Notes under the pieces: model-generated | What the model was told of the DNA's origin: nothing | The model's input: the letters and a program-made list of their open reading frames with translations, nothing else | Databases searched by the model: none | Shown here: positions 1-64,000 of the stretch, piece by piece | Layout of the letters: the number at the start of each line of letters is the position of its first letter | Position numbering within the stretch: the stretch's first letter is position 1 | Translations under genes and position numbers: made by a program | Origin: Gemmatimonadota bacterium | GTDB lineage: Bacteria; Gemmatimonadota; Gemmatimonadetes; Gemmatimonadales; Gemmatimonadaceae | Length of the DNA stretch: 64,000 nucleotides | Direction: 5' to 3' | Assembly (NCBI GenBank): GCA_026387915.1 | Contig: JAPLKS010000021.1 | Coordinates: 1-64,000 of the forward strand

Positions 1-149
1 ACCACAAAGGTGCCACCGTCCGCCGCGATCAAATACGTCAGGTTGCTGAACCCGCCGGGGTACTGCTGAATCTCGCGCACCGCACCCACGCTCGGCGCCT
101 GCGCGGCCGCCCACGCACTCAACGCTGCCAGCGGCATTTCCGCGCTCAT
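1..149 (-). CDS. Aminoglycoside-phosphotransferase-like kinase, 5' part only
   Basis: Only the first 49 codons lie in the window; the gene continues past the left edge. They read MSAEMPLAAL and on to a Q-Y-P-G-G-F-S-N-L-T-Y-L-I segment, the glycine-rich nucleotide-binding start (GGxSNLTY) of the APH-like kinases that accompany ACAD10/11-type dehydrogenases. The ATG at 147-149 is preceded by GGGAG at a good distance. The kinase lies downstream of an ACAD gene on the same strand, with a Fic gene between them. By analogy with LvaA of levulinate catabolism it may phosphorylate a hydroxyacyl-CoA; this is inference from family and context. The catalytic part is not visible. Confidence 0.6.
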   Translation of the reverse strand, partial: MSAEMPLAALSAWAAAQAPSVGAVREIQQYPGGFSNLTYLIAADGGTFV

Positions 150-207
150 CCCTGAGTCTCCCGTCGTTTCGGCATCTCGCCGTCCGCGTATTCCCACAGG
201 GTCATCG

Positions 208-1293
208 TCATCTCTCGGTGTGAGCCGAATCAGCCAGGATACCAACGAGCCGAACGTTGATGTAAAAACTCGATCGACCCACCTTCGTCTTGGCCAGAAT
301 CCCTGCCTCGGCGAGCGCGTCCAAGTACTTGGTCGCGGTGATACGCGAAACACCCAAATCGTTTTCTACGAACTGGATTTTCGTGTACGGATGCGCGAAC
401 AAATTGTTGATCAGATCCTGCGAGTAGAACTTGAACCCGCTCCGTACCTGATGCTTCACCTCAAGCATTGCCTCTCGAATCGCGACCACCATCGCAATCG
501 CCTCACGCGCGCTCTCCGTCACCGCAGTGAGCATGTACGTCACCCACTCCTCCCACGCCCCCTGCTCCCGCACGGCCAGCAGGAGGCGGTAGTACTCCCC
601 TTTGGTCTGCACAATGTGTCGGCTCATGTACAGCACCGGTATGTCGAGCAGCCCTTCCTTCACAAGAAAGAGCACGTTCAAAATCCGCCCCGTGCGCCCG
701 TTGCCGTCGTAGAACGGATGGATACTCTCAAACCGATGATGCATCACCGCCATCCGCACGAGCGGGTCCATGCGCTCGGTACGCGGCGCATTGATAAACG
801 CCTCGAGTTCAGTCATCAGCGTAATCACGCGCGTCGCATCCTGCGGCGGTGTGTACACCACGTGGCCGGCTCCGTCCTTCAACGTTGTGCCGGGCACCCG
901 CCGAAATCCGGCGCTGTTTTCTTCCAACTTGGCTTGTATCTGCAGTATGTGGTTGTTCGTGATCAGTCCGTCTCGGCGAACGAGATCATAGCCCACCTGC
1001 AGCGCCTGACGGTAACGCAACACTTCCTTCGCCGCCGGATTGGCAACTTCGCTGCTGTTGGACGACTCGCGAAAAAGCTCGTCGTGCGTGGTGACAATGT
1101 TCTCGATGGCCGACGAGTCCTTCGCCTCCTGTATCCCCAGCGCGCTGATCAAAATGCGCTGGTTCGGAATCGAAGCCGCCACTCCCTTCAGCTCCGCCAA
1201 CTGACGCGACGCGTCCGTCACCCCCCGCAGAATCGCGGGAGTCTCGAGTGCCGCCTCGTCGAGAGGGGTGAGGTCAAAGGTCGTATATGTCAG
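208..1293 (-). CDS. Fic family protein (AMPylase) with C-terminal winged helix
   Basis: A Fic/DOC domain protein. The catalytic motif HPFYDGNGRTGR (HxFx(D/E)GNGRxxR) is intact; with the proposed start its His is residue 192. Family members transfer AMP to a target Tyr, Ser or Thr. An inhibitory-helix motif SSAIEN (SxxxEN) lies before the Fic core, so it is the type with an N-terminal autoinhibitory helix. The C-terminus resembles a winged-helix DNA-binding domain, as in Fic proteins that regulate their own promoter. A GTG at 1221 is possible, but the frame stays open upstream and encodes a typical Fic_N leader (LETPAILRGVTDASRQLAEL). The only plausible earlier start is CTG at 1293-1291, 8 nt after GAGGT, so I extend the gene there. 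A 10-bp inverted repeat lies just upstream. Confidence 0.85.
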   Translation of the reverse strand: MTYTTFDLTPLDEAALETPAILRGVTDASRQLAELKGVAASIPNQRILISALGIQEAKDSSAIENIVTTHDELFRESSNSSEVANPAAKEVLRYRQALQVGYDLVRRDGLITNNHILQIQAKLEENSAGFRRVPGTTLKDGAGHVVYTPPQDATRVITLMTELEAFINAPRTERMDPLVRMAVMHHRFESIHPFYDGNGRTGRILNVLFLVKEGLLDIPVLYMSRHIVQTKGEYYRLLLAVREQGAWEEWVTYMLTAVTESAREAIAMVVAIREAMLEVKHQVRSGFKFYSQDLINNLFAHPYTKIQFVENDLGVSRITATKYLDALAEAGILAKTKVGRSSFYINVRLVGILADSAHTER

Positions 1294-1314
1294 TTTACTT
1301 TACCTCAGGATCGG

Positions 1315-1348
1315 ATATGTATAGCAATAGGCATAAATCTATACATAT
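1315..1348 (-). promoter_or_regulatory. Perfect 10-bp inverted repeat upstream of fic
   Basis: ATATGTATAG at 1315-1324 and its exact reverse complement CTATACATAT at 1339-1348 are separated by 14 bp, in an AT-rich island about 20 bp upstream of the proposed fic start. It has the look of an operator overlapping the promoter. The winged-helix C-terminus of the Fic protein itself is a candidate binder (inference). Confidence 0.6.
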
Positions 1349-1380
1349 ACCCTCCTAAATGCAAACAATACGGCCTTTTT

Positions 1381-2598
1381 CTATCTGGATTCCCCCGCCG
1401 GCCCACGCCGGCGCCCTGGCAACCCGTACTCCTTCAAAATCCGGCGCGCCACGCTCGCCTTGTGCACTTCGTCTGGCCCATCATAAATCCGCGACGCGCG
1501 CTCGTGCGCATACCAACCGGCCAACGGCGTGTCGTCTGTGACGCCGAGCGCGCCGTGTACTTGAATGGCACGGTCGAGCACCCGCTGCAACACGCCGGCC
1601 ACGTGGAACTTGATCAAGCTGATCCGCTCACGCGACTCGTGCGCGCCGCGCGCCTCAATCTGGGCGGCCGTGTCTAACACCAACAGCCGCGCCGCGTCCA
1701 TTTCCGCGCGACTCTCCGCAATCCAGAACTGCACCGCCTGCTGATGCCCCAACAACTCGCCCGGGTTCAGCTCGCGACTCACCGCGCGCTCACACATCAA
1801 GCGGAACGCGCGCTCGCAAATGCCAATCCACCGCATGCAATGATGGATGCGCCCTGGGCCGAGCCGCTCCTGCGCCAACTTGAACCCATCCCCCTCGGCG
1901 CCCAAAATATTGGTCACCGGTACGCGCACATTCTCATAGCGCAACTCGGCGTGGCTCATCCAATCGCTCCCCGCGTGCCCAAAGGTGCTGATGTTGCGCA
2001 CCAGCGTAATGCCGGGGGTGTTCATGGGCACAATGATCTGGCTCGCCCGCTTGTGCGGCGCTTCGGCCGGGTTGGTCACCGCCATCACAATGGTGAACGC
2101 GCTCCCCTCGGCGCTGCTAATAAACCATTTGTGGCCGTTGATCACATAGTCGTTGCCATCGCGCACCGCCGTGGTGCCCATGTGAATCGGGTTGCTCCCC
2201 GCAAACTCCGGCTCGGTCATGCTGAAGCAGCTGCGAATGTCGCCGCGCGCGAGCGGCTCGAGCCACTCTTTTTTCTGCGCCGCGGTGCCGTGGTCGTGCA
2301 GCAGCTCGCTGTTGCCGATATCCGGCGCTTGGCAGTTGAACAGGTAGTGCCCAATCGGGCTCTCGCCGAGCAGGGCGGAGACGTGGGCGAACTCGCTCAA
2401 CGTCATTCCGCGGCCGCCGAGCGATTCCGGGAGATGCGGCGCCCAGAGCCCCCGCTTTTTGACTTCAGCGCGGAGGGTGGCCAGGAATGGCACACTCTCG
2501 GCGAAGGGCTTGCTCATCACGCCTGTTTCGGCGGGAAAGACGTGGGAGTCGAGGAAGGAGCGTACTTCCTTTAAGTAGGCAGCGCCGGTGGGGGTCAT
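1381..2598 (-). CDS. Acyl-CoA dehydrogenase, ACAD10/11 (LvaC)-like
   Basis: A 405-residue FAD-dependent acyl-CoA dehydrogenase fold: N-terminal helical domain, the CFSMTEPEFAGSNP flavin-binding segment in the middle, and a C-terminal helical domain. In classical family members the catalytic Glu sits in YEGT; here the equivalent segment is YDGPDEVH, with Asp at residue 373. This is the signature of ACAD10/11 and of bacterial LvaC-like enzymes, which act on 4-phosphorylated acyl-CoA intermediates. A phosphotransferase-like gene and a dienoyl-CoA-reductase-like gene on the same strand fit an acyl-CoA or hydroxyacyl-CoA catabolic unit. The ATG at 2598 is the natural start. The substrate is not determinable. 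Confidence 0.88.
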   Translation of the reverse strand: MTPTGAAYLKEVRSFLDSHVFPAETGVMSKPFAESVPFLATLRAEVKKRGLWAPHLPESLGGRGMTLSEFAHVSALLGESPIGHYLFNCQAPDIGNSELLHDHGTAAQKKEWLEPLARGDIRSCFSMTEPEFAGSNPIHMGTTAVRDGNDYVINGHKWFISSAEGSAFTIVMAVTNPAEAPHKRASQIIVPMNTPGITLVRNISTFGHAGSDWMSHAELRYENVRVPVTNILGAEGDGFKLAQERLGPGRIHHCMRWIGICERAFRLMCERAVSRELNPGELLGHQQAVQFWIAESRAEMDAARLLVLDTAAQIEARGAHESRERISLIKFHVAGVLQRVLDRAIQVHGALGVTDDTPLAGWYAHERASRIYDGPDEVHKASVARRILKEYGLPGRRRGPAGESR

Positions 2599-2703
2599 GC
2601 AGGTACCCGTGGCGGGGGAATGGTGAGGGAGGGCGTGGGGGGCGCACTTAGAATCTATCGCGGTGGCGAGGGGGCTGCCATCGGCCGAACCCCGGATTGT
2701 AAC

Positions 2704-2724
2704 GTATAACGTTATTCGTTATAC
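2704..2724 (+). promoter_or_regulatory. Operator-like inverted repeat at the higA-like promoter
   Basis: GTATAAC (2704-2710) and GTTATAC (2718-2724) form a perfect 7-bp inverted repeat with a 7-bp spacer, centred about 40 bp upstream of the HigA-like start. It is an AT-rich pocket in GC-rich DNA and resembles the autoregulatory palindromes of HigBA loci. Confidence 0.55.
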
Positions 2725-2751
2725 TCCGGCCTCATCCACCGAGGCAGGGAC

Positions 2752-3060
2752 ATGGCCCGAATCCCCACGCACCGCGCGCCGACCCACCCGGGCGCCATGC
2801 TCATGGAAGAGTTTCTCAAGCCGCTCGGTATTACCCAGACGGAGTTAGCCGAGCGCATTGGTGTGTCGTATCCACGTATCAATGAACTGATTCACGGCAA
2901 GCGCGGCATGACGCCCGACACCGCGCTGCGGCTGGAACGATTACTTGGCGTGGAGGCAGAGTTCTGGCTGAACCTGCAACTCACTTGGGATCTGTACCAC
3001 GCGCATCACTCTGCGTTGACGACGGAGTTGAAAAAGATTCGTCCGATCGCGATAGCGTAG
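2752..3060 (+). CDS. higA: HigA-type antitoxin, orphan
   Basis: A 102-residue XRE-family protein of the HigA/VapI type. It has an HPGAML leader, a helix-turn-helix from about residue 26 (ITQTELAERIGVSYPRINEL), the characteristic GKRGMTPDTALRLERLLG, and EAEFWLNLQ near the end. HigA proteins bind HigB toxin and repress the shared operon. HigB is normally encoded immediately upstream, but here only the promoter and operator fit between this start and the divergent dehydrogenase gene, so the toxin is absent. It stands first in a run of toxin-antitoxin remnants and may now act only as a repressor or anti-addiction antitoxin (inference). Confidence 0.85.
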   Translation: MARIPTHRAPTHPGAMLMEEFLKPLGITQTELAERIGVSYPRINELIHGKRGMTPDTALRLERLLGVEAEFWLNLQLTWDLYHAHHSALTTELKKIRPIAIA

Positions 3061-3061
3061 C

Positions 3062-3118
3062 GTCCTCCGGCCGGCCGACGTGGCGAATGCTGTGACAAAG
3101 GTCCGCCGCGCACGGTGA
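3062..3118 (+). pseudogene. Antitoxin C-terminal remnant (VapB-like)
   Basis: The frame starting at 3062 reads VLRPADVANAVTKVRRAR and stops at TGA 3116-3118. It begins right behind the HigA-like gene with no start codon or N-terminal domain. Its TGA overlaps, as GTGA, the start of a PIN-domain-like N-terminus, the usual overlap of vapBC pairs. I read it as the 3' scar of a lost antitoxin gene; the stretch is short. Confidence 0.4.
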
Positions 3119-3183
3119 GCGTCATTCTTGACACCAATGCCTTGGTGTCCGGCGTGTTCTTTATGTTTCTCGCCGTAGCGTGA
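3115..3183 (+). pseudogene. PIN-domain toxin N-terminal remnant (VapC-like)
   Basis: From GTG at 3115 the frame encodes VSVILDTNALVSGVFFMFLA and stops after 22 codons. ILDTNALVSGVFF is a near-canonical first strand and helix of PIN-domain ribonucleases, with the first catalytic Asp. The rest of the domain, including the other acidic residues, is missing, so the toxin is dead. Together with the overlapping antitoxin remnant it marks a decayed vapBC locus. Confidence 0.5.
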
Positions 3184-3218
3184 GGGGCGGAGCGCCACAG
3201 CGCAACGACGACGGTCAG

Positions 3219-3608
3219 CTACGCGAGCTCGTCGGCCTCAAACACAATGCCGAGGTGCTCGAGGAGGCGGTTCTCAATCTCCGCTTGGTGCTGCGCATCG
3301 CTCAGCACACCAATCTTCTCAACCAATCGCAGCGATGAAATCGACCGCACCTGCTGCGGCATGGCGATGCTCGCGTGCTGCGCGGTGAGCGTGCCCGTGG
3401 GAAGCAGCACTTCAAACGGATAGACGCGCCGCACTTTGTGCTCGAGCTTAGTGGTCGGCACCACGGTGACCATGCGGAACGTGGCGTTGTAGCCGTCGTT
3501 CGACACAACAATCACTGGACGGTGTGCGCCCTTCTGTTCGTGGCCAACGCCAGGTTCGAGATCGGCCCAGTACACATCCCAGCGATGCACCACTCCGGTG
3601 TACGACAC
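3219..3608 (-). CDS. MazF/PemK-family endoribonuclease toxin
   Basis: A 129-residue CcdB/PemK-fold protein. The diagnostic N-terminus is RWDVYWADLEPGVGHEQKG followed by HRPVIVVSND, then VTVVPTT and IAMPQQVRSIS. MazF/PemK toxins cleave single-stranded RNA at short sites; the loop after the first strand and the Thr of VVPTT belong to the conserved core. The length is normal and no lesion is seen. The start is GTG at 3608, 3 nt after the stop of the ribbon-helix-helix gene, so the two are cotranscribed and translationally coupled. Likely antidote: the upstream gene. Confidence 0.9.
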   Translation of the reverse strand: MSYTGVVHRWDVYWADLEPGVGHEQKGAHRPVIVVSNDGYNATFRMVTVVPTTKLEHKVRRVYPFEVLLPTGTLTAQHASIAMPQQVRSISSLRLVEKIGVLSDAQHQAEIENRLLEHLGIVFEADELA

Positions 3609-3611
3609 GCG

Positions 3612-3956
3612 CTAGCGCTCGTGGTGATCGTGGTCGTGCGCCGAGAGTCCGTCGCTTACGGTGTGGTCGAACGCGCGCGCGGTGTCGTGCATTTCCTTCA
3701 TAAACTCCGCGTCATCGGCGGCGGCCGCGTACGACTCGTACACATGCTTGCGACGATTGTCGCGCAGTTGAGCGACGATGGCCGCTTCGATAAAGGCGTC
3801 CGCGCTGGCTGCTTCGCCTGACTCGACGAGAGCGCGAATTGCGCTGGCCACGGAGTGGTGCAGGCGGAGCGTCACCTTCTTGAGCGGATCTTGCGCGGTA
3901 GACCGGCGGCGGCGGCCGGCCGGCGAAGAGGAGGTGGCGTGCGCGGACAAAGTCAT
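3612..3956 (-). CDS. Ribbon-helix-helix antitoxin partner of MazF
   Basis: A 114-residue protein with a basic disordered start (PAGRRRRSTAQDPLKK), then a ribbon-helix-helix-like segment (KVTLRLHHSVASAIRALVES) and an acidic, His-rich C-terminal tail that probably wraps the toxin. The order antitoxin-toxin with a 3-nt gap is the standard arrangement for MazEF/PemIK-type modules. Upstream DNA (about 3990-4100) is AT-rich and would hold the promoter. The specific antitoxin family was not identified. Confidence 0.75.
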   Translation of the reverse strand: MTLSAHATSSSPAGRRRRSTAQDPLKKVTLRLHHSVASAIRALVESGEAASADAFIEAAIVAQLRDNRRKHVYESYAAAADDAEFMKEMHDTARAFDHTVSDGLSAHDHDHHER

Positions 3957-4144
3957 CGGACTCGTGGCTCAGAGAATTGTAGTCGAGAACGGCATCCACT
4001 CAGCGCCGATCTTCATATGTGTATAGTAGGCAGAATAAGGTATGGCGTCAAGTATGGCACTAAAGCGAGGCTTTATCGTAAATTATTGTCTGTAAACGAG
4101 TTAGACACGGTTTGTCGCAGATCTCAGGCAGCCTGATAGCGGGG
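3957..4144. other. AT-rich spacer without a recognisable gene
   Basis: 188 bp between the MazF-module antitoxin and the nucleotidyltransferase gene, markedly more AT-rich than the surroundings around 4010-4110. It probably contains the promoter of the MazF module, reading leftwards through TACTATAC near 4025-4035. A short inverted repeat TGTCT/AGACA lies near 4088-4107. No supported gene. Confidence 0.4.
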
Positions 4145-4609
4145 CTACCGTGCCTTTCGCCGTTTGGTCGCCGCTTGCAACATCGCCACATCGGATTGGT
4201 CCCGCTCTCGCCCCGTCGCCCGCTTGTTCTGAATCAGGTGCGCGAGACTCACGAAGGGCACGCGCACACCACCCACCTCCGTTTCGGTGCGGGCCTTATA
4301 CGCGGCCTCAAACTTCACCCCGTCAATCGAGGTGAGAATATCCACGCGACTCGGCTCCACCCCGACCTGCACAACGATATCGGGCTTCAGTAGATGGGAT
4401 CGCTTTACCAACCCGCGGGGCGCGCCGAACGCCGCGAGCGCGCCAAGTACGCGATCGGCGTTCTCCGGTGTTCGGTGTATCCAAAAATCGAGATCGCCCG
4501 TGGCACGCACGTAGCCGTACTGCGCCATCGCATACGCGCCCACCACCAAATACTCAACGCGCTCGGCGTTGAATGCGGACAACATGTCGCGAAAGTCCGG
4601 GTTCAGCAC
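4145..4609 (-). CDS. Nucleotidyltransferase (MNT/AbiEii-like), toxin-module type
   Basis: A 154-residue minimal nucleotidyltransferase. Core motif: YLVVGAYAMAQYGYVRATGD continuing LDFWI, that is G-[AG]-x-A, a Tyr/His-Gly, R-x-T-x-D-x-D, with the paired catalytic Asp at 39 and 41. Proteins of this size are typical of MNT-type and AbiEii-like modules, in which the enzyme adds nucleotides to RNA or to a partner protein. The 5' end overlaps the preceding gene by 56 nt. The immediately upstream product ends in a short conserved-looking MTPAERL segment that often precedes such enzymes (from memory). The target is unknown. Confidence 0.82.
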   Translation of the reverse strand: MLNPDFRDMLSAFNAERVEYLVVGAYAMAQYGYVRATGDLDFWIHRTPENADRVLGALAAFGAPRGLVKRSHLLKPDIVVQVGVEPSRVDILTSIDGVKFEAAYKARTETEVGGVRVPFVSLAHLIQNKRATGRERDQSDVAMLQAATKRRKAR

Positions 4610-4685
4610 TGACTCGCCCTCCGGTAAAGGCCCAGGCGCTGCGCGCCAATGGCCACATCATCTCCAAGCGTTCGGCCGGAGTCAT
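4554..4685 (-). CDS. Possible independently started small protein (MTPAERL type)
   Basis: An internal ATG at 4685-4683, in frame with the HTH gene, would give a 43-residue protein starting MTPAERLEMMWPLARSAWAF and ending in RHVVRIQRRAR. It overlaps the nucleotidyltransferase start by 56 nt. I recall similar small ORFs directly preceding such nucleotidyltransferases as separate genes. Whether it is translated alone, only as the C-terminus of the HTH fusion, or both cannot be decided from sequence. Confidence 0.4.
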   Translation of the reverse strand: MTPAERLEMMWPLARSAWAFTGGRVSAEPGLSRHVVRIQRRAR

Positions 4686-5087
4686 GGCAAGGGTATCAGT
4701 ACCTTGGATGTCGTCGCACTGCCGCATCACGCGAACGCGGACGGTGGCACGATCCCGCACGGGAGCCGGCGACCCCGCATGCGACCCCGCATGCGACCCC
4801 GCGCGCGGCTTGGTGTGCGGCTTGGTGTGCGGCTCCGCGAATCCTTCGAACACCGCCCCCGGATCGCGCCGCGCAATCTCCAGTAATCGCAGCGCGGCAC
4901 CCTCCGGCCGGCGACGCTCACCCTCCCAGGCCTGCACGAGCTGCGTGCTGACGTTGAGGAACCGCGCGAATACCGCCTGCGAGGCGCGGAGTGAACGCCG
5001 CAAGGCGCGAAGCTGCGCGGCGTTTACGGCGGCTGGGGCTGTTGGCAGCACGGCGCTGCGGAGGTCGCGGGGGGAGGAGGGTGGCAT
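4554..5087 (-). CDS. XRE-type HTH protein fused to a small MTPAERL module
   Basis: 177 residues in three parts. Residues 24-72 are a HigA-like helix-turn-helix (LRALRRSLRASQAVFARFLN, then VSTQLVQAWEGERRRPEG). Residues 86-107 are a low-complexity linker of HTKP and GSHA units encoded by two families of 12-bp tandem repeats. Residues 135-177 (MTPAERLEMMWPLARSAWAF to RHVVRIQRRAR) resemble the free-standing small protein usually encoded directly before this nucleotidyltransferase type. The repeats keep frame, so two originally separate genes appear fused. It likely represses its own promoter at the TACTAC/GTAGTA sites just upstream. The internal ATG at 4685 could still give the small protein alone. 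Confidence 0.7.
   Translation of the reverse strand: MPPSSPRDLRSAVLPTAPAAVNAAQLRALRRSLRASQAVFARFLNVSTQLVQAWEGERRRPEGAALRLLEIARRDPGAVFEGFAEPHTKPHTKPRAGSHAGSHAGSPAPVRDRATVRVRVMRQCDDIQGTDTLAMTPAERLEMMWPLARSAWAFTGGRVSAEPGLSRHVVRIQRRAR
4769..4834 (+). repeat. Two families of in-frame 12-bp tandem repeats
   Basis: Three units of GCGACCCCGCAT (the third ending GCGC) at 4769-4804 are followed by two units of GCGGCTTGGTGT and a partial third at 4805-4834. Each unit is four codons, so copy-number change would lengthen or shorten the linker of the HTH protein without breaking frame. Confidence 0.85.
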
Positions 5088-5088
5088 A

Positions 5089-5118
5089 TACTACAATGTC
5101 GCATACTACGCTGTAGTA
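5089..5118 (-). promoter_or_regulatory. Operator cluster TACTAC/GTAGTA upstream of the HTH gene
   Basis: TACTAC occurs at 5089-5094 and 5104-5109, and GTAGTA at 5113-5118; the last two form a 6-bp inverted repeat with a 3-bp spacer. All lie within 30 bp of the HTH gene's ATG at 5087, as expected for autorepression by the XRE-type product. Confidence 0.55.
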
Positions 5119-5167
5119 CTCAATGCCGAAGCGCGAAGAGCTCCGACTGGGTTCGACGGACGGTACT

Positions 5168-5190
5168 CCGCGGCCCTGCGGGGGCCGCGG
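5168..5190. repeat. GC-rich hairpin between divergent antitoxin genes
   Basis: CCGCGGCCC and GGGCCGCGG form a perfect 9-bp stem with a 5-nt loop in the 249-bp gap between the leftward HTH gene and the rightward CopG-like gene. No U-tract follows on either strand, so it may be a REP-like element or remnant rather than a terminator. No gene is recognisable in this gap. Confidence 0.5.
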
Positions 5191-5275
5191 CGCGGCGCTT
5201 CGGGCGGCAAGGGAATGGTGGGGGCCGACGAAGGCCTTGGGGTGAAGTTGTTGAGCTGGGCAGGCTTCCAATTTT

Positions 5276-5296
5276 TGTATATTGTCATAATATACA
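5276..5296 (+). promoter_or_regulatory. Operator-promoter palindrome of the brnA-like gene
   Basis: TGTATATT and AATATACA form a perfect 8-bp inverted repeat with a 5-bp spacer, 41 bp upstream of the CopG-like antitoxin. AT-rich palindromes of this kind overlapping the promoter are typical of BrnTA/CopG modules. Confidence 0.6.
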
Positions 5297-5336
5297 CATC
5301 TGATGCTCGCCAACTGCCGAGTGGAGCGCGAACGAT

Positions 5337-5714
5337 ATGAGCAAGCGTGCGAAGCAAATGAAACTCAAACCCATCCCGAAATTTGCTTCCGATGAGGAAG
5401 CGGGTGCCTTCTGGATGACGCATGACACCACGGACTACATCGACTGGAGCAAGGGTCGCAAGGTGTCGTTCCCCAACCTCAAGCCCTCCACCCAAACCAT
5501 CTCGCTCCGGCTGCCGCTCGGCATGCTCGATGAACTCCGCGCGCTCGCCAACGAACGTGACGTACCCTACCAATCGCTCATGAAAGTCTATCTCGCCGAT
5601 CGGATTGCGGAGGAGCGAGGACAGTATCCGGTCACAGCAGTCGGCTCACCGGCGAAGGCTCCGGCCAAGAAGGCGCCCCACAAGAAGGCTCCCCACAAGA
5701 AGGTGGCGAAATAG
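5337..5714 (+). CDS. BrnA/CopG-type antitoxin, orphan, with Lys-rich tail
   Basis: 125 residues matching the CopG-antitoxin family often paired with BrnT-like toxins: a PKFASDEEAGAFWMTHDTTD leader, YIDWSKGRKVSFPNLKPS, and a ribbon-helix-helix segment TISLRLPLGMLDELRALANE followed by DVPYQSLMKVYLADRI. The family binds its own AT-rich palindrome, present upstream. No BrnT-like toxin is encoded before or after it, so it is orphaned. The C-terminal AKAPAKKAPHKKAPHKK tail is built from repeated Lys/Pro units and looks like a recent extension able to contact nucleic acid (inference). Confidence 0.82.
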   Translation: MSKRAKQMKLKPIPKFASDEEAGAFWMTHDTTDYIDWSKGRKVSFPNLKPSTQTISLRLPLGMLDELRALANERDVPYQSLMKVYLADRIAEERGQYPVTAVGSPAKAPAKKAPHKKAPHKKVAK

Positions 5715-5754
5715 CCGCCGCCTCGGAGTGACCGTTGCGGCGGAAAAGAAATTT

Positions 5755-5774
5755 CGGTACGTTATTCTGTACCG
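5755..5774 (+). promoter_or_regulatory. Operator palindrome upstream of the phd-like gene
   Basis: CGGTAC and GTACCG form a perfect 6-bp inverted repeat around an AT-rich 8-bp spacer, 22 bp upstream of the Phd-like ATG. The position fits autorepression by the antitoxin or the toxin-antitoxin complex. Confidence 0.55.
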
Positions 5775-5796
5775 TTCTATTTTTCACGAGACACCC

Positions 5797-6078
5797 ATGG
5801 CAACGCTGAAACCAAGCCGCGACATCCAGCCGGTAACCGAGTTCCGCGCAAACGCAGCCCACTTCATTGGTCAAGTGCGCGAGAGTGGAGCGCCGATGTA
5901 CCTCACACAGCATGGACGGAGTGCGGCAGTATTGCTCGATATCGCCGCTTACGAAGCGCTGACGGAAGAACTCGAACTGCTTCGGGACGTCCGCGCCGCC
6001 GAGGATGAGGTGGCCGACGGCAAAACACTCTCGCACGCCGCAGTCGCTAAGAAATTGCGGAGCCGTCACGCCAAGTGA
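5797..6078 (+). CDS. Phd/YefM-family antitoxin
   Basis: 93 residues starting MATLKPSRDIQPVTEFRANA. The fold signature is the Phd/YefM N-terminus (I-x-P-V-T-E-F-R-A-N-A), GRSAAVLLDIAAYEAL, and a helical, charged C-terminus that would neutralise the toxin. The start is the ATG at 5797, directly behind the palindrome. The stop overlaps the downstream RelE-like start as GTGA, so translation is coupled. Confidence 0.88.
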   Translation: MATLKPSRDIQPVTEFRANAAHFIGQVRESGAPMYLTQHGRSAAVLLDIAAYEALTEELELLRDVRAAEDEVADGKTLSHAAVAKKLRSRHAK

Positions 6079-6374
6079 ACGTCGTCTGGTCGCCTCGTGC
6101 CCTCCAGCGTGCGACGGAGGCAGTCGATTTCATCGCCAAGGATCGGCCGCAGGCCGCTACGGCGTGGCTCGAACAACTTCTGGCGCGGATCTCCGCGCTC
6201 GATCGACTCGCAAAGCGCGGTCGGATAGTGCCGGAAATCAATCGGCCGGAGTATCGCGAAATCTTGCACGCGCCGTATCGCGTGATCTACCGCGTGGACG
6301 GCAAGCGCGTGGTGGTACTGACCATCAGGCACGCCCGCCGCGCGTGGGATACGGCGGAGATCACTGACGGCTGA
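6075..6374 (+). CDS. RelE/ParE-family toxin
   Basis: 99 residues of RelE/ParE type: VVWSPRALQRATEAVDFIAK, then KRGRIVPEINRPEYREIL, PYRVIYRVDGKRVVVLTI and HARRAWD. These are the start helix, the central R-E-I strand and the basic C-terminal strand of the fold. RelE members cut mRNA on the ribosome and ParE members poison gyrase; the sequence alone does not separate them. The GTG start overlaps the antitoxin stop by 4 nt. With the preceding gene this is an intact module. Confidence 0.88.
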   Translation: MNVVWSPRALQRATEAVDFIAKDRPQAATAWLEQLLARISALDRLAKRGRIVPEINRPEYREILHAPYRVIYRVDGKRVVVLTIRHARRAWDTAEITDG

Positions 6375-6381
6375 AGGAGAC

Positions 6382-7236
6382 CTATTTCCCCACCTTCTTC
6401 CCCTTCTCCGCCAGCGCCACCCACTGCTCCGTGGTCAGCTGCTCCATCCAGCTGAACTCCCCGGCCCCCTTAATAAACTCGCCGCCATCAATGCGAATGC
6501 ACTCGCCGTTGATATACTCGGCTTGGTCGCTCACCAAGTAGCTCGCGAGATTCGCCAACTCCTCATACCGCCCCACGCGCTTGAGCGGAATACGGTTGAT
6601 CGCCGAGGCGTGCAGCGCGGGGTCGGGCATCAACCGCTCCCACGCGCCTGGCGTGGGGAACGGGCCGGGCGCAATGCACACCATCGTAATGCCATAGCGC
6701 GCCCACTCCACGGCGAGTGATTTACTCATTGCGAGCACCGCGGCCTTGCCGGCGGCGCTGGGCACTACAAAGGCACTGCCGCTGTCGGTATACGTGGCCA
6801 CAATGCTGAGCACGCGCCCTTTGTGCTTGGTGGCAATCCACTTTTTGCCGAGGGCGAGCGTCACATAAAAGGTGCCGTGCGCCACAATACCGAGCACCGC
6901 ATCCACCGCGCGATGTGAGAGCAACTCCGTGGGCGAAGTAAAGTTGCCGGCGGCGTTGTTCACGAGAATATCTACGCCGCCGTAATGCTCCCACGCGGCG
7001 GCGACCATGTTCTCCACCTGCTCGGGGTCGCGCACGTCGCACGGAATGGTGAACACTTCGCCGCCCTTCGCCGCCACCATTTCGGTGGCGGCGGTTTTCA
7101 ACACTTCTTCACGTCGCCCGCAGATAGCGAGATTGGCGCCGAGTTCGAGGTAGCGTTCTCCCATGGCTCGGCCGAGTCCGGTGCCGCCGCCGGTGATGAG
7201 AACGACTTTGCCTTTGAGGAGATCTTTCTCGAACAC
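6382..7236 (-). CDS. 2,4-dienoyl-CoA reductase-like SDR (DECR1 type)
   Basis: A 284-residue short-chain dehydrogenase with the cofactor motif TGGGTGLG near residue 15 and NNAAGNF. The usual YxxxK is not present: the segment reads TYTDSGSAFVVPSAAGKAAV, as in mitochondrial and peroxisomal 2,4-dienoyl-CoA reductases, where Tyr, Ser and Lys are arranged differently. APGPFPTPGAWERL and NRIPLKRVG also match that family. It would reduce 2,4-dienoyl-CoA with NADPH during oxidation of unsaturated acyl chains. The GTG start has CAGGAG upstream. It is on the same strand as the ACAD gene, with the toxin-antitoxin island between. Confidence 0.87.
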   Translation of the reverse strand: MFEKDLLKGKVVLITGGGTGLGRAMGERYLELGANLAICGRREEVLKTAATEMVAAKGGEVFTIPCDVRDPEQVENMVAAAWEHYGGVDILVNNAAGNFTSPTELLSHRAVDAVLGIVAHGTFYVTLALGKKWIATKHKGRVLSIVATYTDSGSAFVVPSAAGKAAVLAMSKSLAVEWARYGITMVCIAPGPFPTPGAWERLMPDPALHASAINRIPLKRVGRYEELANLASYLVSDQAEYINGECIRIDGGEFIKGAGEFSWMEQLTTEQWVALAEKGKKVGK

Positions 7237-7268
7237 GCGTAGCTCCTGAGCGATGCGGAAGAGTGTTG

Positions 7269-7314
7269 CGCGCGCACGGTGAATGCCGCACGTGAGGCAT
7301 TCACCGTGCGCGCG
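7269..7314 (-). terminator. Strong hairpin after the amidohydrolase gene
   Basis: A perfect 19-bp stem (7269-7287 with 7296-7314) and an 8-nt loop, beginning 6 nt downstream of the amidohydrolase stop codon. No U-tract follows, so it may be a terminator or an mRNA 3'-end stabiliser. Confidence 0.6.
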
Positions 7315-7319
7315 GCGTG

Positions 7320-8837
7320 CTACTTGTTGCCGGCCTTGGCCTTGGCAACGATGTCCTTGATTTCACTCACCAAGCGCGGCCCGTTGTAGGGGATGCCGTC
7401 CTTGATGATCCACTCGGGTCCGAGCGTTTTTACTTCCTTGCCGTCGCGAATGGCGCTCGTGCCACCGGCGTAGAGCACCTTGATGTCTTCGAGCGGATTG
7501 CCATCCACAACAATTAGATCAGCAAGAAAGCCGGCGCGGATGCGGCCGATTTTGTTTTCCATGCCGAGGATTTTGGCGTTGTTGCCGGTGCAATGCTGAA
7601 TGATCTTGATGGGGTTGAAGCCGGCTTCCTGATGCAGTTCCATCTCGCGCACGAGGCCATAGCCGTACACCTCGTAAATAAAGCCCGCATCGTCGCCGCA
7701 ACCGATGATGCCGCCCTTGCGTTCAAAATCGCGCAGCGCGCCCATCCAAAGCGCGTAGTTCTCCTTCCAGTACACTTCGTCGGTGCTGCTCCAGCCAATG
7801 AAGTACGAGCCGTGGTTAGCGGGGTCGGGCTTGAAGTAGTTGGCGAGCGAGGGGTGCAACATGTCCTTGAACCAAGGTTGGTTCTGCGCGCGCTGCAGAT
7901 CGCGGCTGGCTTCGTAAATGTCGAGCGTAGGCACCCACGTCACGTTCGCCTTGACCATCGCGGTGAGCAGCGAGTCGAGAATCTTGGGGTCGGCCTCGCG
8001 CCACAAGCGACCGGCCCAACGAAAGCGGTCGGTCTCATTCAAATAGTTGTAGTTGCTCGGAAAGTGCTGACGGAGATCGGGAATGGCGGCGTCGGGAATG
8101 CCGTACCAGTGTTCGATGCTGCGACCGCCAAACTTCACTTCGTCCCACGCGTTGGTTTCTTCCACGCCAATGTGGTGCGCGGTGGGAAGCCCAACCTTGT
8201 GCGCTTCGTCGTACGCGGCTTCCATGAGATCGCGATCGATGCCGCCGAACTTCACGCCATCGGCGCCAAGGGCTTTGAGGCGGCGAATATGTTCGCGCGC
8301 GAGCGCGGGCGTGGTCACGCCGCGCCCTTCTTCGTTGGCGAACTGCGGATACACCAGAATGCGCGGCGCAACAATCTCGGCTTTGGCCGACTTCTCGCGC
8401 AGATCGATCGCGCCCTTGTTGTTCTCAGCGCCCACTTCGCGCACGGTCGTGATGCCGTTGGCGAGTTGCAGCTTCATATAGTAGTCGAACCCGCCCATGC
8501 TCTGGCCGGAGCGATTGCTCTGCATGTGCGTGTGCGAGTTGATCAACCCGGGCAGCACGGTGCGGCCGGTGGCGTCAATCTGAATGTCGCCCTGTGGCCG
8601 GCGCGCCTGCCCGCGATTGAGCGCTACGGGGTCGAGGTTTACGATTTGCGTGATCGTGTTGCCGTCGATCACAATGTCCACGGGCCCGCGCGCGGGGGTG
8701 CCGTTGCCGTCAACGATCATCGCGTTGCGAATGACGAGACGGGCTGGGCGGGTGCCGTGTGTAACACCCTTTGTCTGGGCGGCGAGCGGAAAGGCGGCCA
8801 CCGCGAGCAAGAGCGCGGCACGGGTAAGGCGGGTCAT
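7320..8837 (-). CDS. Secreted amidohydrolase-family metal hydrolase
   Basis: 505 residues starting MTRLTRAALLLAVAAFPLAA, a Sec signal with likely cleavage after AAQ. The amidohydrolase beta/alpha barrel follows: metal-binding H102-T-H104 in LPGLINSHTHM, a possible metal-bridging Lys in GADGVKFGG, His in the AHHIG and SIEHW strands, and Asp in IGCGDDAG. C-terminally the barrel closes with the LADLIVVDGNPLEDI composite-domain motif. Periplasmic members hydrolyse cyclic amides, imides or dipeptides (imidazolonepropionase/prolidase-like); the substrate is not assignable. The frame extends 131 codons upstream, but that stretch is an intergenic palindrome region. Confidence 0.88.
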   Translation of the reverse strand: MTRLTRAALLLAVAAFPLAAQTKGVTHGTRPARLVIRNAMIVDGNGTPARGPVDIVIDGNTITQIVNLDPVALNRGQARRPQGDIQIDATGRTVLPGLINSHTHMQSNRSGQSMGGFDYYMKLQLANGITTVREVGAENNKGAIDLREKSAKAEIVAPRILVYPQFANEEGRGVTTPALAREHIRRLKALGADGVKFGGIDRDLMEAAYDEAHKVGLPTAHHIGVEETNAWDEVKFGGRSIEHWYGIPDAAIPDLRQHFPSNYNYLNETDRFRWAGRLWREADPKILDSLLTAMVKANVTWVPTLDIYEASRDLQRAQNQPWFKDMLHPSLANYFKPDPANHGSYFIGWSSTDEVYWKENYALWMGALRDFERKGGIIGCGDDAGFIYEVYGYGLVREMELHQEAGFNPIKIIQHCTGNNAKILGMENKIGRIRAGFLADLIVVDGNPLEDIKVLYAGGTSAIRDGKEVKTLGPEWIIKDGIPYNGPRLVSEIKDIVAKAKAGNK

Positions 8838-8961
8838 GGGGTCTCCAAGGGAAAAGGCGCTCGCATACGTTATCGCCTGTGCTTGTGACTCGCTACCAGC
8901 GCCGCTTTTGGATTGGTCCGCACTCCGTCGCTTATGGATTGGTCCGCGCGACGCCGCGCGA

Positions 8962-9018
8962 AAAGGGGTCTCCCCTTCGGGCGTCCATACAGCGAGCGCC
9001 CTACGGCGAGACCCCTTT
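8962..9018 (+). repeat. Palindromic element 1 (11-bp stem, shared core)
   Basis: Arms 8962-8972 (AAAGGGGTCTC) and 9008-9018 (GAGACCCCTTT) are perfectly complementary. The interior contains a 21-nt core at 8980-9000 starting GGCGTCCATAC and ending GCGAGCGCC. Confidence 0.85.
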
Positions 9019-9150
9019 CCGCGGGCTGCGTGGGGGAGCTGTCCTGGGGCTGGTGTGTTCGAGTGAGTCCGGGGCGGCGACGCTCGATGGGCGCTACAGA
9101 GCGGGCGGGCGCACACGCGACACTCGTCGCTCGCTACGGGCAGGGCGCAA

Positions 9151-9209
9151 GCGAAGGCCCCCCGCAGAAGGCGCTCGCTGTATGGACGCCGTATGCGGGG
9201 GGCCTTCGC
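9151..9209 (-). repeat. Palindromic element 2 (16-bp stem, same core inverted)
   Basis: Arms 9151-9166 and 9194-9209 form a perfect 16-bp stem (GCGAAGGCCCCCCGCA and its complement). The interior at 9170-9190 is the exact reverse complement of the 21-nt core of element 1, although the stems of the two elements are unrelated. Confidence 0.85.
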
Positions 9210-9272
9210 GCAGCGACCGGGTCTGATCAACGCGCTAGATTATCACACCGAGCCGACGCACTGGAGACGTAC

Positions 9273-10556
9273 ATGGATATGAATCGACGCGAAATGCTGG
9301 CCTCGGTCGGCGGGATTGCCGCCGCGCAGTCGTTTGGCTTGGGCGCCAGTGCGCCCGCCACGGGCGATGCGCGGCCCACTGAAATGCCCGCGCCCGGCGC
9401 GGAGTTTCCACGGAAGGCCGACTTTACCATTGAGAACGGTTACTCCTATCTCAATGCCGCGTACACGCACCCCATTCCCAAGGTGTCTGTGGAGGCCGCG
9501 CGGGCCGCAGCTGATCGGCGTGGCGCGATGCGCGCACCGGTGGCCTCTGGACCGAGCGCGCCCACGCCGCGGGCGCTCTTTGCGCAGTTGATCAATGCTA
9601 AGCCGTCGGAGATTGCGCACGTCTCGAGCACGAGCGCCGGCGAGAATCTTGTGACGCGCGCGCTCGGGCTCGATCATCGCTTTGATGGCAATGTGGTGAC
9701 CGACGGGCTGCACTTTGAAGGTTCCATTATGCATCTCATGGAACTCAAAAAGCGCGGACTCGACGTGCGCGTAGTACAACCCACCGCCGACGCGCGCATC
9801 GATATGCGCGACCTCGAACGCGCGGTCAATAACAAAACGCGCCTCATCGAAGTGTCAGCCGCGGCGATGTACAATGGCTTTCAGCACGACCTTAAAGCCG
9901 TGGCCGACCTCGCGCATGCGCACGGCGCGTATGTGTACGCCGACATTGTGCACGCGGCGGGCGCCGAACCCTTTGATGTGAAAGCCACGGGCATCGACTT
10001 TGCCTCCTGCTCCAGCTTCAAATGGCTGATGGGCGACTTTGGGCTCGGCTTTCTCTACGCGAGCGAGAAGGTACTCGACACAATCGAACGTCCCGTACAC
10101 GGCTACTACCAAGCCGATGACATTGACGCCAACTATCCGCCCACCCTTCCGGCGGGTGGCTACACGCCCGTGTCGTACAGCTTCAATCGCACGGCACAGG
10201 GGATATTCGAAACGGGTTCACTCACTGGGAGCGTGGAAGTGAACGTCACGCTCCTCGCCACGTCGCTGCAATACGTGCAGGCGCTTGGCGTGGCCAACAT
10301 TCAGGCGCATCGCCTGCCGCTCATTCGTAAACTGCAGCAGGAAATGCCGCGCTTTGGTTTTTCGAGCGTAACGCCGAGTACTGCGACCGGTGGCAATGTG
10401 ACCTTTGCCAAAGCCAATGTTGGCTCGAGCGATGTGCCCAAGCGACTCGCGGCCGCAAAGATCAACGTGCGCGTGACGAAGAACTGGTTGCGGGTGTCAC
10501 CGTCGGTCTATAACGACATGGCAGACATCGACCGCCTGCTCGAGGCGCTTTCATAG
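9273..10556 (+). CDS. Tat-exported class V aminotransferase-fold protein
   Basis: 427 residues starting MDMNRREMLASVGGIAAAQS, a Tat-type leader with RRE. The PLP fold type I class V core follows: YADIVHAAGAEPFD (PLP Asp and the His stacking on the ring) and SSFKWLMGDFGLG with the Schiff-base Lys at about 250. Relatives are cysteine desulfurases, isopenicillin-N epimerases and kynureninase-like enzymes; a Tat leader fits folding with cofactor before export. GGAG lies 5-8 nt before the ATG. The frame is open upstream into the palindrome region, but that part has no family similarity. The reaction is not assigned. Confidence 0.86.
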   Translation: MDMNRREMLASVGGIAAAQSFGLGASAPATGDARPTEMPAPGAEFPRKADFTIENGYSYLNAAYTHPIPKVSVEAARAAADRRGAMRAPVASGPSAPTPRALFAQLINAKPSEIAHVSSTSAGENLVTRALGLDHRFDGNVVTDGLHFEGSIMHLMELKKRGLDVRVVQPTADARIDMRDLERAVNNKTRLIEVSAAAMYNGFQHDLKAVADLAHAHGAYVYADIVHAAGAEPFDVKATGIDFASCSSFKWLMGDFGLGFLYASEKVLDTIERPVHGYYQADDIDANYPPTLPAGGYTPVSYSFNRTAQGIFETGSLTGSVEVNVTLLATSLQYVQALGVANIQAHRLPLIRKLQQEMPRFGFSSVTPSTATGGNVTFAKANVGSSDVPKRLAAAKINVRVTKNWLRVSPSVYNDMADIDRLLEALS

Positions 10557-10598
10557 CGCACCTCGACGCATTCATCGGTCACGGATGATATGCGCGCA

Positions 10599-10636
10599 GG
10601 GCGCCGACGCTCGATGCGTCGGCGCCCTTGTACTTT
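10599..10636. terminator. Convergent rho-independent terminator
   Basis: GGGCGCCGACGC (10599-10610) pairs perfectly with 10616-10627 across a 5-nt loop and is followed by TTGTACTTT on the plus strand. It sits between the converging aminotransferase and serine-hydrolase genes. Confidence 0.8.
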
Positions 10637-12326
10637 ACCGGTCGAACCGAATCCGCAGCATGCGGCTCGCGCTCACCTCAAAGCCGTTGATCTTGCCGCT
10701 CGCGTCGCGAGTGAAGGCAACAAAGCCCTGCCCCATGGTGAATGCATCCTTCATCACCGGCTCCATCGGCGACTCACCAATCGCGCGGCCCGCAATAAGC
10801 AGTTTTCCATTCTCATTGCGCACGGTCCAGCTGGTTCCCAACTCCGCGCTCGTATAGACGCCCACGATTTGCGCGAGTTCGCTCGAGGTTGGCGTAACCG
10901 TTTCAATACGACGATAGCTGCCACTCGGCGCCCCGCCCCGTGTCAACGCAGCGCGCGTGCGCCCTTCGGTAAAGGCCAGCGTCACGGCGCCGCCCATTGC
11001 CTCCAGTTGATTTTCACGCGACGATGAAAGCGGAAGTTTTGCACCGAGCACTGAGAGCACACCTTTGCCGCCATCATTGGTGATGCTCAGCACTGACTGA
11101 TGCTCTTCCGAGAAGTAGCTGCCAACATAGGGCGCGGCATCGAACGTCGCAGATTGAGCGCTCGTACCTTGAGCAACCGCTGGCGATTTCGCTCCACCCG
11201 CGGGCTCCTTGAACGCCTGTGCTAGCACAACGTCGGCCACACGCTCCGAGCGGGATTGCGTGTCGGCGTTCCCCACATTGCAGGTGAGCCCAATGGAGAG
11301 CCCCTGCTCGGGAAAACGCATGAGCATCGCACGGTAACCGGCCCAGGCGCCGCCGTGATGCACGCGCCGAAGGCCACGATATGTGTCCACGAACAGGCCG
11401 CGCGCATAGCGCACGCTGTCGCCATTGTTCAGCGCGCCGCGCTCCTGCATGCGACTGATCAACGCCGTGCCGCCAACTTTAGCGTCGTAGAAATTAGCGT
11501 CCCACTTGGCGAGCTCGAGCACGTTGGTGTTGACGGCACCGTCGCCGGCTTGGTCCCAATCGGACATGTCAATCGAAAACCCACCCTTCTCACTCGGCGA
11601 ATACGCGGTGGCGCGATGCGCAAGAATGGCCGTGTGATCGGTGCGGAAATGCGTGATGGGCATGCCGAGCGGGGTGAAGAAATTGGTTTTCGCAAAATCA
11701 CCCAACGTTTGCCCAGTGACGCGTTTGACAATCACGGAGAGGAGAAAGAAGCCGCTGTTACTGTAGTCCCAGTTGGTGCCTGGGGCAAAGTTCAGATTGC
11801 GTTGCGCGACGATGATTTTGAGTGCGTCGGCGTCGTCGGTAAAATCTTCGAAGTAGTGTCCGCCGAGGTAGAGGAGGCCGTTGTAGTCACGCAGGCCGCT
11901 CGTGTGCCGGAGCATGTGATCGATGGTGATGGTCGATCCGTAGCTTGGCAGTTCGGGAATGAATTTGCGAACGTCGTCGGAGAGCGAGAGTTTGCCTTGG
12001 TTGGCCAACATCACAATGGACGCGGCTGCGAACTGTTTGGATGTGGAACCAATATCAAAAACGGTTTTGGGAGTGATGGGAACGCCGAGGTTAAGGTCGG
12101 CCATTCCGTACCCTTTGGCGTAAAGAATCTTGCCGCGGTTGTAGATACCGACGGCGCACCCTGGTGTGTTCTTGCCAAAATCTTTGAACACCGCGTCGAT
12201 CTGCGCTGGCGCAAGGGCAAAGGCACTTGCCTGTGCGCGAAGACCTGCTGGCACACACAACGCCGCGGCGACGGCAACAGCGAACAGAGCGTTGCGCGAC
12301 GCCGCGCGCGATGTGTTCAAAGCCAT
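10635..12326 (-). CDS. Secreted serine hydrolase, beta-lactamase/PBP fold
   Basis: 563 residues with a signal peptide ending PAGLRAQA. The class C beta-lactamase/DD-peptidase-like core follows: S94-T-S-K97 (SxxK), Y188-S-N190 (YxN) and HHGG at the place of KTG. A C-terminal lipocalin-like extension of about 200 residues (YVGSYFSEEHQSVLSITNDG and onwards) matches the DUF3471-type tail of many esterase/peptidase members. It may hydrolyse peptide or ester substrates in the periplasm; true beta-lactamase activity is unlikely but not excluded. Confidence 0.88.
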   Translation of the reverse strand: MALNTSRAASRNALFAVAVAAALCVPAGLRAQASAFALAPAQIDAVFKDFGKNTPGCAVGIYNRGKILYAKGYGMADLNLGVPITPKTVFDIGSTSKQFAAASIVMLANQGKLSLSDDVRKFIPELPSYGSTITIDHMLRHTSGLRDYNGLLYLGGHYFEDFTDDADALKIIVAQRNLNFAPGTNWDYSNSGFFLLSVIVKRVTGQTLGDFAKTNFFTPLGMPITHFRTDHTAILAHRATAYSPSEKGGFSIDMSDWDQAGDGAVNTNVLELAKWDANFYDAKVGGTALISRMQERGALNNGDSVRYARGLFVDTYRGLRRVHHGGAWAGYRAMLMRFPEQGLSIGLTCNVGNADTQSRSERVADVVLAQAFKEPAGGAKSPAVAQGTSAQSATFDAAPYVGSYFSEEHQSVLSITNDGGKGVLSVLGAKLPLSSSRENQLEAMGGAVTLAFTEGRTRAALTRGGAPSGSYRRIETVTPTSSELAQIVGVYTSAELGTSWTVRNENGKLLIAGRAIGESPMEPVMKDAFTMGQGFVAFTRDASGKINGFEVSASRMLRIRFDR

Positions 12327-12378
12327 AACAGTTCGAAGAGAGTGAGTGGTTGGATGAATCGAAGCGTGTGCGCTGTTG

Positions 12379-14475
12379 TTACTGCAGCACCTTCGGCCCG
12401 AGCGTGTACTTGGAAATCCATTCGTACTCGCGCTTCATGCGATCCATTTGGTGATAATACTCGGTAAAGCCGTGCCCTTCGCGCGGGTAAAACACGAGCT
12501 CGGTGGTCTTGCCGCGATCTTTGAGCGCACGATAAAACTCCATCGGCTGTCCAATCGGCACGCGTTCATCGTTACCACCGTGCAGAATGAGTAGCGGCGT
12601 GGTGACTTTGTCGCTGTAGCTGATGGCGGAGCGTTCGAGGTAGTGCTTGATGTTCGCGTTCACAATACTGCCGTCGTACTGTGGCATACCATTGAAGAAG
12701 GTGTCGATGTAGCCCGGAATGTCGGTGGTGCCGGCCATCGAGAGCATCGAGGGCAGTCCAGCGCCCATCATCGCGGCCTTGAAGCGCCCCGTCTGCGACA
12801 CCACCCACGACGTCATGTAGCCGCCGTAGCTCCAGCCTTCAAAGGCCATGCGTGTGGAGTCCACGACGCCGGTGCGAATGAGTTCGTCCACGCCGGTCAT
12901 GATGTCGCGGTAATCGCCGCCGCCCCAATCGGGAATATTGCCGCGCATCCACTTTTCGCCGTATCCGGTGGAGCCGCGCGGATTGGGATACAGCACTGCC
13001 CATCCCTGCGACGCCCACGTTTGCCCGGGGCTCGTGCCGCCCTTGAAGCCATTCGTGTGCGCGCCGGTGGGACCACCATGCGCCGAAACAAGAAGGGGCA
13101 CTTTGGTGCCGGCGGTGTAGCCTACGGGCTTGAGCAACACGCCTTCTACTAACGAACCGTCCTTGCTCTTCCAGGTAATGATTTCCGAGCGGCCCATGGC
13201 AATCTCTGCGAGCCACGGATTGGTATTGGTGATGCGCTTGGGCGTTGGCGCGGCGGCATCTTGCACAAATATTTCTGCGGGCCAATCGGGCGTGTCGAGC
13301 ACCATCGCCATCTTGCTGCCGTCGCGGTTAACCGAGAGGCCACCCACAAGCACGTCCTTGGTGATCTTGGCGTAGCTCTTGGTGGCAATGGTGTAATCGT
13401 AGAGACTTTGCCACACGCGATCACTCGCGGTGAACCAGATGTGCTTGCCGTCTGGCGACCAGCGCGGTTCGCCCACGGCCACATCAAACGACGCCTGCGC
13501 ATGATCAGTGAGGGCGCGCGTGGCGACGTCGAACATCATGAGATGTTCATTGCGCAGCGTGCGCGGCATGATGCCGTCCTTATACCCTTTCCACTCTTGA
13601 CCGATCGCGGTGTAGGCAATGGTCTTGCCGTCGGGCGAGAACGACGGCGTGCTCATTGCTTCGTGCGCGGTGGTAAGTGCATCGAGCTGCTTGGTGGCGA
13701 TGGTCACCACATACGCATCGCGACGCTGATCGCGAATGAGATTGGTGGGCGACGCATCAAAGGCGAGCTTGGTGCCATCGGGCGACCAGTTCGGCGCACC
13801 GCGAACGGTGTACTCGCCGCTCGTAATCTTGGTGGCCTTCTTGGTGGCAACGTCTACCACCCAGATATGGCTGAGTCGCAGATCGCCTTCATACACTTTG
13901 GGATCGTCGCGGCGGCGTAGCTTGGCTTCGGCGTCGCGCGAGATCGAGTCGGTGGTGAGGTACGCAATGCGCTGGCCGTCGGGGCTCCACGAATAGGCGG
14001 TGACACCGTCGCGCGCGGAGGTGATGGACCAGGCCTCGCCGCCATCGGAATTGAGCAACCAAAGCTGCGGACGCGGACCGTCTTCACCGGTGGCCGCGCC
14101 GCGCGCGCTCACAAAGGCAATGAGCGAACCGTCGGGCGACCAACGTGGCTGCGATTCCCCGCGCTCGCTGAAGGTGAGCTGCCGAGTGGTGCCGCCCGTG
14201 TAGGGCACGATCCACACGTGGGAGCGACGATCGTGTTTGTCGCCGAGTGCGGTGTCGCCGCGTGCGGGATTGGCGTTGGTGTGTTCCCACGCTGATACCG
14301 TGTAGAGCACACGATCGCCCGCGGGCGAGATGGAAGCTCCGGCCACGCCGCGGACGCGCATAATGTCGTCCGCATTCATGGGGCGTTTGCTCTGCGCGCT
14401 GAGGGCAGCGGGGAGCAACGCGGCGATCAAGCCGAGTACGCGCGCGGATGCGGCGCGGGACGATCGTGACAGCAT
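12379..14475 (-). CDS. S9 family peptidase (acylaminoacyl-peptidase-like)
   Basis: 698 residues with a signal peptide (MLSRSSRAASARVLGLIAAL to LSAQ). A seven-bladed beta-propeller of about 400 residues with repeated WSPDG motifs (TolB/WD40-like) precedes an alpha/beta-hydrolase domain. The catalytic triad is visible: S549 in GWSYGGYM, D636 in HGGNDERVP, H668 in PREGHGF. The family cleaves short peptides that enter through the propeller. I chose the ATG at 14475 rather than an upstream in-frame start because the leader then begins correctly. Confidence 0.92.
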   Translation of the reverse strand: MLSRSSRAASARVLGLIAALLPAALSAQSKRPMNADDIMRVRGVAGASISPAGDRVLYTVSAWEHTNANPARGDTALGDKHDRRSHVWIVPYTGGTTRQLTFSERGESQPRWSPDGSLIAFVSARGAATGEDGPRPQLWLLNSDGGEAWSITSARDGVTAYSWSPDGQRIAYLTTDSISRDAEAKLRRRDDPKVYEGDLRLSHIWVVDVATKKATKITSGEYTVRGAPNWSPDGTKLAFDASPTNLIRDQRRDAYVVTIATKQLDALTTAHEAMSTPSFSPDGKTIAYTAIGQEWKGYKDGIMPRTLRNEHLMMFDVATRALTDHAQASFDVAVGEPRWSPDGKHIWFTASDRVWQSLYDYTIATKSYAKITKDVLVGGLSVNRDGSKMAMVLDTPDWPAEIFVQDAAAPTPKRITNTNPWLAEIAMGRSEIITWKSKDGSLVEGVLLKPVGYTAGTKVPLLVSAHGGPTGAHTNGFKGGTSPGQTWASQGWAVLYPNPRGSTGYGEKWMRGNIPDWGGGDYRDIMTGVDELIRTGVVDSTRMAFEGWSYGGYMTSWVVSQTGRFKAAMMGAGLPSMLSMAGTTDIPGYIDTFFNGMPQYDGSIVNANIKHYLERSAISYSDKVTTPLLILHGGNDERVPIGQPMEFYRALKDRGKTTELVFYPREGHGFTEYYHQMDRMKREYEWISKYTLGPKVLQ

Positions 14476-14554
14476 GGAAAACTCCGAGTGGGGTGCGTGT
14501 CGAATATGCGACGAACACACACCTCGCACCAGCCGCTCCGGAGGCAACAACAAC

Positions 14555-14582
14555 GGCGCTACGCCATATGGGGCGTAGCGCC
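14555..14582 (-). terminator. Hairpin terminator after yceI
   Basis: GGCGCTACGCC and GGCGTAGCGCC form a perfect 11-bp stem with a 6-nt loop, about 60 nt past the yceI stop. On the minus strand it is followed by a T-containing GTTGTTGTTG tract. Confidence 0.6.
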
Positions 14583-14641
14583 GCGGGGTGTTACTGATGT
14601 TACTGGTGTTTCTGGCGTACCGGCTACTCGCCCTGCTTGCA

Positions 14642-15163
14642 TTACGCCTGTGCGACGACGGCTTCGGATTCGAGCGTGATTTTCACTTCGTCGCCCACCA
14701 CCACACCGCCGGTCTCGAGCGCGCTGTTCCAGGTGAGCCCCCAGTCGGAGCGCTTGAGCTTGGCCGACACATTGATGGCGGCGCGGCTCAGCCCCCACGG
14801 ATCCTTCATGATGCCGGTGATTTCGCCGGTCATGGTGAGCGGCTTGGTGACGCCACGCATGGTGAAGTCGCCCGTGACGGTGATGTCGGTGCCCTTCTGC
14901 TCAACCTTCGAGGACACGAACGTCATGGCCGGGAAGTTGGTGACGTCAAAGAAATCGGCGCCGCGGAGGTGATTGTCGCGGTCGGCCACGTTGGTGTCGA
15001 TGCTGGCAACGTCAATGTCGATCTTGGCGCTGAGGAGCGTGCCGGCATCATCGGTGGTGGCAGTGCCGGTGACGGTCTTGAAGCGTCCCTTGACCGTCGA
15101 GATCATCAGATGCTTCACCGCGAACTCGGCGATGCTGTGGGTGGTGTCGAGATTCCAGTTCAT
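14642..15163 (-). CDS. yceI: YceI-family lipid-binding protein, no signal peptide
   Basis: 173 residues covering a whole YceI lipocalin-like barrel: WNLDTTHSIAEFAVKHLMIS, ADFFDVTNFPAMTFVS, VTGDFTMRGVTKPLTM and the closing GDEVKITLESEA. Family members bind isoprenoid or polyprenyl lipids. Here there is no signal peptide, so the protein would be cytoplasmic, as in the short YceI group encoded next to MarR regulators. A GTAAG-TAT-CTTAC palindrome lies 46 bp upstream and a marR gene precedes it on the same strand. Confidence 0.9.
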   Translation of the reverse strand: MNWNLDTTHSIAEFAVKHLMISTVKGRFKTVTGTATTDDAGTLLSAKIDIDVASIDTNVADRDNHLRGADFFDVTNFPAMTFVSSKVEQKGTDITVTGDFTMRGVTKPLTMTGEITGIMKDPWGLSRAAINVSAKLKRSDWGLTWNSALETGGVVVGDEVKITLESEAVVAQA

Positions 15164-15208
15164 ATGTACTCCAAAGGTGTTGGGGAGCGGTACGGAGATA
15201 TTTCCGTG

Positions 15209-15221
15209 GTAAGTATCTTAC
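15209..15221 (-). promoter_or_regulatory. Putative MarR operator at the yceI promoter
   Basis: GTAAG-TAT-CTTAC is a perfect inverted repeat close to the yceI start, beside a -10-like TATATT at about 15231. A related half-site pair lies at the marR promoter, supporting recognition by the adjacent MarR protein (inference). Confidence 0.55.
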
Positions 15222-15344
15222 TACTGAGAATATATTGATTTGTTGGGCGATGTCAATGGAGGGGTGTCACCAGGCGGAAGCAGTGCCAGCGCCCGGGCCT
15301 CTTTGCTCGCCGCCGCCGGGGTTTGGCGGAGGCCGCGAACCGAG

Positions 15345-15416
15345 CCTACTCGCCTACTCGGCTACTCGGCTACTCGGCTACTCGCCTACTCGCCTACTCG
15401 CCTACTCGCCTACTCG
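15345..15416 (-). repeat. Nine-unit 8-bp microsatellite between marR and yceI
   Basis: Nine uninterrupted octamers in the order CCTACTCG x2, GCTACTCG x3, CCTACTCG x4. The array covers the marR stop codon (TAG at 15412-15410) and runs into the marR-yceI gap. Eight is not a multiple of three. No spacers are present, so it is not CRISPR. Confidence 0.95.
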
Positions 15417-15976
15417 CCTGCGAGGGTCGCGGCGGTGAGCCCGAGCTTCTTGAGCAGCACGGCGGCCACCTTTTGGTCGGCCTGGCTCAGCCCGGCAACG
15501 GCGGCGGTCATCACTTTGGCGTGGTTCGGAAAAATGTCGCGCAGCAGCTTTTCGCCGGCCGCCGTGAGTTGTGCGTAGCGTGCGCGACGATCCGTGGGGC
15601 ACGCTTGGCGCGCGACGAGTCCGCGTTTCTCGAGACGATCCACCAAGAAGGTGGTGCCGCCACTCGAGACGAGCACGCGCTTTTGCACTTCGCCGAGGAG
15701 CATCGGGCCCTTGTGATACAGGAGCTCGAGCACGGCGAACTCACCCGTGGTGAGATCGTGGCGTTGGATGTCGCGCGCCGAAAACGCAGAGACGGCGTTG
15801 AAGGCGCGGGCCAGCACCACCCAGAGGTTGAGCGCGGTGGCGGTTTTGGGATCGAAGGCCGCCGGCGGGCGCGACGATCGGAGGGCCGGCATGGCTGGGG
15901 TGTCGGCGCTGGCGGCCGGAGCGGCCTTCGCAGACTTGGCGCGCGGAGCGCGTGGGGACGACACGGGGGATTTCAT
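15410..15976 (-). CDS. MarR-family transcriptional regulator
   Basis: 188 residues. A long Ala/Pro/Lys-rich N-terminal extension of about 45 residues precedes a standard MarR winged helix: LTTGEFAVLELLYHKGPMLL, VSSGGTTFLVDRLEKRGLVA (recognition helix), ACPTDRRARYAQLTAAGEKL (wing) and a C-terminal dimer helix. The family binds palindromes as dimers and usually responds to small ligands or oxidants. The last codons and the stop lie in an 8-bp repeat array. The downstream yceI gene carries a matching palindrome, so regulation of yceI and of itself is likely. Confidence 0.88.
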   Translation of the reverse strand: MKSPVSSPRAPRAKSAKAAPAASADTPAMPALRSSRPPAAFDPKTATALNLWVVLARAFNAVSAFSARDIQRHDLTTGEFAVLELLYHKGPMLLGEVQKRVLVSSGGTTFLVDRLEKRGLVARQACPTDRRARYAQLTAAGEKLLRDIFPNHAKVMTAAVAGLSQADQKVAAVLLKKLGLTAATLAGE

Positions 15977-15983
15977 CTCAGTT

Positions 15984-15995
15984 CTAAGGTATTAC
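15984..15995 (-). promoter_or_regulatory. Putative second MarR site at the marR promoter
   Basis: CTAAGGTATTAC, 8 nt upstream of the marR ATG, keeps the half-site pattern of the yceI palindrome in degenerate form (CTAAG on one side, TTAC on the other). Autoregulation is an inference. Confidence 0.35.
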
Positions 15996-16083
15996 GGACA
16001 GCGCGGAGTCGCAATAGCAAAAACAGTCGGCGGACCTCACGCCGAAATGCGCTAAGATGTTGTTGGATAAGGGGTTGTGATAT

Positions 16084-16121
16084 GATAGCTTTTACGCTAT
16101 CTTGATAGCTATATGGCTATC
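16084..16121 (+). promoter_or_regulatory. Doubled operator GATAGC-N6-GCTATC
   Basis: Two perfect copies of GATAGC-N6-GCTATC occupy 16084-16101 and 16104-16121, 20 bp apart centre to centre. The second covers the ATG of the XRE-type gene (16113), and a TATGAT -10-like element abuts the first. Two dimers bound side by side on one helix face would block both transcription and the start region. Confidence 0.75.
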
Positions 16122-16511
16122 TCATCTATATCAGTCGCGTTGCACGACGCGCGTACCAGTGCGGGGCTCTCGCAGCGCGAGCTCGCTGATGCGGCGGGGA
16201 CAGCGCAGTCGGTGGTCGCGCGCATTGAACGCGACGCGGTGAGCCCGACCATCGCGACACTCGAACGTCTGGCCCGCGCGGCGGGGTGTGAGCTGGAGCT
16301 GCGCTTGGTACCGGCACCGGTTCGCGACCCGGTGATCGAGGCCTACAAAAAAGATGTGGATCGCACGTTGTTGCGTGAAAACATTCAGAAGAGTGTGGAA
16401 ATGCGATTGCAATCGCTCTGCGATCATTGGACATTCGCTGAAGAACTCAAACGTGCGGGAAAGGCCATGCGCACGCAGTGCACGAAACCGAAAACGAGGC
16501 CACACCCGTGA
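16113..16511 (+). CDS. XRE-family HTH protein, partner of a nucleotidyltransferase
   Basis: 132 residues. The N-terminal XRE domain reads LHDARTSAGLSQRELADAAG, then TAQSVVARIERDAVSPTIAT. A helical C-terminal part with an amphipathic EMRLQSLCDHWTFAEELKRA segment may contact the partner. The gene begins inside a doubled palindrome it probably binds. Its stop overlaps the following nucleotidyltransferase start as GTGA. The pairing of an XRE repressor/antitoxin with an MNT-type enzyme echoes the 4.1-5.1 kb pair, though the proteins are not closely alike. Confidence 0.8.
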   Translation: MAISSISVALHDARTSAGLSQRELADAAGTAQSVVARIERDAVSPTIATLERLARAAGCELELRLVPAPVRDPVIEAYKKDVDRTLLRENIQKSVEMRLQSLCDHWTFAEELKRAGKAMRTQCTKPKTRPHP

Positions 16512-16990
16512 CGCCATTTCCTGCACTCTTGAACATGCTGAGCCGAGGGCAGGTGGATTTTGTGCTCGTGGGTGGTGTGGCCGCCATCGCGCATGGTTCG
16601 GCGCGCCTCACGCAGGATGTAGACGTGGTGTACGCACGGACCGAGGCGAATCTTGAACGGCTCGTGCAGGCCGTGCGGCCGCACGCGCCGTATTTGCGCG
16701 GCGCGCCGCCAGGACTGCCATTCGATTGGTCGGTGGCCACGCTGCGCGCGGGCCTCAACTTTACGCTCGTCACCGCCCTGGGCCCGCTCGACCTACTTGG
16801 CGAAATCACGGGCGGCGGACGTTACGAAGACATCCTGCCACACACGGCAACGCTCTCGGTGTTCGGGCACGACACGCGGGTGCTCGACCTGCCTTGGTTG
16901 ATCAAGGTCAAGCGCGCAGCGGGGCGGCCCAAGGACTTTGAAGTGCTGGCCGAACTGGAAGCGCTGGACGAAGAGCGGCGTCTTTCGTGA
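16508..16990 (+). CDS. Nucleotidyltransferase (MNT/AbiEii-like)
   Basis: 160 residues. The N-terminal core FVLVGGVAAIAHGSARLTQD continuing VDVVYAR contains GG, HGS and the catalytic pair D37-V-D39, typical of minimal nucleotidyltransferases in toxin-antitoxin modules. I choose the GTG at 16508, which overlaps the XRE stop and follows GAGG, over a GTG ten codons upstream. The C-terminus (LPWLIKVKRAAGRPKDFEVL) carries the KxxxGRxKD motif of the AbiEii/DUF6036-like group. The target is unknown. Confidence 0.82.
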   Translation: MTPFPALLNMLSRGQVDFVLVGGVAAIAHGSARLTQDVDVVYARTEANLERLVQAVRPHAPYLRGAPPGLPFDWSVATLRAGLNFTLVTALGPLDLLGEITGGGRYEDILPHTATLSVFGHDTRVLDLPWLIKVKRAAGRPKDFEVLAELEALDEERRLS

Positions 16991-16991
16991 G

Positions 16992-18398
16992 CTACCGCTT
17001 GTCCACCACCACCGCCCCGCCTTTCATCACCCAGCGCACGCCAAGCAACAACGCATTCACGTCGCGCGTGGGGTCGCCCTCTACCGCAACAATGTCCGCA
17101 AAGTAGCCCGGCGCCACGCGGCCGAGTGTGTTGCTCATGCCGAGCACTTCGGCGCCAATCACGGTGGCGGTGTTGAGGGCATCGAGCGGAGTCATCCCTG
17201 CTTGCACGAGCAAGCCGAGTTCGCGGGTGTTCTGGCCGAACATCATGTGCACGGCGTCGGAGCCCATGGCGATTTTTACGCCGGCTTTGTGCGCGCGGCG
17301 TGCGGTTTCGAGATTGCGGGCGCGGTAGGCGTCGAGGCCGAGTGCTTGTTCGAATGTGTAACCGTAGTCGTCGCGGAAGTCGGCGTAGTAGCGATTGTGG
17401 TCGATGGTCGGCACATAGATGGTGCCTTGCTTGACCATCTGCGCGAGGGTGGCGTCGTCGAGCTCAATGCTATGCTCAACCGTGTTGGCGCCCGCGCGCA
17501 CGGCGTCGCGTCCACCAGCGGCGCCGTATGAATGAATGGCAATGCGACGGCCGAGCGCGTGCGCGGCGTCGACAGCGGCTTTCATTTCGTCGTAGTTGAA
17601 CGTTTGCGCGGTGCTGGTGTCGGCGCCGGTGCCGCGTGAGCCGTACATCTTGATGACGTCGGCGCCGCTGTCGATTTGTGTTTTGATGGCGCCGGCGATT
17701 TCACTGATGTTCGCAATGCGACTGCGCATCCAGCCCGGGACTGCGGGTGCAGTAGTCGCGGCAGCTCCTGCGCCGCCCGCGCGCGCCGCACCGGCTGGTG
17801 GTGTAGCCCCCGGAGCGGGCGGCATGATTTTTTGCAGACCAAAGCCCGCCACAAACATACGCGGGCCGATGGCGAGTCCTTTGTTGATGCGATCGCGCAT
17901 CATGACGTCGGTGTAGTTCGACGCGCCGAGGTCGCGGACGGTGGTGACGCCGGTCTCGAGGGTGAGGCGGGCGTTTTCCATGGCGACCGTGGCGAGTTCC
18001 TGCGGGGTGCGCCGTGTGTTGCCGGCGCCGTACGGGCGTGAGCCTGGGGCATGATCCCAGTAGTAGGTCATGTGCGTGTGCACATCGATCATGCCAGGGA
18101 CGGCGGTGTAGTTGGTGAGTTCAACTTTTGGCACGCTCGCTGGTACGGAGTTGGTGCCGGAACTGACGCTCACAATGCGATCGCCGTCTACGACAATCAC
18201 CGCGTCGTTGGTGATGGCGCCGGTGCCGTCCACGAGTCGCGCAAAGTGGTAGGCGCGAGCGGTTGGTGAATAGGTGATGGAGTTGGTAGTGGTGGTATTG
18301 GTGCGCACGGGGGCGCAGGCCAGTAACGAGAGGCTCGCGAGTAACGCGAGGCTCGCGAGTGACGCGACGGCCGCGACGACCATTTTCTTCATGCGCAT
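16992..18398 (-). CDS. Lipoprotein amidohydrolase
   Basis: 468 residues. The signal ends in a lipobox LLAC (Cys 28), so the mature protein is lipid-anchored. The amidohydrolase barrel shows H107-T-H109 in PGMIDVHTHM, a candidate metal-bridging Lys in GADVIKMYGS, His in IAIHSYG and VEHSIEL, and Asp in IAMGSDAVHM. Relatives are prolidase/imidazolonepropionase-type enzymes. The hydrophobic core of the signal is encoded by an 18-bp tandem duplication (about 18325-18370). The ATG follows the S9 gene's TAA without a gap, so the pair is an operon. Confidence 0.88.
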   Translation of the reverse strand: MRMKKMVVAAVASLASLALLASLSLLACAPVRTNTTTTNSITYSPTARAYHFARLVDGTGAITNDAVIVVDGDRIVSVSSGTNSVPASVPKVELTNYTAVPGMIDVHTHMTYYWDHAPGSRPYGAGNTRRTPQELATVAMENARLTLETGVTTVRDLGASNYTDVMMRDRINKGLAIGPRMFVAGFGLQKIMPPAPGATPPAGAARAGGAGAAATTAPAVPGWMRSRIANISEIAGAIKTQIDSGADVIKMYGSRGTGADTSTAQTFNYDEMKAAVDAAHALGRRIAIHSYGAAGGRDAVRAGANTVEHSIELDDATLAQMVKQGTIYVPTIDHNRYYADFRDDYGYTFEQALGLDAYRARNLETARRAHKAGVKIAMGSDAVHMMFGQNTRELGLLVQAGMTPLDALNTATVIGAEVLGMSNTLGRVAPGYFADIVAVEGDPTRDVNALLLGVRWVMKGGAVVVDKR

Positions 18399-20840
18399 TT
18401 AGTGCTGCTCTCCGTGAGACGCGGCGTTGGCATTCTTCTTGGGCGCCGCGAGATACTTGGCGTACCAATCGAGCATACGCTGATGATAATCCATGAAGTC
18501 GCTTTCGGTGGTGTTTGGCACGCCGTGTCCACCGTTGGCGTAGTTCGCCCACGTCACGGTTTTTCCAAGGCGCCGTAACGCGTAGTACATCTCGCGCGTG
18601 TTGATGGCGGGCACGTTGTGGTCTTCGCCGCCGGTCATCAAGAGGAGCGGCGTCTTGATGCGATCGGCAAACATGATGGCGGAGTGCTGCACATACTTCT
18701 GCGGCTGCTGCCACATGGTGGCGCCAATGCGGTCTTGGCTTTTTTCGGCGGCGTGAATGTTGCGCACGCCGAGCCGTGGGCTGTCGGTGTAGAACGAAAT
18801 GAAGTCGACCTTGCCGCTCATGTTGATGGCCGCTTTGAAGCGGTCGGTTTGCGTGACGAGCAGGTTGGTGGCGTAGCCACCGTAGCTCGTGCCCTGCACG
18901 CCCATGCGCGAGCTGTCGGCGACGCCCATGCGAATCACTTCGTTGGCGGCGGCGGTGACGCCCTTCACCCAGGCTTCGCCCGGGTAGCCGATTTCAAAAC
19001 CCACCGACGGCTTGACCACGGCGTAGCCGTGCGAGGCGAGGATGTTGGCAAAGGCGTCCCACGCGTCGTCAAAGAAATCTTCGTACACGAGCATGATGGT
19101 CGGATACTTCTTGCCTTTCTCGTACTCGGTGGGGTAATGCAACACGCCGTAGCGCGTTTTTCCGTCGGCGTCGAGGTAGTGAATGAGTTCTGTTTTGGCG
19201 ATAGGCTTTGCGGCGAGCTGCGGATTGCTCTCGAGCACGCGCCGCATGTTGCCAAGGGTGGCGTCGGCGACGTAGACGTCGGCAATGTGATTGCCGTCGC
19301 CAACATTCAGGATGGCGGTGGCGCCGTCTTTGGAAAGACGAAGATTGGTGTAGAACTTGTTGCCGTGCACAAGCGATTGCTTCTGCTTCGTTGTGCGGTC
19401 GTAACGCACGAGCGAGCGATTCCACTCGGTGCGCGCATTTTCGGCAAAGTACAAATAGCGGCCGTCGTTGCTCCACGCCACAAGCGTGGGGCGCGGCGTG
19501 TTGGCGTCGGACGAGTCGGGCGTGGTGACAATGAGTTCTTTGTTGCCGCTGGCGGCATCAACAATCCAAAAGCCTTCGCTGTTGGTGGCGAGCAGCGCGT
19601 CGCCGGCGGGGCTCCAGCGATTCACGCTAAAGCGTTCTTTGGCGCGGAGGGCGCGGGCGGCGGCGCTGGTGTCGGGAGCGCTGGGTGCCGGTGCGCCACT
19701 CGTGGCCGCTGGTGATGCGGCGCTGTTACCACCGGCTCGGCTCACTGTGGCGGGGCCGAGTATTTGTTTGGTGGCGGTGTCGGTAATGGAGCCAATAGCA
19801 ATGCGGCCGTCGCGGGTGATAGCAAAGCGTTGACCGTCGTCGGCCCAAGCGAGTTGTGCGCCTTTGAGGGAGGCGAGAATGGTGCGTTCGTTTTTCACGG
19901 GGCGCGAGGCGATGGAGTTCGTGCTAGTGGGCGCGTCGCCTGCAAAAGTGCGCGCGACGAGTTTCCAATCGCGGCCGCCGATAATGTCGTAATCGGTTTT
20001 CTTGGTAATGTCTTGCTGCGTAGTGATGGCGCTGCCGTCTTTGGCGAGGGTCCAGGCGCCGAGCAGTGCGTCGGCGTGGAGTTGTGTGACGGTATTGGCG
20101 GCGACGTGCCACTGGACGATGGACCGATCTTCGTTGAGTCGGTTCATGGCGTCCCACTCAAGAAAATCTTCGGTGCCGTCAAGAACGGTGACCGGGCCCT
20201 TGGTGAGTTCGTTGAAGCGCTGCGTGGCTTTGGCTTTCCAGCCGACTTGGCGCGCGGCAAAAACAAGAGCGGCGCCGTCGTCGCTCCAACGGAGCTCACT
20301 GTTTTCGGCGACGTAGTGCGTGGCGGGGAGTTTGGCGCTGCTGAGTTTGCCACTCGCACGATCCCACACGGTCACCGTCTGTGCGTCATTCTCGAGCACA
20401 ATCATCGCGAGCTTGGAGCCGTCGGGGTTCCAGGTGGCGCCGCGTACCGATTTCTTGGTGGGGAAGACAGCGCGTTGTGCGAGGGATTTTGTGTCGACCA
20501 CAATCAAGCGCGTGAGGATGGCGCGGAGGTAGCTGGGATCACCGTCGCGTGCGGCTTCGGCCCCGAGTTGGTCGCGACGGGTGGTGATGGTGAGGGCGAG
20601 CCAGCGGCCGGCGGCGGAGAGATCGGCGACGGTGGTGGTGGCGATGTCGAGGAGGTCGCGGATGCCGAGGGAGTCGGCGCGGGCCGAGGCGGGGCGCGCG
20701 GTGGCGTGACTCGTGAGCCTCGTGGTGCTCGTGGTGCTCGTGGTGCTCGCGGGCGCAGTGAGCGTCCGTGTTGATTGTGCCGGGAGCTGCACGGCAGCGG
20801 CGATCAGGGCAAGCAGGGCAACGGAACGTGAGCGCCACAT
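18399..20840 (-). CDS. S9 family peptidase
   Basis: 813 residues with a signal peptide (MWRSRSVALLALIAAAVQLP, AQ) followed by a Thr/Ser-rich stretch encoded by 9-bp repeats near 20721-20748. A beta-propeller with ATWNPDGSKL and SWAD-type motifs follows, with an Ala/Pro/Ser-rich insert in its last third. The C-terminal hydrolase domain has S652 in GTSYGGYA, Asp in TGGEDHNVP and His in NGGHGVP. It acts outside the cytoplasm on oligopeptides. GAGG lies 6 nt before the ATG at 20840; the frame stays open upstream but lacks a leader there. It is followed directly by the lipoprotein amidohydrolase. Confidence 0.91.
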   Translation of the reverse strand: MWRSRSVALLALIAAAVQLPAQSTRTLTAPASTTSTTSTTRLTSHATARPASARADSLGIRDLLDIATTTVADLSAAGRWLALTITTRRDQLGAEAARDGDPSYLRAILTRLIVVDTKSLAQRAVFPTKKSVRGATWNPDGSKLAMIVLENDAQTVTVWDRASGKLSSAKLPATHYVAENSELRWSDDGAALVFAARQVGWKAKATQRFNELTKGPVTVLDGTEDFLEWDAMNRLNEDRSIVQWHVAANTVTQLHADALLGAWTLAKDGSAITTQQDITKKTDYDIIGGRDWKLVARTFAGDAPTSTNSIASRPVKNERTILASLKGAQLAWADDGQRFAITRDGRIAIGSITDTATKQILGPATVSRAGGNSAASPAATSGAPAPSAPDTSAAARALRAKERFSVNRWSPAGDALLATNSEGFWIVDAASGNKELIVTTPDSSDANTPRPTLVAWSNDGRYLYFAENARTEWNRSLVRYDRTTKQKQSLVHGNKFYTNLRLSKDGATAILNVGDGNHIADVYVADATLGNMRRVLESNPQLAAKPIAKTELIHYLDADGKTRYGVLHYPTEYEKGKKYPTIMLVYEDFFDDAWDAFANILASHGYAVVKPSVGFEIGYPGEAWVKGVTAAANEVIRMGVADSSRMGVQGTSYGGYATNLLVTQTDRFKAAINMSGKVDFISFYTDSPRLGVRNIHAAEKSQDRIGATMWQQPQKYVQHSAIMFADRIKTPLLLMTGGEDHNVPAINTREMYYALRRLGKTVTWANYANGGHGVPNTTESDFMDYHQRMLDWYAKYLAAPKKNANAASHGEQH

Positions 20841-20930
20841 AAGAACCTCAGCGGGTGTGTTGTCACTGCTAAAGGTGCTTGGATGTGGGAGGTGGGCGCC
20901 AGAGTGGGTGTGGGCTAGGACGGTGTGAGG

Positions 20931-20970
20931 GAAAAGAAAGCGGGGCCGCGCCACCTGGCGCGAGCCCCGC
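20931..20970 (-). terminator. Rho-independent terminator downstream of the tRNA
   Basis: On the minus strand GCGGGGC-T-CGCGCC pairs with GGCGCG-GCCCCGC (one bulge, 4-nt loop), followed by TTTCTTTTC. It lies 74 nt past the tRNA 3' end and would end its transcript. Confidence 0.8.
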
Positions 20971-20975
20971 TGACT

Positions 20976-20989
20976 GGCAGACTGCGAAT
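20976..20989 (-). other. 14-nt antisense of the tRNA anticodon arm in its trailer
   Basis: The plus strand reads GGCAGACTGCGAAT, the same 14 nt that the tRNA carries on the minus strand at 21101-21088 (anticodon stem, loop and anticodon). In the minus-strand transcript this segment is therefore the perfect complement of the anticodon arm and lies between the tRNA 3' end and its terminator. Confidence 0.85.
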
Positions 20990-21043
20990 CGGAGGTGAAT
21001 TTAGGGATTCCGTTCTGCATCCGCAACAACGAACACTCGCCCG

Positions 21044-21127
21044 TGCTCGAACCGGGATTCGAACCCGGACGACCTTTCGGTCAGCAAATTCGCAGTCTGC
21101 CGCGTCTACCGTTTTCGCCACTCGAGC
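21044..21127 (-). tRNA. Class II tRNA, Leu-type body with anticodon GCG
   Basis: An 84-nt cloverleaf on the minus strand. Acceptor stem GCTCGAG/TTCGAGC has one G-U; a 3-bp Leu-type D stem (GCG/CGC) has GGTAGA in its loop; anticodon stem GCAGA/TTTGC has one G-U; a long variable arm GACC-GAAA-GGTC follows; the T arm is a perfect CCGGG-TTCGAAT-CCCGG; the discriminator is A; CCA is not encoded. All of this matches bacterial tRNA-Leu, but the anticodon loop is CTGCGAA, so positions 34-36 are GCG (plus-strand 21091-21093), which would read CGC/CGU arginine codons. Bacteria normally read those with tRNA-Arg(ACG). It could be a real chimera, a missense suppressor or a pseudo-tRNA. A GATCACC-GA-GGTGATC palindrome lies 3 nt before the 5' end. 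Confidence 0.8.
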
Positions 21128-21267
21128 CGGGATCACCGAGGTGATCGACGCGTACGCTGCGACATACGCGCTGCGAGTATTCCCATCAGCATACGGCCAG
21201 CGCCGCGGCGGCCTGACATCGGAGAGCCGCAAGCCGGCGCGAACTATTGCTAGCGTTTTGGTTCGTA

Positions 21268-21972
21268 TTACCGCAGTTCGTACGCCGCCATCTTGCGATA
21301 CAGCGTCGTCCGCCCAATCCCAAGCACTCGGCTCGCCTTACTCAGGTTACCGCCCGTGCGCCGAATGGCGGCCGTGATGGTGGCGCGCTCCTGATCGGCG
21401 AGCGAGACATGACTCGGCGGGGTTGCTGCCGTTGTGGACGCGCGGTCGTCACCCGACTCCACCTTCGCAATGACGCGGCTGATTTCGCGCACGAGCGCGC
21501 GGAGCGATGCGTGCTGATCGGGCTCACTATTTTCGCCCGCGCGCGTCACTTCGTGTTCGAGGTGCGCCACACGCACGGCGAGACTGGCACGATCGAGTGC
21601 GTTGTGGAGTGTGGTGAGGAGCTTGGTGCGCTCGAGCGGTTTGGTGACAAAGTCGGAGGCGCCGAGTGCCACCGCCTGCCGCGCGGAAATGGGATCGTCG
21701 TCGCCGGCGAGGGCGATGATCGGCGCGTGCGGATATTGCCGACGGATGCGGCTGAGGAGTTGATCGGTGGTGGCGCCGGGGAGATGCAGGTCGAGCAGCA
21801 CGGCGACCGGCGGCGCACTGTCGATCGCGGCAATGGCTCCGGCGGGATCGGTGAAGGCAAAGGCGCGGTGGCCGGCGTTCTGGATCCAGCGTTCGAGGAG
21901 GAGCCCGAGGTCGCGGTCATCGTCAATGACGATGACGCCTCGGGAGCCGGCGGGGAGGGCGGGCGCGGTCAT
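21268..21972 (-). CDS. Response regulator, receiver plus Fis-type HTH
   Basis: 234 residues. The receiver has the acidic pocket VIDDD, phospho-acceptor D61 in LLDLHLPG and Lys in FVTKPL. A linker with a coiled segment leads to a C-terminal Fis-type HTH (AAIRRTGGNLSKASRVLGIG then RTTLYRKM). There is no AAA+ domain, so it is of the RegA/PrrA/ActR architecture rather than NtrC. The start is the ATG at 21972. It is divergent from the hybrid histidine kinase at 22146; the pair probably communicates, although the kinase has its own Hpt. The TGTTCC-N5-GGAACA palindrome between them is a candidate binding site. Confidence 0.88.
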   Translation of the reverse strand: MTAPALPAGSRGVIVIDDDRDLGLLLERWIQNAGHRAFAFTDPAGAIAAIDSAPPVAVLLDLHLPGATTDQLLSRIRRQYPHAPIIALAGDDDPISARQAVALGASDFVTKPLERTKLLTTLHNALDRASLAVRVAHLEHEVTRAGENSEPDQHASLRALVREISRVIAKVESGDDRASTTAATPPSHVSLADQERATITAAIRRTGGNLSKASRVLGIGRTTLYRKMAAYELR

Positions 21973-22045
21973 ACGATGGGGTGGGCGGCGTAGATCGGCA
22001 GAAAAGGTCCGGTGATGACTTGCTCGGAACACCACACGAATGTGA

Positions 22046-22062
22046 TGTTCCGTTTTGGAACA
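22046..22062. promoter_or_regulatory. Palindrome in the divergent regulator-kinase promoter
   Basis: TGTTCC-GTTTT-GGAACA, a perfect 6-bp inverted repeat midway between the two divergent starts. It is a candidate operator for the Fis-type regulator. Confidence 0.5.
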
Positions 22063-22082
22063 GTACTGAATCGGCAGCTACT

Positions 22083-22128
22083 CTGCAAGTAGCTCATAGA
22101 CAGGCACTTGCAGATATTGCCTAGTGCC
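22083..22128 (+). promoter_or_regulatory. Two mutually exclusive hairpins before the kinase gene
   Basis: CTGCAAGT (22083-22090) can pair with ACTTGCAG (22106-22113), or GGCACT (22103-22108) can pair with AGTGCC (22123-22128). The stems share 22106-22108, so they compete. They end 17 nt before the kinase start. An attenuator-like leader is possible; tandem operators are the alternative. Confidence 0.4.
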
Positions 22129-22145
22129 GAATTTATGGTACATTT

Positions 22146-24569
22146 ATGTTCCGTATGCCCCGCAAGCCACCCAATCCACCGGACTCGCAGTCCGAACTCC
22201 CCATCTCGAACGGGGATTCGGGGGCGTTTGAGGCGATGGCGGCAGCGAACACGGCGTTGGCGGCTGAACGGGATGCAGCCAACGCCGCGAACCGTGCCAA
22301 GAGCGACTTCCTGGCGGTGATGAGCCACGAGATTCGTACGCCCATGAACGCGATTCTTGGCGTGACCGAACTGGCCCTCGAAACCGCGGCAACCGAAGAA
22401 CAACGCTCCCTGCTTCGTACCGTGCGCACGAATGCCGACGAGTTGATGCTGCTCGTCAACGAAATTCTCGACTTTTCCAAGATCGAAGCGGGGCAGGTCA
22501 CGATCGCCGAGGAGCGCTGCTTCGTTTCCGACCTCATCGAAAGTGTGGCGGAAGTCATGAGCGCGCGCGCCAATCTCAAAGGGATCGACATCACGGCGGA
22601 CGTGGATCCGGCGATTCCCGTGATGATGCTCGGCGACCCAACCCGACTGCGACAGATTTTGTCGAATCTCGTGAGCAACGCCGTGAAGTTCACGCACAGC
22701 GGCGGCGTGGTGATTTCGGCGGAAGTCATGGAACGGCACGACCGCGCGCTCCATGTGCACTTCACGGTGCACGACACGGGCGTGGGAATTCCCGACGAAG
22801 CGCAGGCGCGGATTTTTCAGCGTTTTTATCAAGTGGACAGCTCCTTGCGGCGTGCCTACGGCGGCACGGGGTTGGGGCTGAGCATTTGTAAGTCGCTCGC
22901 CGAGTTGATGGGTGGGCGGATTTGGTTGGAGAGTGTGCCCGGCGCGGGAAGTGAGTTTCACTTTACGTTGCCGTTCGTACTCACCGACGACGAACCGCCG
23001 GCGCGGCGATTGTCGGACCAAGGGTTTGCAGGGCGGCGTGCGATTTTTGTGTGCTCCGACAAACGCACGCGTCCGGGGATGGAGCGTGTGTTGCAGTCGC
23101 TGCGCTTTGACGTCACGGTGGTGGACGAAACACCGGCCGCGCTCGGCGGCGTGTTGCGCGCTACGTTGGCGACCGACGAAGCGCTCAGCGCGGTGGTGGT
23201 GCTCGACGCGGCGATTGGAGCGGAGGCGGTGGCCAGTGCGATAACGGTGATACGCGCACAGCCCGTGGTGCACGCCGTGCTTGTTGCGGCACGCGCGACG
23301 GGCGACGAACAACACGTTGCCACGGCGAGCGGTGCCGCACTGCTGGCGAAGCCGCTCGCGCGGCGGCGCACGGCCGATATCATTGGCGAACTGTTGCACA
23401 TTGTGCCCGTGCACCCCGCTACGCAGAGCGTCGTGGAGCGGCGCAAGGTCCGGGCACCGCGCGCGGTCGGCGGGCGCGTGCTGGTAGTGGAAGACAATCC
23501 CGACACGCGACTGCTCGCAACGGCCGTCCTCGAGCGCGCGGGCTACGACGTGGACACGGCGTCCGATGGCGAAGAAGGGTTGCGCCTCGCTACGGAAAAG
23601 CGATGGGACTTGATCATCACGGATCTGGAGATGCCGCAGCTTGACGGCATTGCCATGACCGAAGCGGTGCGTCAGCGCGAACACGAACACCAGCTTGATC
23701 CTGTGCCCGTGATCGCGTTGACGGCGCATGTGCTGGAGGGCGTTCGCGATCGCACGCGCGACGCGGGAATGAACGACTTTATTCCCAAGCCAATTCAGCG
23801 TGACGCATTTTTGGCCGTGGTGCGTCGGCACATCGATTTGCGCCCCGTGATTCTCGTAGCAGACGATACGCCGGATAGCCGTTTTTTGATGCGCCGCATG
23901 CTCGACGGACGTGGGTACCGCATTCTTGAAGCCGCCGACGGTGACGCGGTGCTCGCGTTGTTCGATGCGGGGCGCGTGTCGATGGTGCTGCTCGACATGT
24001 CGATGCCGGTGCGTGATGGATTCAGCACGGCGCGCGAATTGCGCAAACGCTCGCGCGGCCAAACGCTGCCGGTAATTGCGGTGACGGGCTACGCGGACGC
24101 CGAAGACAAAGCGAAATGTCTCGCCGCGGGTTGCACGGGATATCTCACCAAACCGGTGCGGCGCGACACGCTCGTGGCCGCCGTTGAACAAGCGGTGGGG
24201 CGTCAGGAACCGGTGACCGCGCCGCATATGGCGCCGGTCGTGGTCACCTCCGGCGTGGACGATGGCGCGCCGCCAGTAGAGATCGATGCGGACATTGCCG
24301 ACCTGATTCCGATGTACTTAAGTGGACGCCGCGCGGACGTTGAACGCGCGCGCGTGCTCGTGGCGCAGGGCAGTTTTGAAGAACTCGGCACCATTGGGCA
24401 TCATCTCAAAGGCAATGGGCAGAGCTATGGCTTTACGGTGGTGACGCGGATTGGACGTGAGCTCGAAGCAGCCGCTGTTCAGCGCGATGCCCTCCACGTG
24501 ACGGCGCTCACCGAGGAGCTGTCGGCGTGGGAGCGCAGCGTGCGGTGGACGGCGGTGGCGGTGGCCTAG
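22146..24569 (+). CDS. Cytoplasmic hybrid histidine kinase (HisKA-HATPase-REC-REC-Hpt)
   Basis: 807 residues with no signal or membrane segment. A short coiled coil leads to HisKA with H61 (VMSHEIRTPMNAILG), then HATPase_c (NLVSNAVKFTH N-box, DTGVGIP, YGGTGLGLSI). Residues about 295-415 look like a degenerate receiver without the acidic pocket. REC1 has phospho-acceptor D493 (TDLEMPQLDG), REC2 has D617 (LDMSMPVRDG), and a C-terminal Hpt has H752 (GHHLKGNG). A full His-Asp-His relay is thus in one chain. There is no PAS, GAF or other obvious sensor, so the input must come through the N-terminal coil, the pseudo-receiver or a partner. Confidence 0.92.
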   Translation: MFRMPRKPPNPPDSQSELPISNGDSGAFEAMAAANTALAAERDAANAANRAKSDFLAVMSHEIRTPMNAILGVTELALETAATEEQRSLLRTVRTNADELMLLVNEILDFSKIEAGQVTIAEERCFVSDLIESVAEVMSARANLKGIDITADVDPAIPVMMLGDPTRLRQILSNLVSNAVKFTHSGGVVISAEVMERHDRALHVHFTVHDTGVGIPDEAQARIFQRFYQVDSSLRRAYGGTGLGLSICKSLAELMGGRIWLESVPGAGSEFHFTLPFVLTDDEPPARRLSDQGFAGRRAIFVCSDKRTRPGMERVLQSLRFDVTVVDETPAALGGVLRATLATDEALSAVVVLDAAIGAEAVASAITVIRAQPVVHAVLVAARATGDEQHVATASGAALLAKPLARRRTADIIGELLHIVPVHPATQSVVERRKVRAPRAVGGRVLVVEDNPDTRLLATAVLERAGYDVDTASDGEEGLRLATEKRWDLIITDLEMPQLDGIAMTEAVRQREHEHQLDPVPVIALTAHVLEGVRDRTRDAGMNDFIPKPIQRDAFLAVVRRHIDLRPVILVADDTPDSRFLMRRMLDGRGYRILEAADGDAVLALFDAGRVSMVLLDMSMPVRDGFSTARELRKRSRGQTLPVIAVTGYADAEDKAKCLAAGCTGYLTKPVRRDTLVAAVEQAVGRQEPVTAPHMAPVVVTSGVDDGAPPVEIDADIADLIPMYLSGRRADVERARVLVAQGSFEELGTIGHHLKGNGQSYGFTVVTRIGRELEAAAVQRDALHVTALTEELSAWERSVRWTAVAVA

Positions 24570-24570
24570 G

Positions 24571-26760
24571 TCAGTGCGGACCCGCTGAGCCGCGTGAACG
24601 ATTGGTGCCGCGGATAACATCCACGCGAAGTTCCGTCCAGCCATCCACCTGATAGTATTGCACCCGCACCGTGTGGTGACCCGGTGTGAGAGCGGCGTAA
24701 TCCACCATGGATTCGTGCGGCGTCCAGTGGTCGATGGCAAGCGTGCCGTCGATCCAGACGCGGACGGCGTCGTCGCTGATCACGCGGAGCGTGTGGTCAC
24801 CCGTCGGTACGTCGAGCGTGGTGATGGCCTCGAGTGCCCAGCGTGTGAGCGGGAGCGCTTTGATGGTGGGGCGATACCACTCGAGATCGAGGCGCGTGAG
24901 CGATTGCTCGAGTAGCGGCGCGCCGGTGAGCTGTGCGGCGAATGCATCTGTTTTGGTGCGGGGGTCGGTGGAGTCGGACCAGGCATAGAACTTGGCGCTC
25001 CAGTTGGTGCGCGGCTCGTGGTGCGCAAAGCTGAATCGCTGCACCGTGCCGGCCTTCAGCTTTTCACCGCGCGGGGAGATGGTGGCCGCGCCGGTGTATT
25101 CGAGGGTGAGTTCCCAGTCGTTGGCTGATTCGGGTTTGGGCGTAACGGTGATGGTGTCGCCGATGCTGCCGCTACTCGCTGAGAGCGTTGCCACGCCGCG
25201 CCGTGTAAGGACCATCCAGTTTCCGGCGGGGCCGAGTGTGAGGAGTCGCGGCGAGGGTGCGTGAATGGAGTCGGCGGGCCAGAGTTTGGGGGAGCGCCAG
25301 TCGTAGGGGCCCCACTCGTCCACAATAATGGCGCTGCGTACTCGGCGCGCGTCGGTGCTGACGGGCGCGGCGCGGGTGATGCGCGCGAGCGCGGGCACGC
25401 GCGCGGCGTATGGCGCTGGGATGGTGGGGGTGCACTCTGCGGTAACTGTTCGTGACACCGTGCGGCGCGTGCGCTGGCCGCGTGTGTTGCCAACGGTGTC
25501 GAGTGCGGTCGTGTTCTGTACGCGGAACAGTTCATTGTTGCCGGCGAAGACGTTGTCGGCTATGCGATAGCCGTGGCTCTTGGTGTCGCGCTTTTTAGGA
25601 TAGCCCCAGTCGGACGGTTCGATGGAATCGGCCCAGAGGCGAAAGACGATGGTGTCGCCGTCAAAGCGATTGTGGGTGATGGTGTTGAGCTGACCGTGTT
25701 CAATGGCGACGGCAATGCGATTATCCGAAAAGCAATTTCCGGCGACAATGCTTTCGTAGCTGTAGCCGCCCCAGAGTCCGTGATCGCTGCCGGCAATGCG
25801 ATTGCCGACAAAGATGTTGCGGCTGAAGGTGGCTTCCATACCGTTGGTGGGCGCGTAGCTGAAATCGTTGCCGACAAAAATGTTGTCGTTGACGCCACCC
25901 TCGCCGCTGTCCATGGTGCTTTGCCCGGCCCAAATGAATAGCCCGTCGCCGCCGTGGGTGACGGAATTGTATGCCACCACGTTGCGGAGGCATTGCTCGA
26001 ACATGAGAATGCCCGCGGAGTCTTGGCCGCGGCGGTAGACGCCGTGGCTGTAGCCGCGGACGTCGTAGTCGATGCGGTTGTTGGCGAGGAGGTTGTCGCT
26101 CGAGCGGTAGAGGCCGACGCCCAGTCCCGAGTTGAAGGAGAAGTTGTTGTGGGTCACGCGCAGGTGATTGGTGCGCGTCATCATCAGGCCGTTCATCCCT
26201 TGTTCGGCGCGGACGTTGGTGATGCTGCCGCTGTCGACGTCCGCGAGGTAGATGGCGGCGCCGAAGCGGAGCCATTCGTCTTTTTCGTTGTGATGGAAGG
26301 AGAGCCAGTCGGTAAGGCTTTCGTGCTCAACAAGGGAAAAGAGGCGCGGTTTCCAGTTATAGCTGAGGTCGGTGCCGGTGATGCTGAGTTGGGTGGTGTT
26401 GCGAGCCACGATGCCGAACTTGAAGCCACGGGCGCGACCGTTGATGAGGCGTATGTGGTCGCCCGCTTCGACGCGGATAGCGGTGGCGAAGGCGGCGTCG
26501 GGGTCAGCCGATTCGGGAGCGCCGACGAGTGTGACGCCGGTGAGGTCGAGGGTGATGTTATGGCCGCGGACGGTAATGAAGGCCGCGTCGGGGGAGGTGC
26601 CCGCGGGCAGGCGGTACGTGCCTGGCGCAACGCGGGTGGAGTGGGTGACCACGAGGCCGACGGAGGGGCGCACGGGGCGCGACTGCGCGGGCAGTTGGTG
26701 TACCGGCAGCGCGTGGACGGCGAACAGCGCGAGGGCGCAGACGAGGGGGCGTCGGGTCAT
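24571..26760 (-). CDS. Secreted beta-helix protein with C-terminal PA14-like domain
   Basis: About 729 residues with a signal peptide (MTRRPLVCALALFAVHALPV). Residues about 90-420 are a right-handed parallel beta-helix (NosD/pectate-lyase-like repeats rich in NNRI, GNDFS, NRFDGDT steps). A spacer follows, then a C-terminal domain resembling PA14 (DHTLRVISDDAVRVWIDGTL, HHTVRVQYYQVDGW), a carbohydrate-binding module. A secreted polysaccharide-binding or -processing role fits. Five codons upstream another ATG (26775) is possible; the one chosen gives the cleaner leader. The stop lies 1 bp from the kinase gene's stop (convergent). Confidence 0.82.
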   Translation of the reverse strand: MTRRPLVCALALFAVHALPVHQLPAQSRPVRPSVGLVVTHSTRVAPGTYRLPAGTSPDAAFITVRGHNITLDLTGVTLVGAPESADPDAAFATAIRVEAGDHIRLINGRARGFKFGIVARNTTQLSITGTDLSYNWKPRLFSLVEHESLTDWLSFHHNEKDEWLRFGAAIYLADVDSGSITNVRAEQGMNGLMMTRTNHLRVTHNNFSFNSGLGVGLYRSSDNLLANNRIDYDVRGYSHGVYRRGQDSAGILMFEQCLRNVVAYNSVTHGGDGLFIWAGQSTMDSGEGGVNDNIFVGNDFSYAPTNGMEATFSRNIFVGNRIAGSDHGLWGGYSYESIVAGNCFSDNRIAVAIEHGQLNTITHNRFDGDTIVFRLWADSIEPSDWGYPKKRDTKSHGYRIADNVFAGNNELFRVQNTTALDTVGNTRGQRTRRTVSRTVTAECTPTIPAPYAARVPALARITRAAPVSTDARRVRSAIIVDEWGPYDWRSPKLWPADSIHAPSPRLLTLGPAGNWMVLTRRGVATLSASSGSIGDTITVTPKPESANDWELTLEYTGAATISPRGEKLKAGTVQRFSFAHHEPRTNWSAKFYAWSDSTDPRTKTDAFAAQLTGAPLLEQSLTRLDLEWYRPTIKALPLTRWALEAITTLDVPTGDHTLRVISDDAVRVWIDGTLAIDHWTPHESMVDYAALTPGHHTVRVQYYQVDGWTELRVDVIRGTNRSRGSAGPH

Positions 26761-26867
26761 TCTAGCAATCTGCATCTATTAGAAGGCGCTGACGAGGGCT
26801 GCGTCGGGGGTTACCCGATTCCGTTGGGGCGGGCGCGGGGCGATTTTTCGGGTTCGGAGGATTTCTT

Positions 26868-29009
26868 ATGCCGCTCGATGCTTCGACCCTCGCGCCCAAT
26901 GCGCGCGAAGATCTCAGTGCGTTGCTCGCCCCCCGTTCCGTTGCCGTGATTGGTGCCTCGCGCCGCGAGAGCAATATGGGGCGGCAGATTCTGTACAATC
27001 TCATCCATTATGGATTCACGGGATCAGTGTATCCGGTGAATCCGCACGCGCCTTCCATTTGCTCGGTGAAGGCGTACCCGCACATTGGCGACCTCCCGGA
27101 GCGCGCCGATCTTGCGGTGATTGTGGTGCCAAAGGAACAGGTACTCACGACCGTTGAGGAATGCGGCGTGGCCAAGGTGAAGGGGCTGATTGTGATTTCG
27201 GCTGGCTTTCGCGAGGTGGGCGGCGAAGGCGTGGGGCGTGAGTCGAAGTTGATGGAGATTGTGCAGCGCTACGGCATGCGGATGATTGGGCCGAACTGCA
27301 TGGGGGTGGTGAACGCCGACCCCGCCATTTCGATGAACGCAACCTTTGCGCCGACAATGCCGCCCTTTGGGCACGCGGCCTTTGTGAGTCAGTCGGGGGC
27401 ACTGGGATTGAGTGTGCTCGACTATGCGCGCGAATATGGCATTGGTATTTCACAATTTGTGTCGATTGGCAATAAGCCCGACGTGAGCAGCAACGATCTG
27501 CTCGAACGGTGGGAGACGGATCCGTCGGTGAAGGTGATTTTGATGTACGTGGAGAACTTTGGAAATCCGCGGCACTTTTTGGAGATTGCGTCGCGCATCA
27601 CCAAGACCAAGCCAATTATTGTGGTGAAGTCGGGGCGGTCACGCGCGGGCGCGCGGGCGGCTTCGTCGCACACGGGCGCTTTGGCGGCGAACGACACCGC
27701 GGTGGACGCGATGCTCGCGCAGGCAGGCGTGCTGCGGGCGAGTTCGGTGGAAGATCTCTTCGACTTGGCGATGGGCTTTGGGGTGAGTGCGTTGCCGCGT
27801 TCGCGTCGCACGGCGGTGCTCACCAATGCGGGGGGCCCTGGCATTCTCGCAGCGGATGCGATGGAGACGCACGGGCTCGAGTTAGTGGAGCTCTCGCCGG
27901 CCACCGTTGAACGTTTGCGGCCGCTCTTTCCGCCGGAAGCTTCTATTCGCAATCCGCTCGATATGATTGCCTCGGCCACACCGGAAGGGTACAAGGCGGC
28001 GCTCACCGCATTCTTGGCTGATCCGGCGATTGACGCCGTGGTGCCGATCTTTGTGCCGCCCTTTGGCGTGAAGCAAGAAGATGTGTGTGAAGCCATTGTG
28101 AGCGCGGCGGCGGAAGTGCCGAGCAAGCCGATGCTCGCGGTGTTGATGGGACGCGAGGGATTACCGCAGGGGCGCGCCGAGCTGCACGAGGCGGGCATTC
28201 CGGCGTACATCTTTCCGGAATCGGCGGCGCGTGCGCTGAATTCGCTCAACCGTCAGCGCGAATGGGCTGAGCGTGCACCGGCGCTGGTGACGGCGCGCAC
28301 GGTGGACCGCGCGGCGGCGGAGGTGATTCTTGCGGGAGCGCGTGCGGCACAGCGCGAGCAGCTCACGCAGGTGGAATCGATTGCGCTGTTGCGCGCGTAC
28401 GGGATGCCGGTGGCGGAGACGCGCTTTGTGGCGACTGAGGCGGAACTCGGCGCCGCAGGCTCGGCGGTTGGGTATCCGCTTGCGATGAAGCTCGCTTCCT
28501 CCGACATCACGCACAAAACCGACGTGGGCGGCGTGATGCTCGGCATTGCCGACAGCGCGCAACTCGCCGCTGCGTACACGCGCATGATGACGACGGTGCG
28601 GGCCAAGGCGCCAAAGGCAACGATTGATGGCGTAGTGCTGCAGCGCATGGTGACGGGTGGCTGCGAGACCATTGCCGGTATTGCGCGGGATTCGAACTTC
28701 GGCCCGCAACTGATGTTTGGTCTGGGCGGCGTGTTCGTAGAGGCGCTGCAGGACGTGGTGTTCCGCATTGCGCCGGTGGATGAAGTACAAGCACTCGATA
28801 TGATGCATGGTATTCGCGGCGCGCGATTGCTCGACGGCGTACGCGGCGCACCGCCGGTGTCGAAGGATGCAATCGCCGAGGTGTTGGTACGGCTTGGCCA
28901 AATGGCGATGGCACATCCGGAGATTGCAGAGCTCGACATCAATCCGTTGCTCGCATTTCCGGATGGTGCGATTGCGGTGGATGCGCGAGTGCGGGTGACG
29001 TTCGGCTGA
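26868..29009 (+). CDS. ADP-forming acyl/acetyl-CoA synthetase, fused alpha-beta
   Basis: 713 residues. The N-terminal CoA-binding Rossmann domain (VAVIGASRRESNMG, IGPNCMGVVN) is followed by succinyl-CoA-ligase-like domains (FVSQSGALGLSVLDYA; SSHTGALA with the His that is phosphorylated in the family). A C-terminal ATP-grasp domain (YPLAMKLASSDITHKTDVGG) completes it. The enzyme interconverts acyl-CoA + ADP + Pi and acid + CoA + ATP, conserving energy from acyl-CoAs, or works in reverse for activation. GGAGG lies before the ATG. The acyl specificity is not visible. Confidence 0.9.
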   Translation: MPLDASTLAPNAREDLSALLAPRSVAVIGASRRESNMGRQILYNLIHYGFTGSVYPVNPHAPSICSVKAYPHIGDLPERADLAVIVVPKEQVLTTVEECGVAKVKGLIVISAGFREVGGEGVGRESKLMEIVQRYGMRMIGPNCMGVVNADPAISMNATFAPTMPPFGHAAFVSQSGALGLSVLDYAREYGIGISQFVSIGNKPDVSSNDLLERWETDPSVKVILMYVENFGNPRHFLEIASRITKTKPIIVVKSGRSRAGARAASSHTGALAANDTAVDAMLAQAGVLRASSVEDLFDLAMGFGVSALPRSRRTAVLTNAGGPGILAADAMETHGLELVELSPATVERLRPLFPPEASIRNPLDMIASATPEGYKAALTAFLADPAIDAVVPIFVPPFGVKQEDVCEAIVSAAAEVPSKPMLAVLMGREGLPQGRAELHEAGIPAYIFPESAARALNSLNRQREWAERAPALVTARTVDRAAAEVILAGARAAQREQLTQVESIALLRAYGMPVAETRFVATEAELGAAGSAVGYPLAMKLASSDITHKTDVGGVMLGIADSAQLAAAYTRMMTTVRAKAPKATIDGVVLQRMVTGGCETIAGIARDSNFGPQLMFGLGGVFVEALQDVVFRIAPVDEVQALDMMHGIRGARLLDGVRGAPPVSKDAIAEVLVRLGQMAMAHPEIAELDINPLLAFPDGAIAVDARVRVTFG

Positions 29010-29080
29010 TTCGCATGGGCGGGCTGGCCGGGGTGACTGGGTAGCGTTTGGGGGAGATTTTCAGCTCGGCGATGCACCGC

Positions 29081-29104
29081 GGCGTGGCATGAACTTGCCA
29101 CGCC
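29081..29104. terminator. Hairpin between acyl-CoA synthetase and arginase genes
   Basis: GGCGTGGCA pairs perfectly with TGCCACGCC across a 6-nt loop, 72 nt after the synthetase stop. There is no U-tract, so terminator function is uncertain. Confidence 0.45.
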
Positions 29105-29181
29105 GTTCGCATATGCGTGGCATACAGCGCATACAGATTCAACGCCCTTCCCTTCCTCGCGCGCACCGGTAGCGTGCAAGT

Positions 29182-30093
29182 ATGAGCTTCATACGCATTA
29201 TTGGCGTGCCGATGGACCTGGGCGCCTCACGCCGCGGCGTGGATATGGGTCCCTTTGCCGTGCGCTATACCGACCTGCGTGAACGGCTCGTGCAGATTGG
29301 CCACACGGTGGATGACATCGGGAACGTTCCGGTGCCCTTTCGGGAAGATGCCGAACGTGGCGCACAGCGCGGTGCTCGGTATTTGGGCGCCATCACGGAA
29401 GTCTGCCGCACGGTAGCGGCTCACACGCAGCAGGCCGTTGCCGAAGGCAAAGTGCCGTTGGTGCTCGGCGGCGATCACGCTTTAGCGGCTGGCTCAGTGG
29501 CTGGCGCAGCGGCTCACTTTGCAGCTTCTAATCAACGAATTGGATTGATCTGGCTCGACGCGCACGGTGATCTGAACACGCCGAGCTCGTCGCGTTCGGG
29601 AAATGTGCACGGTATGCCGCTGGCGCATTTACTTGGCCATGGCGACAGCGCGCTCGCGTCAGTGGCCGGTGTGCGCCCCGCGGTGCGACCGGAGAATGTG
29701 GCGCTCGTGGGTATTCGCGATCTCGACGAACCGGAGCGCGAGCATATAGACAAATGGAAACTTCGCACCATGACCATGCGCGCAATTGACGAACGCGGCG
29801 TGCGGAGCGTGATGGAAGAAGCCATTGCGGTGGCATCCGACGGGACCGCGGGGATTTGGGTGTCGTTCGACCTGGATTGCGTCGGACCAGAAGCGGCCCC
29901 CGGGGTAGGTACTGCGGTGCCGGGCGGCATGACGTATCGGGAAGCGCATCTCGCCATGGAAATGCTTGCCGATACGAAAAAGATTATTGGCGTGGATCTC
30001 GTGGAAGTGAACCCGGTGCTCGACGAGCACAATCGCACCGCCGCTGTAGGCGCCGAACTACTGCTTAGCGCGCTCGGCAAGCGCATTCTCTGA
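29182..30093 (+). CDS. rocF: Arginase
   Basis: 303 residues with all manganese ligands of the ureohydrolase family: H99 in GGDHALA, D126-A-H128-G-D130 in WLDAHGDLN, and D230/D232 in SFDLDCVGP. The N-terminus IGVPMDLGASRRGVDMGP and the substrate loop SGNVHGMPL are specific to arginase rather than agmatinase. It splits L-arginine into ornithine and urea in the cytoplasm. Seven nucleotides downstream begins an ornithine cyclodeaminase gene that would consume the product, so the two form an arginine-to-proline route. Confidence 0.95.
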   Translation: MSFIRIIGVPMDLGASRRGVDMGPFAVRYTDLRERLVQIGHTVDDIGNVPVPFREDAERGAQRGARYLGAITEVCRTVAAHTQQAVAEGKVPLVLGGDHALAAGSVAGAAAHFAASNQRIGLIWLDAHGDLNTPSSSRSGNVHGMPLAHLLGHGDSALASVAGVRPAVRPENVALVGIRDLDEPEREHIDKWKLRTMTMRAIDERGVRSVMEEAIAVASDGTAGIWVSFDLDCVGPEAAPGVGTAVPGGMTYREAHLAMEMLADTKKIIGVDLVEVNPVLDEHNRTAAVGAELLLSALGKRIL

Positions 30094-30100
30094 GGACGCC

Positions 30101-31213
30101 ATGAATACGCGAACATTGCCGCGCTACATCGTCCCGGACTTCTCGGCGGCGCGCTTCTCCAAAGCACCGCCGGCGCGCACGATTACGTGTGAAGCAGACG
30201 GCGTCCTGCCGGATGACTTTTTTGCTACAACGAATCTGCCCTCGTATGTGAAGGGTGATGACGGCAAGTGGACAATGCCGCAAGAACCGCGAATGGATGG
30301 ATGCCTCGTGCGCGCGAGCGGCGGCGGATGGGTCGTGCGCGAAGCGCGGCGCGTGATGCGGGGCGAAGCCGTGGTGGTGGGACGCGCTGAGGATGGGAGC
30401 GATGGAGTCCTCGTACACGCGAATGCCTTTGACTACGGCCACAATGTGGGCGGCGACTTTCATTTTATGTCGAGCCAAGTGTCGCGCGAAAAACCGATTG
30501 ACTACCGGTCGCTGGCGCAGATGCTGGTGGAAGAGAAGCGGCGCGGCGGCTACATCAGTTGGGTGGCTGGCCCGGCGCTCGTGCATTCACGCGCGCGCGA
30601 CAATATGGTCTGGTTTATTCGCCACGGGTACGTGCAGTCGATGTTAGCCGGCAATGCCGTGGCGGCGCATGACATTGAGGCGGCCGTGGTCGGCACCACA
30701 CTCGGCATGACGAGCACCGGTGCACCAACCGAGGGCGGTCACTCTGCGCATATGCGGGCGATCAATGCCGTGCGGCGCGCCGGATCGATAGCCGCAGCGG
30801 TGCGCAGCGGGCTCGTGGGGAGCGGCATTATGCACGCTCTTGTTATTGAAGAGGTGCCCTTTGTGCTCTGCGGCTCTATTCGCGATGACGGGCCACTCCC
30901 CGATGTCATCACGGATGCGGTGAAGGCGCAGGACGCTATGCGCGCGCACGCTATCAAAACCACGATGGCGGTGATGGTCGCGACCGCGCTGCATTCAATT
31001 GCGGTGGGCAATATGCTTCCCGCGTACTACGAGGACGCGGAGCGCGGGATTGTGGAGCTGCCCACGATCTGCGTGGATGCGAGCGAGTTTCTCGTGAGCA
31101 AGCTCAAGGATCGCGGCACCCATCAGGCCGTGGGTGTGGTGACAAACGCGCAGGACTTTATGAGTATTCTGCGAACAGCAGTGGAAGAAGAAGTGGAGAC
31201 CGGCGCGCGATAG
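30101..31213 (+). CDS. Ornithine cyclodeaminase, AgrE/ArgZ C-terminal (TIGR00300) type
   Basis: 370 residues matching the LOR/SDH-type ornithine cyclodeaminase unit found as the C-terminal half of cyanobacterial AgrE/ArgZ and as a stand-alone archaeal enzyme. Diagnostic segments are VAGPALVHSRARDNM, MLAGNAVAAHDIEAAVVGTT, HMRAINAVRRAGSIAAAV, LCGSIRDDGPLPDVITDAVK and LHSIAVGNMLP. The enzyme uses NAD+ to convert ornithine to proline with release of ammonia. It is not the mu-crystallin-type ornithine cyclodeaminase. The 7-nt spacing to arginase and shared strand show an operon. Confidence 0.85.
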   Translation: MNTRTLPRYIVPDFSAARFSKAPPARTITCEADGVLPDDFFATTNLPSYVKGDDGKWTMPQEPRMDGCLVRASGGGWVVREARRVMRGEAVVVGRAEDGSDGVLVHANAFDYGHNVGGDFHFMSSQVSREKPIDYRSLAQMLVEEKRRGGYISWVAGPALVHSRARDNMVWFIRHGYVQSMLAGNAVAAHDIEAAVVGTTLGMTSTGAPTEGGHSAHMRAINAVRRAGSIAAAVRSGLVGSGIMHALVIEEVPFVLCGSIRDDGPLPDVITDAVKAQDAMRAHAIKTTMAVMVATALHSIAVGNMLPAYYEDAERGIVELPTICVDASEFLVSKLKDRGTHQAVGVVTNAQDFMSILRTAVEEEVETGAR

Positions 31214-31222
31214 CTGGGGTGA

Positions 31223-33298
31223 TTAGCGTGGGATAGTAGGCAGCGTGATGTGCGAGGGATGCGTGGCGTCGTGCACGATGCGCTGGTGCGCGACGACCCA
31301 GGTCGAGTCCGTTTCGTTGTTATGACCGGTATTCAGATTTCGGTCATATTTCGGGAAGAGCGCCGACGATATGCTCACGCGTAGCCGATGACCGGCGGTG
31401 AAGACGCGCGACGTGAACCAGACGTCAATCTCGTACTGCTCCACCTGCCCCGGCGTGAGCGCAACCTCGTGATCGTACCCCTTTCTGAAACGCGCGCGCG
31501 CCACGCCATCTTGCACGCGCTCGGCGTGGCCGTCCGGAAAAACGTCCAGAAGCATCACGTTCCAGTCGGTGTCTTTGGCGTCGCTCGCGGCCCAGAGTGT
31601 GGCAGAGAGCTGGCCGGTCACCTCGAGGGGTTTCGCGAGCGGCTTTGAGGTAAACACCAGCGCATCGCGCCGCGAGGCATTGAGCGCTGTGAAGTCTTCA
31701 TTGAGCGACGTCTCGAGCTCGCGCGAGTCGATGAGGAATGGCGTCGGCTTGGCGGGATCGTAGGTGAAGGTGTCTGCGGCAGCACCCGTGGGGGGAAGCG
31801 TGTCGAGCACGCCGTTGCCGGCGCTGGTGTTCGCGCTGCCGTTTGACGAGAGGTACCACTTGGTGGGCACGGCGCGTGCGAGCGGCCACGCGGCTTCTTT
31901 GCGCCAGCTGTTGTCGCCGAAAACGAAAATATCTACCGGCGGTTCGCGGTCGACTCCGTTGTCGCGGCCGAGTAGGTAGTGATCGAACCAGCGGAGCTGG
32001 AGGCGGCGCGTCTCAACGCGTGACTGTGGGCCGAACTCGCCTGCCACGTAGTCGACCCCTTTGTGCGCCCCGGGGCCCATCACAAGCCGGATGAACGGAT
32101 GGTTCGGCACCTGCAGCAGCGCGTTCGTGTAGTCGATGGGGCCGCGCGAGTCGTCGTACCAGCCGGAGATCTGCAGGACTGGGGCTTTCACCTTTGCGAT
32201 ATTTGTAGTGACGGCGTGTGCGCGCCAGTACGCGTCGAGGGTGGGGTGCGCGAGCCAGCGATCCCAGAGCGGCACTTGGCCGCAGCCGAGTTTTTGCGGC
32301 AGGTCGCTGAGTGGGAGGTGCATCATCGCCGTGCCGATGTCGAGATCGTCGGTGCGCTGCAGGGTGCGCGCGCGCATGAGGCAGGCCCAGGCGACGTTGA
32401 TGGGCGAGAAGACCATGTCTTCGTAGGGGACGATACGCCATGGGTCACCGGTCGCAGCGGACGGTGCGAGCGCGGCGAGATGCGGTGGCGTGCTCACGGC
32501 GGCGTACCAAGCGAGGCGTCCTTCGTCGGAGTGGCCGATCATGCCGACCTTGCCGTTGGCGCCCGGAAGTTTGGCGGCCCACTCGACGGCATCGTAGCCA
32601 TCGCGTACGTCGGTGTCGTAGTCGCCGAAGGCTGTGCCGTCGGAGATGTCGCGGCCGCGCACGTGTTGAGCGACGAAGATGTAGCCGCGTGCCGCCCACC
32701 AGCGCCCCGCCGAGTGGAGGATGCGCGTGTATGGTGTGCGTTGCATCACCACGCCAAAGGGACCGGGGCCGACGGGGCGTGCCACGTAACTCACGAGCTT
32801 GGCGCCGTCGCGTGTTTTCATGAACACTGCGGTGTCTTCGGTCACGGCGAAGGTGGAGTCAGAGACGGCGCCGGGCCAAAGGGCGTACTGCTGCTCGACG
32901 GTGAACGGGGTGGAACGGCGCACGAGGCGGAAGCGGCGACCCGCGGCTTTACCGTCGGAGAGCAGCACGCCTGTGAGAGTATCGCCGTGCCACGCGGCGC
33001 GCAGGGCATTCTTTCCCGCGTCGCTCAGCGTGATCGAATCGTTCTTCGCCACAATGCTGGTGACATCGAGCATCACCTCTCCGGTTCGCCGACGGATGGA
33101 CCCGGCGAAGCCGGAATCGTGCCCCGCAAAATGCGCGAAGCCCATTCGGCGCCACCCTTCGAAGCCGTCGCCAGGCGCCGAACCGAGCGCGACGTACGCG
33201 TCCCAATCGCCGGTGAGCGTGTGCGATGCGCATCCGAGTGTTCCGGCGCATGCGAGCACGAGGGCGGCGCATGCGGCGCGATGAAGAGGTGTTTTCAT
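31223..33298 (-). CDS. CocE/NonD-family hydrolase, lipoprotein
   Basis: 691 residues with a lipobox signal (LACAGTLGCAS). After an N-terminal beta-rich extension of about 150 residues comes an S15/CocE alpha/beta hydrolase: YVARPVGPGPFGVVMQRTPY, the nucleophile elbow GHSDEG, and the C-terminal jelly-roll domain ending in RLRVSISSALFPKYDRNLNT. Family members are X-Pro dipeptidyl-peptidases and esterases. The true start is the ATG at 33298; the frame reaches upstream without a leader. It converges on the cyclodeaminase gene with a 9-bp gap. Confidence 0.86.
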   Translation of the reverse strand: MKTPLHRAACAALVLACAGTLGCASHTLTGDWDAYVALGSAPGDGFEGWRRMGFAHFAGHDSGFAGSIRRRTGEVMLDVTSIVAKNDSITLSDAGKNALRAAWHGDTLTGVLLSDGKAAGRRFRLVRRSTPFTVEQQYALWPGAVSDSTFAVTEDTAVFMKTRDGAKLVSYVARPVGPGPFGVVMQRTPYTRILHSAGRWWAARGYIFVAQHVRGRDISDGTAFGDYDTDVRDGYDAVEWAAKLPGANGKVGMIGHSDEGRLAWYAAVSTPPHLAALAPSAATGDPWRIVPYEDMVFSPINVAWACLMRARTLQRTDDLDIGTAMMHLPLSDLPQKLGCGQVPLWDRWLAHPTLDAYWRAHAVTTNIAKVKAPVLQISGWYDDSRGPIDYTNALLQVPNHPFIRLVMGPGAHKGVDYVAGEFGPQSRVETRRLQLRWFDHYLLGRDNGVDREPPVDIFVFGDNSWRKEAAWPLARAVPTKWYLSSNGSANTSAGNGVLDTLPPTGAAADTFTYDPAKPTPFLIDSRELETSLNEDFTALNASRRDALVFTSKPLAKPLEVTGQLSATLWAASDAKDTDWNVMLLDVFPDGHAERVQDGVARARFRKGYDHEVALTPGQVEQYEIDVWFTSRVFTAGHRLRVSISSALFPKYDRNLNTGHNNETDSTWVVAHQRIVHDATHPSHITLPTIPR

Positions 33299-33311
33299 GT
33301 GACGACTCCCG

Positions 33312-33671
33312 TCAACTGATGATCGTACCGAGGGCCACACCGAGCAGACCGAAGAGTGTGGCAAGCATAGCGAGCCAGCCGATGCCGGCGAAGAGGCCAC
33401 GCACATCGCGCAGCAGATGATGCGGCGCGTGGTCTGCGCTCGCACGTTTAGTGAGTAGCCGGTCGGTGGTGCCCCAGGCGGCAAGCGCGGCGAGCATCAC
33501 GCCGGCAGCGGAGAACACGGGCCACGCCGGGGGACGTCGTACATAGGTGCCGACGGTCACCAAGAGCCCGACCGCGCCAGCGCTGGCCAGCATGCCAGCG
33601 CTGGCGTTTCGCGCCTCGCGTGCGACGAACTGCGCGAGGTTTTCATTTTCGGTTTCGGGCAGTTGTTCCAT
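33312..33671 (-). CDS. Small membrane protein, about three helices
   Basis: 119 residues starting MEQLPETENENLAQFVAREA. Hydrophobic segments (ASAGMLASAGAVGLLVTVGT, WPVFSAAGVMLAALAAWGT, LFAGIGWLAMLATLFGLLGV) predict three membrane helices. I do not recognise a family. It follows another small membrane protein by 17 nt and, before that, an S9 peptidase, so it is the last gene of a three-gene unit. Confidence 0.65.
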   Translation of the reverse strand: MEQLPETENENLAQFVAREARNASAGMLASAGAVGLLVTVGTYVRRPPAWPVFSAAGVMLAALAAWGTTDRLLTKRASADHAPHHLLRDVRGLFAGIGWLAMLATLFGLLGVALGTIIS

Positions 33672-33688
33672 GCGGTGCCTCCGTACCG

Positions 33689-34102
33689 TCAAGCGTCGCG
33701 TCGCAATGCCCAGAATTCGCGAGCCGCGACCGCAAGCGTTCCCACTGCAAATGTACCGAAGATCGTGAGCGTTCGGCCAAATGGGAGGACCATCAACGCG
33801 CCTACTATGCCGCCGACCAACGGCCACTGCATGGCGTCCGAGAAGCGCGACCGACGGTGCCGCGTCGCCCGTTCTCCGAGGAGTGTGCCGAGTGCGAAGC
33901 CGATGGCCGTGGCGATGGGCGCCGTCAGCAGGAGGCCGAGGGAAGCGGGCGCCGGCGGACCGTGCACGGTCGAGAAGATTGCGGCGAGCCATACGCCGTA
34001 GAGCACGCAGGCGCCTGTGACCGACATGAAGATGCGGGTGAACATCGCAGGAAGGTCTAGCCCGCCTGCGTCGTTCGGATTGCGATCGCTAGGGGCGGTC
34101 AC
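33689..34102 (-). CDS. Small multi-helix membrane protein
   Basis: 137 residues, with hydrophobic segments MFTRIFMSVTGACVLYGVWL, SLGLLLTAPIATAIGFALGT, WPLVGGIVGALMVLP and LTIFGTFAVGTLAVAA, about four helices. The GTG start at 34102 overlaps the TGA of the preceding S9 peptidase gene (GTGA), so translation is coupled. No family recognised. Confidence 0.65.
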   Translation of the reverse strand: MTAPSDRNPNDAGGLDLPAMFTRIFMSVTGACVLYGVWLAAIFSTVHGPPAPASLGLLLTAPIATAIGFALGTLLGERATRHRRSRFSDAMQWPLVGGIVGALMVLPFGRTLTIFGTFAVGTLAVAAREFWALRRDA

Positions 34103-37026
34103 TGCAGCGGTCCGCCCTTCTTGGTCTGCGGCACGCCGTCGGTCATCCACTTGGCGGCCGGCTTCCCCATGAGGTAGTGATCAAACCACTGCTTCATGCG
34201 GAGCTGGAAGTCTTTTTGGTTTTCTTTTTTGGCGAGGTGGTGCGGTTCGCCAGGATACGAGAGGAAGACCACTTCTTTTCCCCAGCGACGCGCAGCGTTA
34301 TACCACTCGACGCCCTGCAGCCAGTCTACGGCGCCGTCGTCGGTACCTTGCAGAATAAGGAACGGAGTTTTGATGTTCCGCACATTGTGCACCGGGCTCT
34401 GGCTCTCATACAACTCGCGCGCCGTCCACGGCGTGTTGCCGTCGCCCATGCGCACTTGGCCGATTTCAAAAATGCCGTGATTGACCGTGCCGGTCTGCTT
34501 GTAGAGCTGGTCGTACATGCTCACGAGATTGGCTGGCGGTGCGCCGGTGACGACGGTGGCGAACATATCGGTTTGCGTCAGGATGAAGCTGGTTTCGTAG
34601 CCGCCCCAGCTGTGGCCTTGCAGGCCAATGTGTTTGGGATCGGCGAGCCCCATCGCAATGACTTTCTTGACGGCGGCCGTGACGCAGTCAAACGCACTTG
34701 AACCAGGCTTTCCGGTTTCGTAGACGATGTCCGGCTGCACGACGAGATAGCCGTTGCTCGCATAGGCGCTAAAGTGTGGGCGGTCATCGTACACTGGCTG
34801 CGAAAAATTGTGGTGCGTGTTGGACAGCATTTCGTAGAAGTAGACGAGCGTCGGATATTTTTTGCCGGGTTCGTAATTGGCCGGCAGCGTGACGGTCGCC
34901 TGGAGTTTCTTGCCTTTGGAGTTGGTGTAGTCCACGAGAATGCGTTTGCCCCACGCAAACTCACTGAGCTGTGGATTGACGTCGGTCACCTTCTTGGCGT
35001 TGGCAAAGTCGGTGCTGCTCGTCCAGAGATCCGGAAACTCAGTGAACGTCTGCTGCGTGAAGAGCACGCGATCGGCGTTCTCTGCCTTTTGTGCGCCAGC
35101 GATGGACTTGTCCGCCCAGATCAACGGCGTGGGCGCCTTGCCGGCGCTCACCGTCCAGTAGCCGCTCTTCTTGGTCCACTCGCCATATGCGGAGAGCGTG
35201 AGCGGCTTTGCCAGATCGAGCCCTTCTTCATCTTCGGCGCCGGCTCCACCGCCGCCGCCGCGTCCACCACGCCCGCCACGACCACCGGTGAGCCGCACGA
35301 CGCGGAACTGGATGTTCTGCGCCTTACCGATGCCGTTGGTGAGGTTGGTGACTTTGCCGCTCTCGGGATTGGCCTGCCAGATGTCGTACTTGTCGTAGAG
35401 GAGCACCGAGCCGTCTTTCACCCAGCCGCCGACGCCCCAGATGGGTTTTTCGTATGGGTGATCGTCGTCGGTATCAATGAAGCTCTTGCCGCCAGCGATG
35501 GCGTCGATGTCGACCGACTTGGCGGTTTCGAGATTGAAGGCCTTGAGGTGCTTGTCTTTGATATAGAGAAACCACTTGCTGTCTGGGCTCGTGCCGTAGG
35601 TGCGCGTGAGTCCTTTGTCGATGAGCGTGCGCTCACCGGTTTCGACGTTGACGCGCATGAGGTCGGCTTTGTTGCCGCCCCACTGCACTTCACCGCGGTA
35701 CGGGGCGTCGAGTCGGCCGAGCCCCCATTTGCCATTTGGCGTATTGGCGACGGTGCGCATGGCTTCATCGCCGAGTCGGACGAACTTGTTGCCGGCTACA
35801 AGGAGGGTGGCCGGATAGGTGGCGCGACGTTCCTGTTGCACGCGCACAATCTGTACGCTTTGAATTTCTGCGTCCTTCCAGTGCCAGACGTCGACGTTCG
35901 CCTTGAGTGAATCGGCGGCGGTGACTTCCTTTTCTTGTTCCTTGATGCCGAAGAAGAGGCGTGAACCGTCTTTGCTCCACCGCGGAGCGGTGAACTCGCT
36001 GACCACATGTTCTTTGGGGAAGGCGGCGTCTTTGGCGGGATCATATTCGAGCGTGGTCGGCGACGCACCAGTCACTCCGCGCCAGGCGAGGATGACATTG
36101 TCTTTCTGCTTCATGTCGGACTTCTTTTCGCCGCGCAGTACGGAGAGTGCGGTGCCGTCGTCGTTCCACGCGAGCTGATCGTAGTCGGCCGTGGCACTAT
36201 GCATCGCCTTGGATTCACCGGTCGCCAGATTGAGCAGATAGATGCCATTGCCCTGTTTGTCGGTGGCATCGACGGTGTACGCGACGAATGCGCCGGCTTC
36301 GTTGAACTCGTAGGCGTTGACGTTGCCGATGTTGCGCGTGGTGCCTGCCGCGAGGTCGCGGAGCAGTAGATCGGCGCCGTTATGCTTGGCGGCCGGATCG
36401 GCTTTGTTGAGGCGTACGGCGAGAATCTTTGAGCCTTTCGAAAAACGGAAGGTCGCGGGATTCGCGAAGTTTATTTTTTCGCCGGTGGCGAGATTCAGTA
36501 GTTCGAGGTGCCGCGCCGCGCCGGCCGCTGCGGCGCCATTAGCAGCACCACGGCCGCCCGGAGCTGGTGTCGCGGGAGCACCGCCGCGACCACCGCGACC
36601 GCCCCCTGCACCGGCACCCGCCGCGCCGGTACGATCCGGCGGATTCACCACATAGGCAACCCAGTGGGCATCATCAGAGAAGAGCGGCGCCGCTCCGCCG
36701 CCACCACCACCGCCGCCGCCACCGCCCCCACCGCCCGCAGCGGCCGCACCGAGACTCACCGTGTAGCTCTTATCGCCCGCGAGTTGCTTGACGACGAGCG
36801 TGGCGTCGCCATCGTTTGGCGTCGTGACAACACTCATCCACGCGCCATCAGACGAGATAGCGGAACTCGTGATGCGCGCCCACTTGCCGTAGTCGGCCAG
36901 CACAATGGCGCGCTTCGCGTCGGACTTGGCGGGCGCGTTCTGCGCGGCCAGCGGCGCGGTGAATGCCAGCGCCGGCATAACAAGAAGCGCCAAGGCGCGG
37001 CGCGCGAGGGAATGGGAATAGCGCAT
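34099..37026 (-). CDS. S9 family peptidase with Gly/Arg-rich inserts
   Basis: 975 residues with a signal peptide (MRYSHSLARRALALLVMPAL to PLAAQ). Three low-complexity inserts interrupt the propeller: a run of 14 Gly near residue 95 (36690-36732), a GGRGGRGG/APATPAPGG stretch (about 36510-36640), and TGGRGGRGGRGGGGG near 35230-35290. The hydrolase domain has S806 in GHSWGGYE, Asp in QGTDDGAVD and His in YPGEPHHL. It is a periplasmic oligopeptidase. The ATG at 37026 starts the leader. It heads an operon with two small membrane proteins. Confidence 0.9.
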   Translation of the reverse strand: MRYSHSLARRALALLVMPALAFTAPLAAQNAPAKSDAKRAIVLADYGKWARITSSAISSDGAWMSVVTTPNDGDATLVVKQLAGDKSYTVSLGAAAAGGGGGGGGGGGGGGAAPLFSDDAHWVAYVVNPPDRTGAAGAGAGGGRGGRGGAPATPAPGGRGAANGAAAAGAARHLELLNLATGEKINFANPATFRFSKGSKILAVRLNKADPAAKHNGADLLLRDLAAGTTRNIGNVNAYEFNEAGAFVAYTVDATDKQGNGIYLLNLATGESKAMHSATADYDQLAWNDDGTALSVLRGEKKSDMKQKDNVILAWRGVTGASPTTLEYDPAKDAAFPKEHVVSEFTAPRWSKDGSRLFFGIKEQEKEVTAADSLKANVDVWHWKDAEIQSVQIVRVQQERRATYPATLLVAGNKFVRLGDEAMRTVANTPNGKWGLGRLDAPYRGEVQWGGNKADLMRVNVETGERTLIDKGLTRTYGTSPDSKWFLYIKDKHLKAFNLETAKSVDIDAIAGGKSFIDTDDDHPYEKPIWGVGGWVKDGSVLLYDKYDIWQANPESGKVTNLTNGIGKAQNIQFRVVRLTGGRGGRGGRGGGGGAGAEDEEGLDLAKPLTLSAYGEWTKKSGYWTVSAGKAPTPLIWADKSIAGAQKAENADRVLFTQQTFTEFPDLWTSSTDFANAKKVTDVNPQLSEFAWGKRILVDYTNSKGKKLQATVTLPANYEPGKKYPTLVYFYEMLSNTHHNFSQPVYDDRPHFSAYASNGYLVVQPDIVYETGKPGSSAFDCVTAAVKKVIAMGLADPKHIGLQGHSWGGYETSFILTQTDMFATVVTGAPPANLVSMYDQLYKQTGTVNHGIFEIGQVRMGDGNTPWTARELYESQSPVHNVRNIKTPFLILQGTDDGAVDWLQGVEWYNAARRWGKEVVFLSYPGEPHHLAKKENQKDFQLRMKQWFDHYLMGKPAAKWMTDGVPQTKKGGPLQ

Positions 37027-37163
37027 GGGACAGTTCTCCTGGTGGCGCGGCTCTTTGGCCGCATGTCCTATTCTACGCCGAATGCGGCTCCAGCGCTCGG
37101 CGGAAAGCCGCGCGGGCGGCGCGAAGGCTCGGAAAACGGCAGGCGAGGGTCCGGAATGTGAAA

Positions 37164-37197
37164 CGGCGGTCGGCGCGCTCCACCGCGCCGACCGCCG
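37164..37197 (-). terminator. Strong hairpin after an S9 peptidase gene
   Basis: A perfect 14-bp stem (37164-37177 with 37184-37197) and a 6-nt loop, 22 nt past the stop at 37220. The following minus-strand TTTCACATT is only weakly U-rich. Confidence 0.6.
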
Positions 37198-37219
37198 CCC
37201 AGTTGCCGTGCCCAGTGGC

Positions 37220-39502
37220 TCAGGGCGCTTTTTCCTTGTTCCAGACAAAGCGCTTCATAAATGCGCCGATGTGCTCAAAAGTATCGATCCAGTTTTTGTG
37301 GAGCATGGATTCGTGCAGGTCATCCGGAATGACCTGCAGTTCGTAGTACACACCGCGCGCGCGAAGGAGCTGCACGAGTCCGACGGTTTGCGCAAAGTCC
37401 ACGTTGCGGTCATCGTCGCCGTGCACGAGGAAGACCGGCGACTTCCAGCCATCAATGGCGCCGATGGCGGACGAACGGAAGGCGAGATTGTTGGTATCGA
37501 GCACGGGGCCGTACTGGTGCACGCCGGCGAGATCGGCGCCCGCAATGAAGATGTCGCTGTTGCGCGCGAGGGCTTCGCTGGTGAGCAGGCCACCATACGA
37601 CAGCCCCCAGATGCCGACGCGTGTCGGATCCACATCGGCGCGCCCCTGCAGATACTTGGCGCCGGCGAGCACGTCCTGATACTCGCTGTTGCCGCGCATG
37701 TTGGTGTTAGGCGCGTTGCGGAAGCTGCGACCGTAGCCAATGCCACTTCTATAGTTGATCGACAATACCACATAGCCTTGGCTCGCCAGGTACTGATTGT
37801 ACCCATAGGCCCAGTGGTAGAACTGCATGTAGTGATAGCCAGGCATCATCTGCCGCGGCGGGCCACCATGCACGAAGATCAGCGCCGGACGCTTTTCGCC
37901 AGGCTTGATGTCCTGCGGCATGAAGAGCGTGTTGTGAATCTCGAGTCCGTCGGCCGCCTTGGTGACGATGATTTCGGGATCCACATGCGCCGCAGAGGGA
38001 AAATCTTTGCCGAGTGTTGGGAAGATGGTCTTGGGCGCTGCGCCGGCTGTGGGAACGAGCGCAATCGACGCCGGTGTTTTGTAGTCGTAATACACGACGG
38101 CCATTTGCTTCCCGCTGGCGAGCGGCGCCGGATACACTTCGATGCCGCGCCCCGTGGAAACTTGGCGCGGGGTGCCACCCGACGTCGGCACCGCCCAGAT
38201 GTGACGGCGTTCGATATCGCTGGCATTCGTGCTGTAGTAGAACGTTTTGCCGTCGCTGGAAAGCGCGACCATAGTCGCATCTTCCACCAGACCATTGGTG
38301 GTGGTCAACTGGATGGGATCGCCACCGGCGAGCGGAATCGAGTAGTAGCGCTCGAATTCATCGTTGGGTGGATTCAGCGGGAAGATGACATGGTCGCCGG
38401 CCCACTGAATGTTGTTGATGGCGTTGTAGAGGCGGTCATTGGGCTGATTGTGCCAGACTTCCTTGGCGTCGCCGGTCGTGGCATCGGCCACCATCAGCGA
38501 GAGGTTGTAGCCACCACGGAAGGTGGCGCTGTAGAAGCCCGGCGAGCGCACGCCGCGGCCGACGCTTGAATCGGCCGACGCCACCGCACCGCGTCCACCA
38601 CCGCCACCACCACGACCACCACCGCCGCCACAGCCACCGCCGAAGCCACCACGACCCGCGGCCTGCGCGCTGGGATTGTACGCGGTGCCCTGCGGAAAGC
38701 CGATGCCACCGCCTCCCTGCTGCGTCTGATTGCCGAACGGCGTGCCAGGACGGCGCAGAAACGCAATGCGTTTGCTGTCGGCGCTCCAGGTGGGGCTCAC
38801 ATCACAATCCACGCTTGGCGACACATACGTCACGTGGCGCGTTTTCATGTCATAGATCATCACGAACCCATGGTCCGTGCGGTCGCTCGTAAACACAATC
38901 TTGGAGCCATCGGGCGACCAGCGCGGATTGCCGTTGCGCCCCCATTCCTTAATGAACGGAATGCCGCCGGTGTCCATCGCGCTCTTGGGGCCGTCGCCCA
39001 TCACGCGGCCGCGGTAGATCTGACCGTCCTTTACGAAGAGCACCCATTTGCCATCGGGCGAGAGCACGGGCGCGCCACCTTCCGCAACGCGCCAGGCCGG
39101 GCCGCCACTCGTCTTGATCGCCCATATGGCGCGCTCCGCGCCGTTTGGGTCGTGCGACGGATTGGCGATCCACCCCACACGGTTGGGTGCCGAACCGCGC
39201 ACGAAGACCGCGATGGTGCCGTCGTGTGAAAGTTCGACATTGGTGAGGTCGCTGCCGTCGTCCGCGAGGAACTTGGTCAGCCGCACTGGCTTGAAGTCGG
39301 GAGCCGCTGCGGTGTACACGTTCCGCATGCCCTGTTCGTAGGCCATCCAGGCAATGCGATCGGCGCCATGCGCAGAAGTGAGCTCAAGCGGCGAAGCCGG
39401 CGAGAGAAACTGGGCCACGGTCGGCTTGGACTGCGCCGCAGCGATGGCAGAGGTGAGTAGCAGCGCCGAAAACACAGATGCGGCGCGTCGGAACATGAAC
39501 AT
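37220..39502 (-). CDS. S9 family peptidase (DPP-like) with Gly-rich insert
   Basis: 760 residues with a signal peptide (MFMFRRAASVFSALLLTSAI, AAAQ). The beta-propeller shows APVLSPDGKWVLF, NPRWSPDGSKIVF and SPTWSADSKRIAF blades, interrupted by a Gly/Arg-rich loop (GRGGFGGGCGGGGGRGG, about 38590-38660). The hydrolase domain carries S635 in GLSYGGLL, Asp in HGDDDRNVD and His in PDDLHESM. The first of two close ATG codons (39502) is taken. It probably cleaves oligopeptides in the periplasm. Confidence 0.9.
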   Translation of the reverse strand: MFMFRRAASVFSALLLTSAIAAAQSKPTVAQFLSPASPLELTSAHGADRIAWMAYEQGMRNVYTAAAPDFKPVRLTKFLADDGSDLTNVELSHDGTIAVFVRGSAPNRVGWIANPSHDPNGAERAIWAIKTSGGPAWRVAEGGAPVLSPDGKWVLFVKDGQIYRGRVMGDGPKSAMDTGGIPFIKEWGRNGNPRWSPDGSKIVFTSDRTDHGFVMIYDMKTRHVTYVSPSVDCDVSPTWSADSKRIAFLRRPGTPFGNQTQQGGGGIGFPQGTAYNPSAQAAGRGGFGGGCGGGGGRGGGGGGRGAVASADSSVGRGVRSPGFYSATFRGGYNLSLMVADATTGDAKEVWHNQPNDRLYNAINNIQWAGDHVIFPLNPPNDEFERYYSIPLAGGDPIQLTTTNGLVEDATMVALSSDGKTFYYSTNASDIERRHIWAVPTSGGTPRQVSTGRGIEVYPAPLASGKQMAVVYYDYKTPASIALVPTAGAAPKTIFPTLGKDFPSAAHVDPEIIVTKAADGLEIHNTLFMPQDIKPGEKRPALIFVHGGPPRQMMPGYHYMQFYHWAYGYNQYLASQGYVVLSINYRSGIGYGRSFRNAPNTNMRGNSEYQDVLAGAKYLQGRADVDPTRVGIWGLSYGGLLTSEALARNSDIFIAGADLAGVHQYGPVLDTNNLAFRSSAIGAIDGWKSPVFLVHGDDDRNVDFAQTVGLVQLLRARGVYYELQVIPDDLHESMLHKNWIDTFEHIGAFMKRFVWNKEKAP

Positions 39503-39560
39503 CGGGCCTCGCAGGTGGGTCGTTGAACACAGTACGGACAACCGGGGCGGGACGCTGGAG

Positions 39561-40514
39561 TTATGGGCGACCACGCAGGAACTCTTGAACAGCCACGATG
39601 CTCCGCGCCGGATCTTCTTCATGCGGCACATGCCCGAGCCCGTCGAAGGTGACGACGGTACTGCCGGCAATGTCGCGATGAAAGCGTTCGGCGTTCTCGA
39701 GCGGAATGAGATGATCGAGCGTGCCCCAGAGAATGAGGGTGGGCACGTGGATGGACTTGATGTCGTTGGAGAAGCTGTCCGACGGTGCCTGCTGAAAGCG
39801 CGCCGATACAGCGGCGCGATTGCCGGCGCGCAACGTGAGTTCGTAGAATCGATCGACGAGTTCCGGTGTGACCTTCGACGGATCGCCGTACACATTGCGC
39901 ACGCTCGACTCGACAATCGACCGCGGCAGCACCTTCCGCATGAGCGTGCTGAGCAAAGGCGAGCGCGCAATCCGAAAGCCGATGGGGACCGACGTGGAGC
40001 GCATCGGATAGCCGGCCGCATCGACCAACACGAGCTTGGCGACGCGCTCCGGATGAGCGATGGCGAACGACGTGGCAACCGCGCCTCCCATAGAGTTGCC
40101 GATGAAGATGGCGCGCGTCACATGCAGCGAGTCGAGCAAGCCCGCGAGAAAAGCGAGGGTGCCCGGCATGGCGTAATCGCTGTCGGGGGTCGGGCCGGTG
40201 AGGCCGAAGCCCGGCAAGTCGAGGCGGATCACACGGTGCGTGGGGGCCAGCGCCTTCGTCCACCCGTCCCATGTGTGCAGGCTCGCCGATGTACCGTGCA
40301 GCAACACCAGCGGGAGAGAATCGTCGCGAAGGCCTTCATCGCGCAGATGCATCGCGAGGCCGTTGACCGTAATGAACTGCGACGGGGGTGGCGCCCAACG
40401 CGGGGCGAGTTCGGCGACCGTGCGGTCAGGCGCCCACGCGCTAAATACAAACGCCGCGATCAGCACCACGACCGCGCCAACCACAATTCCCATCCCCTTC
40501 CAGAGGCGTGTCAT
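39561..40514 (-). CDS. Membrane-anchored alpha/beta hydrolase
   Basis: 317 residues with an N-terminal membrane helix (GIVVGAVVVLIAAFVFSAWA) and no clear cleavage site. The fold shows HGTSAS (oxyanion), the nucleophile elbow GNSMGGAV, Asp in LWGTLDHLIP and His in GLGHVPHEEDP, a complete triad. It resembles esterases and C-C hydrolases of the MhpC/haloalkane-dehalogenase-like superfamily; the substrate is open. The ATG at 40514 is chosen because upstream codons lack similarity. Confidence 0.85.
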   Translation of the reverse strand: MTRLWKGMGIVVGAVVVLIAAFVFSAWAPDRTVAELAPRWAPPPSQFITVNGLAMHLRDEGLRDDSLPLVLLHGTSASLHTWDGWTKALAPTHRVIRLDLPGFGLTGPTPDSDYAMPGTLAFLAGLLDSLHVTRAIFIGNSMGGAVATSFAIAHPERVAKLVLVDAAGYPMRSTSVPIGFRIARSPLLSTLMRKVLPRSIVESSVRNVYGDPSKVTPELVDRFYELTLRAGNRAAVSARFQQAPSDSFSNDIKSIHVPTLILWGTLDHLIPLENAERFHRDIAGSTVVTFDGLGHVPHEEDPARSIVAVQEFLRGRP

Positions 40515-40675
40515 TCTCTGAATGTAGGGCGGCAACGGAGGGTCGGCCAGCAGACGAGGCGCGGCCCGGTTGCTGGACGCCGCGTGGTTGCGGGCGACGG
40601 TGGTCCTGCCACAGCTTGAGAGACCGACCCCAAGCGTCAAAGACCGACCCCTCGCTCCCCTTTTTCGACCGGTTT

Positions 40676-41719
40676 ATGCTCCCCTCGCGCGTTGGTGCTC
40701 TACTCGTGTGCGGTTTCGCCGCCTTCACCTCGCTTGCCTCCGCACAAGCGCGCCCCGAGGCGCTCTGGTACGCCACGGCATCGGAGGAAAGCGTCCAGGC
40801 CTTTATTGCGCACGCGGACAGGATTTCGATTGTGTCGCCGCAGGTGTACTTCGTGGACAGCACGGGCACCATTTGGGGAAGCATCGATCGCCGGTTGGTG
40901 GAGACGGCCCGCGCTAAGGGAGTGAAGATCATTCCCTTGGTGATGAACCCGGGGTTTGATCAGCCCACGATGCACCGGATCCTCACGCACCCGGATGCCC
41001 GCAAACGGACCATTCGCTCAATCACGGCGCTCTGCCGAGATAACCGCTTTGACGGAATCCAGTTCGATTTTGAGAACATCCACATTCAAGATCGCGACGC
41101 CTTTACCGCCTTTTCGCGCGAAATGGCCGACTCGCTCCACGCGGCTAAATGCTCACTCTCCGCGGCGGTGGTGCCACGGTCGTCGGACCTCGCGGGCCAA
41201 ACGCCCTACCACGCGTGGATTTTTGACAACTGGCGCGGCGCATACGATTACAAAGCGCTCGCCGACGCGATGGATTTTTTGTCGTATATGACCTACGCGC
41301 AGCACACCGGTGGCTCTACACCGGGACCCGTCGCAGGCTACACCTGGATGGAGCGCGGCCTCAAGTTCGTACTGGCCCAAGGCGTTCCGCCGCAAAAGAT
41401 CTCACTCGGCGTGGCGGCCTACTCAGATTGGTGGTATCCGACCTTCGACGCCAAAACAGGGCCGCGTACGACGGGGCGTGACGTGTCATATCGCACCGCG
41501 ATGGGAGTACTCGCGCGCAGCGGCATCACGCCAACTTGGGACGAGCGCCAGAAAAACTACTATGCGCTCTGGGACGAAGATGGCGTCAATCAGTTGGTGT
41601 TCGTTGAGGACGCGCGTTCGTTCAACGAAAAAGTCGCGCTCGTAAAGCAGTACGGACTGCGCGGCTATTCCGTGTGGGTGCTCGGCCTTGAAGACCCTGC
41701 GGTATGGGAGCGCCGCTGA
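40676..41719 (+). CDS. Secreted glycoside hydrolase family 18 protein
   Basis: 347 residues with a signal peptide (MLPSRVGALLVCGFAAFTSL, ASAQ). The GH18 signature is D126-G-I-Q-F-D131-F-E133 (DxxDxDxE), with the catalytic acid E133. MDFLSYMTY and YSVWVLGLEDP match other GH18 barrel strands. It is closer to the spore-germination/SleL-like group than to large chitinases, so it may act on peptidoglycan or chitin-type N-acetylglucosamine linkages. The last 16 nt overlap the next gene. Confidence 0.88.
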   Translation: MLPSRVGALLVCGFAAFTSLASAQARPEALWYATASEESVQAFIAHADRISIVSPQVYFVDSTGTIWGSIDRRLVETARAKGVKIIPLVMNPGFDQPTMHRILTHPDARKRTIRSITALCRDNRFDGIQFDFENIHIQDRDAFTAFSREMADSLHAAKCSLSAAVVPRSSDLAGQTPYHAWIFDNWRGAYDYKALADAMDFLSYMTYAQHTGGSTPGPVAGYTWMERGLKFVLAQGVPPQKISLGVAAYSDWWYPTFDAKTGPRTTGRDVSYRTAMGVLARSGITPTWDERQKNYYALWDEDGVNQLVFVEDARSFNEKVALVKQYGLRGYSVWVLGLEDPAVWERR

Positions 41720-42471
41720 ACGCGCAACGGCCATTCGCGGGCGCGCTGGCGCGACTGCTCGTCGTGCTGCTGCTCACCGCGTGCCGCGCGCCGAAGGTGG
41801 AACAGCGCGTGTTGTTTATTGGAAATAGCTACACCAGCGCGAACAATCTCGCCGGCATTGTCGAAGCGATGGCGACTGCGCGACATCATCACATCGTCGT
41901 CCGCGCGCTAGCGCCCGGCGGGCAAACGCTGGCGCAACATGCCGAGTCAGCGGAGACGCGTGCCGCGCTTGCGGCCGATGCGTGGACGGCGGTGGTACTC
42001 CAAGAACAGAGCGTGGTGCCTGCGGTGCGCGCGTCGCGCGAACAGACGATGTATCCTGCCGTGCGCCAGCTCGCGGACGTCGTACGGGCGCGCCATGCGC
42101 GGCTGTTGCTGTTCAATACGTGGGCGCGCCGCGATGGGATGGGCCAGTTTGGTTATCCGGATTTCAGTTCGATGCAGTCGGCCATCGACGCGGCATATGC
42201 AGAGATTGGCGCGGAAACAGAGGCCACCGTTGTACCCGTGGGCGCTGCGTGGACGGCCGCGCGCGCTGCGTTCCCGAATCTGCAACTGTGGATTGCCGAC
42301 GGCAGTCATCCGACGCGCGAAGGGAGTTATCTCGCGGCCTGCCTGTTTTACGTGACGTTGTTCGGCGGTACACCGGTGGGATTGCCACCGATGGAAGGGA
42401 TGGACGCCGCCACCGCCCATCGTCTGCAGTTGGTTGCGATGAGCGTCACCACAGCCGGGAGTCGTCCGTAA
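41704..42471 (+). CDS. SGNH-hydrolase-like lipoprotein
   Basis: 255 residues with a lipobox (LLLTACR). The mature part begins with RVLFIGNSYTSANNL, the GNS block I motif of SGNH/DUF4886-type hydrolases, and ends with DGSHPTREGSYLAACLFY, whose Asp and His complete the triad. It probably deacetylates or de-esterifies a carbohydrate in the periplasm. The start overlaps the GH18 stop by 16 nt, so the two form an operon and may act on the same polymer (inference). Confidence 0.8.
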   Translation: MGAPLNAQRPFAGALARLLVVLLLTACRAPKVEQRVLFIGNSYTSANNLAGIVEAMATARHHHIVVRALAPGGQTLAQHAESAETRAALAADAWTAVVLQEQSVVPAVRASREQTMYPAVRQLADVVRARHARLLLFNTWARRDGMGQFGYPDFSSMQSAIDAAYAEIGAETEATVVPVGAAWTAARAAFPNLQLWIADGSHPTREGSYLAACLFYVTLFGGTPVGLPPMEGMDAATAHRLQLVAMSVTTAGSRP

Positions 42472-42508
42472 CTACCGCGCCTCCACAGCGCGCGGCGGCA
42501 CCGCACTG

Positions 42509-43171
42509 TTATGCGTGCAGCGGCAGAACGTAGCCGAGGATTGCCCAGGCGTGACTCACACTGCCGGCGAGCACAAACAGATGCCATACCGCGTGGCTGT
42601 AACGAACGCGCTCCCACACAAAGAACACGACGCCCACCGTGTAGCACGCGCCGCCAATGAACAGCCAGCGGAGCGCATCGTGGCTCACGTGCGCGAGCAT
42701 CGGCTTGAACGCAACCACCGCGAGCCAACCCATGCCGACGTACACTGCGGTGGAAATCGCCGGCAGACGGTGCGCGCCAAACACGCTTTTGAGTGTCACG
42801 CCAAAAGCCGCGAGCCCCCACACCACACCGAACAGCGACCAGCCCCATGGCCCGCGCAAATCCACGAGCACGAACGGCGTGTAGGTGCCAGCAATCAACA
42901 AATAAATGGCCGCGTGATCGAGCCGTTGAAACACGGCCTTGGTGCGCGGCATTGTGACGTGCGGAAAGGCATGGTACAGCGTGGACGTGGCGTAGAGCAG
43001 CACCAGTGTCGTGGCATACATGCTTGCCGTGACAATGCGCCACACATCATGCGTGTGCGCCGCCACCACAATCAGCGCCGGCGCCGCGACGATCGCGGCC
43101 ACCAAGCCGGCGCCATGCGTGATGCTGTTGGCGATTTCTTCGCCGAATGTCTGTGCCCGTTCCTGTGCCAT
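42509..43171 (-). CDS. Hemolysin III / PAQR-family membrane protein
   Basis: 220 residues and seven predicted membrane helices. The family motifs are present: EEIANSITHGAG at the start, STLYHAF in the second helix region (metal-binding His), RLDHAAIYLLIAGTYTPF, and the C-terminal HAVWHLFVLAGSVSHAWAI with two further His. PAQR proteins have a zinc-hydrolase-like site; bacterial members affect membrane fluidity or are called hemolysin III by old usage. Confidence 0.92.
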   Translation of the reverse strand: MAQERAQTFGEEIANSITHGAGLVAAIVAAPALIVVAAHTHDVWRIVTASMYATTLVLLYATSTLYHAFPHVTMPRTKAVFQRLDHAAIYLLIAGTYTPFVLVDLRGPWGWSLFGVVWGLAAFGVTLKSVFGAHRLPAISTAVYVGMGWLAVVAFKPMLAHVSHDALRWLFIGGACYTVGVVFFVWERVRYSHAVWHLFVLAGSVSHAWAILGYVLPLHA

Positions 43172-43206
43172 GCGCGCGTCCGTTTGTGCGAATATGTACC
43201 GAGCGA

Positions 43207-44109
43207 TCAGGCGTGCTTAATAAATGTACCGTCGCGTAGCTCGCTGACCGCTTGGCGCAGCTCTTCCTTGGTGTTCATCACAATGGGGCCGTACCACGCC
43301 ACGGGCTCTTCGAGTGGCTTCCCAGACACGAGGAGAAAGCGCATCCCCTCGTCACGCGTTTGTACGGTGATTTCGTCGCCACTGTCAAAGAGCACGAGTG
43401 AGCGATTGCCATTTTCATCGGTCACCGTGTCGGTGGCATCACCATCTTCCGTGCGCACGTTCTGCGGCGTGGACGCGGCGCGGAACGAACCCTTGCCGTC
43501 AAAGACATACGCAAAGGCGTGACGGTACGTCTCCACCGGCAACGTCTTGCGCGTGCCCGGCGGAATGTAGACATCGAGGTACCGCGGATCGGCGGCAATG
43601 CCATCGACGGGGCCAGACTTGCCCCAGAAGTCGCCGCAGATCACGCGCACGCGCGTGCCGTCGTCGTCAATCACTTCGGGAATGTGTTGCGACTGCACGT
43701 CCTGATAGCGCGGCGTACTCATTTTGAGCGACGATGGCAGATTGGCCCACAACTGAAAGCCGTGCATGCGACCGGCGGCATCGCCGGTGGGCATTTCTTG
43801 ATGCAGAATGCCGCTGCCGGCCGTCATCCACTGCACGTCACCCGCACCAAGGGCGCCGGTGTTGCCGAGACTATCGGCGTGCGCCACGGTACCGGCGAGC
43901 ACGTAGGTGATAGTCTCGATGCCGCGATGCGGATGCCAGGGAAAACCGGCCAGATAGTCCTGCGGCCGATCGCCACGGAAGTCATCGAACAACAGGAAGG
44001 GATCGAAGTCGTTGGTCTCACCAAAGCCAAAGGCACGCCGCAAGTGTACGCCGGCGCCTTCCATTGTAGGCTGTGCTTGAACGACGCGTTTGACGGGACG
44101 AATAGACAC
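43207..44109 (-). CDS. Pirin-family bicupin protein
   Basis: 300 residues. The N-terminal pirin cupin contains DPFLLFDDFRGD, the metal-binding HPHRGIETITYVLAGTVAHA and MTAGSGILHQEMP, giving the His-x-His, Glu and His ligands. The C-terminal cupin is less conserved. Prokaryotic pirins act as quercetin dioxygenases or redox sensors in different species; the role here is unassigned. Confidence 0.92.
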   Translation of the reverse strand: MSIRPVKRVVQAQPTMEGAGVHLRRAFGFGETNDFDPFLLFDDFRGDRPQDYLAGFPWHPHRGIETITYVLAGTVAHADSLGNTGALGAGDVQWMTAGSGILHQEMPTGDAAGRMHGFQLWANLPSSLKMSTPRYQDVQSQHIPEVIDDDGTRVRVICGDFWGKSGPVDGIAADPRYLDVYIPPGTRKTLPVETYRHAFAYVFDGKGSFRAASTPQNVRTEDGDATDTVTDENGNRSLVLFDSGDEITVQTRDEGMRFLLVSGKPLEEPVAWYGPIVMNTKEELRQAVSELRDGTFIKHA

Positions 44110-44146
44110 GGAGATTCCTCTCGATGCGGGGGCCTATTTAAAGAAA

Positions 44147-44172
44147 GAACGCCCGGCGTGAGCCGGGCGTTC
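44147..44172 (-). terminator. Rho-independent terminator of the helicase gene
   Basis: GAACGCCCGGC pairs perfectly with GCCGGGCGTTC across a 4-nt loop. On the minus strand TTTCTTTAAATA follows. It starts 12 nt after the helicase stop. Confidence 0.85.
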
Positions 44173-44183
44173 CCCAGTTCCGC

Positions 44184-45896
44184 TTATGCGCGATCGCGAC
44201 GGACGAGCAGCTTCTTGCCCTTGATAGTGGCTGCGCCGAGTGCGGCAATCACCGTGTCGGCAATGTCGGACGGCACTTCCACCGTGGAGAACCGATCGGA
44301 GATGGCAATAGCGCCGATGTTCGACGAATCGATGCCGAGCTCACCGGTGATGGCGCCCACGAGATCGCCCGGCCGGATCTTGGCCTTGCGTCCGCCGCCG
44401 ATGAACAGGCGTACGGGTTCCCACGCTGGCTTCGGCACGCCACGCGGACGCTTGGAGCCGTCCGTGGGACGCGGGTTCTTTTCCGTTGAAACGCGCGCGC
44501 CGCGCACGGGGCGCGCAATGGCGCCCACGGACACACGCGAGGCGAGCGGAATTTCTTCCGGCTCATCTTCCCCGCGGCGATTTTCAACAAGCTTGATCGC
44601 CGCCGCCGCAATATCCATCACATCCAACTCAGCGGCGAGTGACTCCACCACCTTGCGATACATATCGAGTCCGCCTGACATCACCGCATCGCGCACCGAG
44701 GCGCGCGTGAGCTCCAGGCGCTTGGCCTTGAGATCGGCGATCGTCGGGACTTCGGAAATCTCAATCTTCTGCTTGGTGGCGCGCTCAATGTTGCGCAGCA
44801 GGCGGTGTTCGCGCGGCTCGGCGAAGGTAATCGCCACGCCTTCTCGTCCGGCGCGCCCCGTGCGACCAATGCGGTGCACATACGCTTCGGCGTCGGCGGG
44901 CACGTCAAAGTTGATGACGTGGCTGACGTGCTTCACGTCGAGGCCGCGCGCGGCCACGTCGGTGGCCACGAGCAGATCCGTTTTTTTGGCGCGGAACTTC
45001 TTCATCACGCGATCGCGCTGATCTTGGCTCAATCCACCGTGCAACGCTTCGGCGCGCTGGCCGTGTGCGCCGAGCGCTTCGGTGAGCGCGTCCACGTCAC
45101 CGCGCGTACGGCAGAAGACGATGGCTGAGGTGGGCTGTTCCACGTCGAGCACGCGACCAAGCGCGGCAATCTTGTGCGGGCGCGGCACGATGTAGGCCAG
45201 CTGACGCACGCGCGCCGCTTCAACTTCGGGCGAGACGCTGCGGTCGATGGTCACGACGATCGGGTCGCGCAGGTGCGCGCGCGCAATGGCCTGAATGCGC
45301 GACGGCAAGGTGGCGCTGAACAGCGCCGTCTGGCGAATCTCCGGCGTGGCCTTGAGAATGGCTTCGAGATCTTCGGCGAAGCCCATGTCGAGCATTTCGT
45401 CGGCTTCGTCGAGTACGGCCATTTTGAGATGGCCGAGGTGGAGCGTTTTGCGGTTGATATGATCGAGCGCGCGTCCCGGTGTGGCGACCACAATATCGAC
45501 GCCACGCTTGAGCGAGCGAATCTGCGATTCCATCGGCGCGCCACCGTAGACCGGCATGACGCTCACGCCCAGGTCGCGTCCGTACTTGTGAATCGCTTCG
45601 GCCACCTGCATGGCCAGTTCACGCGTGGGAACAAGCACGAGTCCCGTGGTGCGTTCGCGCGGGACTGCGTTTGGCGTAATGAGATGGATGAGCGGCAGTG
45701 CGAACGCCGCTGTCTTGCCGGTGCCGGTGGCAGCCTGCCCGAGGACGTCACGGCCAGCAAGCAGCGGAGGAATTGTGGCTTCTTGTACGGCGGTCGGTTC
45801 TTCGTACCCGAGGCCCGTAAGTGTCTTGAGCACGCGCTCATCGAGACCGAGGGCGCTAAATCCAGCGGCCACGGGAACTTCCTTAGACTTTATCAT
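44184..45896 (-). CDS. deaD: DEAD-box RNA helicase with DbpA-type RNA-binding domain
   Basis: 570 residues. The helicase core is complete: Q motif FSALGLDERVLKTLTGLGYE, AATGTGKTAAF (I), PTRELAM (Ia), DEADEMLDMGF (II), FSATLP (III) and HRIGRTGRAGREG (VI). The C-terminal DbpA-like domain (PVRLFIGGGRKAKIRPGDLV) is shared with CsdA/DeaD and CshA helicases that remodel ribosomal and cold-stressed RNA. A GTG eight codons downstream has a better ribosome-binding site (AAGGAA) and may be the true start. Confidence 0.95.
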   Translation of the reverse strand: MIKSKEVPVAAGFSALGLDERVLKTLTGLGYEEPTAVQEATIPPLLAGRDVLGQAATGTGKTAAFALPLIHLITPNAVPRERTTGLVLVPTRELAMQVAEAIHKYGRDLGVSVMPVYGGAPMESQIRSLKRGVDIVVATPGRALDHINRKTLHLGHLKMAVLDEADEMLDMGFAEDLEAILKATPEIRQTALFSATLPSRIQAIARAHLRDPIVVTIDRSVSPEVEAARVRQLAYIVPRPHKIAALGRVLDVEQPTSAIVFCRTRGDVDALTEALGAHGQRAEALHGGLSQDQRDRVMKKFRAKKTDLLVATDVAARGLDVKHVSHVINFDVPADAEAYVHRIGRTGRAGREGVAITFAEPREHRLLRNIERATKQKIEISEVPTIADLKAKRLELTRASVRDAVMSGGLDMYRKVVESLAAELDVMDIAAAAIKLVENRRGEDEPEEIPLASRVSVGAIARPVRGARVSTEKNPRPTDGSKRPRGVPKPAWEPVRLFIGGGRKAKIRPGDLVGAITGELGIDSSNIGAIAISDRFSTVEVPSDIADTVIAALGAATIKGKKLLVRRDRA

Positions 45897-45921
45897 CCTG
45901 AAAACTACACCCGCCGAGGGG

Positions 45922-46326
45922 CTAAACGGTGATTTTGCCTGCTAGCACGTACGCAACGCCGGAGACGGTTGCGGTGAGAATGGTGCCCCAGGCGAGATCG
46001 ACCACGGCCACGCGAGCGGGAAAGTCTTTGAGGAGCGCCAAACTGGTCAGGTCGAACGCGGCGTAGGCCGCGAGGCCAAAGAGCGCGCCGAACCCGAGCG
46101 CTCGGCTCAGCGACTGCCGTTCAATGGCCGGTTGCACGCACAGCACGATGACGGCGGCGATGTAAATGAGGTAAAACGCGATAGCCGCGCCCCATTGGAC
46201 GTCGGGGCGCATCAGGTGGCCCATTTGATTCTTGTAAAACCCGCTGGCCACAAAGCCGAGCCAGGTGAAATCGAGCGCGCAGAAGGTGAGAAAGGCGACG
46301 CCGTAGAGTTTGAGGAAGTTGGTCAT
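45922..46326 (-). CDS. DUF2177-family membrane protein
   Basis: 134 residues, four membrane helices. MTNFLKLYGVAFLTFCALDF TWLG at the start and YAAFDLTSLALLKDFP then VDLAWGTILTATVSGVAYVL are family hallmarks. Function unknown. The start was moved to the ATG at 46326, where the first helix begins. Confidence 0.85.
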   Translation of the reverse strand: MTNFLKLYGVAFLTFCALDFTWLGFVASGFYKNQMGHLMRPDVQWGAAIAFYLIYIAAVIVLCVQPAIERQSLSRALGFGALFGLAAYAAFDLTSLALLKDFPARVAVVDLAWGTILTATVSGVAYVLAGKITV

Positions 46327-46402
46327 GGTGTGATGGTAGGGTGCTCGGGCTCCGTTTGCCAGACCAAACGGTGTCAATCGTTTCGCTCGCCGGTTCGCGA
46401 CG

Positions 46403-46705
46403 TCACTCGACCGAGCGCGCGAGTAGTGCCTGAAAGAGCATGACTGCCGCGAACGCGCCGAACATCGTGATGAGCGATGTGGTGGTTGAGGCGCGCATCA
46501 TTTTCACGACCAGCAGGCCACCGCCGATGATGACAATATTGAGCAGCATCACCAGATACGACGCTTTGTGCGCGAAATTCAGCGTGTAGAACGCGAACAA
46601 GCGGCGCCCGCGCACCACGAGGCGCGGGTCGTCTTTGCACACGTAAATGCGGCCGGCGAGCCAGTGGCGGTCGTCGGCCCAGAGGCGGTCGAGGGATTCG
46701 GACAT
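46403..46705 (-). CDS. Small membrane protein, DUF5808-like N-terminus
   Basis: 100 residues. The N-terminus DDRHWLAGRIYVCKDDPRLV followed by a TLNFA segment resembles the DUF5808 motif (W-x-G-x-x-Y-x-x-x-D-D-P-R then TLNFA). Two membrane helices follow (YLVMLLNIVIIGGGLLVV, LITMFGAFAAVMLFQALLA). Function unknown. Confidence 0.6.
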   Translation of the reverse strand: MSESLDRLWADDRHWLAGRIYVCKDDPRLVVRGRRLFAFYTLNFAHKASYLVMLLNIVIIGGGLLVVKMMRASTTTSLITMFGAFAAVMLFQALLARSVE

Positions 46706-46794
46706 AGTAAAAAGATGTGGGGAGGAGGCACTCCGATGGAAGAGCGCCGAGCGGCGGGTGGTTTCCGCTCGGTGTGATCGATCCCCCGCATGCA

Positions 46795-46829
46795 CGAGCG
46801 GCGCCGCCGAAGATTCGGGGCGCCGCTCG
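46795..46829 (-). terminator. Inverted repeat after the second CocE gene
   Basis: CGAGCGGCGCC pairs perfectly with GGCGCCGCTCG, with a further CCGAA/TTCGG pairing inside. It lies 71 nt beyond the hydrolase stop. There is no U-tract, so termination is only probable. Confidence 0.5.
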
Positions 46830-46899
46830 AGTATTGCCGTTGAGGACGGTCCGCCGTGCTTGAGGATCAGCGCACGATGGACTTCATCTCACCTTCCGA

Positions 46900-48870
46900 T
46901 CACGGGACGATCGGCATCGTCCCCTTGACCACGGTCACCGTGAGTGCCGACGGATACTGCGCCGAGTGGTGCACCACGTTGTGCGCGACCACAGGCTCGG
47001 TTTCGTTCCAGTTCTTGCCGCCGGTGTTCAGGTTGCGGTCGAAGCGCGGGAAGTTGGAGCTCGTCACTTCAATGCGCAGCTTGTGGCCGGGCGCAAAGTA
47101 GTTGCTCGTGTTGAGCGGTTGCAGCGTGACTTTATACACCTTGTCTTTTTCCATCCACACTTCGGGCTTGTCGTAGCCGTCACGATAGCGCATGCGCTGA
47201 ATGGACTCATCCAAGTTGTACGCGCGGCCATCGGGGTACACGTCAATCACCTTGACGGTGAAATCCGTATCCTTGGCGTCGGACGACACATAGAGCGTGG
47301 GAATAATCGGCCCGCTCAACTCCATCCCTTCCTTGAACGCTTCTGTCGTATACACAAGGATGTCCGGCCGCGTTTCCATCTTGCTTTGGTCCATCGATCC
47401 GGCCACCACCGCGTTCCCTTGGCAGCAAACATTGCCACCGTACGACATCACGGGGTTCTTGGGATCGTAGGAGAATTTGTCGGGTTTGTCGGTCTTGGGC
47501 GCGATGGTCGAGAGCACACCGTCGCCCTTCAGCGTATTGGCGTTGCCTTCGCTACCGAGGTGGAAGGTCATCGGGACGGCGTCCTTGGGCGGCCAGACGT
47601 CCGAGGTCTTCCACTGATTGAGCCCCATCACGTAGTAGCGAACCTTCGGCACCGTATCCATCGCGGCCACGGGCTTGTCCTTGAGGAAGCGATCAAAGAA
47701 CTCATACGTGAGTTCCTGATACGCGAGTCGGGCATCGCCCATATCGCGTTCGCCCACCACCGTGTGCTCCGTGGCGCGGGTGTACGAGCAGTGCGCCACG
47801 GGTGCGATAACCGCCCACTGTTGATTGGCGGCTGCGCCCTTGGCGGTTTTGCGGACGTGGTTGAACATCGCGAGGTTCGGTCCCACGGACACGTCGTACC
47901 AGGACATGAACCAGAGGCCCGGAATGTTGATGGCCATGTTCTCGTGCCAGAGTCCGCCCTTACGCCACGCCGGATCATTGGGCGTGCGCTTCATCATTGC
48001 GCCGCCGCTGGCCACGGGCATGGAATCGGCAAAGACGCCGTGCGGGCCGTCGACGGCCTTGATGAGATCAATCGTTGGCAACGTCCAGAACGCTTTCGCC
48101 CAATCCACCGGCGGCAGGTGCTGCGCGAGGTCAAACGACTTGGACACGCGAATGAGATCTTCCTGCGACGTGTTGCGTGGGAACATGGGGCGCACCTGAT
48201 TCTGCTCGCCCATGAGCCAGTCAATGAACAGCATCTGCACGGCACCGCCGCGATACCAGTTGCCCATTTCGTAGTACGGGCCAACCTTGCCGACGCCGGC
48301 GCCAAAGCCCTGCACATTCATCGCGGTGAAGCCCTTGTTCCCAAGCGAGGCCACGGCCGGCTGCCATTCGGCGGTTGAAGAGCAACCGGTAGTGCCCACC
48401 TTGCCGTTGGACCACGGACGCGAGGTGAGATAGTTGAGTTCGTCGTCGCCGTCGGAGATCGGGGCGCCGAGGATGTCGTAGTTCCCCTCGGAGAAGAAGT
48501 GCCCGCGTTCTTGCATGTCCACAAACGCGTAGCCGCGTTTGACGGCGGTGAGCGCGGCGCTCATATCGCGTGGTACGCCGTTGGCGACGTCCCAGTAGTT
48601 GAAGTTGTAGGGCGTGCGCACCCAAATCGCCGGATATTTTTCCGAGGCGTTTTTGGGATAGTAGATGTCGGCGGCAATGCGCACGCCGTCGCGCATCGGG
48701 ATCATCACTTTGCGTTCAACAACAGCGATCGACTTCAGTTCGTTTTCGACAGCCCAGCGTTTGGCTTGCAGGCTGTCGGGCATTCCGCCACCGCGCTGCG
48801 CGGCGGCCGGCTGAACGGAGGCAAGCAGGAGCACGGCGGTCGCCGCGAGCGGACGGAGTATGAGCTTCAT
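46900..48870 (-). CDS. Secreted CocE/NonD-family hydrolase
   Basis: 656 residues with a signal peptide ([25 protein letters not shown]). The alpha/beta hydrolase domain of the S15/CocE family has [20 protein letters not shown], the nucleophile elbow [11 protein letters not shown], and the C-terminal jelly roll ([20 protein letters not shown]). It is the secreted relative of the lipoprotein at 31.2-33.3 kb, but the sequences differ widely. It probably acts on acylated peptides or esters. Confidence 0.88.
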
Positions 48871-48905
48871 ACGGAAGTATCCTCAGCAGAGGTATTCCTA
48901 AGAGT

Positions 48906-48951
48906 GCGTCCTTGGACGCGGTGCGTCCATACGGTACTATGCAATTAGTAC
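48906..48951. promoter_or_regulatory. Palindromes in the divergent cocE-rsmD promoter
   Basis: GCGTCC-TT-GGACGC at 48906-48919 and GTACT-N8-AGTAC at 48934-48951 lie between the two divergent starts. The segment between them contains GCGTCCATAC, also found in the palindrome core at 8981-8990. Regulatory function is not shown. Confidence 0.35.
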
Positions 48952-49011
48952 GCGGCACGTCGGTTACCCGCTGGGGCACCACAGGCCGTCTTCTCACTTC
49001 CGTACTCGCTC

Positions 49012-49536
49012 GTGCGAATCCTCAAAGGCAAGTTCACGGGTCGCGACCTCACGTCGCCATTGGATTTTCGCGTGCGCCCCACGGCGGAGAATGTGCGCGG
49101 GGCGATGCTCGATCTGCTGGCAGCCGACCTCAAGGACGCGCGGGTGATTGAGCTGTTCGCTGGCACGGGGGCGCTGGCTATTGAGGCTATTTCGCGTGGC
49201 GCGCGGACCGCGGACTTTGTGGAGACGCGCCCGTCGAGTTTACACGCGCTCAAAGCGAACATTGGGCTCTTTCGGCTCAAGGATCAGACGCGCGTCTTCA
49301 AAAAGGACGCGGTTCCCTTTGCCGCCGAGTTGGAGACCGGACGCTACGACATTGCGTTCGCGGATCCGCCGTACGGTTCAAAAATGCTTGACCATGTGAT
49401 TGGCAGCTGGCGGACGCGTAAGTTTTCGCGCGTGCTCGCGGTCGAGCACGAACTCGCGCACGTGATGCCCAAAGTGCCGAAGGCTGCGGAGCGTCGCGTG
49501 ATCGACGATACGGTGATCACGATCTACCGCATCTAG
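49012..49536 (+). CDS. rsmD: 16S rRNA (guanine-966 N2)-methyltransferase
   Basis: 174 residues with the RsmD pattern: MRILKGKFTGRDLTSP, then VRPTAENVRGAMLDLL (rRNA binding), VIELFAGTGALAIEAISRGA (SAM-binding motif I), and the catalytic D118-P-P-Y121. It methylates G966 of 16S rRNA during small-subunit assembly. The start is GTG at 49012; the length is slightly short but complete. The stop falls in an 18-bp repeat. Confidence 0.93.
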   Translation: MRILKGKFTGRDLTSPLDFRVRPTAENVRGAMLDLLAADLKDARVIELFAGTGALAIEAISRGARTADFVETRPSSLHALKANIGLFRLKDQTRVFKKDAVPFAAELETGRYDIAFADPPYGSKMLDHVIGSWRTRKFSRVLAVEHELAHVMPKVPKAAERRVIDDTVITIYRI

Positions 49537-49575
49537 CGCATCGGGCGCATCTAGCGCGACGGGCGCATCTAGCGC
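49529..49575 (+). repeat. 18-bp tandem repeat over the rsmD stop
   Basis: GCATCTAGCGC recurs at 49529, 49547 and 49565, with near-identical 7-bp linkers (ATCGGGC, GACGGGC). The first copy contains the rsmD TAG; the others give further TAGs in the same frame. Confidence 0.85.
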
Positions 49576-49592
49576 GCTGTCTTCCGTCGCCC

Positions 49593-50435
49593 TCAGTCGA
49601 TGCGCGCGACGCCCGGCTTGACGATCGGAAAGCGCAGGAACACAGCGGGGTCGTGACCCGGCACGATGAGCTTGGGCGATGTCGCAATCGTCGCCATACG
49701 CGCCTGCGCGGCGAGGTTTGACGCTGCGTCGAAGGTCTGCGCAATCGCGGCGTGCTTCTCAAGATTCTCGTACAAATAGCAGTTGTCCGAAGCGATCACG
49801 ACCGTCCCGGCACGCGTGCGCACCGAGGCGAACTGCGACGCGTACGTGTGACGGCCGCCCGTGTACACCCGAATGCCGGGGATTGGCTCCTGATCGTCCC
49901 CTTCCACAAGCGTCACGCGGCCCGCGGCTTTCAATCGGGCGAACATTGCCGCGTCACTCGCCGTGATGCCCGACTGCAGCGCCTCCCCACTGGGCCCCAC
50001 ATAGTACTCATACTCGGCGCGCTGAATCCAAATGCGCGCGTTGGGAAAGAGATCAATGCCGTCGGCGTGATCCCAGTGCACGTGTGAGACAATGATATCG
50101 GTCACGCTTCCGGCCGGGACACCGAACGCCTCGACCGCTTGTGATGGGCGCACATAGTTCACCGGCTTCCACCGTGCCATGAACTCATCGCGATAGAACC
50201 CCGCGTCCACCAACACCGTGCGACCGCCCGGCGCTTTGAGCAGCCACACCATTGCCGCCACGTCGATGCGTCGCGCCGTGTCTGCGCCGGCCACAAGGCC
50301 GCGCACGGGAAAGTTGGCGAGCGTGCCGTACTGAATGGCGTACGCTTCGTAGCTTGGCGACTGCTGTGCGACGAGCGTGCGCGCGGCCAGCATCGACAGC
50401 ACAACAGTCGCGAACAAACGCGTGGCACGTGACAT
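49593..50435 (-). CDS. Secreted metallo-beta-lactamase-fold hydrolase (lactonase-like)
   Basis: 280 residues with a signal peptide (MSRATRLFATVVLSMLAART, LVAQ). The binuclear zinc site is intact: H118-V-H120-W-D122-H123, a distal GGRHTYASQ His, Asp in VIASDNCYLY and the final His in VPGHDP. The spacing resembles N-acyl-homoserine-lactone lactonases (AiiA type) more than true beta-lactamases. Quorum-quenching is possible but unproven. The ATG at 50435 is preferred because GGGAG lies 8 nt upstream. Confidence 0.85.
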   Translation of the reverse strand: MSRATRLFATVVLSMLAARTLVAQQSPSYEAYAIQYGTLANFPVRGLVAGADTARRIDVAAMVWLLKAPGGRTVLVDAGFYRDEFMARWKPVNYVRPSQAVEAFGVPAGSVTDIIVSHVHWDHADGIDLFPNARIWIQRAEYEYYVGPSGEALQSGITASDAAMFARLKAAGRVTLVEGDDQEPIPGIRVYTGGRHTYASQFASVRTRAGTVVIASDNCYLYENLEKHAAIAQTFDAASNLAAQARMATIATSPKLIVPGHDPAVFLRFPIVKPGVARID

Positions 50436-50489
50436 GCGAGAACTCCCTGACATCAGTGAATACGACGTAGCGCGAGGTGCTATGAACTC

Positions 50490-50774
50490 TCAGATGGCCT
50501 GATAGTACACGCCTTTGGGAGGTTCGGCGATGAGGGTGCGCACTTCGTTGATTTTCTCAGACGGAATGTGTGTCACCGACGCCTGATGCGCGTCGATACT
50601 CTGCCACTCTTCGATGATCGCAAAGCGGGTGACATCATCGTGGTGCGCAAACAGTGTCACGCTGATGCACCCCGGCGCGTCCTCAATGAGCAAGACGACC
50701 TCCTGAAGAAAGGTGCGCAGATCGGCGGCTTTTTCTGGAAGGGCGTGAAACTCGTTGACGCGGGTGATGGGCAT
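50490..50774 (-). CDS. Antibiotic biosynthesis monooxygenase (ABM) domain protein
   Basis: 94 residues spanning one ABM ferredoxin-like domain: ITRVNEFHALPEKAADLRTF, APGCISVTLFAHHDDVTRFA, IIEEWQSIDAHQAS. The domain occurs in cofactor-free quinol monooxygenases (YgiN type) and haem-degrading enzymes; no haem-binding Asn/Trp pattern is evident. The start is the ATG at 50774. Confidence 0.85.
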   Translation of the reverse strand: MPITRVNEFHALPEKAADLRTFLQEVVLLIEDAPGCISVTLFAHHDDVTRFAIIEEWQSIDAHQASVTHIPSEKINEVRTLIAEPPKGVYYQAI

Positions 50775-50952
50775 GTCGGGGGGTGGGGTTGGAGGATAGG
50801 TGAACGATGGCACAGTCGCCGGATTCGTGAAAGCGGGGGCCGTGGCACCGTGCACTCAGCGCCAGAGCCTGCTCCCGCGTACCTAATCACCGTGTGTCAC
50901 GTAAGTTTCGGACTGCGGCCCCCGTAGTGGACACGCGCCCAGGATCCCGATT

Positions 50953-51705
50953 GTGAGCAAAAAGCGCAAGAACAACCTCGTCGCACTCGGTTCCGCCGCG
51001 GTCTTTACGATCTACGCGGCGGGCTACATGCGTACGCAGGCGGCGGCGCAGCTGTTCGCGCAGGAAACGGGCGCGCGCCGGCCAGCCGCCGAGCCGCCGC
51101 GCGTGGAGCAGGCCGCTACGCCGGCTGGGTCGGGAGTGAGTTCGCCGAATGGGGTCGCGAAGGGCGCCGCTGCCTCGGCGCCCCCCACAACCGGTCAACC
51201 CGCGTCCACGGCAGTCGTCGCGCCCAGCGCAACGACTGCTCCCGCGACGACACCGACGGTCGCGACGACCACCTCGCCAAAGAAAGCGGCTCACACGGAT
51301 TCCTCGGCGGCGGCAAACAAAGCCACTGCCCCGGTCGCGCCAGTGAACGGAACTAGCAGTACCAACAACTCCACGAACTCCACTGCCCCAGCATCAACAT
51401 CGGCGGCTGACAGCACCACCTCGGCGGCCCAGGGCGAGCGCGGGCCGTACAAGGACGGCACCTACTACGGCTGGGGAACGTCGCGGCACGGCGATATTCA
51501 GGCCTCGGTTGAGATTCGCGACGGACACATTTTTGCCGCCCGCATCGCCCAGTGCCTCACCCGCTATTCCTGCTCGTGGATTTGGCATCTGCAAGCGCAG
51601 GTGGCGCTCCGCCAGAGCCCAGAAGTGGATTACGTGTCCGGCGCAACGCAGAGCGTGAATGCGTTCTACTATGCCGTGGTCGAAGCGCTGAAGCTCGCTC
51701 GGTGA
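50953..51705 (+). CDS. Membrane-anchored FMN-binding protein
   Basis: 250 residues. An N-terminal signal anchor (NNLVALGSAAVFTIYAAGYM) is followed by about 110 residues of Ala/Pro/Thr/Ser-rich linker and a C-terminal FMN_bind domain (GPYKDGTYYGWGTSRHGDIQ to the end). The motif SGATQS (Thr 232) is the consensus at which ApbE attaches FMN through a phosphodiester. The domain would lie outside the membrane on a long flexible tether and shuttle electrons. Its stop overlaps the start of the apbE gene. GTG at 50953 is the start. Confidence 0.9.
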   Translation: MSKKRKNNLVALGSAAVFTIYAAGYMRTQAAAQLFAQETGARRPAAEPPRVEQAATPAGSGVSSPNGVAKGAAASAPPTTGQPASTAVVAPSATTAPATTPTVATTTSPKKAAHTDSSAAANKATAPVAPVNGTSSTNNSTNSTAPASTSAADSTTSAAQGERGPYKDGTYYGWGTSRHGDIQASVEIRDGHIFAARIAQCLTRYSCSWIWHLQAQVALRQSPEVDYVSGATQSVNAFYYAVVEALKLAR

Positions 51706-52664
51706 CCGAATCCCTCGTTGTGACCACGGCGCGAATGGGGACGACGGTCACCATTCAGATCGTGGGCCCCGGCCATACCGCCATTGCACGCGCCGAACGC
51801 TCGGCGGCCATTGCGCGCGCGGATCGATGGTTTGAGCGAGTCACCGACGTGTGCAGCCGCTTTGACCCGCGCAGCGAACTGGCCCAGCTGTCGACGCGCG
51901 TGGGTGAGACCGTGAAGGTCAGGGACCTCCTGTATGAGGCCGTGGGCTTTGCGCTCGCCGTTGCCGAAGATTCCGGCGGTGCGTTCGACCCGACCGTCGG
52001 GCACCGCCTGTCGACACTCGGGTTCAACCGAAATTATCAGAGCGGCACACTCGTGCAGACGCCGTTTGAAGTCGACCCAGACGCGACGTATCGCGACGTC
52101 GTGCTGGATCGTGAGCGGCGCACGATCACGATTCGCCGCCCGCTTGTGCTCGATCTCGGCGCCGTCGCAAAGGGACTCGCGGTGGACATGGCCGCGCGCG
52201 AGCTCCAACCCTTTGAAAACTTTGCAATCGACGCCGGCGGCGACGGATACTTTGGCGGGAGCAATGCGGCTGGCGAGCCATGGAGCGTCGGCATCCGGCA
52301 CCCGCGCATCGAGGGTACGCTCATTGAGACCGTGCGTGTCTCGAATGCGGCCGTGTGCACCTCCGGCGACTACGAACGCTTGAGCCCCGTCGATCCTACA
52401 CGGCACCATCTGATTGACCCGCGCGCCAAAGTGGGCGCGACCACGGTCGCGAGCGCCACGGTGATCGCGCCAACCGCGATGGTCGCCGATGCGTTCTCCA
52501 CCACGGCCTTTGTGCTAGGAGCTGCGCCCGGATTGGCGTTTCTCAACACCCACGACGTGGACGGCCTGTTAGTCACGCCGTCGATCGAACGATTTGAGAC
52601 GTCCGGATTGCGCGATGTCCACCGCTTTGATCCGCCGCTCGTAGCGGGGGCCGATGAACGTTAG
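51702..52664 (+). CDS. apbE: FAD:protein FMN transferase (ApbE)
   Basis: 320 residues of ApbE. Motifs: ARMGTTVTIQIVG, DRWFERVTDVCSRFDPRSEL, GGAFDPTVG, LDLGAVAKGLAVDMAARELQ (metal/FAD loop), NFAIDAGGD, and the C-terminal HHLIDPR and MVADAFSTTAFVLG. It cleaves FAD and transfers FMN to Thr in SGAT-type motifs of partner proteins. The GTG start overlaps the upstream TGA as GTGA. No signal peptide or lipobox is seen, although the target domain is predicted to be outside; that mismatch is noteworthy. The 3' end overlaps the next gene by 11 nt. Confidence 0.92.
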   Translation: MTESLVVTTARMGTTVTIQIVGPGHTAIARAERSAAIARADRWFERVTDVCSRFDPRSELAQLSTRVGETVKVRDLLYEAVGFALAVAEDSGGAFDPTVGHRLSTLGFNRNYQSGTLVQTPFEVDPDATYRDVVLDRERRTITIRRPLVLDLGAVAKGLAVDMAARELQPFENFAIDAGGDGYFGGSNAAGEPWSVGIRHPRIEGTLIETVRVSNAAVCTSGDYERLSPVDPTRHHLIDPRAKVGATTVASATVIAPTAMVADAFSTTAFVLGAAPGLAFLNTHDVDGLLVTPSIERFETSGLRDVHRFDPPLVAGADER

Positions 52665-53445
52665 GCGCTTCTTCCGCACGCCAAAGGGACTGCTCATCAT
52701 CATCTTGTCGGTGCTCACGGGCATTGCGGCGATCGGTGAGGGACTGGCCTTGGTGGCCCCGGGATTCTGCGGCGCCATTGCCGCCGCGATGCTCCTCGAT
52801 GCACCGCTCCTGCGCTGGCGGCACAAGCGCTGGGTGTTTCCCGACGGCGCGCTCATCACCGGCATGATCGTGGCCGCCATTCTGAGTCCGCACGAACCGT
52901 GGTACATCGCGGCGGTCACGGCAGGCGTGGGCGTCGTCAGTAAGTATTTGTTCCGCGTGGGCAAGGCGAATATTTTCAATCCCGCTGCGTTCGGACTCGT
53001 GGCCACATTCTACGTGTTCGATTCCGGCCAGAGCTGGTGGGGCGCCCTTCCAGAGATGGCCACCCCGTGGCTGTTGTTGCTCGTCGCGACCGGCGCGTTC
53101 ATTACCTGGAAAGTGAACAAGGCGCCCATCGTCCTTGGGTTTCTCGGTAGCTACTACCTGTTGATTACGCTCACAGCCTTTGCCGTCAATCCGGCCCATG
53201 TGGCCGAATTGTACCGGGCGCCGGATTTACACGCGGCGCTCTATTTCGCACTATTCATGGTCACTGACCCGCCAACCTCACCGCCGCGCGATCGCGATCA
53301 ACTCATCTATGGCACCGGCATCGGTGTCGTCGCGTATGCGGCATTTATGTGGATTGGCGCGGCGTATTGGTTGCTCGCGGGGATGCTCGTGGCGAACGCG
53401 CTGGATACGTTTCGTCGAGTTCGCCGCCGGCCGCTCACTGCATAG
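52654..53445 (+). CDS. NqrB/RnfD-like membrane electron-transfer protein
   Basis: 263 residues, about eight membrane helices. It matches the NqrB/RnfD family: GKANIFNPAAFGL and FMVTDPPTSP near the C-terminus (FMxTDPxTSP). It lacks the covalent-FMN SGAT motif of canonical RnfD/NqrB and is shorter. Such single RnfD-like proteins next to FMN_bind and ApbE are thought to carry electrons across the membrane to extracytosolic flavins. The ATG at 52654 overlaps the apbE end, so expression is coupled. Confidence 0.88.
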   Translation: MNVRRFFRTPKGLLIIILSVLTGIAAIGEGLALVAPGFCGAIAAAMLLDAPLLRWRHKRWVFPDGALITGMIVAAILSPHEPWYIAAVTAGVGVVSKYLFRVGKANIFNPAAFGLVATFYVFDSGQSWWGALPEMATPWLLLLVATGAFITWKVNKAPIVLGFLGSYYLLITLTAFAVNPAHVAELYRAPDLHAALYFALFMVTDPPTSPPRDRDQLIYGTGIGVVAYAAFMWIGAAYWLLAGMLVANALDTFRRVRRRPLTA

Positions 53446-53476
53446 CCCCCCCTTCACTCCCCTCCGGACCCTGCCC

Positions 53477-54253
53477 ATGTCCCTGTTTCGCCGAGTGTCG
53501 CTCGCATCGCTCACGCTCCTCGCCACGCCAGTCCTGCTGCTCGCGCAGGGTGGACGCGGCGGTGAGCCACCCAAGAACCTGCAGGTATTTCCCAAGGACA
53601 CGCCGCGTCAGCAGATCACGGCGGCGATGAACGGCTTTACGGCCGCCCTCGGTGTGCGCTGCGACCATTGCCACGCGGTGGACGCCAACGCTGCTGCCCC
53701 AGCTGGTGGACGCGGTGGACCGCCGCTCGATTACGCCGCCGACAGCAAGGAAGAAAAGAAAGTCGCCCGTGAAATGCTCAAGATGATGATGGACATCAAC
53801 GGTAAGTATCTGCCGCTTACCGGCCGCACGTTTGGCGCGCGCAATAGCGTCACCTGCGAAACCTGTCATCACGGGCTGGCCAAGCCGCAGTCGCTGCGCT
53901 CGGCACTCGCCGGCGCGGTGGAAGCCAAGGGCGCTGACTCGGCCACAGCTTTGTACCGTGAATTGCGGGCCAAGTACTTCGGCAGCGCGGCGTACGATTT
54001 TGGAGAAACCTCGCTCGCCCGCGCTGCCAACGAACTCGCGCAGGCCAACCAGCGCCCGGCCGCGCTTGCGCTGCTCAAGCTGAACCTCGAGTTCTACGAA
54101 AAGTCGTCGCCGACCTACCAGTCGATGGCGCAGATCTCTCTGGCAAGCGGCGACACCGTGGCCGCCTTGGACGCGCTCAAGAAGGCGATTGCCATTCAGC
54201 CGAACAATCCCCAGCTGCAGCAGATGCTCCAGCGGATCAGCAAGACGCCGTAA
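53477..54253 (+). CDS. Dihaem c-type cytochrome, reaction-centre-cytochrome-like
   Basis: 258 residues with a signal peptide (MSLFRRVSLASLTLLATPVL, LLAQ). Two haem-binding motifs are present: C62-D-H-C-H66 and C127-E-T-C-H131, with Met-rich segments (KMMMD) as possible axial ligands. The domain resembles the cytochrome subunit fold of photosynthetic reaction centres that appears in many non-photosynthetic bacteria. The C-terminal half (residues about 140-258) is helical and TPR-like. It is 31 nt downstream of the RnfD-like gene and followed by a terminator, so it ends the operon. Confidence 0.87.
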   Translation: MSLFRRVSLASLTLLATPVLLLAQGGRGGEPPKNLQVFPKDTPRQQITAAMNGFTAALGVRCDHCHAVDANAAAPAGGRGGPPLDYAADSKEEKKVAREMLKMMMDINGKYLPLTGRTFGARNSVTCETCHHGLAKPQSLRSALAGAVEAKGADSATALYRELRAKYFGSAAYDFGETSLARAANELAQANQRPAALALLKLNLEFYEKSSPTYQSMAQISLASGDTVAALDALKKAIAIQPNNPQLQQMLQRISKTP

Positions 54254-54261
54254 CCGACCGC

Positions 54262-54287
54262 CGGCTCCAGCAGAGCCGTCGTTTTTT
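54262..54287 (+). terminator. Rho-independent terminator of the flavin operon
   Basis: CGGCTC-CAGCA-GAGCCG followed within 3 nt by six T. It lies just after the cytochrome stop. Confidence 0.8.
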
Positions 54288-54340
54288 CCGTAGGATTGAT
54301 AGTGACGTTTCCGCAGCCGTACCGTCTCACCCATCGACCT

Positions 54341-56146
54341 ATGACAAACTTTCGCAAAGTCACCAGCACGCTCGCCCTCGCGCTCCTCGGCGCGGCGCCG
54401 CTCGCCGCCCAGTCGTCGGACGCGACCATTCAGCGCATCTGGCGCCTCGGCATGGACAGCTCGCATGTCCAGTCGCTCGCTCAGACGTTGCTCGATTCCG
54501 TCGGACCCCGCCTGACCGGCGCCCCCGGACTTCTGTCCGCGAGCGACTGGGTGATTGGCCAGTACAAATCGTGGGGCATCGACGCCAAGCGCGATAACTA
54601 CGGCACGTGGCGCGGCTGGAAGCGCGGCACATCTCATATTGATCTCATGCAACCGCGCGTGCGGTCGCTTGAAGGGACGATGCTCTCCTGGAGCCCCGGC
54701 ACCAAGGGAAAGCCAGTGACCGCCGAAGCGATTGTGCTGCCGAAGTTCAAGGACAGCACAGAATTCGTGAAGTGGTTGCCGAAGGCCAAGGGCAAGATTG
54801 TGTTGCTCTCGCCGGCATTCCCCACCTGCCGTCCGTCGGAAGATTGGATCAAGTTCGCGACGCCGGAATCGAAGGCACGCATGGACACCACGATCGCTGA
54901 ACTGCAGCGCGAGTGGGCCGTGATGACGGGCCCCGATGGCCGAGCCGACAGCACCAAGATGTATCGCGGCACCGGCTACACGCTCGCGCTCGGCACGGGA
55001 ACGCTCGGTCTGCGTCTCGAGAAGGCCGGCGTTGTCGGCATGATTTCGTCGCGCAACAAGTTGAGCGGGTTCGCCAATCCGTTCGCCGCCGCCGGTGCTG
55101 GTGGTGCGGGTGGTGGGCGCGGCGCTGGTGGCGGGCGTGGCGGCGCAGCTGCGCCGGGCGCTGGCAGCATGCGTGGTGGTGGGCCGGCCGCGAACAATCC
55201 AGCTGCGGCGCAGGGCCGCGGTGGATTTGGTGGTGGCCCTGGCGGTGCCGGCGGCTGGGGCGTGATCGAGGTGTTTGAGACGTATAACACCGTTGCGCCC
55301 GCCGTCACGCTGACGTGCGAAGACTACGGCCTCGTGTATCGCCTCGCCGACAACAAACAGAAGCCGATGGTGCGTCTCGACCTCGAGGCGCAGGCGCTCG
55401 GCGAAAAGCCGGCGTTCAATACGATTGGCATGATCAAGGGCACCGAGAAGCCGGAAGAGTATGTGATGCTCTCCGCGCACTTTGACTCGTGGGACGGCTC
55501 GTCGGGCGCAACGGACAACGGCACCGGCACGCTGATGGCGATGGAAGCGATGCGCATTCTCAAGACCGTGTATCCGAAGCCAAAGCGCACGATTCTCGTT
55601 GGCCACTGGGCGAGCGAGGAGCAGGGACTCAATGGCTCCACGGCGTTTACCGAGGACCACCCCGAAGTGATGAAGGGGCTGCAGGCGCTGTTCAATCAGG
55701 ACAACGGCACGGGACGCGTCACCTCGCTGTCGTCGTCTGGCCTCACCGCCATCGGGCCGCATCTCAAGAGCTGGTATGGTCAGCTGCCGAGTTTCTTTAC
55801 CGACAGCATGAGCGCGAACGTGGTGGGCTGGAGCTTCAATGATGTGCCCACTGGCAACCCCGGCGGCACCGATGGCGCCGTGTTTGCGTGCTTCGGTACG
55901 CCGTCGATTGGGATGGGTGCGGTAGGCTGGAACTACAGCACGTACACCTGGCACACGAACCGCGACACGTACGACAAAATCGCGTTCGATGATCTCAAGC
56001 ATAACGCGACTTTGGCCGCGATGATGGTGTACGCCGCGTCGGAAGATCCGGTGTTCATTGCGCGTGACAAGTCGCCAGGCACGTGGCCGGCCAACTGGCC
56101 GACCAACTGCGGCAAGGTGCCGCGCAAGACGAAGACGCGGTACTAG
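54341..56146 (+). CDS. Secreted M28-family metallopeptidase
   Basis: 601 residues with a signal peptide (MTNFRKVTSTLALALLGAAP, LAAQ). A PA-type domain with a Gly/Arg-rich low-complexity insert (GGGRGAGGGRGG and similar, about 55085-55260) precedes the M28 catalytic domain. Zinc ligands and catalytic residues are visible in SAHFDSWDGSSGATDNGTG (His, Asp) and WASEEQGLNGS (Glu pair). It acts as an aminopeptidase or carboxypeptidase outside the cytoplasm. The ATG at 54341 starts the leader. Confidence 0.9.
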   Translation: MTNFRKVTSTLALALLGAAPLAAQSSDATIQRIWRLGMDSSHVQSLAQTLLDSVGPRLTGAPGLLSASDWVIGQYKSWGIDAKRDNYGTWRGWKRGTSHIDLMQPRVRSLEGTMLSWSPGTKGKPVTAEAIVLPKFKDSTEFVKWLPKAKGKIVLLSPAFPTCRPSEDWIKFATPESKARMDTTIAELQREWAVMTGPDGRADSTKMYRGTGYTLALGTGTLGLRLEKAGVVGMISSRNKLSGFANPFAAAGAGGAGGGRGAGGGRGGAAAPGAGSMRGGGPAANNPAAAQGRGGFGGGPGGAGGWGVIEVFETYNTVAPAVTLTCEDYGLVYRLADNKQKPMVRLDLEAQALGEKPAFNTIGMIKGTEKPEEYVMLSAHFDSWDGSSGATDNGTGTLMAMEAMRILKTVYPKPKRTILVGHWASEEQGLNGSTAFTEDHPEVMKGLQALFNQDNGTGRVTSLSSSGLTAIGPHLKSWYGQLPSFFTDSMSANVVGWSFNDVPTGNPGGTDGAVFACFGTPSIGMGAVGWNYSTYTWHTNRDTYDKIAFDDLKHNATLAAMMVYAASEDPVFIARDKSPGTWPANWPTNCGKVPRKTKTRY

Positions 56147-56167
56147 TTCCAGAGGTAGCAACAGAAA

Positions 56168-56214
56168 CACCGCGCCCCCACGCCGATTGATTCGGCGTGG
56201 GGGCGCGGTGTTTT
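56168..56214 (+). terminator. Long rho-independent terminator after the M28 gene
   Basis: A perfect 19-bp stem (56168-56186 with 56192-56210) and a 5-nt loop, followed by TTTTGTG. It also separates the convergent unknown gene at 56279. Confidence 0.9.
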
Positions 56215-56278
56215 GTGCGTCGTTGGTGTATCGGTTGGTGTATCGAGCGAGGCGCGCGGCTGGCGCGCGCCGGTTGTC

Positions 56279-56683
56279 TTACTTGCCGCCCAACGCAGCC
56301 TTGAAGCGCGTACGAATGAGCAGCAGCTCTTCGCTCGCTTCGACGTTCTTCTTGAGGATGTCCTCGAGGAGCGTCATGATGGCAACGCTGTCGTCCACAG
56401 GCGTCGGCTCACCGCTCAGGTGCAGGCCGAATCCGAAGTGCGTCCCCGGAACGAGCACGAGCTCGTTTTTGAGCACGACGTCGTTCTTGCCGTCAGCCAC
56501 GCGCACGGCGCAGAACTTCTTGCCGTGCTTTTCCATATAGCTGATGCGAAGACCGTCCACCGACGCTGGCCACTCGGGATACGTATGCACCTGTCCGTCG
56601 GTGCCTTCGAACGTCGTGCCCCCCGGGACGAGCTTGCTGAAATTGCGTTCGAAGCCGCCGACGTACATCAGAGCGTGTCGCAT
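56279..56683 (-). CDS. Conserved-looking hypothetical protein
   Basis: 134 residues: MRHALMYVGGFERNFSKLVP, a charged middle (DGLRISYMEKHGKKFCAVRV) and a helical C-terminus (VAIMTLLEDILKKNVEASEE). No signal or membrane segment. Codon usage is like that of its neighbours, so the gene is probably real. I do not recognise a family. Confidence 0.6.
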   Translation of the reverse strand: MRHALMYVGGFERNFSKLVPGGTTFEGTDGQVHTYPEWPASVDGLRISYMEKHGKKFCAVRVADGKNDVVLKNELVLVPGTHFGFGLHLSGEPTPVDDSVAIMTLLEDILKKNVEASEELLLIRTRFKAALGGK

Positions 56684-56825
56684 GGTCCCCCGGGGGTGTG
56701 GGTAATTTCTGGTAGCCGATCAAACGATCGGCCGATGGGTCAAATCTACGGCGCGCAACGGTTTCGCGCGATATCACAGGAGCGGTCGATTCCGCCCTTT
56801 GTGGGACAACGGGCACCCCTCCGGC

Positions 56826-57329
56826 TCACGCCAGGGGGCGCCGCGAAAGGAACCGCCGAATATGAGGCGTCAGAAGCGGGGCTAGTCGTTCCGCGTCCGT
56901 CGGGGTAAGCGCCGACGCACCCCGGATCGACCCGGCACAGTGCACAGCACCGCAATGACAGTCAAAGGGCGTCGCCATCGCAACTTCGGTGGTGTTGTAG
57001 TTGAAGGTCACATCTTCGAGCGGATCAATATCGCATACCGCCACGAGAGACTGTCCGCGCAACACCGTGTTGGGTTCGCAGTGATGGTTGGTATAGCGCC
57101 AGAAATACTGGTCGAGCATTTCGATGTCGCTGCACCCGTCAGGCGTATCGACGTGCATGTCCGTGCCAATCTGCACGGAGTGCCGCGTTGGCGTGACGCT
57201 GGAAACCCCCTCGATCCGGTACACCTCGGTCCCCGCCGCCACACGCACGACCGCCACGACGCGGCGCGCCCCGTCGTGCTCAATGACGCCGACGAGCTCC
57301 GAGCCAACGCTCCGCAGCACGTTCGTCAT
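56826..57329 (-). CDS. SET-domain protein (lysine methyltransferase-like)
   Basis: 167 residues with SET hallmarks: YTNHHCEPNTVL (NHxCxPN, SAM binding), EDVTFNYNTTE (catalytic Tyr), and a C-terminal post-SET zinc knuckle FDCHCGAVHCAGSIRG, whose three Cys join the Cys of the NHHC motif. Eukaryotic members methylate protein lysines; bacterial ones have few known targets. The ATG start overlaps the cyclase stop (ATGA), so it is coupled to it. Confidence 0.85.
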   Translation of the reverse strand: MTNVLRSVGSELVGVIEHDGARRVVAVVRVAAGTEVYRIEGVSSVTPTRHSVQIGTDMHVDTPDGCSDIEMLDQYFWRYTNHHCEPNTVLRGQSLVAVCDIDPLEDVTFNYNTTEVAMATPFDCHCGAVHCAGSIRGASALTPTDAERLAPLLTPHIRRFLSRRPLA

Positions 57330-57991
57330 TCGGCCAGCACGAAGGCGCGCACCGGAAACGTGCCAAATCCGCGCACCTTCACTGGCACCGCAAAGAATTT
57401 GCCTCCGCGATCCGGCGCCGCTCCAAGTCCGCACAAATGTTCGGCAATCGGAATGTCGTGCTTGAGCAAGACGCTATGCACATCGTGCGCGCCCGTATCG
57501 GTGCTGTCGATATTGAACGAGTCGATTCCCACAAATACCGCGCCGGCCTTCACCAGCCACTCGGCGAGTTCGCCGGTGAGGTGCGGGTGTTTGTCGTGAT
57601 ACGCATCGGTGCGCCAGTGCCGGTCCCAGCCCGTGTGCACAATCACCGCCTTTCCGCGTACTTCGTCGGCGGAAAATGGCAGACGGTCAATCGTCCGGTC
57701 CGCACCAGACGGAATGCGTGCAATGAGGCAGTCGAGATTGGCCAGCGAGGTCAGCGGGAGATCGGCCAAATCTTTGCCGGTCGCATACCGATGAAACGGG
57801 CTGTCCACATAGGTGCCGGTGTTGGCCACCATCTCGATTTTTCCAATTTGAAACTCCGTGCCGGCCTCATACCGCGTGTGCGAATCGGCGCGGCTGAGAT
57901 AATCACAGATGATCGGCGCGGGAAGGCCTTTGTACGTCACCATCCCGTGCTCGACCGTGTGACTGCAATCAATGAGGCGTGGCGGCTTCAC
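57326..57991 (-). CDS. Cyclase-family protein (kynurenine-formamidase fold)
   Basis: 221 residues. The family motif region reads ANTGTYVDSPFHRYATG where canonical KynB has HTGTHxDxPxH: the first two metal-binding His are Asn and Tyr, while Asp and the last His remain. Later motifs VIVHTGWDRHW and FVGIDSFNIDS are standard. Members with this pattern form a recognised subgroup whose substrates are uncharacterised. The GTG at 57991 follows GGAG; a longer start is less likely. It lies between the M14 peptidase and SET genes on the same strand. Confidence 0.8.
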   Translation of the reverse strand: MKPPRLIDCSHTVEHGMVTYKGLPAPIICDYLSRADSHTRYEAGTEFQIGKIEMVANTGTYVDSPFHRYATGKDLADLPLTSLANLDCLIARIPSGADRTIDRLPFSADEVRGKAVIVHTGWDRHWRTDAYHDKHPHLTGELAEWLVKAGAVFVGIDSFNIDSTDTGAHDVHSVLLKHDIPIAEHLCGLGAAPDRGGKFFAVPVKVRGFGTFPVRAFVLAE

Positions 57992-58028
57992 GTGGTCGCT
58001 CCGGCCAAAACCGCCCAGGTGCGCTCGC

Positions 58029-61000
58029 TCATGGCACCACCGTCGGCGCCGGCGCAATCACGTCGTTCCAGTTCAACACCGAGTTGAAGATCATGTTGAA
58101 CTCGCCGTGGTTCTGCCAGCGATAAATCGGATTATTCGAGAACAGAATCACGCGGCCGTGCCCCTTGTATGCCATCGGGACATCCACGGCGAACGGACGC
58201 GACTTGAGTGAATCCGCGCCGACCATCAGGCCGCTCAGCACGGCGGCATCGCCGCCCACATACCGGGCCAGCACATTCGCTTCATCCGCCACGCCCACCT
58301 TGAGCGGCGAGCCGCCCACGTACTTCACGGGGAATTTCTTGTCGGCGTAGCCGTAGAACACGGGATGTTCCGCCTTCAGGATTTCGCCCTGCACGAGCGG
58401 ACGCTGCGAGGTGAGTCCCGGCACCGCGGCCTTGTCCACGGTGCGCGCAAAGCCGAACTCGATCGGCAACCGCGCCGCATCGCCCACGGCGATCAGCGTG
58501 CCGCCGCCGTCGAGGAACGCGGCAATCGCATCTACGCCGTCCTGCCCGAGTCCGCCGCTCATGTCGGCGGTCTCGCCGTACATGCCGAGGAACTTGTACT
58601 TGTCGCTCTTCTGATAGCTCTGGGGTTTGGCTGCCGGAGCGGCGAGCGTGGTCTGTTTGCCGAGGTTCTGCTCGGCCATCAGAATCACGTCGTACTTGGC
58701 GCGCAGATTGCCCGGCTTCACCTGCTCTTTGTAGATCAGGTCATACGGCACACCAAACTTATCGAACGTGAGGCGATACCAGCCGAGGTTCTGCGTGCTC
58801 GTCCACGCGGAATAGATGGCGACGCGCGGCACATCGGCGGCGTGCGTCGGCACGGTCGGCGCGGCGGCAAACATCGCAGCGGTGAGGCCAAGCTCTTCAA
58901 CCGCCGCGCGAATGGCTGGCGCCTTCGACATGTCGGTGATCACAAACGAACCGGCCGGATACTCAACGCTATCCACCTTGAACGACTTCTCGGCGATCTG
59001 CATCGGCACGTCTTTCAGCCGATAGCGGAAGCTGATCATGTTGTTTGAGCCGTAGTGCGCGATCACCATCCCCGCGTTCGCCGCACCCGCGGTCTTCACG
59101 GTGCCCTTGAGCGTGACCGTGGTCACTGGGGTCGTGGCTACTTTGAGTACTGCGGAATCGGCGATTTCGGCGACGTCGACCATCATCGCCATTCCCATCG
59201 ACCAGCCGCTGTCGTCGTACGTGGTGATGCGCGCGTCGGGGAACTGCTGCTTTTCAATCAAGTTCTTGGCCAAACGTCCGTACGGCTGATCGCGTTTGAT
59301 CACGAACGAACCGGCGGGGTACGTCGTGGTACCAACCTTGAACGCCGCCGTCGCGCGCCCAACTTCGATGCGCTGCACGCGGAGGATGTTGATGAACTCC
59401 GCGACCTTCGTCATGTCGCGCTGCACCGGCACCACAAAGCCGTACGGTGCCTTGTGCTTCCCTTCTTCGATAGAGTTGCGCGTTTTGATGTAGAAGTTCT
59501 CAAGCACCGTCGCCGGAAACATGGCGGTGAGCTGGAGCGCGGAGATGACGCCCGTCTCCATGTAGTTGGTGTTGGAGCGACGCGTGAAGGTGTTGATGTC
59601 GTCCTGCGTGTACTGAATGCCGCGATACCATTCGCGATCTTGCGCGCCACCGCGACCAGTCGGAATCGCGGACGCACCGCGACCGCCGCCGGGAGGGCCG
59701 CCAGCTGCGGCAATGGGAGCACCTGCAGCCCCTGCGGCAACCGTCGTACCAGCGCCGCCACCACGACCGCCGCGACCACCACCACCAGCGCGACCACCAG
59801 CTACGGCACTGTCAGCGCCGCGTCCGCCGGCACGTCCACCTGCCGCGCTATCCGTGCGCGCCGCAGGCGTAGCCGGCACCACCGCCGCCGGTGGCTCGAC
59901 ATCCCGCCCGCTCTGCGTCTCGTACATCTTCATCAAGCCATTGTGATTGTACGCCACGGAGCCGAGGTAGCCCGGCGACCAGCCGTCCATGAAGGCGTTG
60001 GTGTACACGCCCGGCATGCCCCACTTGGTCATCTGCGCCATCTCGAAGTTCGCAAACCACGGAAGTTCGGAGAAGAGCAGCGGATCGAGGTTCGGATTTT
60101 GCGGCATGCCGCCGCTGTAGGTGTAGAGCAGCGGCTGCGCTTCGTGCAGATCGTGCATGATGGGCGGATGCGCGGTGAAGTACCAATCGACGATCGTGCG
60201 CATCTGCATCAGTTCGACGTTGATGTCGCGGTTGTTGTCGTGGTAGACGTACTTCCCCCAATACGGCACGGCACCGATCGGTGAACCACCACGACCACCG
60301 CCGCCGCCACCTGCACCACCTGCTCCTTCACCGCGTCCACCACCTTCGGCCGGCGCGGCGGGCGTAACAGCCGCTGCGCCAGGCACCGTCGGATTCGCGG
60401 CCGCATAATCGAGTCCCTTGTAGAACCAATCCACATTGCGATCACGCCCGTCGGCATCGGCCACTGGCGTCACCGACACGTACACGTTGTTGCGAATCTG
60501 TGTGATGATCGGCGACGTCTCGGTCGCAATGCGATACACAAGCTCCATCAACATTTCGGATGGACCCGTCTCGCCGCTGTGCAGTCCGCCCATCAGGTGA
60601 TAGTGCGGCTTGGTAACGGTGATCAGTTCGTGCACCTGCGTCTCGCTCATCCCACGCGGATCAGCGATCTTGGCCAGATTGGCGCGGTTTTGGGGCAGCT
60701 TCTTCATGTTCTCGTCGCTCGACACCCACACCACAACGAGTTCTCGTCCTTCATCGGACTTGCCAATTGTCTCGACCTTCACGCGCGGCGTGGCTGCGGC
60801 CAAGGCGCGATAGTATTTCAGCTGATCGGCGTAATAGGTGAGCGTTTTGGGGGCGCCCACGTGGTGGCCGAGCACGTCCTTTGGCGTTGGGATGCCATTC
60901 ACCAACGGCAGGTGATCAACCAGCGGGCTCCCGTGCTTGGGATTGGCGAGCCACGCCTTGTAGTCTTTTTCAAAGCCCGCGTCCTGCTTCTGCTTGGCGT

Positions 61001-61115
61001 CGCGAGTCTCGGTGGTGAACTGCTGCGCACCCACCATGGGCGCGGCAAAGGCGAGGAGCCCGAGCAGCGGGAGGGAGCGATGCAGCGTGGATAACAGCTT
61101 CGCGCGACGTGACAT
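58029..61115 (-). CDS. Secreted M14-family carboxypeptidase with Gly-rich loops
   Basis: 1028 residues with a signal peptide (MSRRAKLLSTLHRSLPLLGL to VGAQ). The M14 zinc motif is H179-S-G-E182 in GLHSGETGP, with a further His expected in the YVYHDNNRDINVEL region. Two Gly/Arg-rich inserts (about 60265-60370 and 59640-59890) interrupt the catalytic domain. The last 350 residues hold a glutamine-amidotransferase-like fold (YDVILMAEQNLG, GGTLIAVGDAARL), typical of very long M14 members. It trims C-terminal residues from peptides in the periplasm. Confidence 0.9.
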   Translation of the reverse strand: MSRRAKLLSTLHRSLPLLGLLAFAAPMVGAQQFTTETRDAKQKQDAGFEKDYKAWLANPKHGSPLVDHLPLVNGIPTPKDVLGHHVGAPKTLTYYADQLKYYRALAAATPRVKVETIGKSDEGRELVVVWVSSDENMKKLPQNRANLAKIADPRGMSETQVHELITVTKPHYHLMGGLHSGETGPSEMLMELVYRIATETSPIITQIRNNVYVSVTPVADADGRDRNVDWFYKGLDYAAANPTVPGAAAVTPAAPAEGGGRGEGAGGAGGGGGGRGGSPIGAVPYWGKYVYHDNNRDINVELMQMRTIVDWYFTAHPPIMHDLHEAQPLLYTYSGGMPQNPNLDPLLFSELPWFANFEMAQMTKWGMPGVYTNAFMDGWSPGYLGSVAYNHNGLMKMYETQSGRDVEPPAAVVPATPAARTDSAAGGRAGGRGADSAVAGGRAGGGGRGGRGGGAGTTVAAGAAGAPIAAAGGPPGGGRGASAIPTGRGGAQDREWYRGIQYTQDDINTFTRRSNTNYMETGVISALQLTAMFPATVLENFYIKTRNSIEEGKHKAPYGFVVPVQRDMTKVAEFINILRVQRIEVGRATAAFKVGTTTYPAGSFVIKRDQPYGRLAKNLIEKQQFPDARITTYDDSGWSMGMAMMVDVAEIADSAVLKVATTPVTTVTLKGTVKTAGAANAGMVIAHYGSNNMISFRYRLKDVPMQIAEKSFKVDSVEYPAGSFVITDMSKAPAIRAAVEELGLTAAMFAAAPTVPTHAADVPRVAIYSAWTSTQNLGWYRLTFDKFGVPYDLIYKEQVKPGNLRAKYDVILMAEQNLGKQTTLAAPAAKPQSYQKSDKYKFLGMYGETADMSGGLGQDGVDAIAAFLDGGGTLIAVGDAARLPIEFGFARTVDKAAVPGLTSQRPLVQGEILKAEHPVFYGYADKKFPVKYVGGSPLKVGVADEANVLARYVGGDAAVLSGLMVGADSLKSRPFAVDVPMAYKGHGRVILFSNNPIYRWQNHGEFNMIFNSVLNWNDVIAPAPTVVP

Positions 61116-61323
61116 AGCGGGCCTTCGCACCGGAAAGTGGGGAATTGTGGAGACAACTATTAATACGCTCCGGCCAGCGGCGCCGCTGTAGGCCGTCCAA
61201 GGCGAGTGAAACAGTCGCCTACGGGGCAACGTATCAAAGCCAACCCCTGAGTGCTACTATATTCTGGCTTCCGGCCCGCCGCCGGGAGCCTAGTGCCGGC
61301 CGAGTCCTAAGTCAGGAGACCCC
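61116..61323. other. Divergent promoter region without a gene
   Basis: 208 bp between the M14 peptidase (leftwards) and the DUF305 gene (rightwards). TACTATATT at 61255-61263 is a likely -10 region for the DUF305 gene. Nothing else recognisable. Confidence 0.5.
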
Positions 61324-62013
61324 ATGTCCCGTATCCGTTCCGGCCTTGTGCTGGCGGCTGTCGCTGTCGCCACCTTGGCCGCTGCTTCATCCGCCGCCGC
61401 CCAGGGCGCCGCTGGTAGCTCGCCGCCCTCACCCGCTCGGCAAAAGAGCGACGCCGTGGCCAAGGCCAAGGCCCGCGCCGACAGCGCTCGGCTCCCCTAC
61501 ACCGAAGCCGACGTCGATTTCATGTCCGGCATGATCAGCCACCACGCGCAGGCCATCGTGATGGCCAAATGGGCGCCCACGCACGGGGCGAGCGCGGCGG
61601 TGCAAACGCTCTGCGCCCGCATCATCAATGCCCAGACCGACGAAATCGCCCTGATGCAGCAGTGGCTCCGCGACCGCAACCAGACGGTGCCCGAAGCCAA
61701 GCCCGTGCCGATGAAGATGAAGATGAACGGCATGACGATGGTCATGTTGATGCCGGGGATGCTGAGCGACGCGCAGCTCAAAGAACTCGACGCCGCGCGC
61801 GGCGCTGATTTTGACCGGCTGTTTCTCACGTTCATGATTCAGCACCACTCGGGTGCTGTGACCATGGTGAAGGATCTCTTCGCCTCCGAGGGCGCTGGAC
61901 AGGACGAGCTCACATTCAAGTTTGCCTCCGACGTCAACACCGATCAGACCACCGAGATTTCGCGCATGCGGGAGATGCTCGCTCGGGTGGTGTTCAACAA
62001 ACGCGCCCCGTGA
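61324..62013 (+). CDS. Secreted DUF305-family protein
   Basis: 229 residues with a signal peptide (MSRIRSGLVLAAVAVATLAA, ending SAAAQ). Both DUF305 half-motifs are present: DFMSGMISHHAQAIVMAKWA and FLTFMIQHHSGAVTMVKDLF, each with a His pair in a ferritin-like four-helix bundle. Between them is a Met/Lys-rich loop (MKMKMNGMTMVMLMPGM). The family is found with copper-handling proteins and the His/Met content suggests metal binding (inference). AGGAG lies 9 nt before the ATG. It precedes the LVIVD-repeat gene by 56 nt. Confidence 0.9.
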   Translation: MSRIRSGLVLAAVAVATLAAASSAAAQGAAGSSPPSPARQKSDAVAKAKARADSARLPYTEADVDFMSGMISHHAQAIVMAKWAPTHGASAAVQTLCARIINAQTDEIALMQQWLRDRNQTVPEAKPVPMKMKMNGMTMVMLMPGMLSDAQLKELDAARGADFDRLFLTFMIQHHSGAVTMVKDLFASEGAGQDELTFKFASDVNTDQTTEISRMREMLARVVFNKRAP

Positions 62014-62069
62014 ATCACGTCACGCTCGACCGTCACACTCCCCCCATTTCCCCAGCAGAGGATTTCGCA

Positions 62070-64000
62070 ATGGCATCAGGTGTAGAACCCAGTCGTTTGA
62101 GCACGCGCACGGCGTTCGCGCGACGCGCGTCGCTCGCGATCGCCACGCTCGTGCTTGCGTCGTCGGTGAGCGCGCAGTCGGCGCCCAGCCCGGACCCACG
62201 CGTTGGACTCAAGGCGGGGCTCCTCGACGCCGCCGAGGCCGCGTGGAACATGAAGGTCCTCTCCAAGACGCCGTCGCCCGAAAAGTTTTTCGGCAGCACG
62301 AATTCCGACTTGGCCTTCACCGGCAAGTACGTCATTCAGGGCAACTATAACGGCTATCAGGTGTGGGACATCACCAACCCGAGTAAGCCGTCGCTGAAGG
62401 TCACCAACTACTGCCCGGCCTCGCAGAGCGATGTGTCGGTCTACAAGAACCTCTTGTTCGTTTCGGGCGAAGGCAACTCGGGCCGCATTGACTGCGGCGA
62501 TCAGGGTGTCAAAGAAACCGTGAGCACCGCGCGTCTCCGCGGCATTCGCATTTTTGATATCACCGATATCACCAAGCCCAAGAACATCGCCAACGTGCAA
62601 ACGTGCCGCGGTTCGCACACGCACACGTTGCTCGTGGATCCGAAGGACAAGGACAACATTTACATCTATGTCTCCGGTTCCGCCGGCGTCCGCCCAGCCG
62701 ACGAACTCTCGGGCTGCGTGAACGCCACGCCGGAGAAAGATCCGAACTCGGCGCTCTTCCGCATTGAAGTCATCAAGGTGCCGCTCGCGCACCCGGAGCA
62801 GGCCGCGATTGTGAGTTCGCCGCGCATCTTCAACGACCTCACCGCCCCGGAACGTCACGGCGAAGCGCCGGAAGACATCGCTGCTGCTGCAAAGATGGCT
62901 GCTGAAGCGCGTGCGCGCGGCGCATTCACGGTCAGCATTCAGGGCACGGAACTGGTCGCACCCGATCAGTTCATCAAGCCGATGCTCGACAGCGTCGTGG
63001 GAGCGCGTCACGGTACCGGTGCCGCAACCGGCGCCGACAGTGCGGCGCTCCGTGCCGCCCTTCCGGGCATCGTTGCCAAGATGTTTGGTGAGGCGCCAGG
63101 TGCCGCAGATCACGGCCCGCGCCCGGGTCCGACGCAGTGCCACGACATCACCGTGTACCCCGGCATCGGCCTCGCCGGTGGCGCCTGCGAAGGCTACGGC
63201 CTGCTGCTCGACATCAAGGATCCGGCCCACCCAGTGCGCATTGCCGCGGTGGCCGATTCGAACTTCAGCTACTGGCACTCCGCCACGTTTAACAACGATG
63301 GCACCAAGGTGCTCTTCTCCGACGAATGGGGCGGCGGCGGCGCGCCGAAGTGCCGCGCCACCGATAAAAAGGAATGGGGCGCCGACGCGTTGTTTACGAT
63401 CGAGAAGGGCCAGATGAAGTTCCAGGGCTACTACAAGTTGTCGGCCGCGCAGACGGTCAATGAGAATTGCGTCGCGCACAACGGCTCGCTCATCCCGATT
63501 CCGGGACGCGACATCATGGTGCAGGCGTTCTACCAGGGCGGCTTGACGGTGTTTGACTGGACGGATCCGACGCACGTCAAGGAAATCGGCTACTTCGACC
63601 GCGGCCCTATCGACTCCACGCGTTTCGTGATGGGCGGGTCGTGGTCCGTGTACTGGTATAACGGCGTGATCGTCAGCTCCGAGATTGCGCGCGGACTCGA
63701 CGTGCTCGAGCTGCAGCCGAGTGCGTTCATTTCGCAGAACGAGATTGACGCCGCCAAGTCGGTGAAGCTTGAGTACCTCAACGCGCAGGGGCAGCCCAAG
63801 TTCGTGTGGCCGGCGAGCTTTGCCATGCCGCGTGCGTATCTCGACCAGCTCGAACGCAACAAGGGATTCGATGCCACGAAGATTGCCTCGACGCGTGCTG
63901 CACTGTCGGCCGCGGAGAAACTCTCCGGGACGGCGCGCGCCGATGCGCTGAACACGCTCGCGACGCAGTTGCACACCGACGCGCGGAGCGCAGCGGACGC
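62070..64000 (+). CDS. Secreted LVIVD-repeat beta-propeller protein, 3' end outside
   Basis: 643 codons lie in the window; the gene continues past the right edge. The signal peptide has a charged start and a core IATLVLASSVSAQ. Repeats of the LVIVD/YVTN type follow: GYQVWDITNPSKP, GIRIFDITDITKP, GLLLDIKDPAHP, GLTVFDWTDPTHV. These form a propeller. Several Cys (NYCP, RIDCGD, QTCRG, SGCVN) suggest disulfides. Function unknown; the upstream DUF305 gene suggests a shared secreted role. AGAGG precedes the ATG. Confidence 0.85.
   Translation, partial: MASGVEPSRLSTRTAFARRASLAIATLVLASSVSAQSAPSPDPRVGLKAGLLDAAEAAWNMKVLSKTPSPEKFFGSTNSDLAFTGKYVIQGNYNGYQVWDITNPSKPSLKVTNYCPASQSDVSVYKNLLFVSGEGNSGRIDCGDQGVKETVSTARLRGIRIFDITDITKPKNIANVQTCRGSHTHTLLVDPKDKDNIYIYVSGSAGVRPADELSGCVNATPEKDPNSALFRIEVIKVPLAHPEQAAIVSSPRIFNDLTAPERHGEAPEDIAAAAKMAAEARARGAFTVSIQGTELVAPDQFIKPMLDSVVGARHGTGAATGADSAALRAALPGIVAKMFGEAPGAADHGPRPGPTQCHDITVYPGIGLAGGACEGYGLLLDIKDPAHPVRIAAVADSNFSYWHSATFNNDGTKVLFSDEWGGGGAPKCRATDKKEWGADALFTIEKGQMKFQGYYKLSAAQTVNENCVAHNGSLIPIPGRDIMVQAFYQGGLTVFDWTDPTHVKEIGYFDRGPIDSTRFVMGGSWSVYWYNGVIVSSEIARGLDVLELQPSAFISQNEIDAAKSVKLEYLNAQGQPKFVWPASFAMPRAYLDQLERNKGFDATKIASTRAALSAAEKLSGTARADALNTLATQLHTDARSAAD

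Follow-up and report, generated by a model that had tools for sequence, protein, structure and literature searches.

A 64,000-nucleotide stretch of DNA from a Gemmatimonadota genome (hereafter 'the window', meaning the whole stretch analysed) carries on its minus strand a tRNA gene that is followed by a perfect copy, in reverse complement, of part of its own anticodon arm. Upstream of the tRNA lie a putative promoter and two hairpins, and downstream the antisense segment is placed between a second putative promoter and an intrinsic terminator (Table 1).

Table 1. Features of the locus, listed in the order in which they are met on the minus strand.
Feature	Position	Strand	Description or basis
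Putative tRNA promoter	21188-21220	-	GATGTC (21220-21215), 21 nt, TATGCT (21193-21188)
Leader hairpin	21150-21169	-	8-bp stem; loop TCGCAG (21162-21157) complementary to own anticodon loop CTGCGA
tRNA-proximal hairpin	21131-21146	-	GATCACCTCGGTGATC; just 5′ of the tRNA; seen in the sequence
Chimeric tRNA, proposed toxin	21044-21127	-	Leucine-type class II body with A73; GCG anticodon (reads CGC, Arg); CCA not encoded
Stretch of the anticodon arm with a perfect match to the antisense	21088-21101	-	Sequence comparison
Putative antisense-RNA promoter	20998-21026	-	TTGCGG (21026-21021), 17 nt, TAAATT (21003-20998); shuffle p 0.04
Predicted antisense small RNA, proposed antitoxin	20932-20990	-	About 59 nt; promoter and terminator prediction
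Antisense to the anticodon arm	20976-20990	-	14 Watson-Crick pairs at 20989-20976 and a G-U pair at 20990; covariation in relatives
Intrinsic terminator of the small RNA	20932-20970	-	Terminator prediction

The tRNA is recognized by both ARAGORN and Rfam (21043/21044 to 21127; 51.8 bits with RF00005), and ARAGORN labels it tRNA-Arg(gcg) on account of its anticodon. The body is leucine-like, with a long variable arm, a leucine D-arm and A73, and the nearest tRNAs within the same genome are Leu(TAA), Leu(CAA) and Leu(TAG). The acceptor stem has 7 bp and the T stem 5 bp. Thus, the class II body, A73 and D-arm expected of a tRNA-Leu are present and only the anticodon is foreign, whereas the class I, Arg-type body expected of a tRNA-Arg is lacking. 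The genome yields 48 tRNA hits that make up a normal set, including five Leu isoacceptors and Arg(ACG, CCG, CCT, TCT), and all four of these arginine tRNAs belong to class I. Judged by its sequence, the tRNA in the window is an extra one that joins a leucine-type body to an arginine anticodon and stands beside the normal set. A first-pass annotation of the same DNA had drawn attention to a tRNA with an odd GCG anticodon; the anticodon is as described, and the correction needed is that its bearer is leucine-type and no ordinary tRNA-Arg.

On the minus strand, positions 20989-20976 (ATTCGCAGTCTGCC) match tRNA bases 21101-21088 (GGCAGACTGCGAAT) as their reverse complement without a mismatch over 14 nt, and a G-U pair at 20990 extends the 14 Watson-Crick pairs to 15. 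Lying 53 nt downstream of the tRNA, the segment is complementary to the anticodon loop with its GCG anticodon and to the strand of the stem that lies 5′ of this loop. The first-pass annotation had reported this 14-nt complementarity and the inclusion of the unusual anticodon in it, and both observations are borne out. The antisense score of 14 for the window tRNA is far above the scores of 56 ordinary tRNAs (mean 7.16, sd 1.26, maximum 10.5) and of swapped pairs of tRNA and trailer (mean 7.8, sd 1.4). Hybrid energy alone is a poor discriminator: when structure is ignored, the target reaches −31.7 kcal/mol and the runner-up among 47 tRNAs of this genome −27.0 kcal/mol.

Given the arrangement of the flanking signals, the antisense is probably part of a small RNA in its own right that starts near position 20990, rather than (or rather than only) of a trailer of the tRNA. 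A sigma70-like promoter of the form TTGNNN-16/18-NANNNT precedes the antisense in all 33 loci examined, with a shuffle p of at most 0.05 in 30 of them, and when the regions before the antisense are scored by spacer length the peak falls at 17 (z 16.4). The distance from the end of the −10 box to the centre of the anti-anticodon is 8-14 nt in 28 of the 33 loci, and therefore the antisense should begin at about +1. Because most relatives share this predicted position, a trans-acting small RNA is likelier than a processing trailer. The promoter in the window itself is modest (p 0.04), and a strict-consensus scan found 0 promoters there. A terminator downstream of the antisense, which the first-pass annotation had also noted, is present in the window, and across the family a strict scan for a stem plus T-run is positive in 22 of 35 loci and fails in 13. 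Both products of the locus would thus be non-coding RNAs from adjacent genes, one a tRNA model hit and the other a predicted small RNA. A mechanically called ORF at 18399-21029 (prolyl oligopeptidase-like) overlaps the small RNA and its terminator, but translation of this ORF probably begins at the ATG at 20840.

The spacer of the putative tRNA promoter exceeds the sigma70 standard by approximately 3 bp. A family motif, GRTGAC-N21-TANNNT, occurs 60-80 nt upstream in many of 38 chimeric tRNAs, with z 12.6 at spacer 21, a value that includes the roughly half of the loci from which the motif was drawn by eye; in 19 held-out loci z is 3.6, the best of 13 spacers. Unbiased scoring with TTGACA/TATAAT places the peak upstream of the chimeric tRNAs at spacer 20 (z 5.3) and upstream of ordinary tRNAs at 17 (z 4.6), and a standard promoter on the tRNA side reaches p of at most 0.05 in only 2 of 38 loci. 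The long spacer suggests a promoter that is weak or activator-dependent, and thus conditional expression of the tRNA.

The palindrome that the first-pass annotation had placed at 21146-21131, against the 5′ end of the tRNA, is there, and in relatives a hairpin of different sequence (judged by eye) occupies the same site. A second, more telling hairpin lies further upstream in the leader, where the loop is complementary to the anticodon loop. In relatives this leader loop follows the anticodon loop, being TCACAG for CTGTGA and TCGCGG for CCGCGA (L103, L376). The complement was detected automatically in 13 of 15 loci with GCG or GTG anticodons and by eye in the other two (L101 and L103), and locus L376, found later, has the anticodon loop CCGCGAA and the predicted leader loop TCGCGG. 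When hairpins are ignored, complementarity of the leader separates own pairs (20 of 36) little from swapped pairs (271 of 1090); when it is confined to hairpins with a stem of at least 7, the counts are 16 of 29 and 62 of 670. This second complement holds mainly for the GCG/GTG subfamily; elsewhere the leader differs and support is weak.

The arrangement recurs. Such loci were found by a BLAST search in 99 relatives and by two patterns (leucine-type D-arm, non-leucine anticodon) run over 395 genomes of the phylum. Altogether, 37 chimeric tRNAs are followed on the same strand by the antisense of their own arm; they come from 30 genomes, of which nearly all are Gemmatimonadota. The first pattern gave 29 matches and the second 5, and reversed control patterns gave 0 in both cases. 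Included in the 37 are two further members of the genus (L359, L365) and two late finds (L367, L376); the latter two, found after the hypothesis was formed, both carry a matching antisense, as judged by eye, and enter no statistic. The ten anticodons of the family are all non-leucine (GCG, CGC, GTG, GTC, GGC, CAC, CGG, GGT, GCC and GAC) and stand for Arg, His, Val, Asp, Ala, Pro, Gly and Thr, with GCG the commonest (11 of 35). A73 is kept in all 25 well-formed members. Some genomes hold several modules (G001 and G002 have three each), neighbouring genes are mostly unrelated between loci, and presence is patchy: within the genus of the window, at least 9 of 18 genomes have an intact module, a lower bound given that the patterns miss variants, and 2 more have a remnant.

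Five loci matched by the patterns (L091, L092, L094, L108 and L148) have no fitting antisense and were left out beforehand from the covariation tallies (35 loci) and promoter tallies (33 loci), the former set being the latter plus L359 and L365; identical tRNAs were counted once (L096 equals L095). L092 has a broken acceptor stem and has lost its antisense. L091 (G254:C110) is a chimeric Gly(GCC) tRNA whose antisense mismatches the anticodon while the small RNA downstream fits a GTC-type loop, and represents either an unfinished switch or a pair in decay. L094 (G155:C17), perhaps phage-derived, is a leucine-like tRNA with a TGG anticodon; a hairpin resembling a terminator lies upstream of it, and an antisense is absent.

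According to the first-pass annotation, related genomes should reveal whether the anticodon arm and its complement change together, and they do. Positions 34, 35 and 36 are each paired in 35 of 35 loci, and at position 35 all four Watson-Crick pairs occur. Over the whole arm, 519 of 595 cells are paired, compared with a mean of 315.6 (sd 14.0, maximum 372) when the antisense segments are reassigned among loci. An ungapped score of at least 10 is reached by 29 of 38 own pairs and by 4 of 1228 swapped pairs with different anticodons. With gapped scoring, 33 of 38 own pairs exceed the 99th percentile of swapped pairs, and this brings in the GTG group, whose antisense spans the anticodon loop and variable arm. 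None of 56 ordinary tRNAs reaches the antisense threshold. Where two loci have homologous neighbours, differences in the arm are matched in the antisense in 5 of 5 cases for L089/L090, 5 of 6 for L077/L078, 3 of 6 for L087/L088 and 2 of 3 for L086/L103; compensation is weaker in other pairs, such as L085/L101 (1 of 4). On these comparisons, we judge that the match is no accident and that the module is strongly supported.

The codons that these tRNAs would read are mostly among the most frequent. In the 23 long ORFs of the window, on which the codon count rests, the commonest codons are GGC, GCG, GCC, CGC, GTG, CTC (Leu), GAC, ACC and CCG, and the ten family anticodons read all eight of the non-leucine codons in this list plus CAC (rank 23) and GTC (rank 28). 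Ten drawn uniformly from 53 would take in all eight with a chance of approximately 5e-8, a figure to be read with the GC-rich genomes in mind, since these could partly explain the choice of frequent codons. A harmful tRNA would be expected to look like this, unlike a helper for rare codons; that candidate was rejected because the codons read are mostly the commonest. Decay in the genus of the window has a direction as well. In remnant L044 (G007:C129), whose flanks are 95-98% identical, the tRNA lacks its 5′ part along with the anticodon arm while promoter, antisense and terminator are kept, and in remnant L038 (G017:C841) the tRNA is cut on both sides while antisense and terminator are kept. 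Thus, the tRNA was lost before the antisense in both remnants.

With a probability of roughly 0.6, we interpret the locus as a two-gene RNA module that acts like a toxin-antitoxin pair, consisting of a miscoding tRNA and its antisense antidote. The first gene would supply a tRNA with a leucine-type body in which the original anticodon has given way to one for a very frequent foreign codon, here CGC (Arg). Recognition of tRNA by LeuRS is generally independent of the anticodon, and charging with leucine is therefore expected, which would place leucine at CGC codons throughout the proteome. On anticodon independence, PMC11415595 places LeuRS, 'to a lesser extent', alongside AlaRS and SerRS. The second gene, directly downstream on the same strand, would use its own housekeeping-type promoter and terminator to make an RNA of about 60 nt, the 5′ end of which would pair with the anticodon arm and mask the anticodon. 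We infer that both genes are transcribed, that the charged tRNA is toxic and that the small RNA neutralizes it in trans, such that the tRNA would stay silent as long as the small RNA is made. If the supply stopped, through transcription shut-off, loss of the locus or phage takeover as the presumed trigger, the stable tRNA would outlive the small RNA and mistranslate.

The main rival to a toxin-antitoxin pair differs from it in purpose more than in mechanism: mistranslation would be useful and regulated, with the tRNA broadening proteome diversity under stress, the small RNA turning it on and off, and no addiction or defence toxin involved. The anatomy would be identical, the unusually long spacer of the tRNA promoter suggests conditional expression, and bacterial hybrid-identity tRNAs of unknown use exist, such as Streptomyces tRNA-ProX (PMC11415595, in the part consulted). 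Patchy presence, multiple copies in single genomes, mostly unrelated neighbours, loss of the tRNA before the antisense and the preference for the commonest codons nevertheless fit a toxin better, and we consider useful mistranslation unlikely but by no means far-fetched. The reading originally proposed, in which a single transcript carries a trailer that pairs back on the anticodon arm and slows or prevents maturation until it is cut off, is in part sustained. No terminator was seen between tRNA and antisense, and the minimum free energy structure predicted for the 196-nt read-through transcript pairs the trailer with the anticodon arm (−98.3 kcal/mol, z −5.6). As the main mechanism it is rather improbable, given that in most relatives the antisense sits at the predicted +1 of a promoter of its own and that all 33 loci have a promoter at a constant spacing ahead of the antisense, for which a trailer has no need. 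Folding in cis may act in addition, as read-through would place the antisense in cis too.

Should the tRNA instead be a decoy or sponge, a bait for an anticodon nuclease or another tRNA-binding factor whose availability the antisense controls, the anticodon arm would indeed be expected to be the variable, controlled part, as it is. GCG, the commonest anticodon, is without a native counterpart in the genome that carries it, however, and so the decoy would be bait for nothing; the anticodons also track codon frequency, the acceptor stems are intact and A73 is kept, all of which renders a decoy very improbable. Anticodon arms of tRNAs are frequent integration targets, and for this reason a relic at the DNA level was considered, either an inverted duplication or the attachment-site scar of an element integrated at the tRNA gene. 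Such a scar is contradicted by the compensatory changes on both sides, and its recurrence in dozens of loci, mostly among unrelated neighbours and with terminators and a constant promoter spacing, leaves this origin hardly credible. We give equally little credence to a plain tRNA-Arg gene with a chance match: ARAGORN does name a tRNA-Arg(gcg), but the leucine-type class II body, with Leu tRNAs as its nearest relatives in the genome, the presence of a normal tRNA-Arg set and the repeated, covarying match contradict it.

As a putative toxin-antitoxin pair, the module was compared with two known classes. In type I systems an antisense RNA is directed against the mRNA of the toxin. The module resembles these in having a small antisense RNA with its own promoter beside the toxin gene, and differs in that the target is a complete tRNA (RF00005, 51.8 bits) rather than the mRNA of a toxic peptide; type I was rejected on the lack of a small-peptide toxin. 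With type VIII systems, such as CreTA, the module shares that both partners are RNAs from linked genes and that the toxin (here the proposed one) acts on translation. According to the part of PMC8501985 used here, CreT toxins sequester rare tRNAs and CreA RNA guides Cascade to repress creT, whereas in the window the antitoxin would pair directly with the anticodon arm and the proposed toxin is a tRNA itself, aimed at common codons. Identity with CreTA (creA with CRISPR-repeat remnants plus type I Cascade) is unlikely because the antisense pairing is direct.

Two groups of hybrid tRNAs were also compared. Streptomyces tRNA-ProX and its like carry an anticodon that does not belong to the amino acid of their tRNA body and are predicted to mistranslate (PMC11415595). 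Their bodies are proline-type with Ala, Asn or Thr anticodons, an antisense partner is not mentioned in the portion of that paper considered, and the leucine-type body in the window excludes this identity. The allo-tRNAs (Mukai 2017, as cited in the consulted section of the review PMC7609411) have serine-type bodies and very diverse anticodons, GCG and GUC being among the commonest. They differ in their 12-bp acceptor branch (8/4 or 9/3), their Ser identity and their hosts (Acidobacteria, Clostridia and Proteobacteria), and this identity was rejected for the window tRNA with its 7-bp acceptor stem, 5-bp T stem and A73. As far as we have compared them, type VIII systems, tRNA-ProX and allo-tRNAs each share one side of the module and none has the pair.

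To our knowledge, no tRNA is accompanied by an antisense RNA dedicated to its own anticodon arm, and none was found in a literature search of openly licensed PMC papers. We lean slightly towards a new class of toxin-antitoxin system, defined by a miscoding-tRNA toxin and an anticodon-arm antisense antitoxin. It would offer up to two anticodon complements (the leader hairpin in cis and the small RNA in trans), a strong antidote promoter and a conditional, long-spacer tRNA promoter, and arms that diverge as pairs such that several modules coexist without cross-talk. If so, cells possess tRNAs with the capacity to recode the codons they use most, and silence these tRNAs by base pairing; tRNA would join the list of toxins, with the genetic code itself as the weapon, and a function would be suggested for at least some hybrid-identity tRNAs. 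The module would also represent a ready-made programmable switch for sense-codon reassignment.

Outside the phylum, an antisense accompanies 1 of 43 well-formed odd-anticodon tRNAs with a leucine D-arm among the matches listed from other phyla and viruses, a lower bound on its spread. This locus, L183, lies on a 4.4-kb contig labelled Zixiibacteriota (JAUVRN010000236.1) and is the only antisense-bearing chimera outside labelled Gemmatimonadota among those matches; it could reflect horizontal transfer or a misbinned contig. Viral contigs scanned with tRNA-plus-antisense patterns for GCG, CGC and GTC gave 0 matches, and the odd Leu-like tRNAs of viral contigs among the matches listed lack an antisense, and a phage-borne module was rejected on these grounds. 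Serine-type bodies with odd anticodons occur in 1 of 250 genomes of the order, the example (L366, G029:C14:60807-60838) being a tRNA with anticodon GAT (Ile), a terminator directly after it and no antisense seen. In Azospirillum cavernae (L112, NZ_QYUL01000003.1), two adjoining tRNAs combine a leucine-like D-arm with anticodon TGC (Ala) and an encoded CCA.

What the first reader, a model, noticed from the sequence alone, without database searches (positions are those of the whole stretch)
21044..21127. Leu-type class II tRNA carrying an arginine-reading anticodon GCG
Every structural element is intact and Leu-like: 3-bp D stem, GNRA-capped long variable arm, A73, perfect T arm. Yet the 7-nt anticodon loop is CTGCGAA, giving GCG. 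Leucyl-tRNA synthetase in E. coli does not read the anticodon, so if charged with Leu this tRNA would put Leu at CGC/CGU, frequent codons in this GC-rich genome. It must be silenced, charged with another residue, used under special conditions, or be a pseudogene. Bacterial tRNAs with GCG anticodons are unusual because tRNA-Arg(ACG) covers these codons.
Basis: partly seen in the sequence, partly recalled or inferred. Interest (0 to 1): 0.78.

Follow-up and report, generated by a model that had tools for sequence, protein, structure and literature searches.

The report
Wrong-anticodon leucine tRNA with antisense RNA
The gene is an intact leucine-type tRNA whose anticodon would put leucine at common arginine codons, and right behind it sits a separate small antisense RNA gene that can mask that anticodon; the same two-RNA module, with other non-leucine anticodons and matching antisense sequences, recurs in related bacteria and in phages, so it looks like a new kind of RNA-only toxin-antitoxin pair.

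Summary
In detail: 21044-21127 (minus strand) is a well-formed Leu-type class II tRNA with anticodon GCG. It is one half of a two-gene RNA module. Downstream, 20976-20989 is an exact 14-nt antisense of the anticodon arm, followed by an intrinsic terminator. I collected 43 such modules: 37 from Gemmatimonadota, single cases labelled Zixibacteria, Acidobacteria and Phycisphaerae, and 3 on virus contigs. All 43 have A73 and a 7/7 acceptor stem, with 11 different non-Leu anticodons that mostly read the host's commonest codons. Each antisense tracks its own tRNA (5' anticodon stem Watson-Crick 0.885, shuffled 0.322). In 40 of 42 modules the best promoter-like site in the tRNA-antisense spacer ends 1-8 nt before the antisense. 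Ordinary tRNAs lack the antisense. In one group the pre-tRNA leader also has a hairpin loop complementary to the anticodon. Best explanation, inferred and not tested: the tRNA is charged with Leu and is a mistranslation toxin; the antisense RNA is its antitoxin. I found no described counterpart in the papers searched. There are no expression, charging or toxicity data here.

The parts
21128..21195 (-). pre-tRNA leader; HP1 stem 21149-21170 with loop UCGCAG (21157-21162) complementary to anticodon loop CUGCGAA; HP2 21131-21146 just before the tRNA
   Evidence: consensus fold of 17 leaders: 12-bp HP1, 7 pairs with changes on both sides; leader-anticodon complementarity 9.56 vs 7.89 +/- 0.32 after permutation; sequence and fold of this copy. 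The tRNA's own promoter is weak and uncertain
21044..21127 (-). Leu-type class II tRNA, anticodon GCG, A73, CCA not encoded (proposed toxin)
20998..21026 (-). predicted sigma70-type promoter of the antisense RNA: -35 TTGCGG (21021-21026), 17 nt, -10 TAAATT (20998-21003)
   Evidence: weak -35 here, but TTGAC[TCGA]-17-TANNNT-like sites sit at the same distance from the antisense in most of 42 modules
20976..20989 (-). antisense to the anticodon arm, ATTCGCAGTCTGCC, 14 nt exact
   Evidence: inverted repeat; duplex -31.7 kcal/mol against -1.5 for the anticodon stem-loop alone
20929..20970 (-). intrinsic terminator (hairpin 20940-20970 plus U-tract) ending the antisense RNA (about 60 nt, 20931-20990) and any read-through pre-tRNA
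   Evidence: sequence; folds; script-detected terminator downstream of the antisense in 34 of 43 modules

Best explanation
A two-gene, RNA-only module. Gene 1 is a Leu-accepting tRNA whose anticodon reads abundant non-Leu codons (here CGC/CGU); if charged with Leu and free it would cause widespread missense translation, so it works as a toxin. Gene 2, directly downstream and in the same orientation, is a roughly 60-nt antisense RNA with its own promoter and terminator that pairs with the anticodon arm (in some modules the 3' stem and variable arm) and blocks decoding, so it works as an antitoxin. In one large Gemmatimonadales group the pre-tRNA leader shows a second anti-anticodon hairpin loop that may keep the precursor silent. 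Shown by sequence: the architecture, covariation, Leu identity elements, non-Leu anticodons, and patchy distribution including phages. Inferred: Leu charging, toxicity, neutralisation, and a selfish or defensive role.
For: tRNA structurally sound in 43/43 (acceptor 7/7, A73; anticodon stem 5/5 in 37). E. coli LeuRS needs A73 and D-loop elements but not the anticodon (PMC9976931), and the GG-Y-A D-loop motif is shared. Antisense scores 11.5 or more in 43 modules against 10.5 at most in 30 ordinary tRNA-Leu and 11.0 at most in reversed controls. 5' stem Watson-Crick pairing 0.885 vs 0.322 shuffled (maximum 0.461), all four pair types in most stem columns; in 40/43 modules the own antisense is the strongest partner of the tRNA. 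Promoter-like sites ending 1-8 nt upstream of the antisense in 40/42, mean score 9.37 vs 6.90 shuffled. The 11 anticodons read common non-Leu codons (mean rank 11.1; P 1e-5 among non-Leu codons, 0.003 among those ending in G or C). Among 99 relatives the ordinary Leu CAG/GAG genes show no extra copies. Remnants in gene surroundings like the window's keep the antisense while the tRNA is truncated (L045, L039). Modules on phage contigs with portal, head or terminase genes.
Against: No expression, charging or toxicity data. C33 replaces U33 in 7 of 43, which should weaken decoding. In Gemmatimonadales the tRNA promoter is weak or not recognisable. Without a terminator between the genes, read-through would give a cis-inhibited precursor, so control could be mainly in cis. 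The codon-frequency argument is partly confounded by high GC content and by shared ancestry, and codon usage was taken from mechanically chosen ORFs. Permutation tests ignore relatedness of the sequences. One relative (L090) has an odd tRNA whose downstream sequence fits a different anticodon arm.
Confidence: 0.5

Rival explanations
1. A conditional, host-beneficial mistranslator: the antisense RNA keeps a Leu missense tRNA off until stress, when limited Arg-to-Leu (or other) mistranslation helps the cell. Same parts, regulation instead of addiction or defence.
For: Same architecture as above; chromosomal, mostly low-copy and intergenic in relatives.
Against: Presence on phage contigs, patchy distribution and different target codons in different relatives fit a conflict module better than an adaptive programme.
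Confidence: 0.2
2. A Leu-tRNA reserved for non-ribosomal use (for example aminoacyl transfer); the antisense keeps it away from ribosomes and the anticodon drifts.
For: Leu identity elements invariant while anticodon and stem vary; C33 in 7 modules.
Against: Drift would not be expected to restrict position 34 to G or C in 43 of 43 nor to favour abundant codons; no conserved protein neighbour across the family.
Confidence: 0.08
3. An anti-phage or anti-nuclease device: the tRNA is a decoy for, or a sensor of, tRNA-cutting enzymes or RNase inhibition, released from the antisense on infection (abortive infection).
For: Module in phages and bacteria; rapid diversification.
Against: No conserved defence-gene neighbourhood was seen, though defence genes were not searched for with a dedicated library. 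This is a possible use of the toxin-antitoxin reading rather than a clear alternative.
Confidence: 0.12
4. DNA-level artefact: an inverted repeat kept by recombination or template switching (for example an attachment site) beside a dispensable tRNA-like gene; no RNA function.
For: Inverted repeats can be homogenised without selection; the anticodon loop is a common integrase target (general knowledge).
Against: Does not explain a promoter ending 1-8 nt upstream and a terminator downstream, the independently complementary leader loop, A73 in 43/43, or absence from ordinary tRNAs.
Confidence: 0.06
5. A decayed tRNA-Leu pseudogene or an ordinary tRNA-Arg.
For: Decay: none found. As for tRNA-Arg: ARAGORN names it Arg from the anticodon alone.
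Against: Perfect stems, conserved family; the Leu body is shared with members bearing His, Ala, Asp, Val, Gly, Thr, Ser and Pro anticodons.
Confidence: 0.04

Closest known systems
Type VIII toxin-antitoxin systems (RNA toxin and RNA antitoxin), e.g. CreTA
   Same: Both partners would be RNAs, and the toxin would act on translation through tRNA-codon decoding; the review PMC12737573 defines type VIII as RNA-RNA.
   Different: CreT sequesters a rare cellular tRNA with a tiny ORF, and CreA works through the CRISPR effector (PMC8501985). Here the proposed toxin is itself a tRNA and the antitoxin is a plain antisense RNA to its anticodon arm; no Cas dependence is apparent.
Type I toxin-antitoxin systems (antisense RNA antitoxin)
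   Same: Small antisense RNA with its own promoter and terminator next to its target.
   Different: The target is a tRNA, not a toxin mRNA; the antisense gene lies downstream on the same strand and does not overlap the target.
Odd-anticodon class II tRNAs: allo-tRNAs and nematode nev-tRNAs (from memory; allo-tRNAs appear in the review PMC7609411 found)
   Same: Class II tRNAs whose anticodon does not match the body's amino acid.
   Different: Those are not, to my knowledge, paired with an antisense RNA gene; the body here is an ordinary bacterial Leu type.
tRNA trailers acting as regulatory RNAs, e.g. 3'ETS-leuZ sponge (from memory)
   Same: Functional RNA immediately downstream of a tRNA-Leu gene.
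   Different: The sponge targets other small RNAs and comes from processing; here the RNA is antisense to its own tRNA and has its own predicted promoter.

Membership tests
tRNA-Leu (charging identity) | A73 discriminator | tested here: met
   43 of 43
tRNA-Leu (charging identity) | Leu-type D arm and a long variable arm | tested here: met
   the D-arm motif TGGYRRAANNGGYAGACRC was part of the search pattern, so it is largely met by selection; lengths 83-89 nt
tRNA-Leu (charging identity) | Leu anticodon | tested here: not met
   GCG, GCC, CGC, GTG, GGC, GTC, CAC, GGT, GAC, GGA, CGG; none Leu
tRNA-Leu (charging identity) | charged with leucine in the cell | not testable with these tools
   needs an aminoacylation assay
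Type VIII (RNA-RNA) toxin-antitoxin | both partners are RNAs encoded side by side | tested here: met
   tRNA plus antisense unit with predicted promoter and terminator; no conserved protein neighbour across the family; transcripts themselves not observed
Type VIII (RNA-RNA) toxin-antitoxin | antitoxin RNA recognises the toxin RNA or its gene specifically | tested here: met
   pairing covaries; own antisense is the strongest partner in 40/43; computational only
Type VIII (RNA-RNA) toxin-antitoxin | toxin RNA inhibits growth and the antitoxin relieves it | not testable with these tools
   needs expression in a laboratory strain
CreTA | antitoxin carries CRISPR-repeat-like handles and works through Cascade | not tested
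   no repeat-like handles noticed around the antisense; not searched systematically
tRNA pseudogene | broken stems or missing invariant positions | tested here: not met
   acceptor 7/7 in 43/43, anticodon stem 5/5 in 37/43, Rfam 51.8 bits for this copy
ordinary tRNA-Arg | class I body as in the genome's other tRNA-Arg | tested here: not met
   class II body; the genome's ACG, CCG, CCT and TCT tRNA-Arg are class I

The most novel reading that the evidence does not exclude
A new class of RNA-only toxin-antitoxin (or abortive-infection) module in which the toxin is a missense tRNA aimed at the host's most used codons and the antitoxin is an antisense RNA to its anticodon, spread among Gemmatimonadales, a few other bacteria, and phages, with each lineage evolving its own anticodon and matching antisense.
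Probability: 0.45. Interest if true: 0.95.

Novelty: categorically new. Interest (0 to 1): 0.86.

Why it matters
Toxins of known toxin-antitoxin systems are proteins, or for type VIII RNAs that block tRNAs or mRNAs (PMC12737573). A tRNA that rewrites the code, held by an antisense RNA to its anticodon, would be a new way to poison and protect translation, would explain why some genomes keep tRNAs that seem to break the genetic code, and would be a ready-made switch for controlled mistranslation. Annotation tools now file such genes as extra tRNA-Arg, His, Ala and so on, so tRNA counts and codon-usage studies would also need correcting.

Tried and rejected
Read-through trailer masking only (first reading of the inverted repeat): largely replaced once promoter-like sites ending 1-8 nt before the antisense appeared in 40/42 modules, though cis masking of read-through transcripts remains possible. 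Leader or attenuator of a downstream gene: no conserved downstream gene across the family. The exact inverted-repeat measure over the anticodon arm alone missed members whose antisense covers the 3' stem and variable arm; replaced by local alignment. Duplex energy against shuffled trailers was a poor discriminator because of GC-rich terminators. Ser-body versions: none in 99 relatives. Plasmid collection: no match to the window cassette; cultured phages matched only tRNA genes, most annotated tRNA-Leu. Most odd Leu-type tRNAs in other bacteria and phages have no antisense and were left out.

Full report
1. The observation. Position 21044-21127 on the minus strand is a complete class II tRNA with anticodon GCG. 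Body, D arm, A73 and GAAA-capped variable arm are of Leu type. The genome already has five ordinary tRNA-Leu and tRNA-Arg ACG, CCG, CCT, TCT, so this gene is surplus.

2. Reading on down the minus strand, 20976-20989 (ATTCGCAGTCTGCC) is the exact reverse complement of the anticodon arm, followed within a few bases by a strong terminator. Of 46 tRNAs of this genome only this one has more than 8 nt of such antisense within 200 nt (14 nt). Among 333 tRNAs from virus contigs the same exact-match measure reached at most 9.

3. The family. Relatives carry Leu-type tRNAs with other non-Leu anticodons, each with an antisense that matches its own, different anticodon arm. With a local-alignment score, 43 modules stand at 11.5 or more; 30 ordinary tRNA-Leu(CAG/GAG) reach at most 10.5 and reversed controls 11.0. 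Of the 43, 37 are from Gemmatimonadota (mainly order Gemmatimonadales), three are from MAGs labelled Zixibacteria (L129), Acidobacteria (L161) and Phycisphaerae (L119), and three are on virus contigs (L229, L244, L367). L244 has a second, weaker copy (Gly ACC, score 11.0). A genome from the phylum of L119 gave one more with anticodon CTC (L408). The 297-genome sample of the Acidobacteria case's phylum gave no second one, so outside Gemmatimonadales the module is rare and patchy. MAG labels can be wrong; L129's leader resembles a Gemmatimonadales subgroup (sequence).

4. The tRNA is under selection as a tRNA. All 43 have A73 and a 7/7 acceptor stem; 37 have a 5/5 anticodon stem. Position 34 is G (33) or C (10), never A or U; U33 is kept in 36, C33 in 7. 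The anticodons are GCG 13, GCC 5, CGC 5, GTG 4, GGC 4, GTC 4, CAC 4 and one each of GGT, GAC, GGA, CGG. In E. coli, LeuRS needs A73 and D-loop elements but not the anticodon (PMC9976931). So Leu charging is expected, not shown.

5. The codons read are common ones. In window ORFs the codons rank GGC 1, GCC 2, GCG 3, GTG 4, CGC 5, GAC 7, ACC 8, CCG 10, CAC 20, GTC 25, TCC 37 (mean 11.1; P 1e-5 for random non-Leu codons, 0.003 if restricted to codons ending in G or C). ORFs were chosen mechanically, members are related and GC content contributes, so this is supportive only. In 99 relatives no genome has more than two matches to the Leu CAG/GAG pattern, as expected for one ordinary gene of each, so modules with these Leu anticodons were not seen.

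6. The antisense looks like its own gene. In the spacer between tRNA and antisense, the best promoter-like site ends 1-8 nt before the antisense in 40 of 42 modules, nearly always with 17-nt spacing and usually TTGAC in the -35 (mean 9.37 vs 6.90 shuffled). Examples: L367 TTGACT-17-GATAAT, L119 TTGACA-17-GATAAT, L037 TTGACC-17-TATATT. In the window the site is weaker (TTGCGG-17-TAAATT). A simple script finds an intrinsic terminator downstream in 34 of 43. The predicted window antisense RNA is about 60 nt. In L119 and L367 a T-run directly follows the tRNA, so there the two transcripts may be separated.

7. Covariation. In 33 modules where the antisense covers the anticodon arm, 5' stem positions pair in 0.885 of cases against 0.322 when antisenses are swapped (maximum 0.461), with all four pair types in most stem columns. 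The own antisense is the strongest partner in 40 of 43. Module pairs in shared gene surroundings (L326/L327, L328/L329, L325/L335) have different stems, each with a matching antisense. Shuffles ignore relatedness.

8. The leader. In one large Gemmatimonadales group a conserved leader of about 65 nt precedes the tRNA. Its first hairpin has a 12-bp stem with 7 pairs changed on both sides, and its loop is complementary to the anticodon loop: UCGCAG with CUGCGA, UCACAG with CUGUGA, UCGCGG with CCGCGA. This may silence the precursor.

9. Mechanism. I favour a toxin-antitoxin reading: a Leu-charged tRNA aimed at abundant non-Leu codons, masked by an antisense RNA. Supporting: truncated-tRNA remnants that keep the antisense segment in relatives G007 and G017, in gene surroundings like the window's; phage contigs with portal, head or terminase genes; patchy distribution; fast divergence with kept complementarity. 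Not shown: expression, charging, toxicity, neutralisation. A host-beneficial switch, a non-ribosomal Leu-tRNA and an infection sensor remain possible.

10. Comparison. Type VIII systems are defined as RNA toxin plus RNA antitoxin (PMC12737573); CreTA sequesters a rare tRNA and depends on the CRISPR effector (PMC8501985). I found no paper describing a tRNA as toxin with an antisense RNA as antitoxin; the library is open-access only, so absence is not proof. What it works like (type VIII) and what it is (untested) should be kept apart; novelty is scored on the anatomy, which I have not seen described.

Noticed in passing
L101, L113, L121, L131, L141, L148, L149, L155, L181, L187, L197: Leu-type class II tRNAs with Gly(GCC), Asp(GTC) or His(GTG) anticodons in other bacteria, without a detectable antisense nearby; origin and use unknown.
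   Followed up: partly
L114, L137, L143, L146, L150, L165, L177, L200 (Listeria) and many virus contigs: Pattern hits that look like only the 5' half of a Leu-type tRNA (ARAGORN finds no tRNA); possibly attachment-site halves of elements integrated in tRNA-Leu.
   Followed up: no
L244, reverse strand, first ~700 bases: Phage island of consecutive short units, each with its own TTGACA/TATAAT-like promoter and terminator: a tRNA-like sequence with an odd D region, then the Gly(GCC) and Gly(ACC) modules.
   Followed up: partly
L090 (G156:C110): Leu-type tRNA with GCC anticodon whose downstream sequence (ACTTGACGGGTTACCG) fits a different, GTC-type anticodon arm; a possible recombined or unlocked module.
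   Followed up: partly
L045 (G007:C129) and L039 (G017:C841): Remnants in gene surroundings like the window's: the 5' part of the tRNA is lost but antisense segment and terminator remain.
   Followed up: partly
virus contigs such as L207, L213, L222, L233: Many phage class II tRNAs (83-103 nt) called Asn(GTT), Asp(ATC) or Ile(AAT), many with encoded CCA, no antisense; the anticodon call is often uncertain.
   Followed up: no
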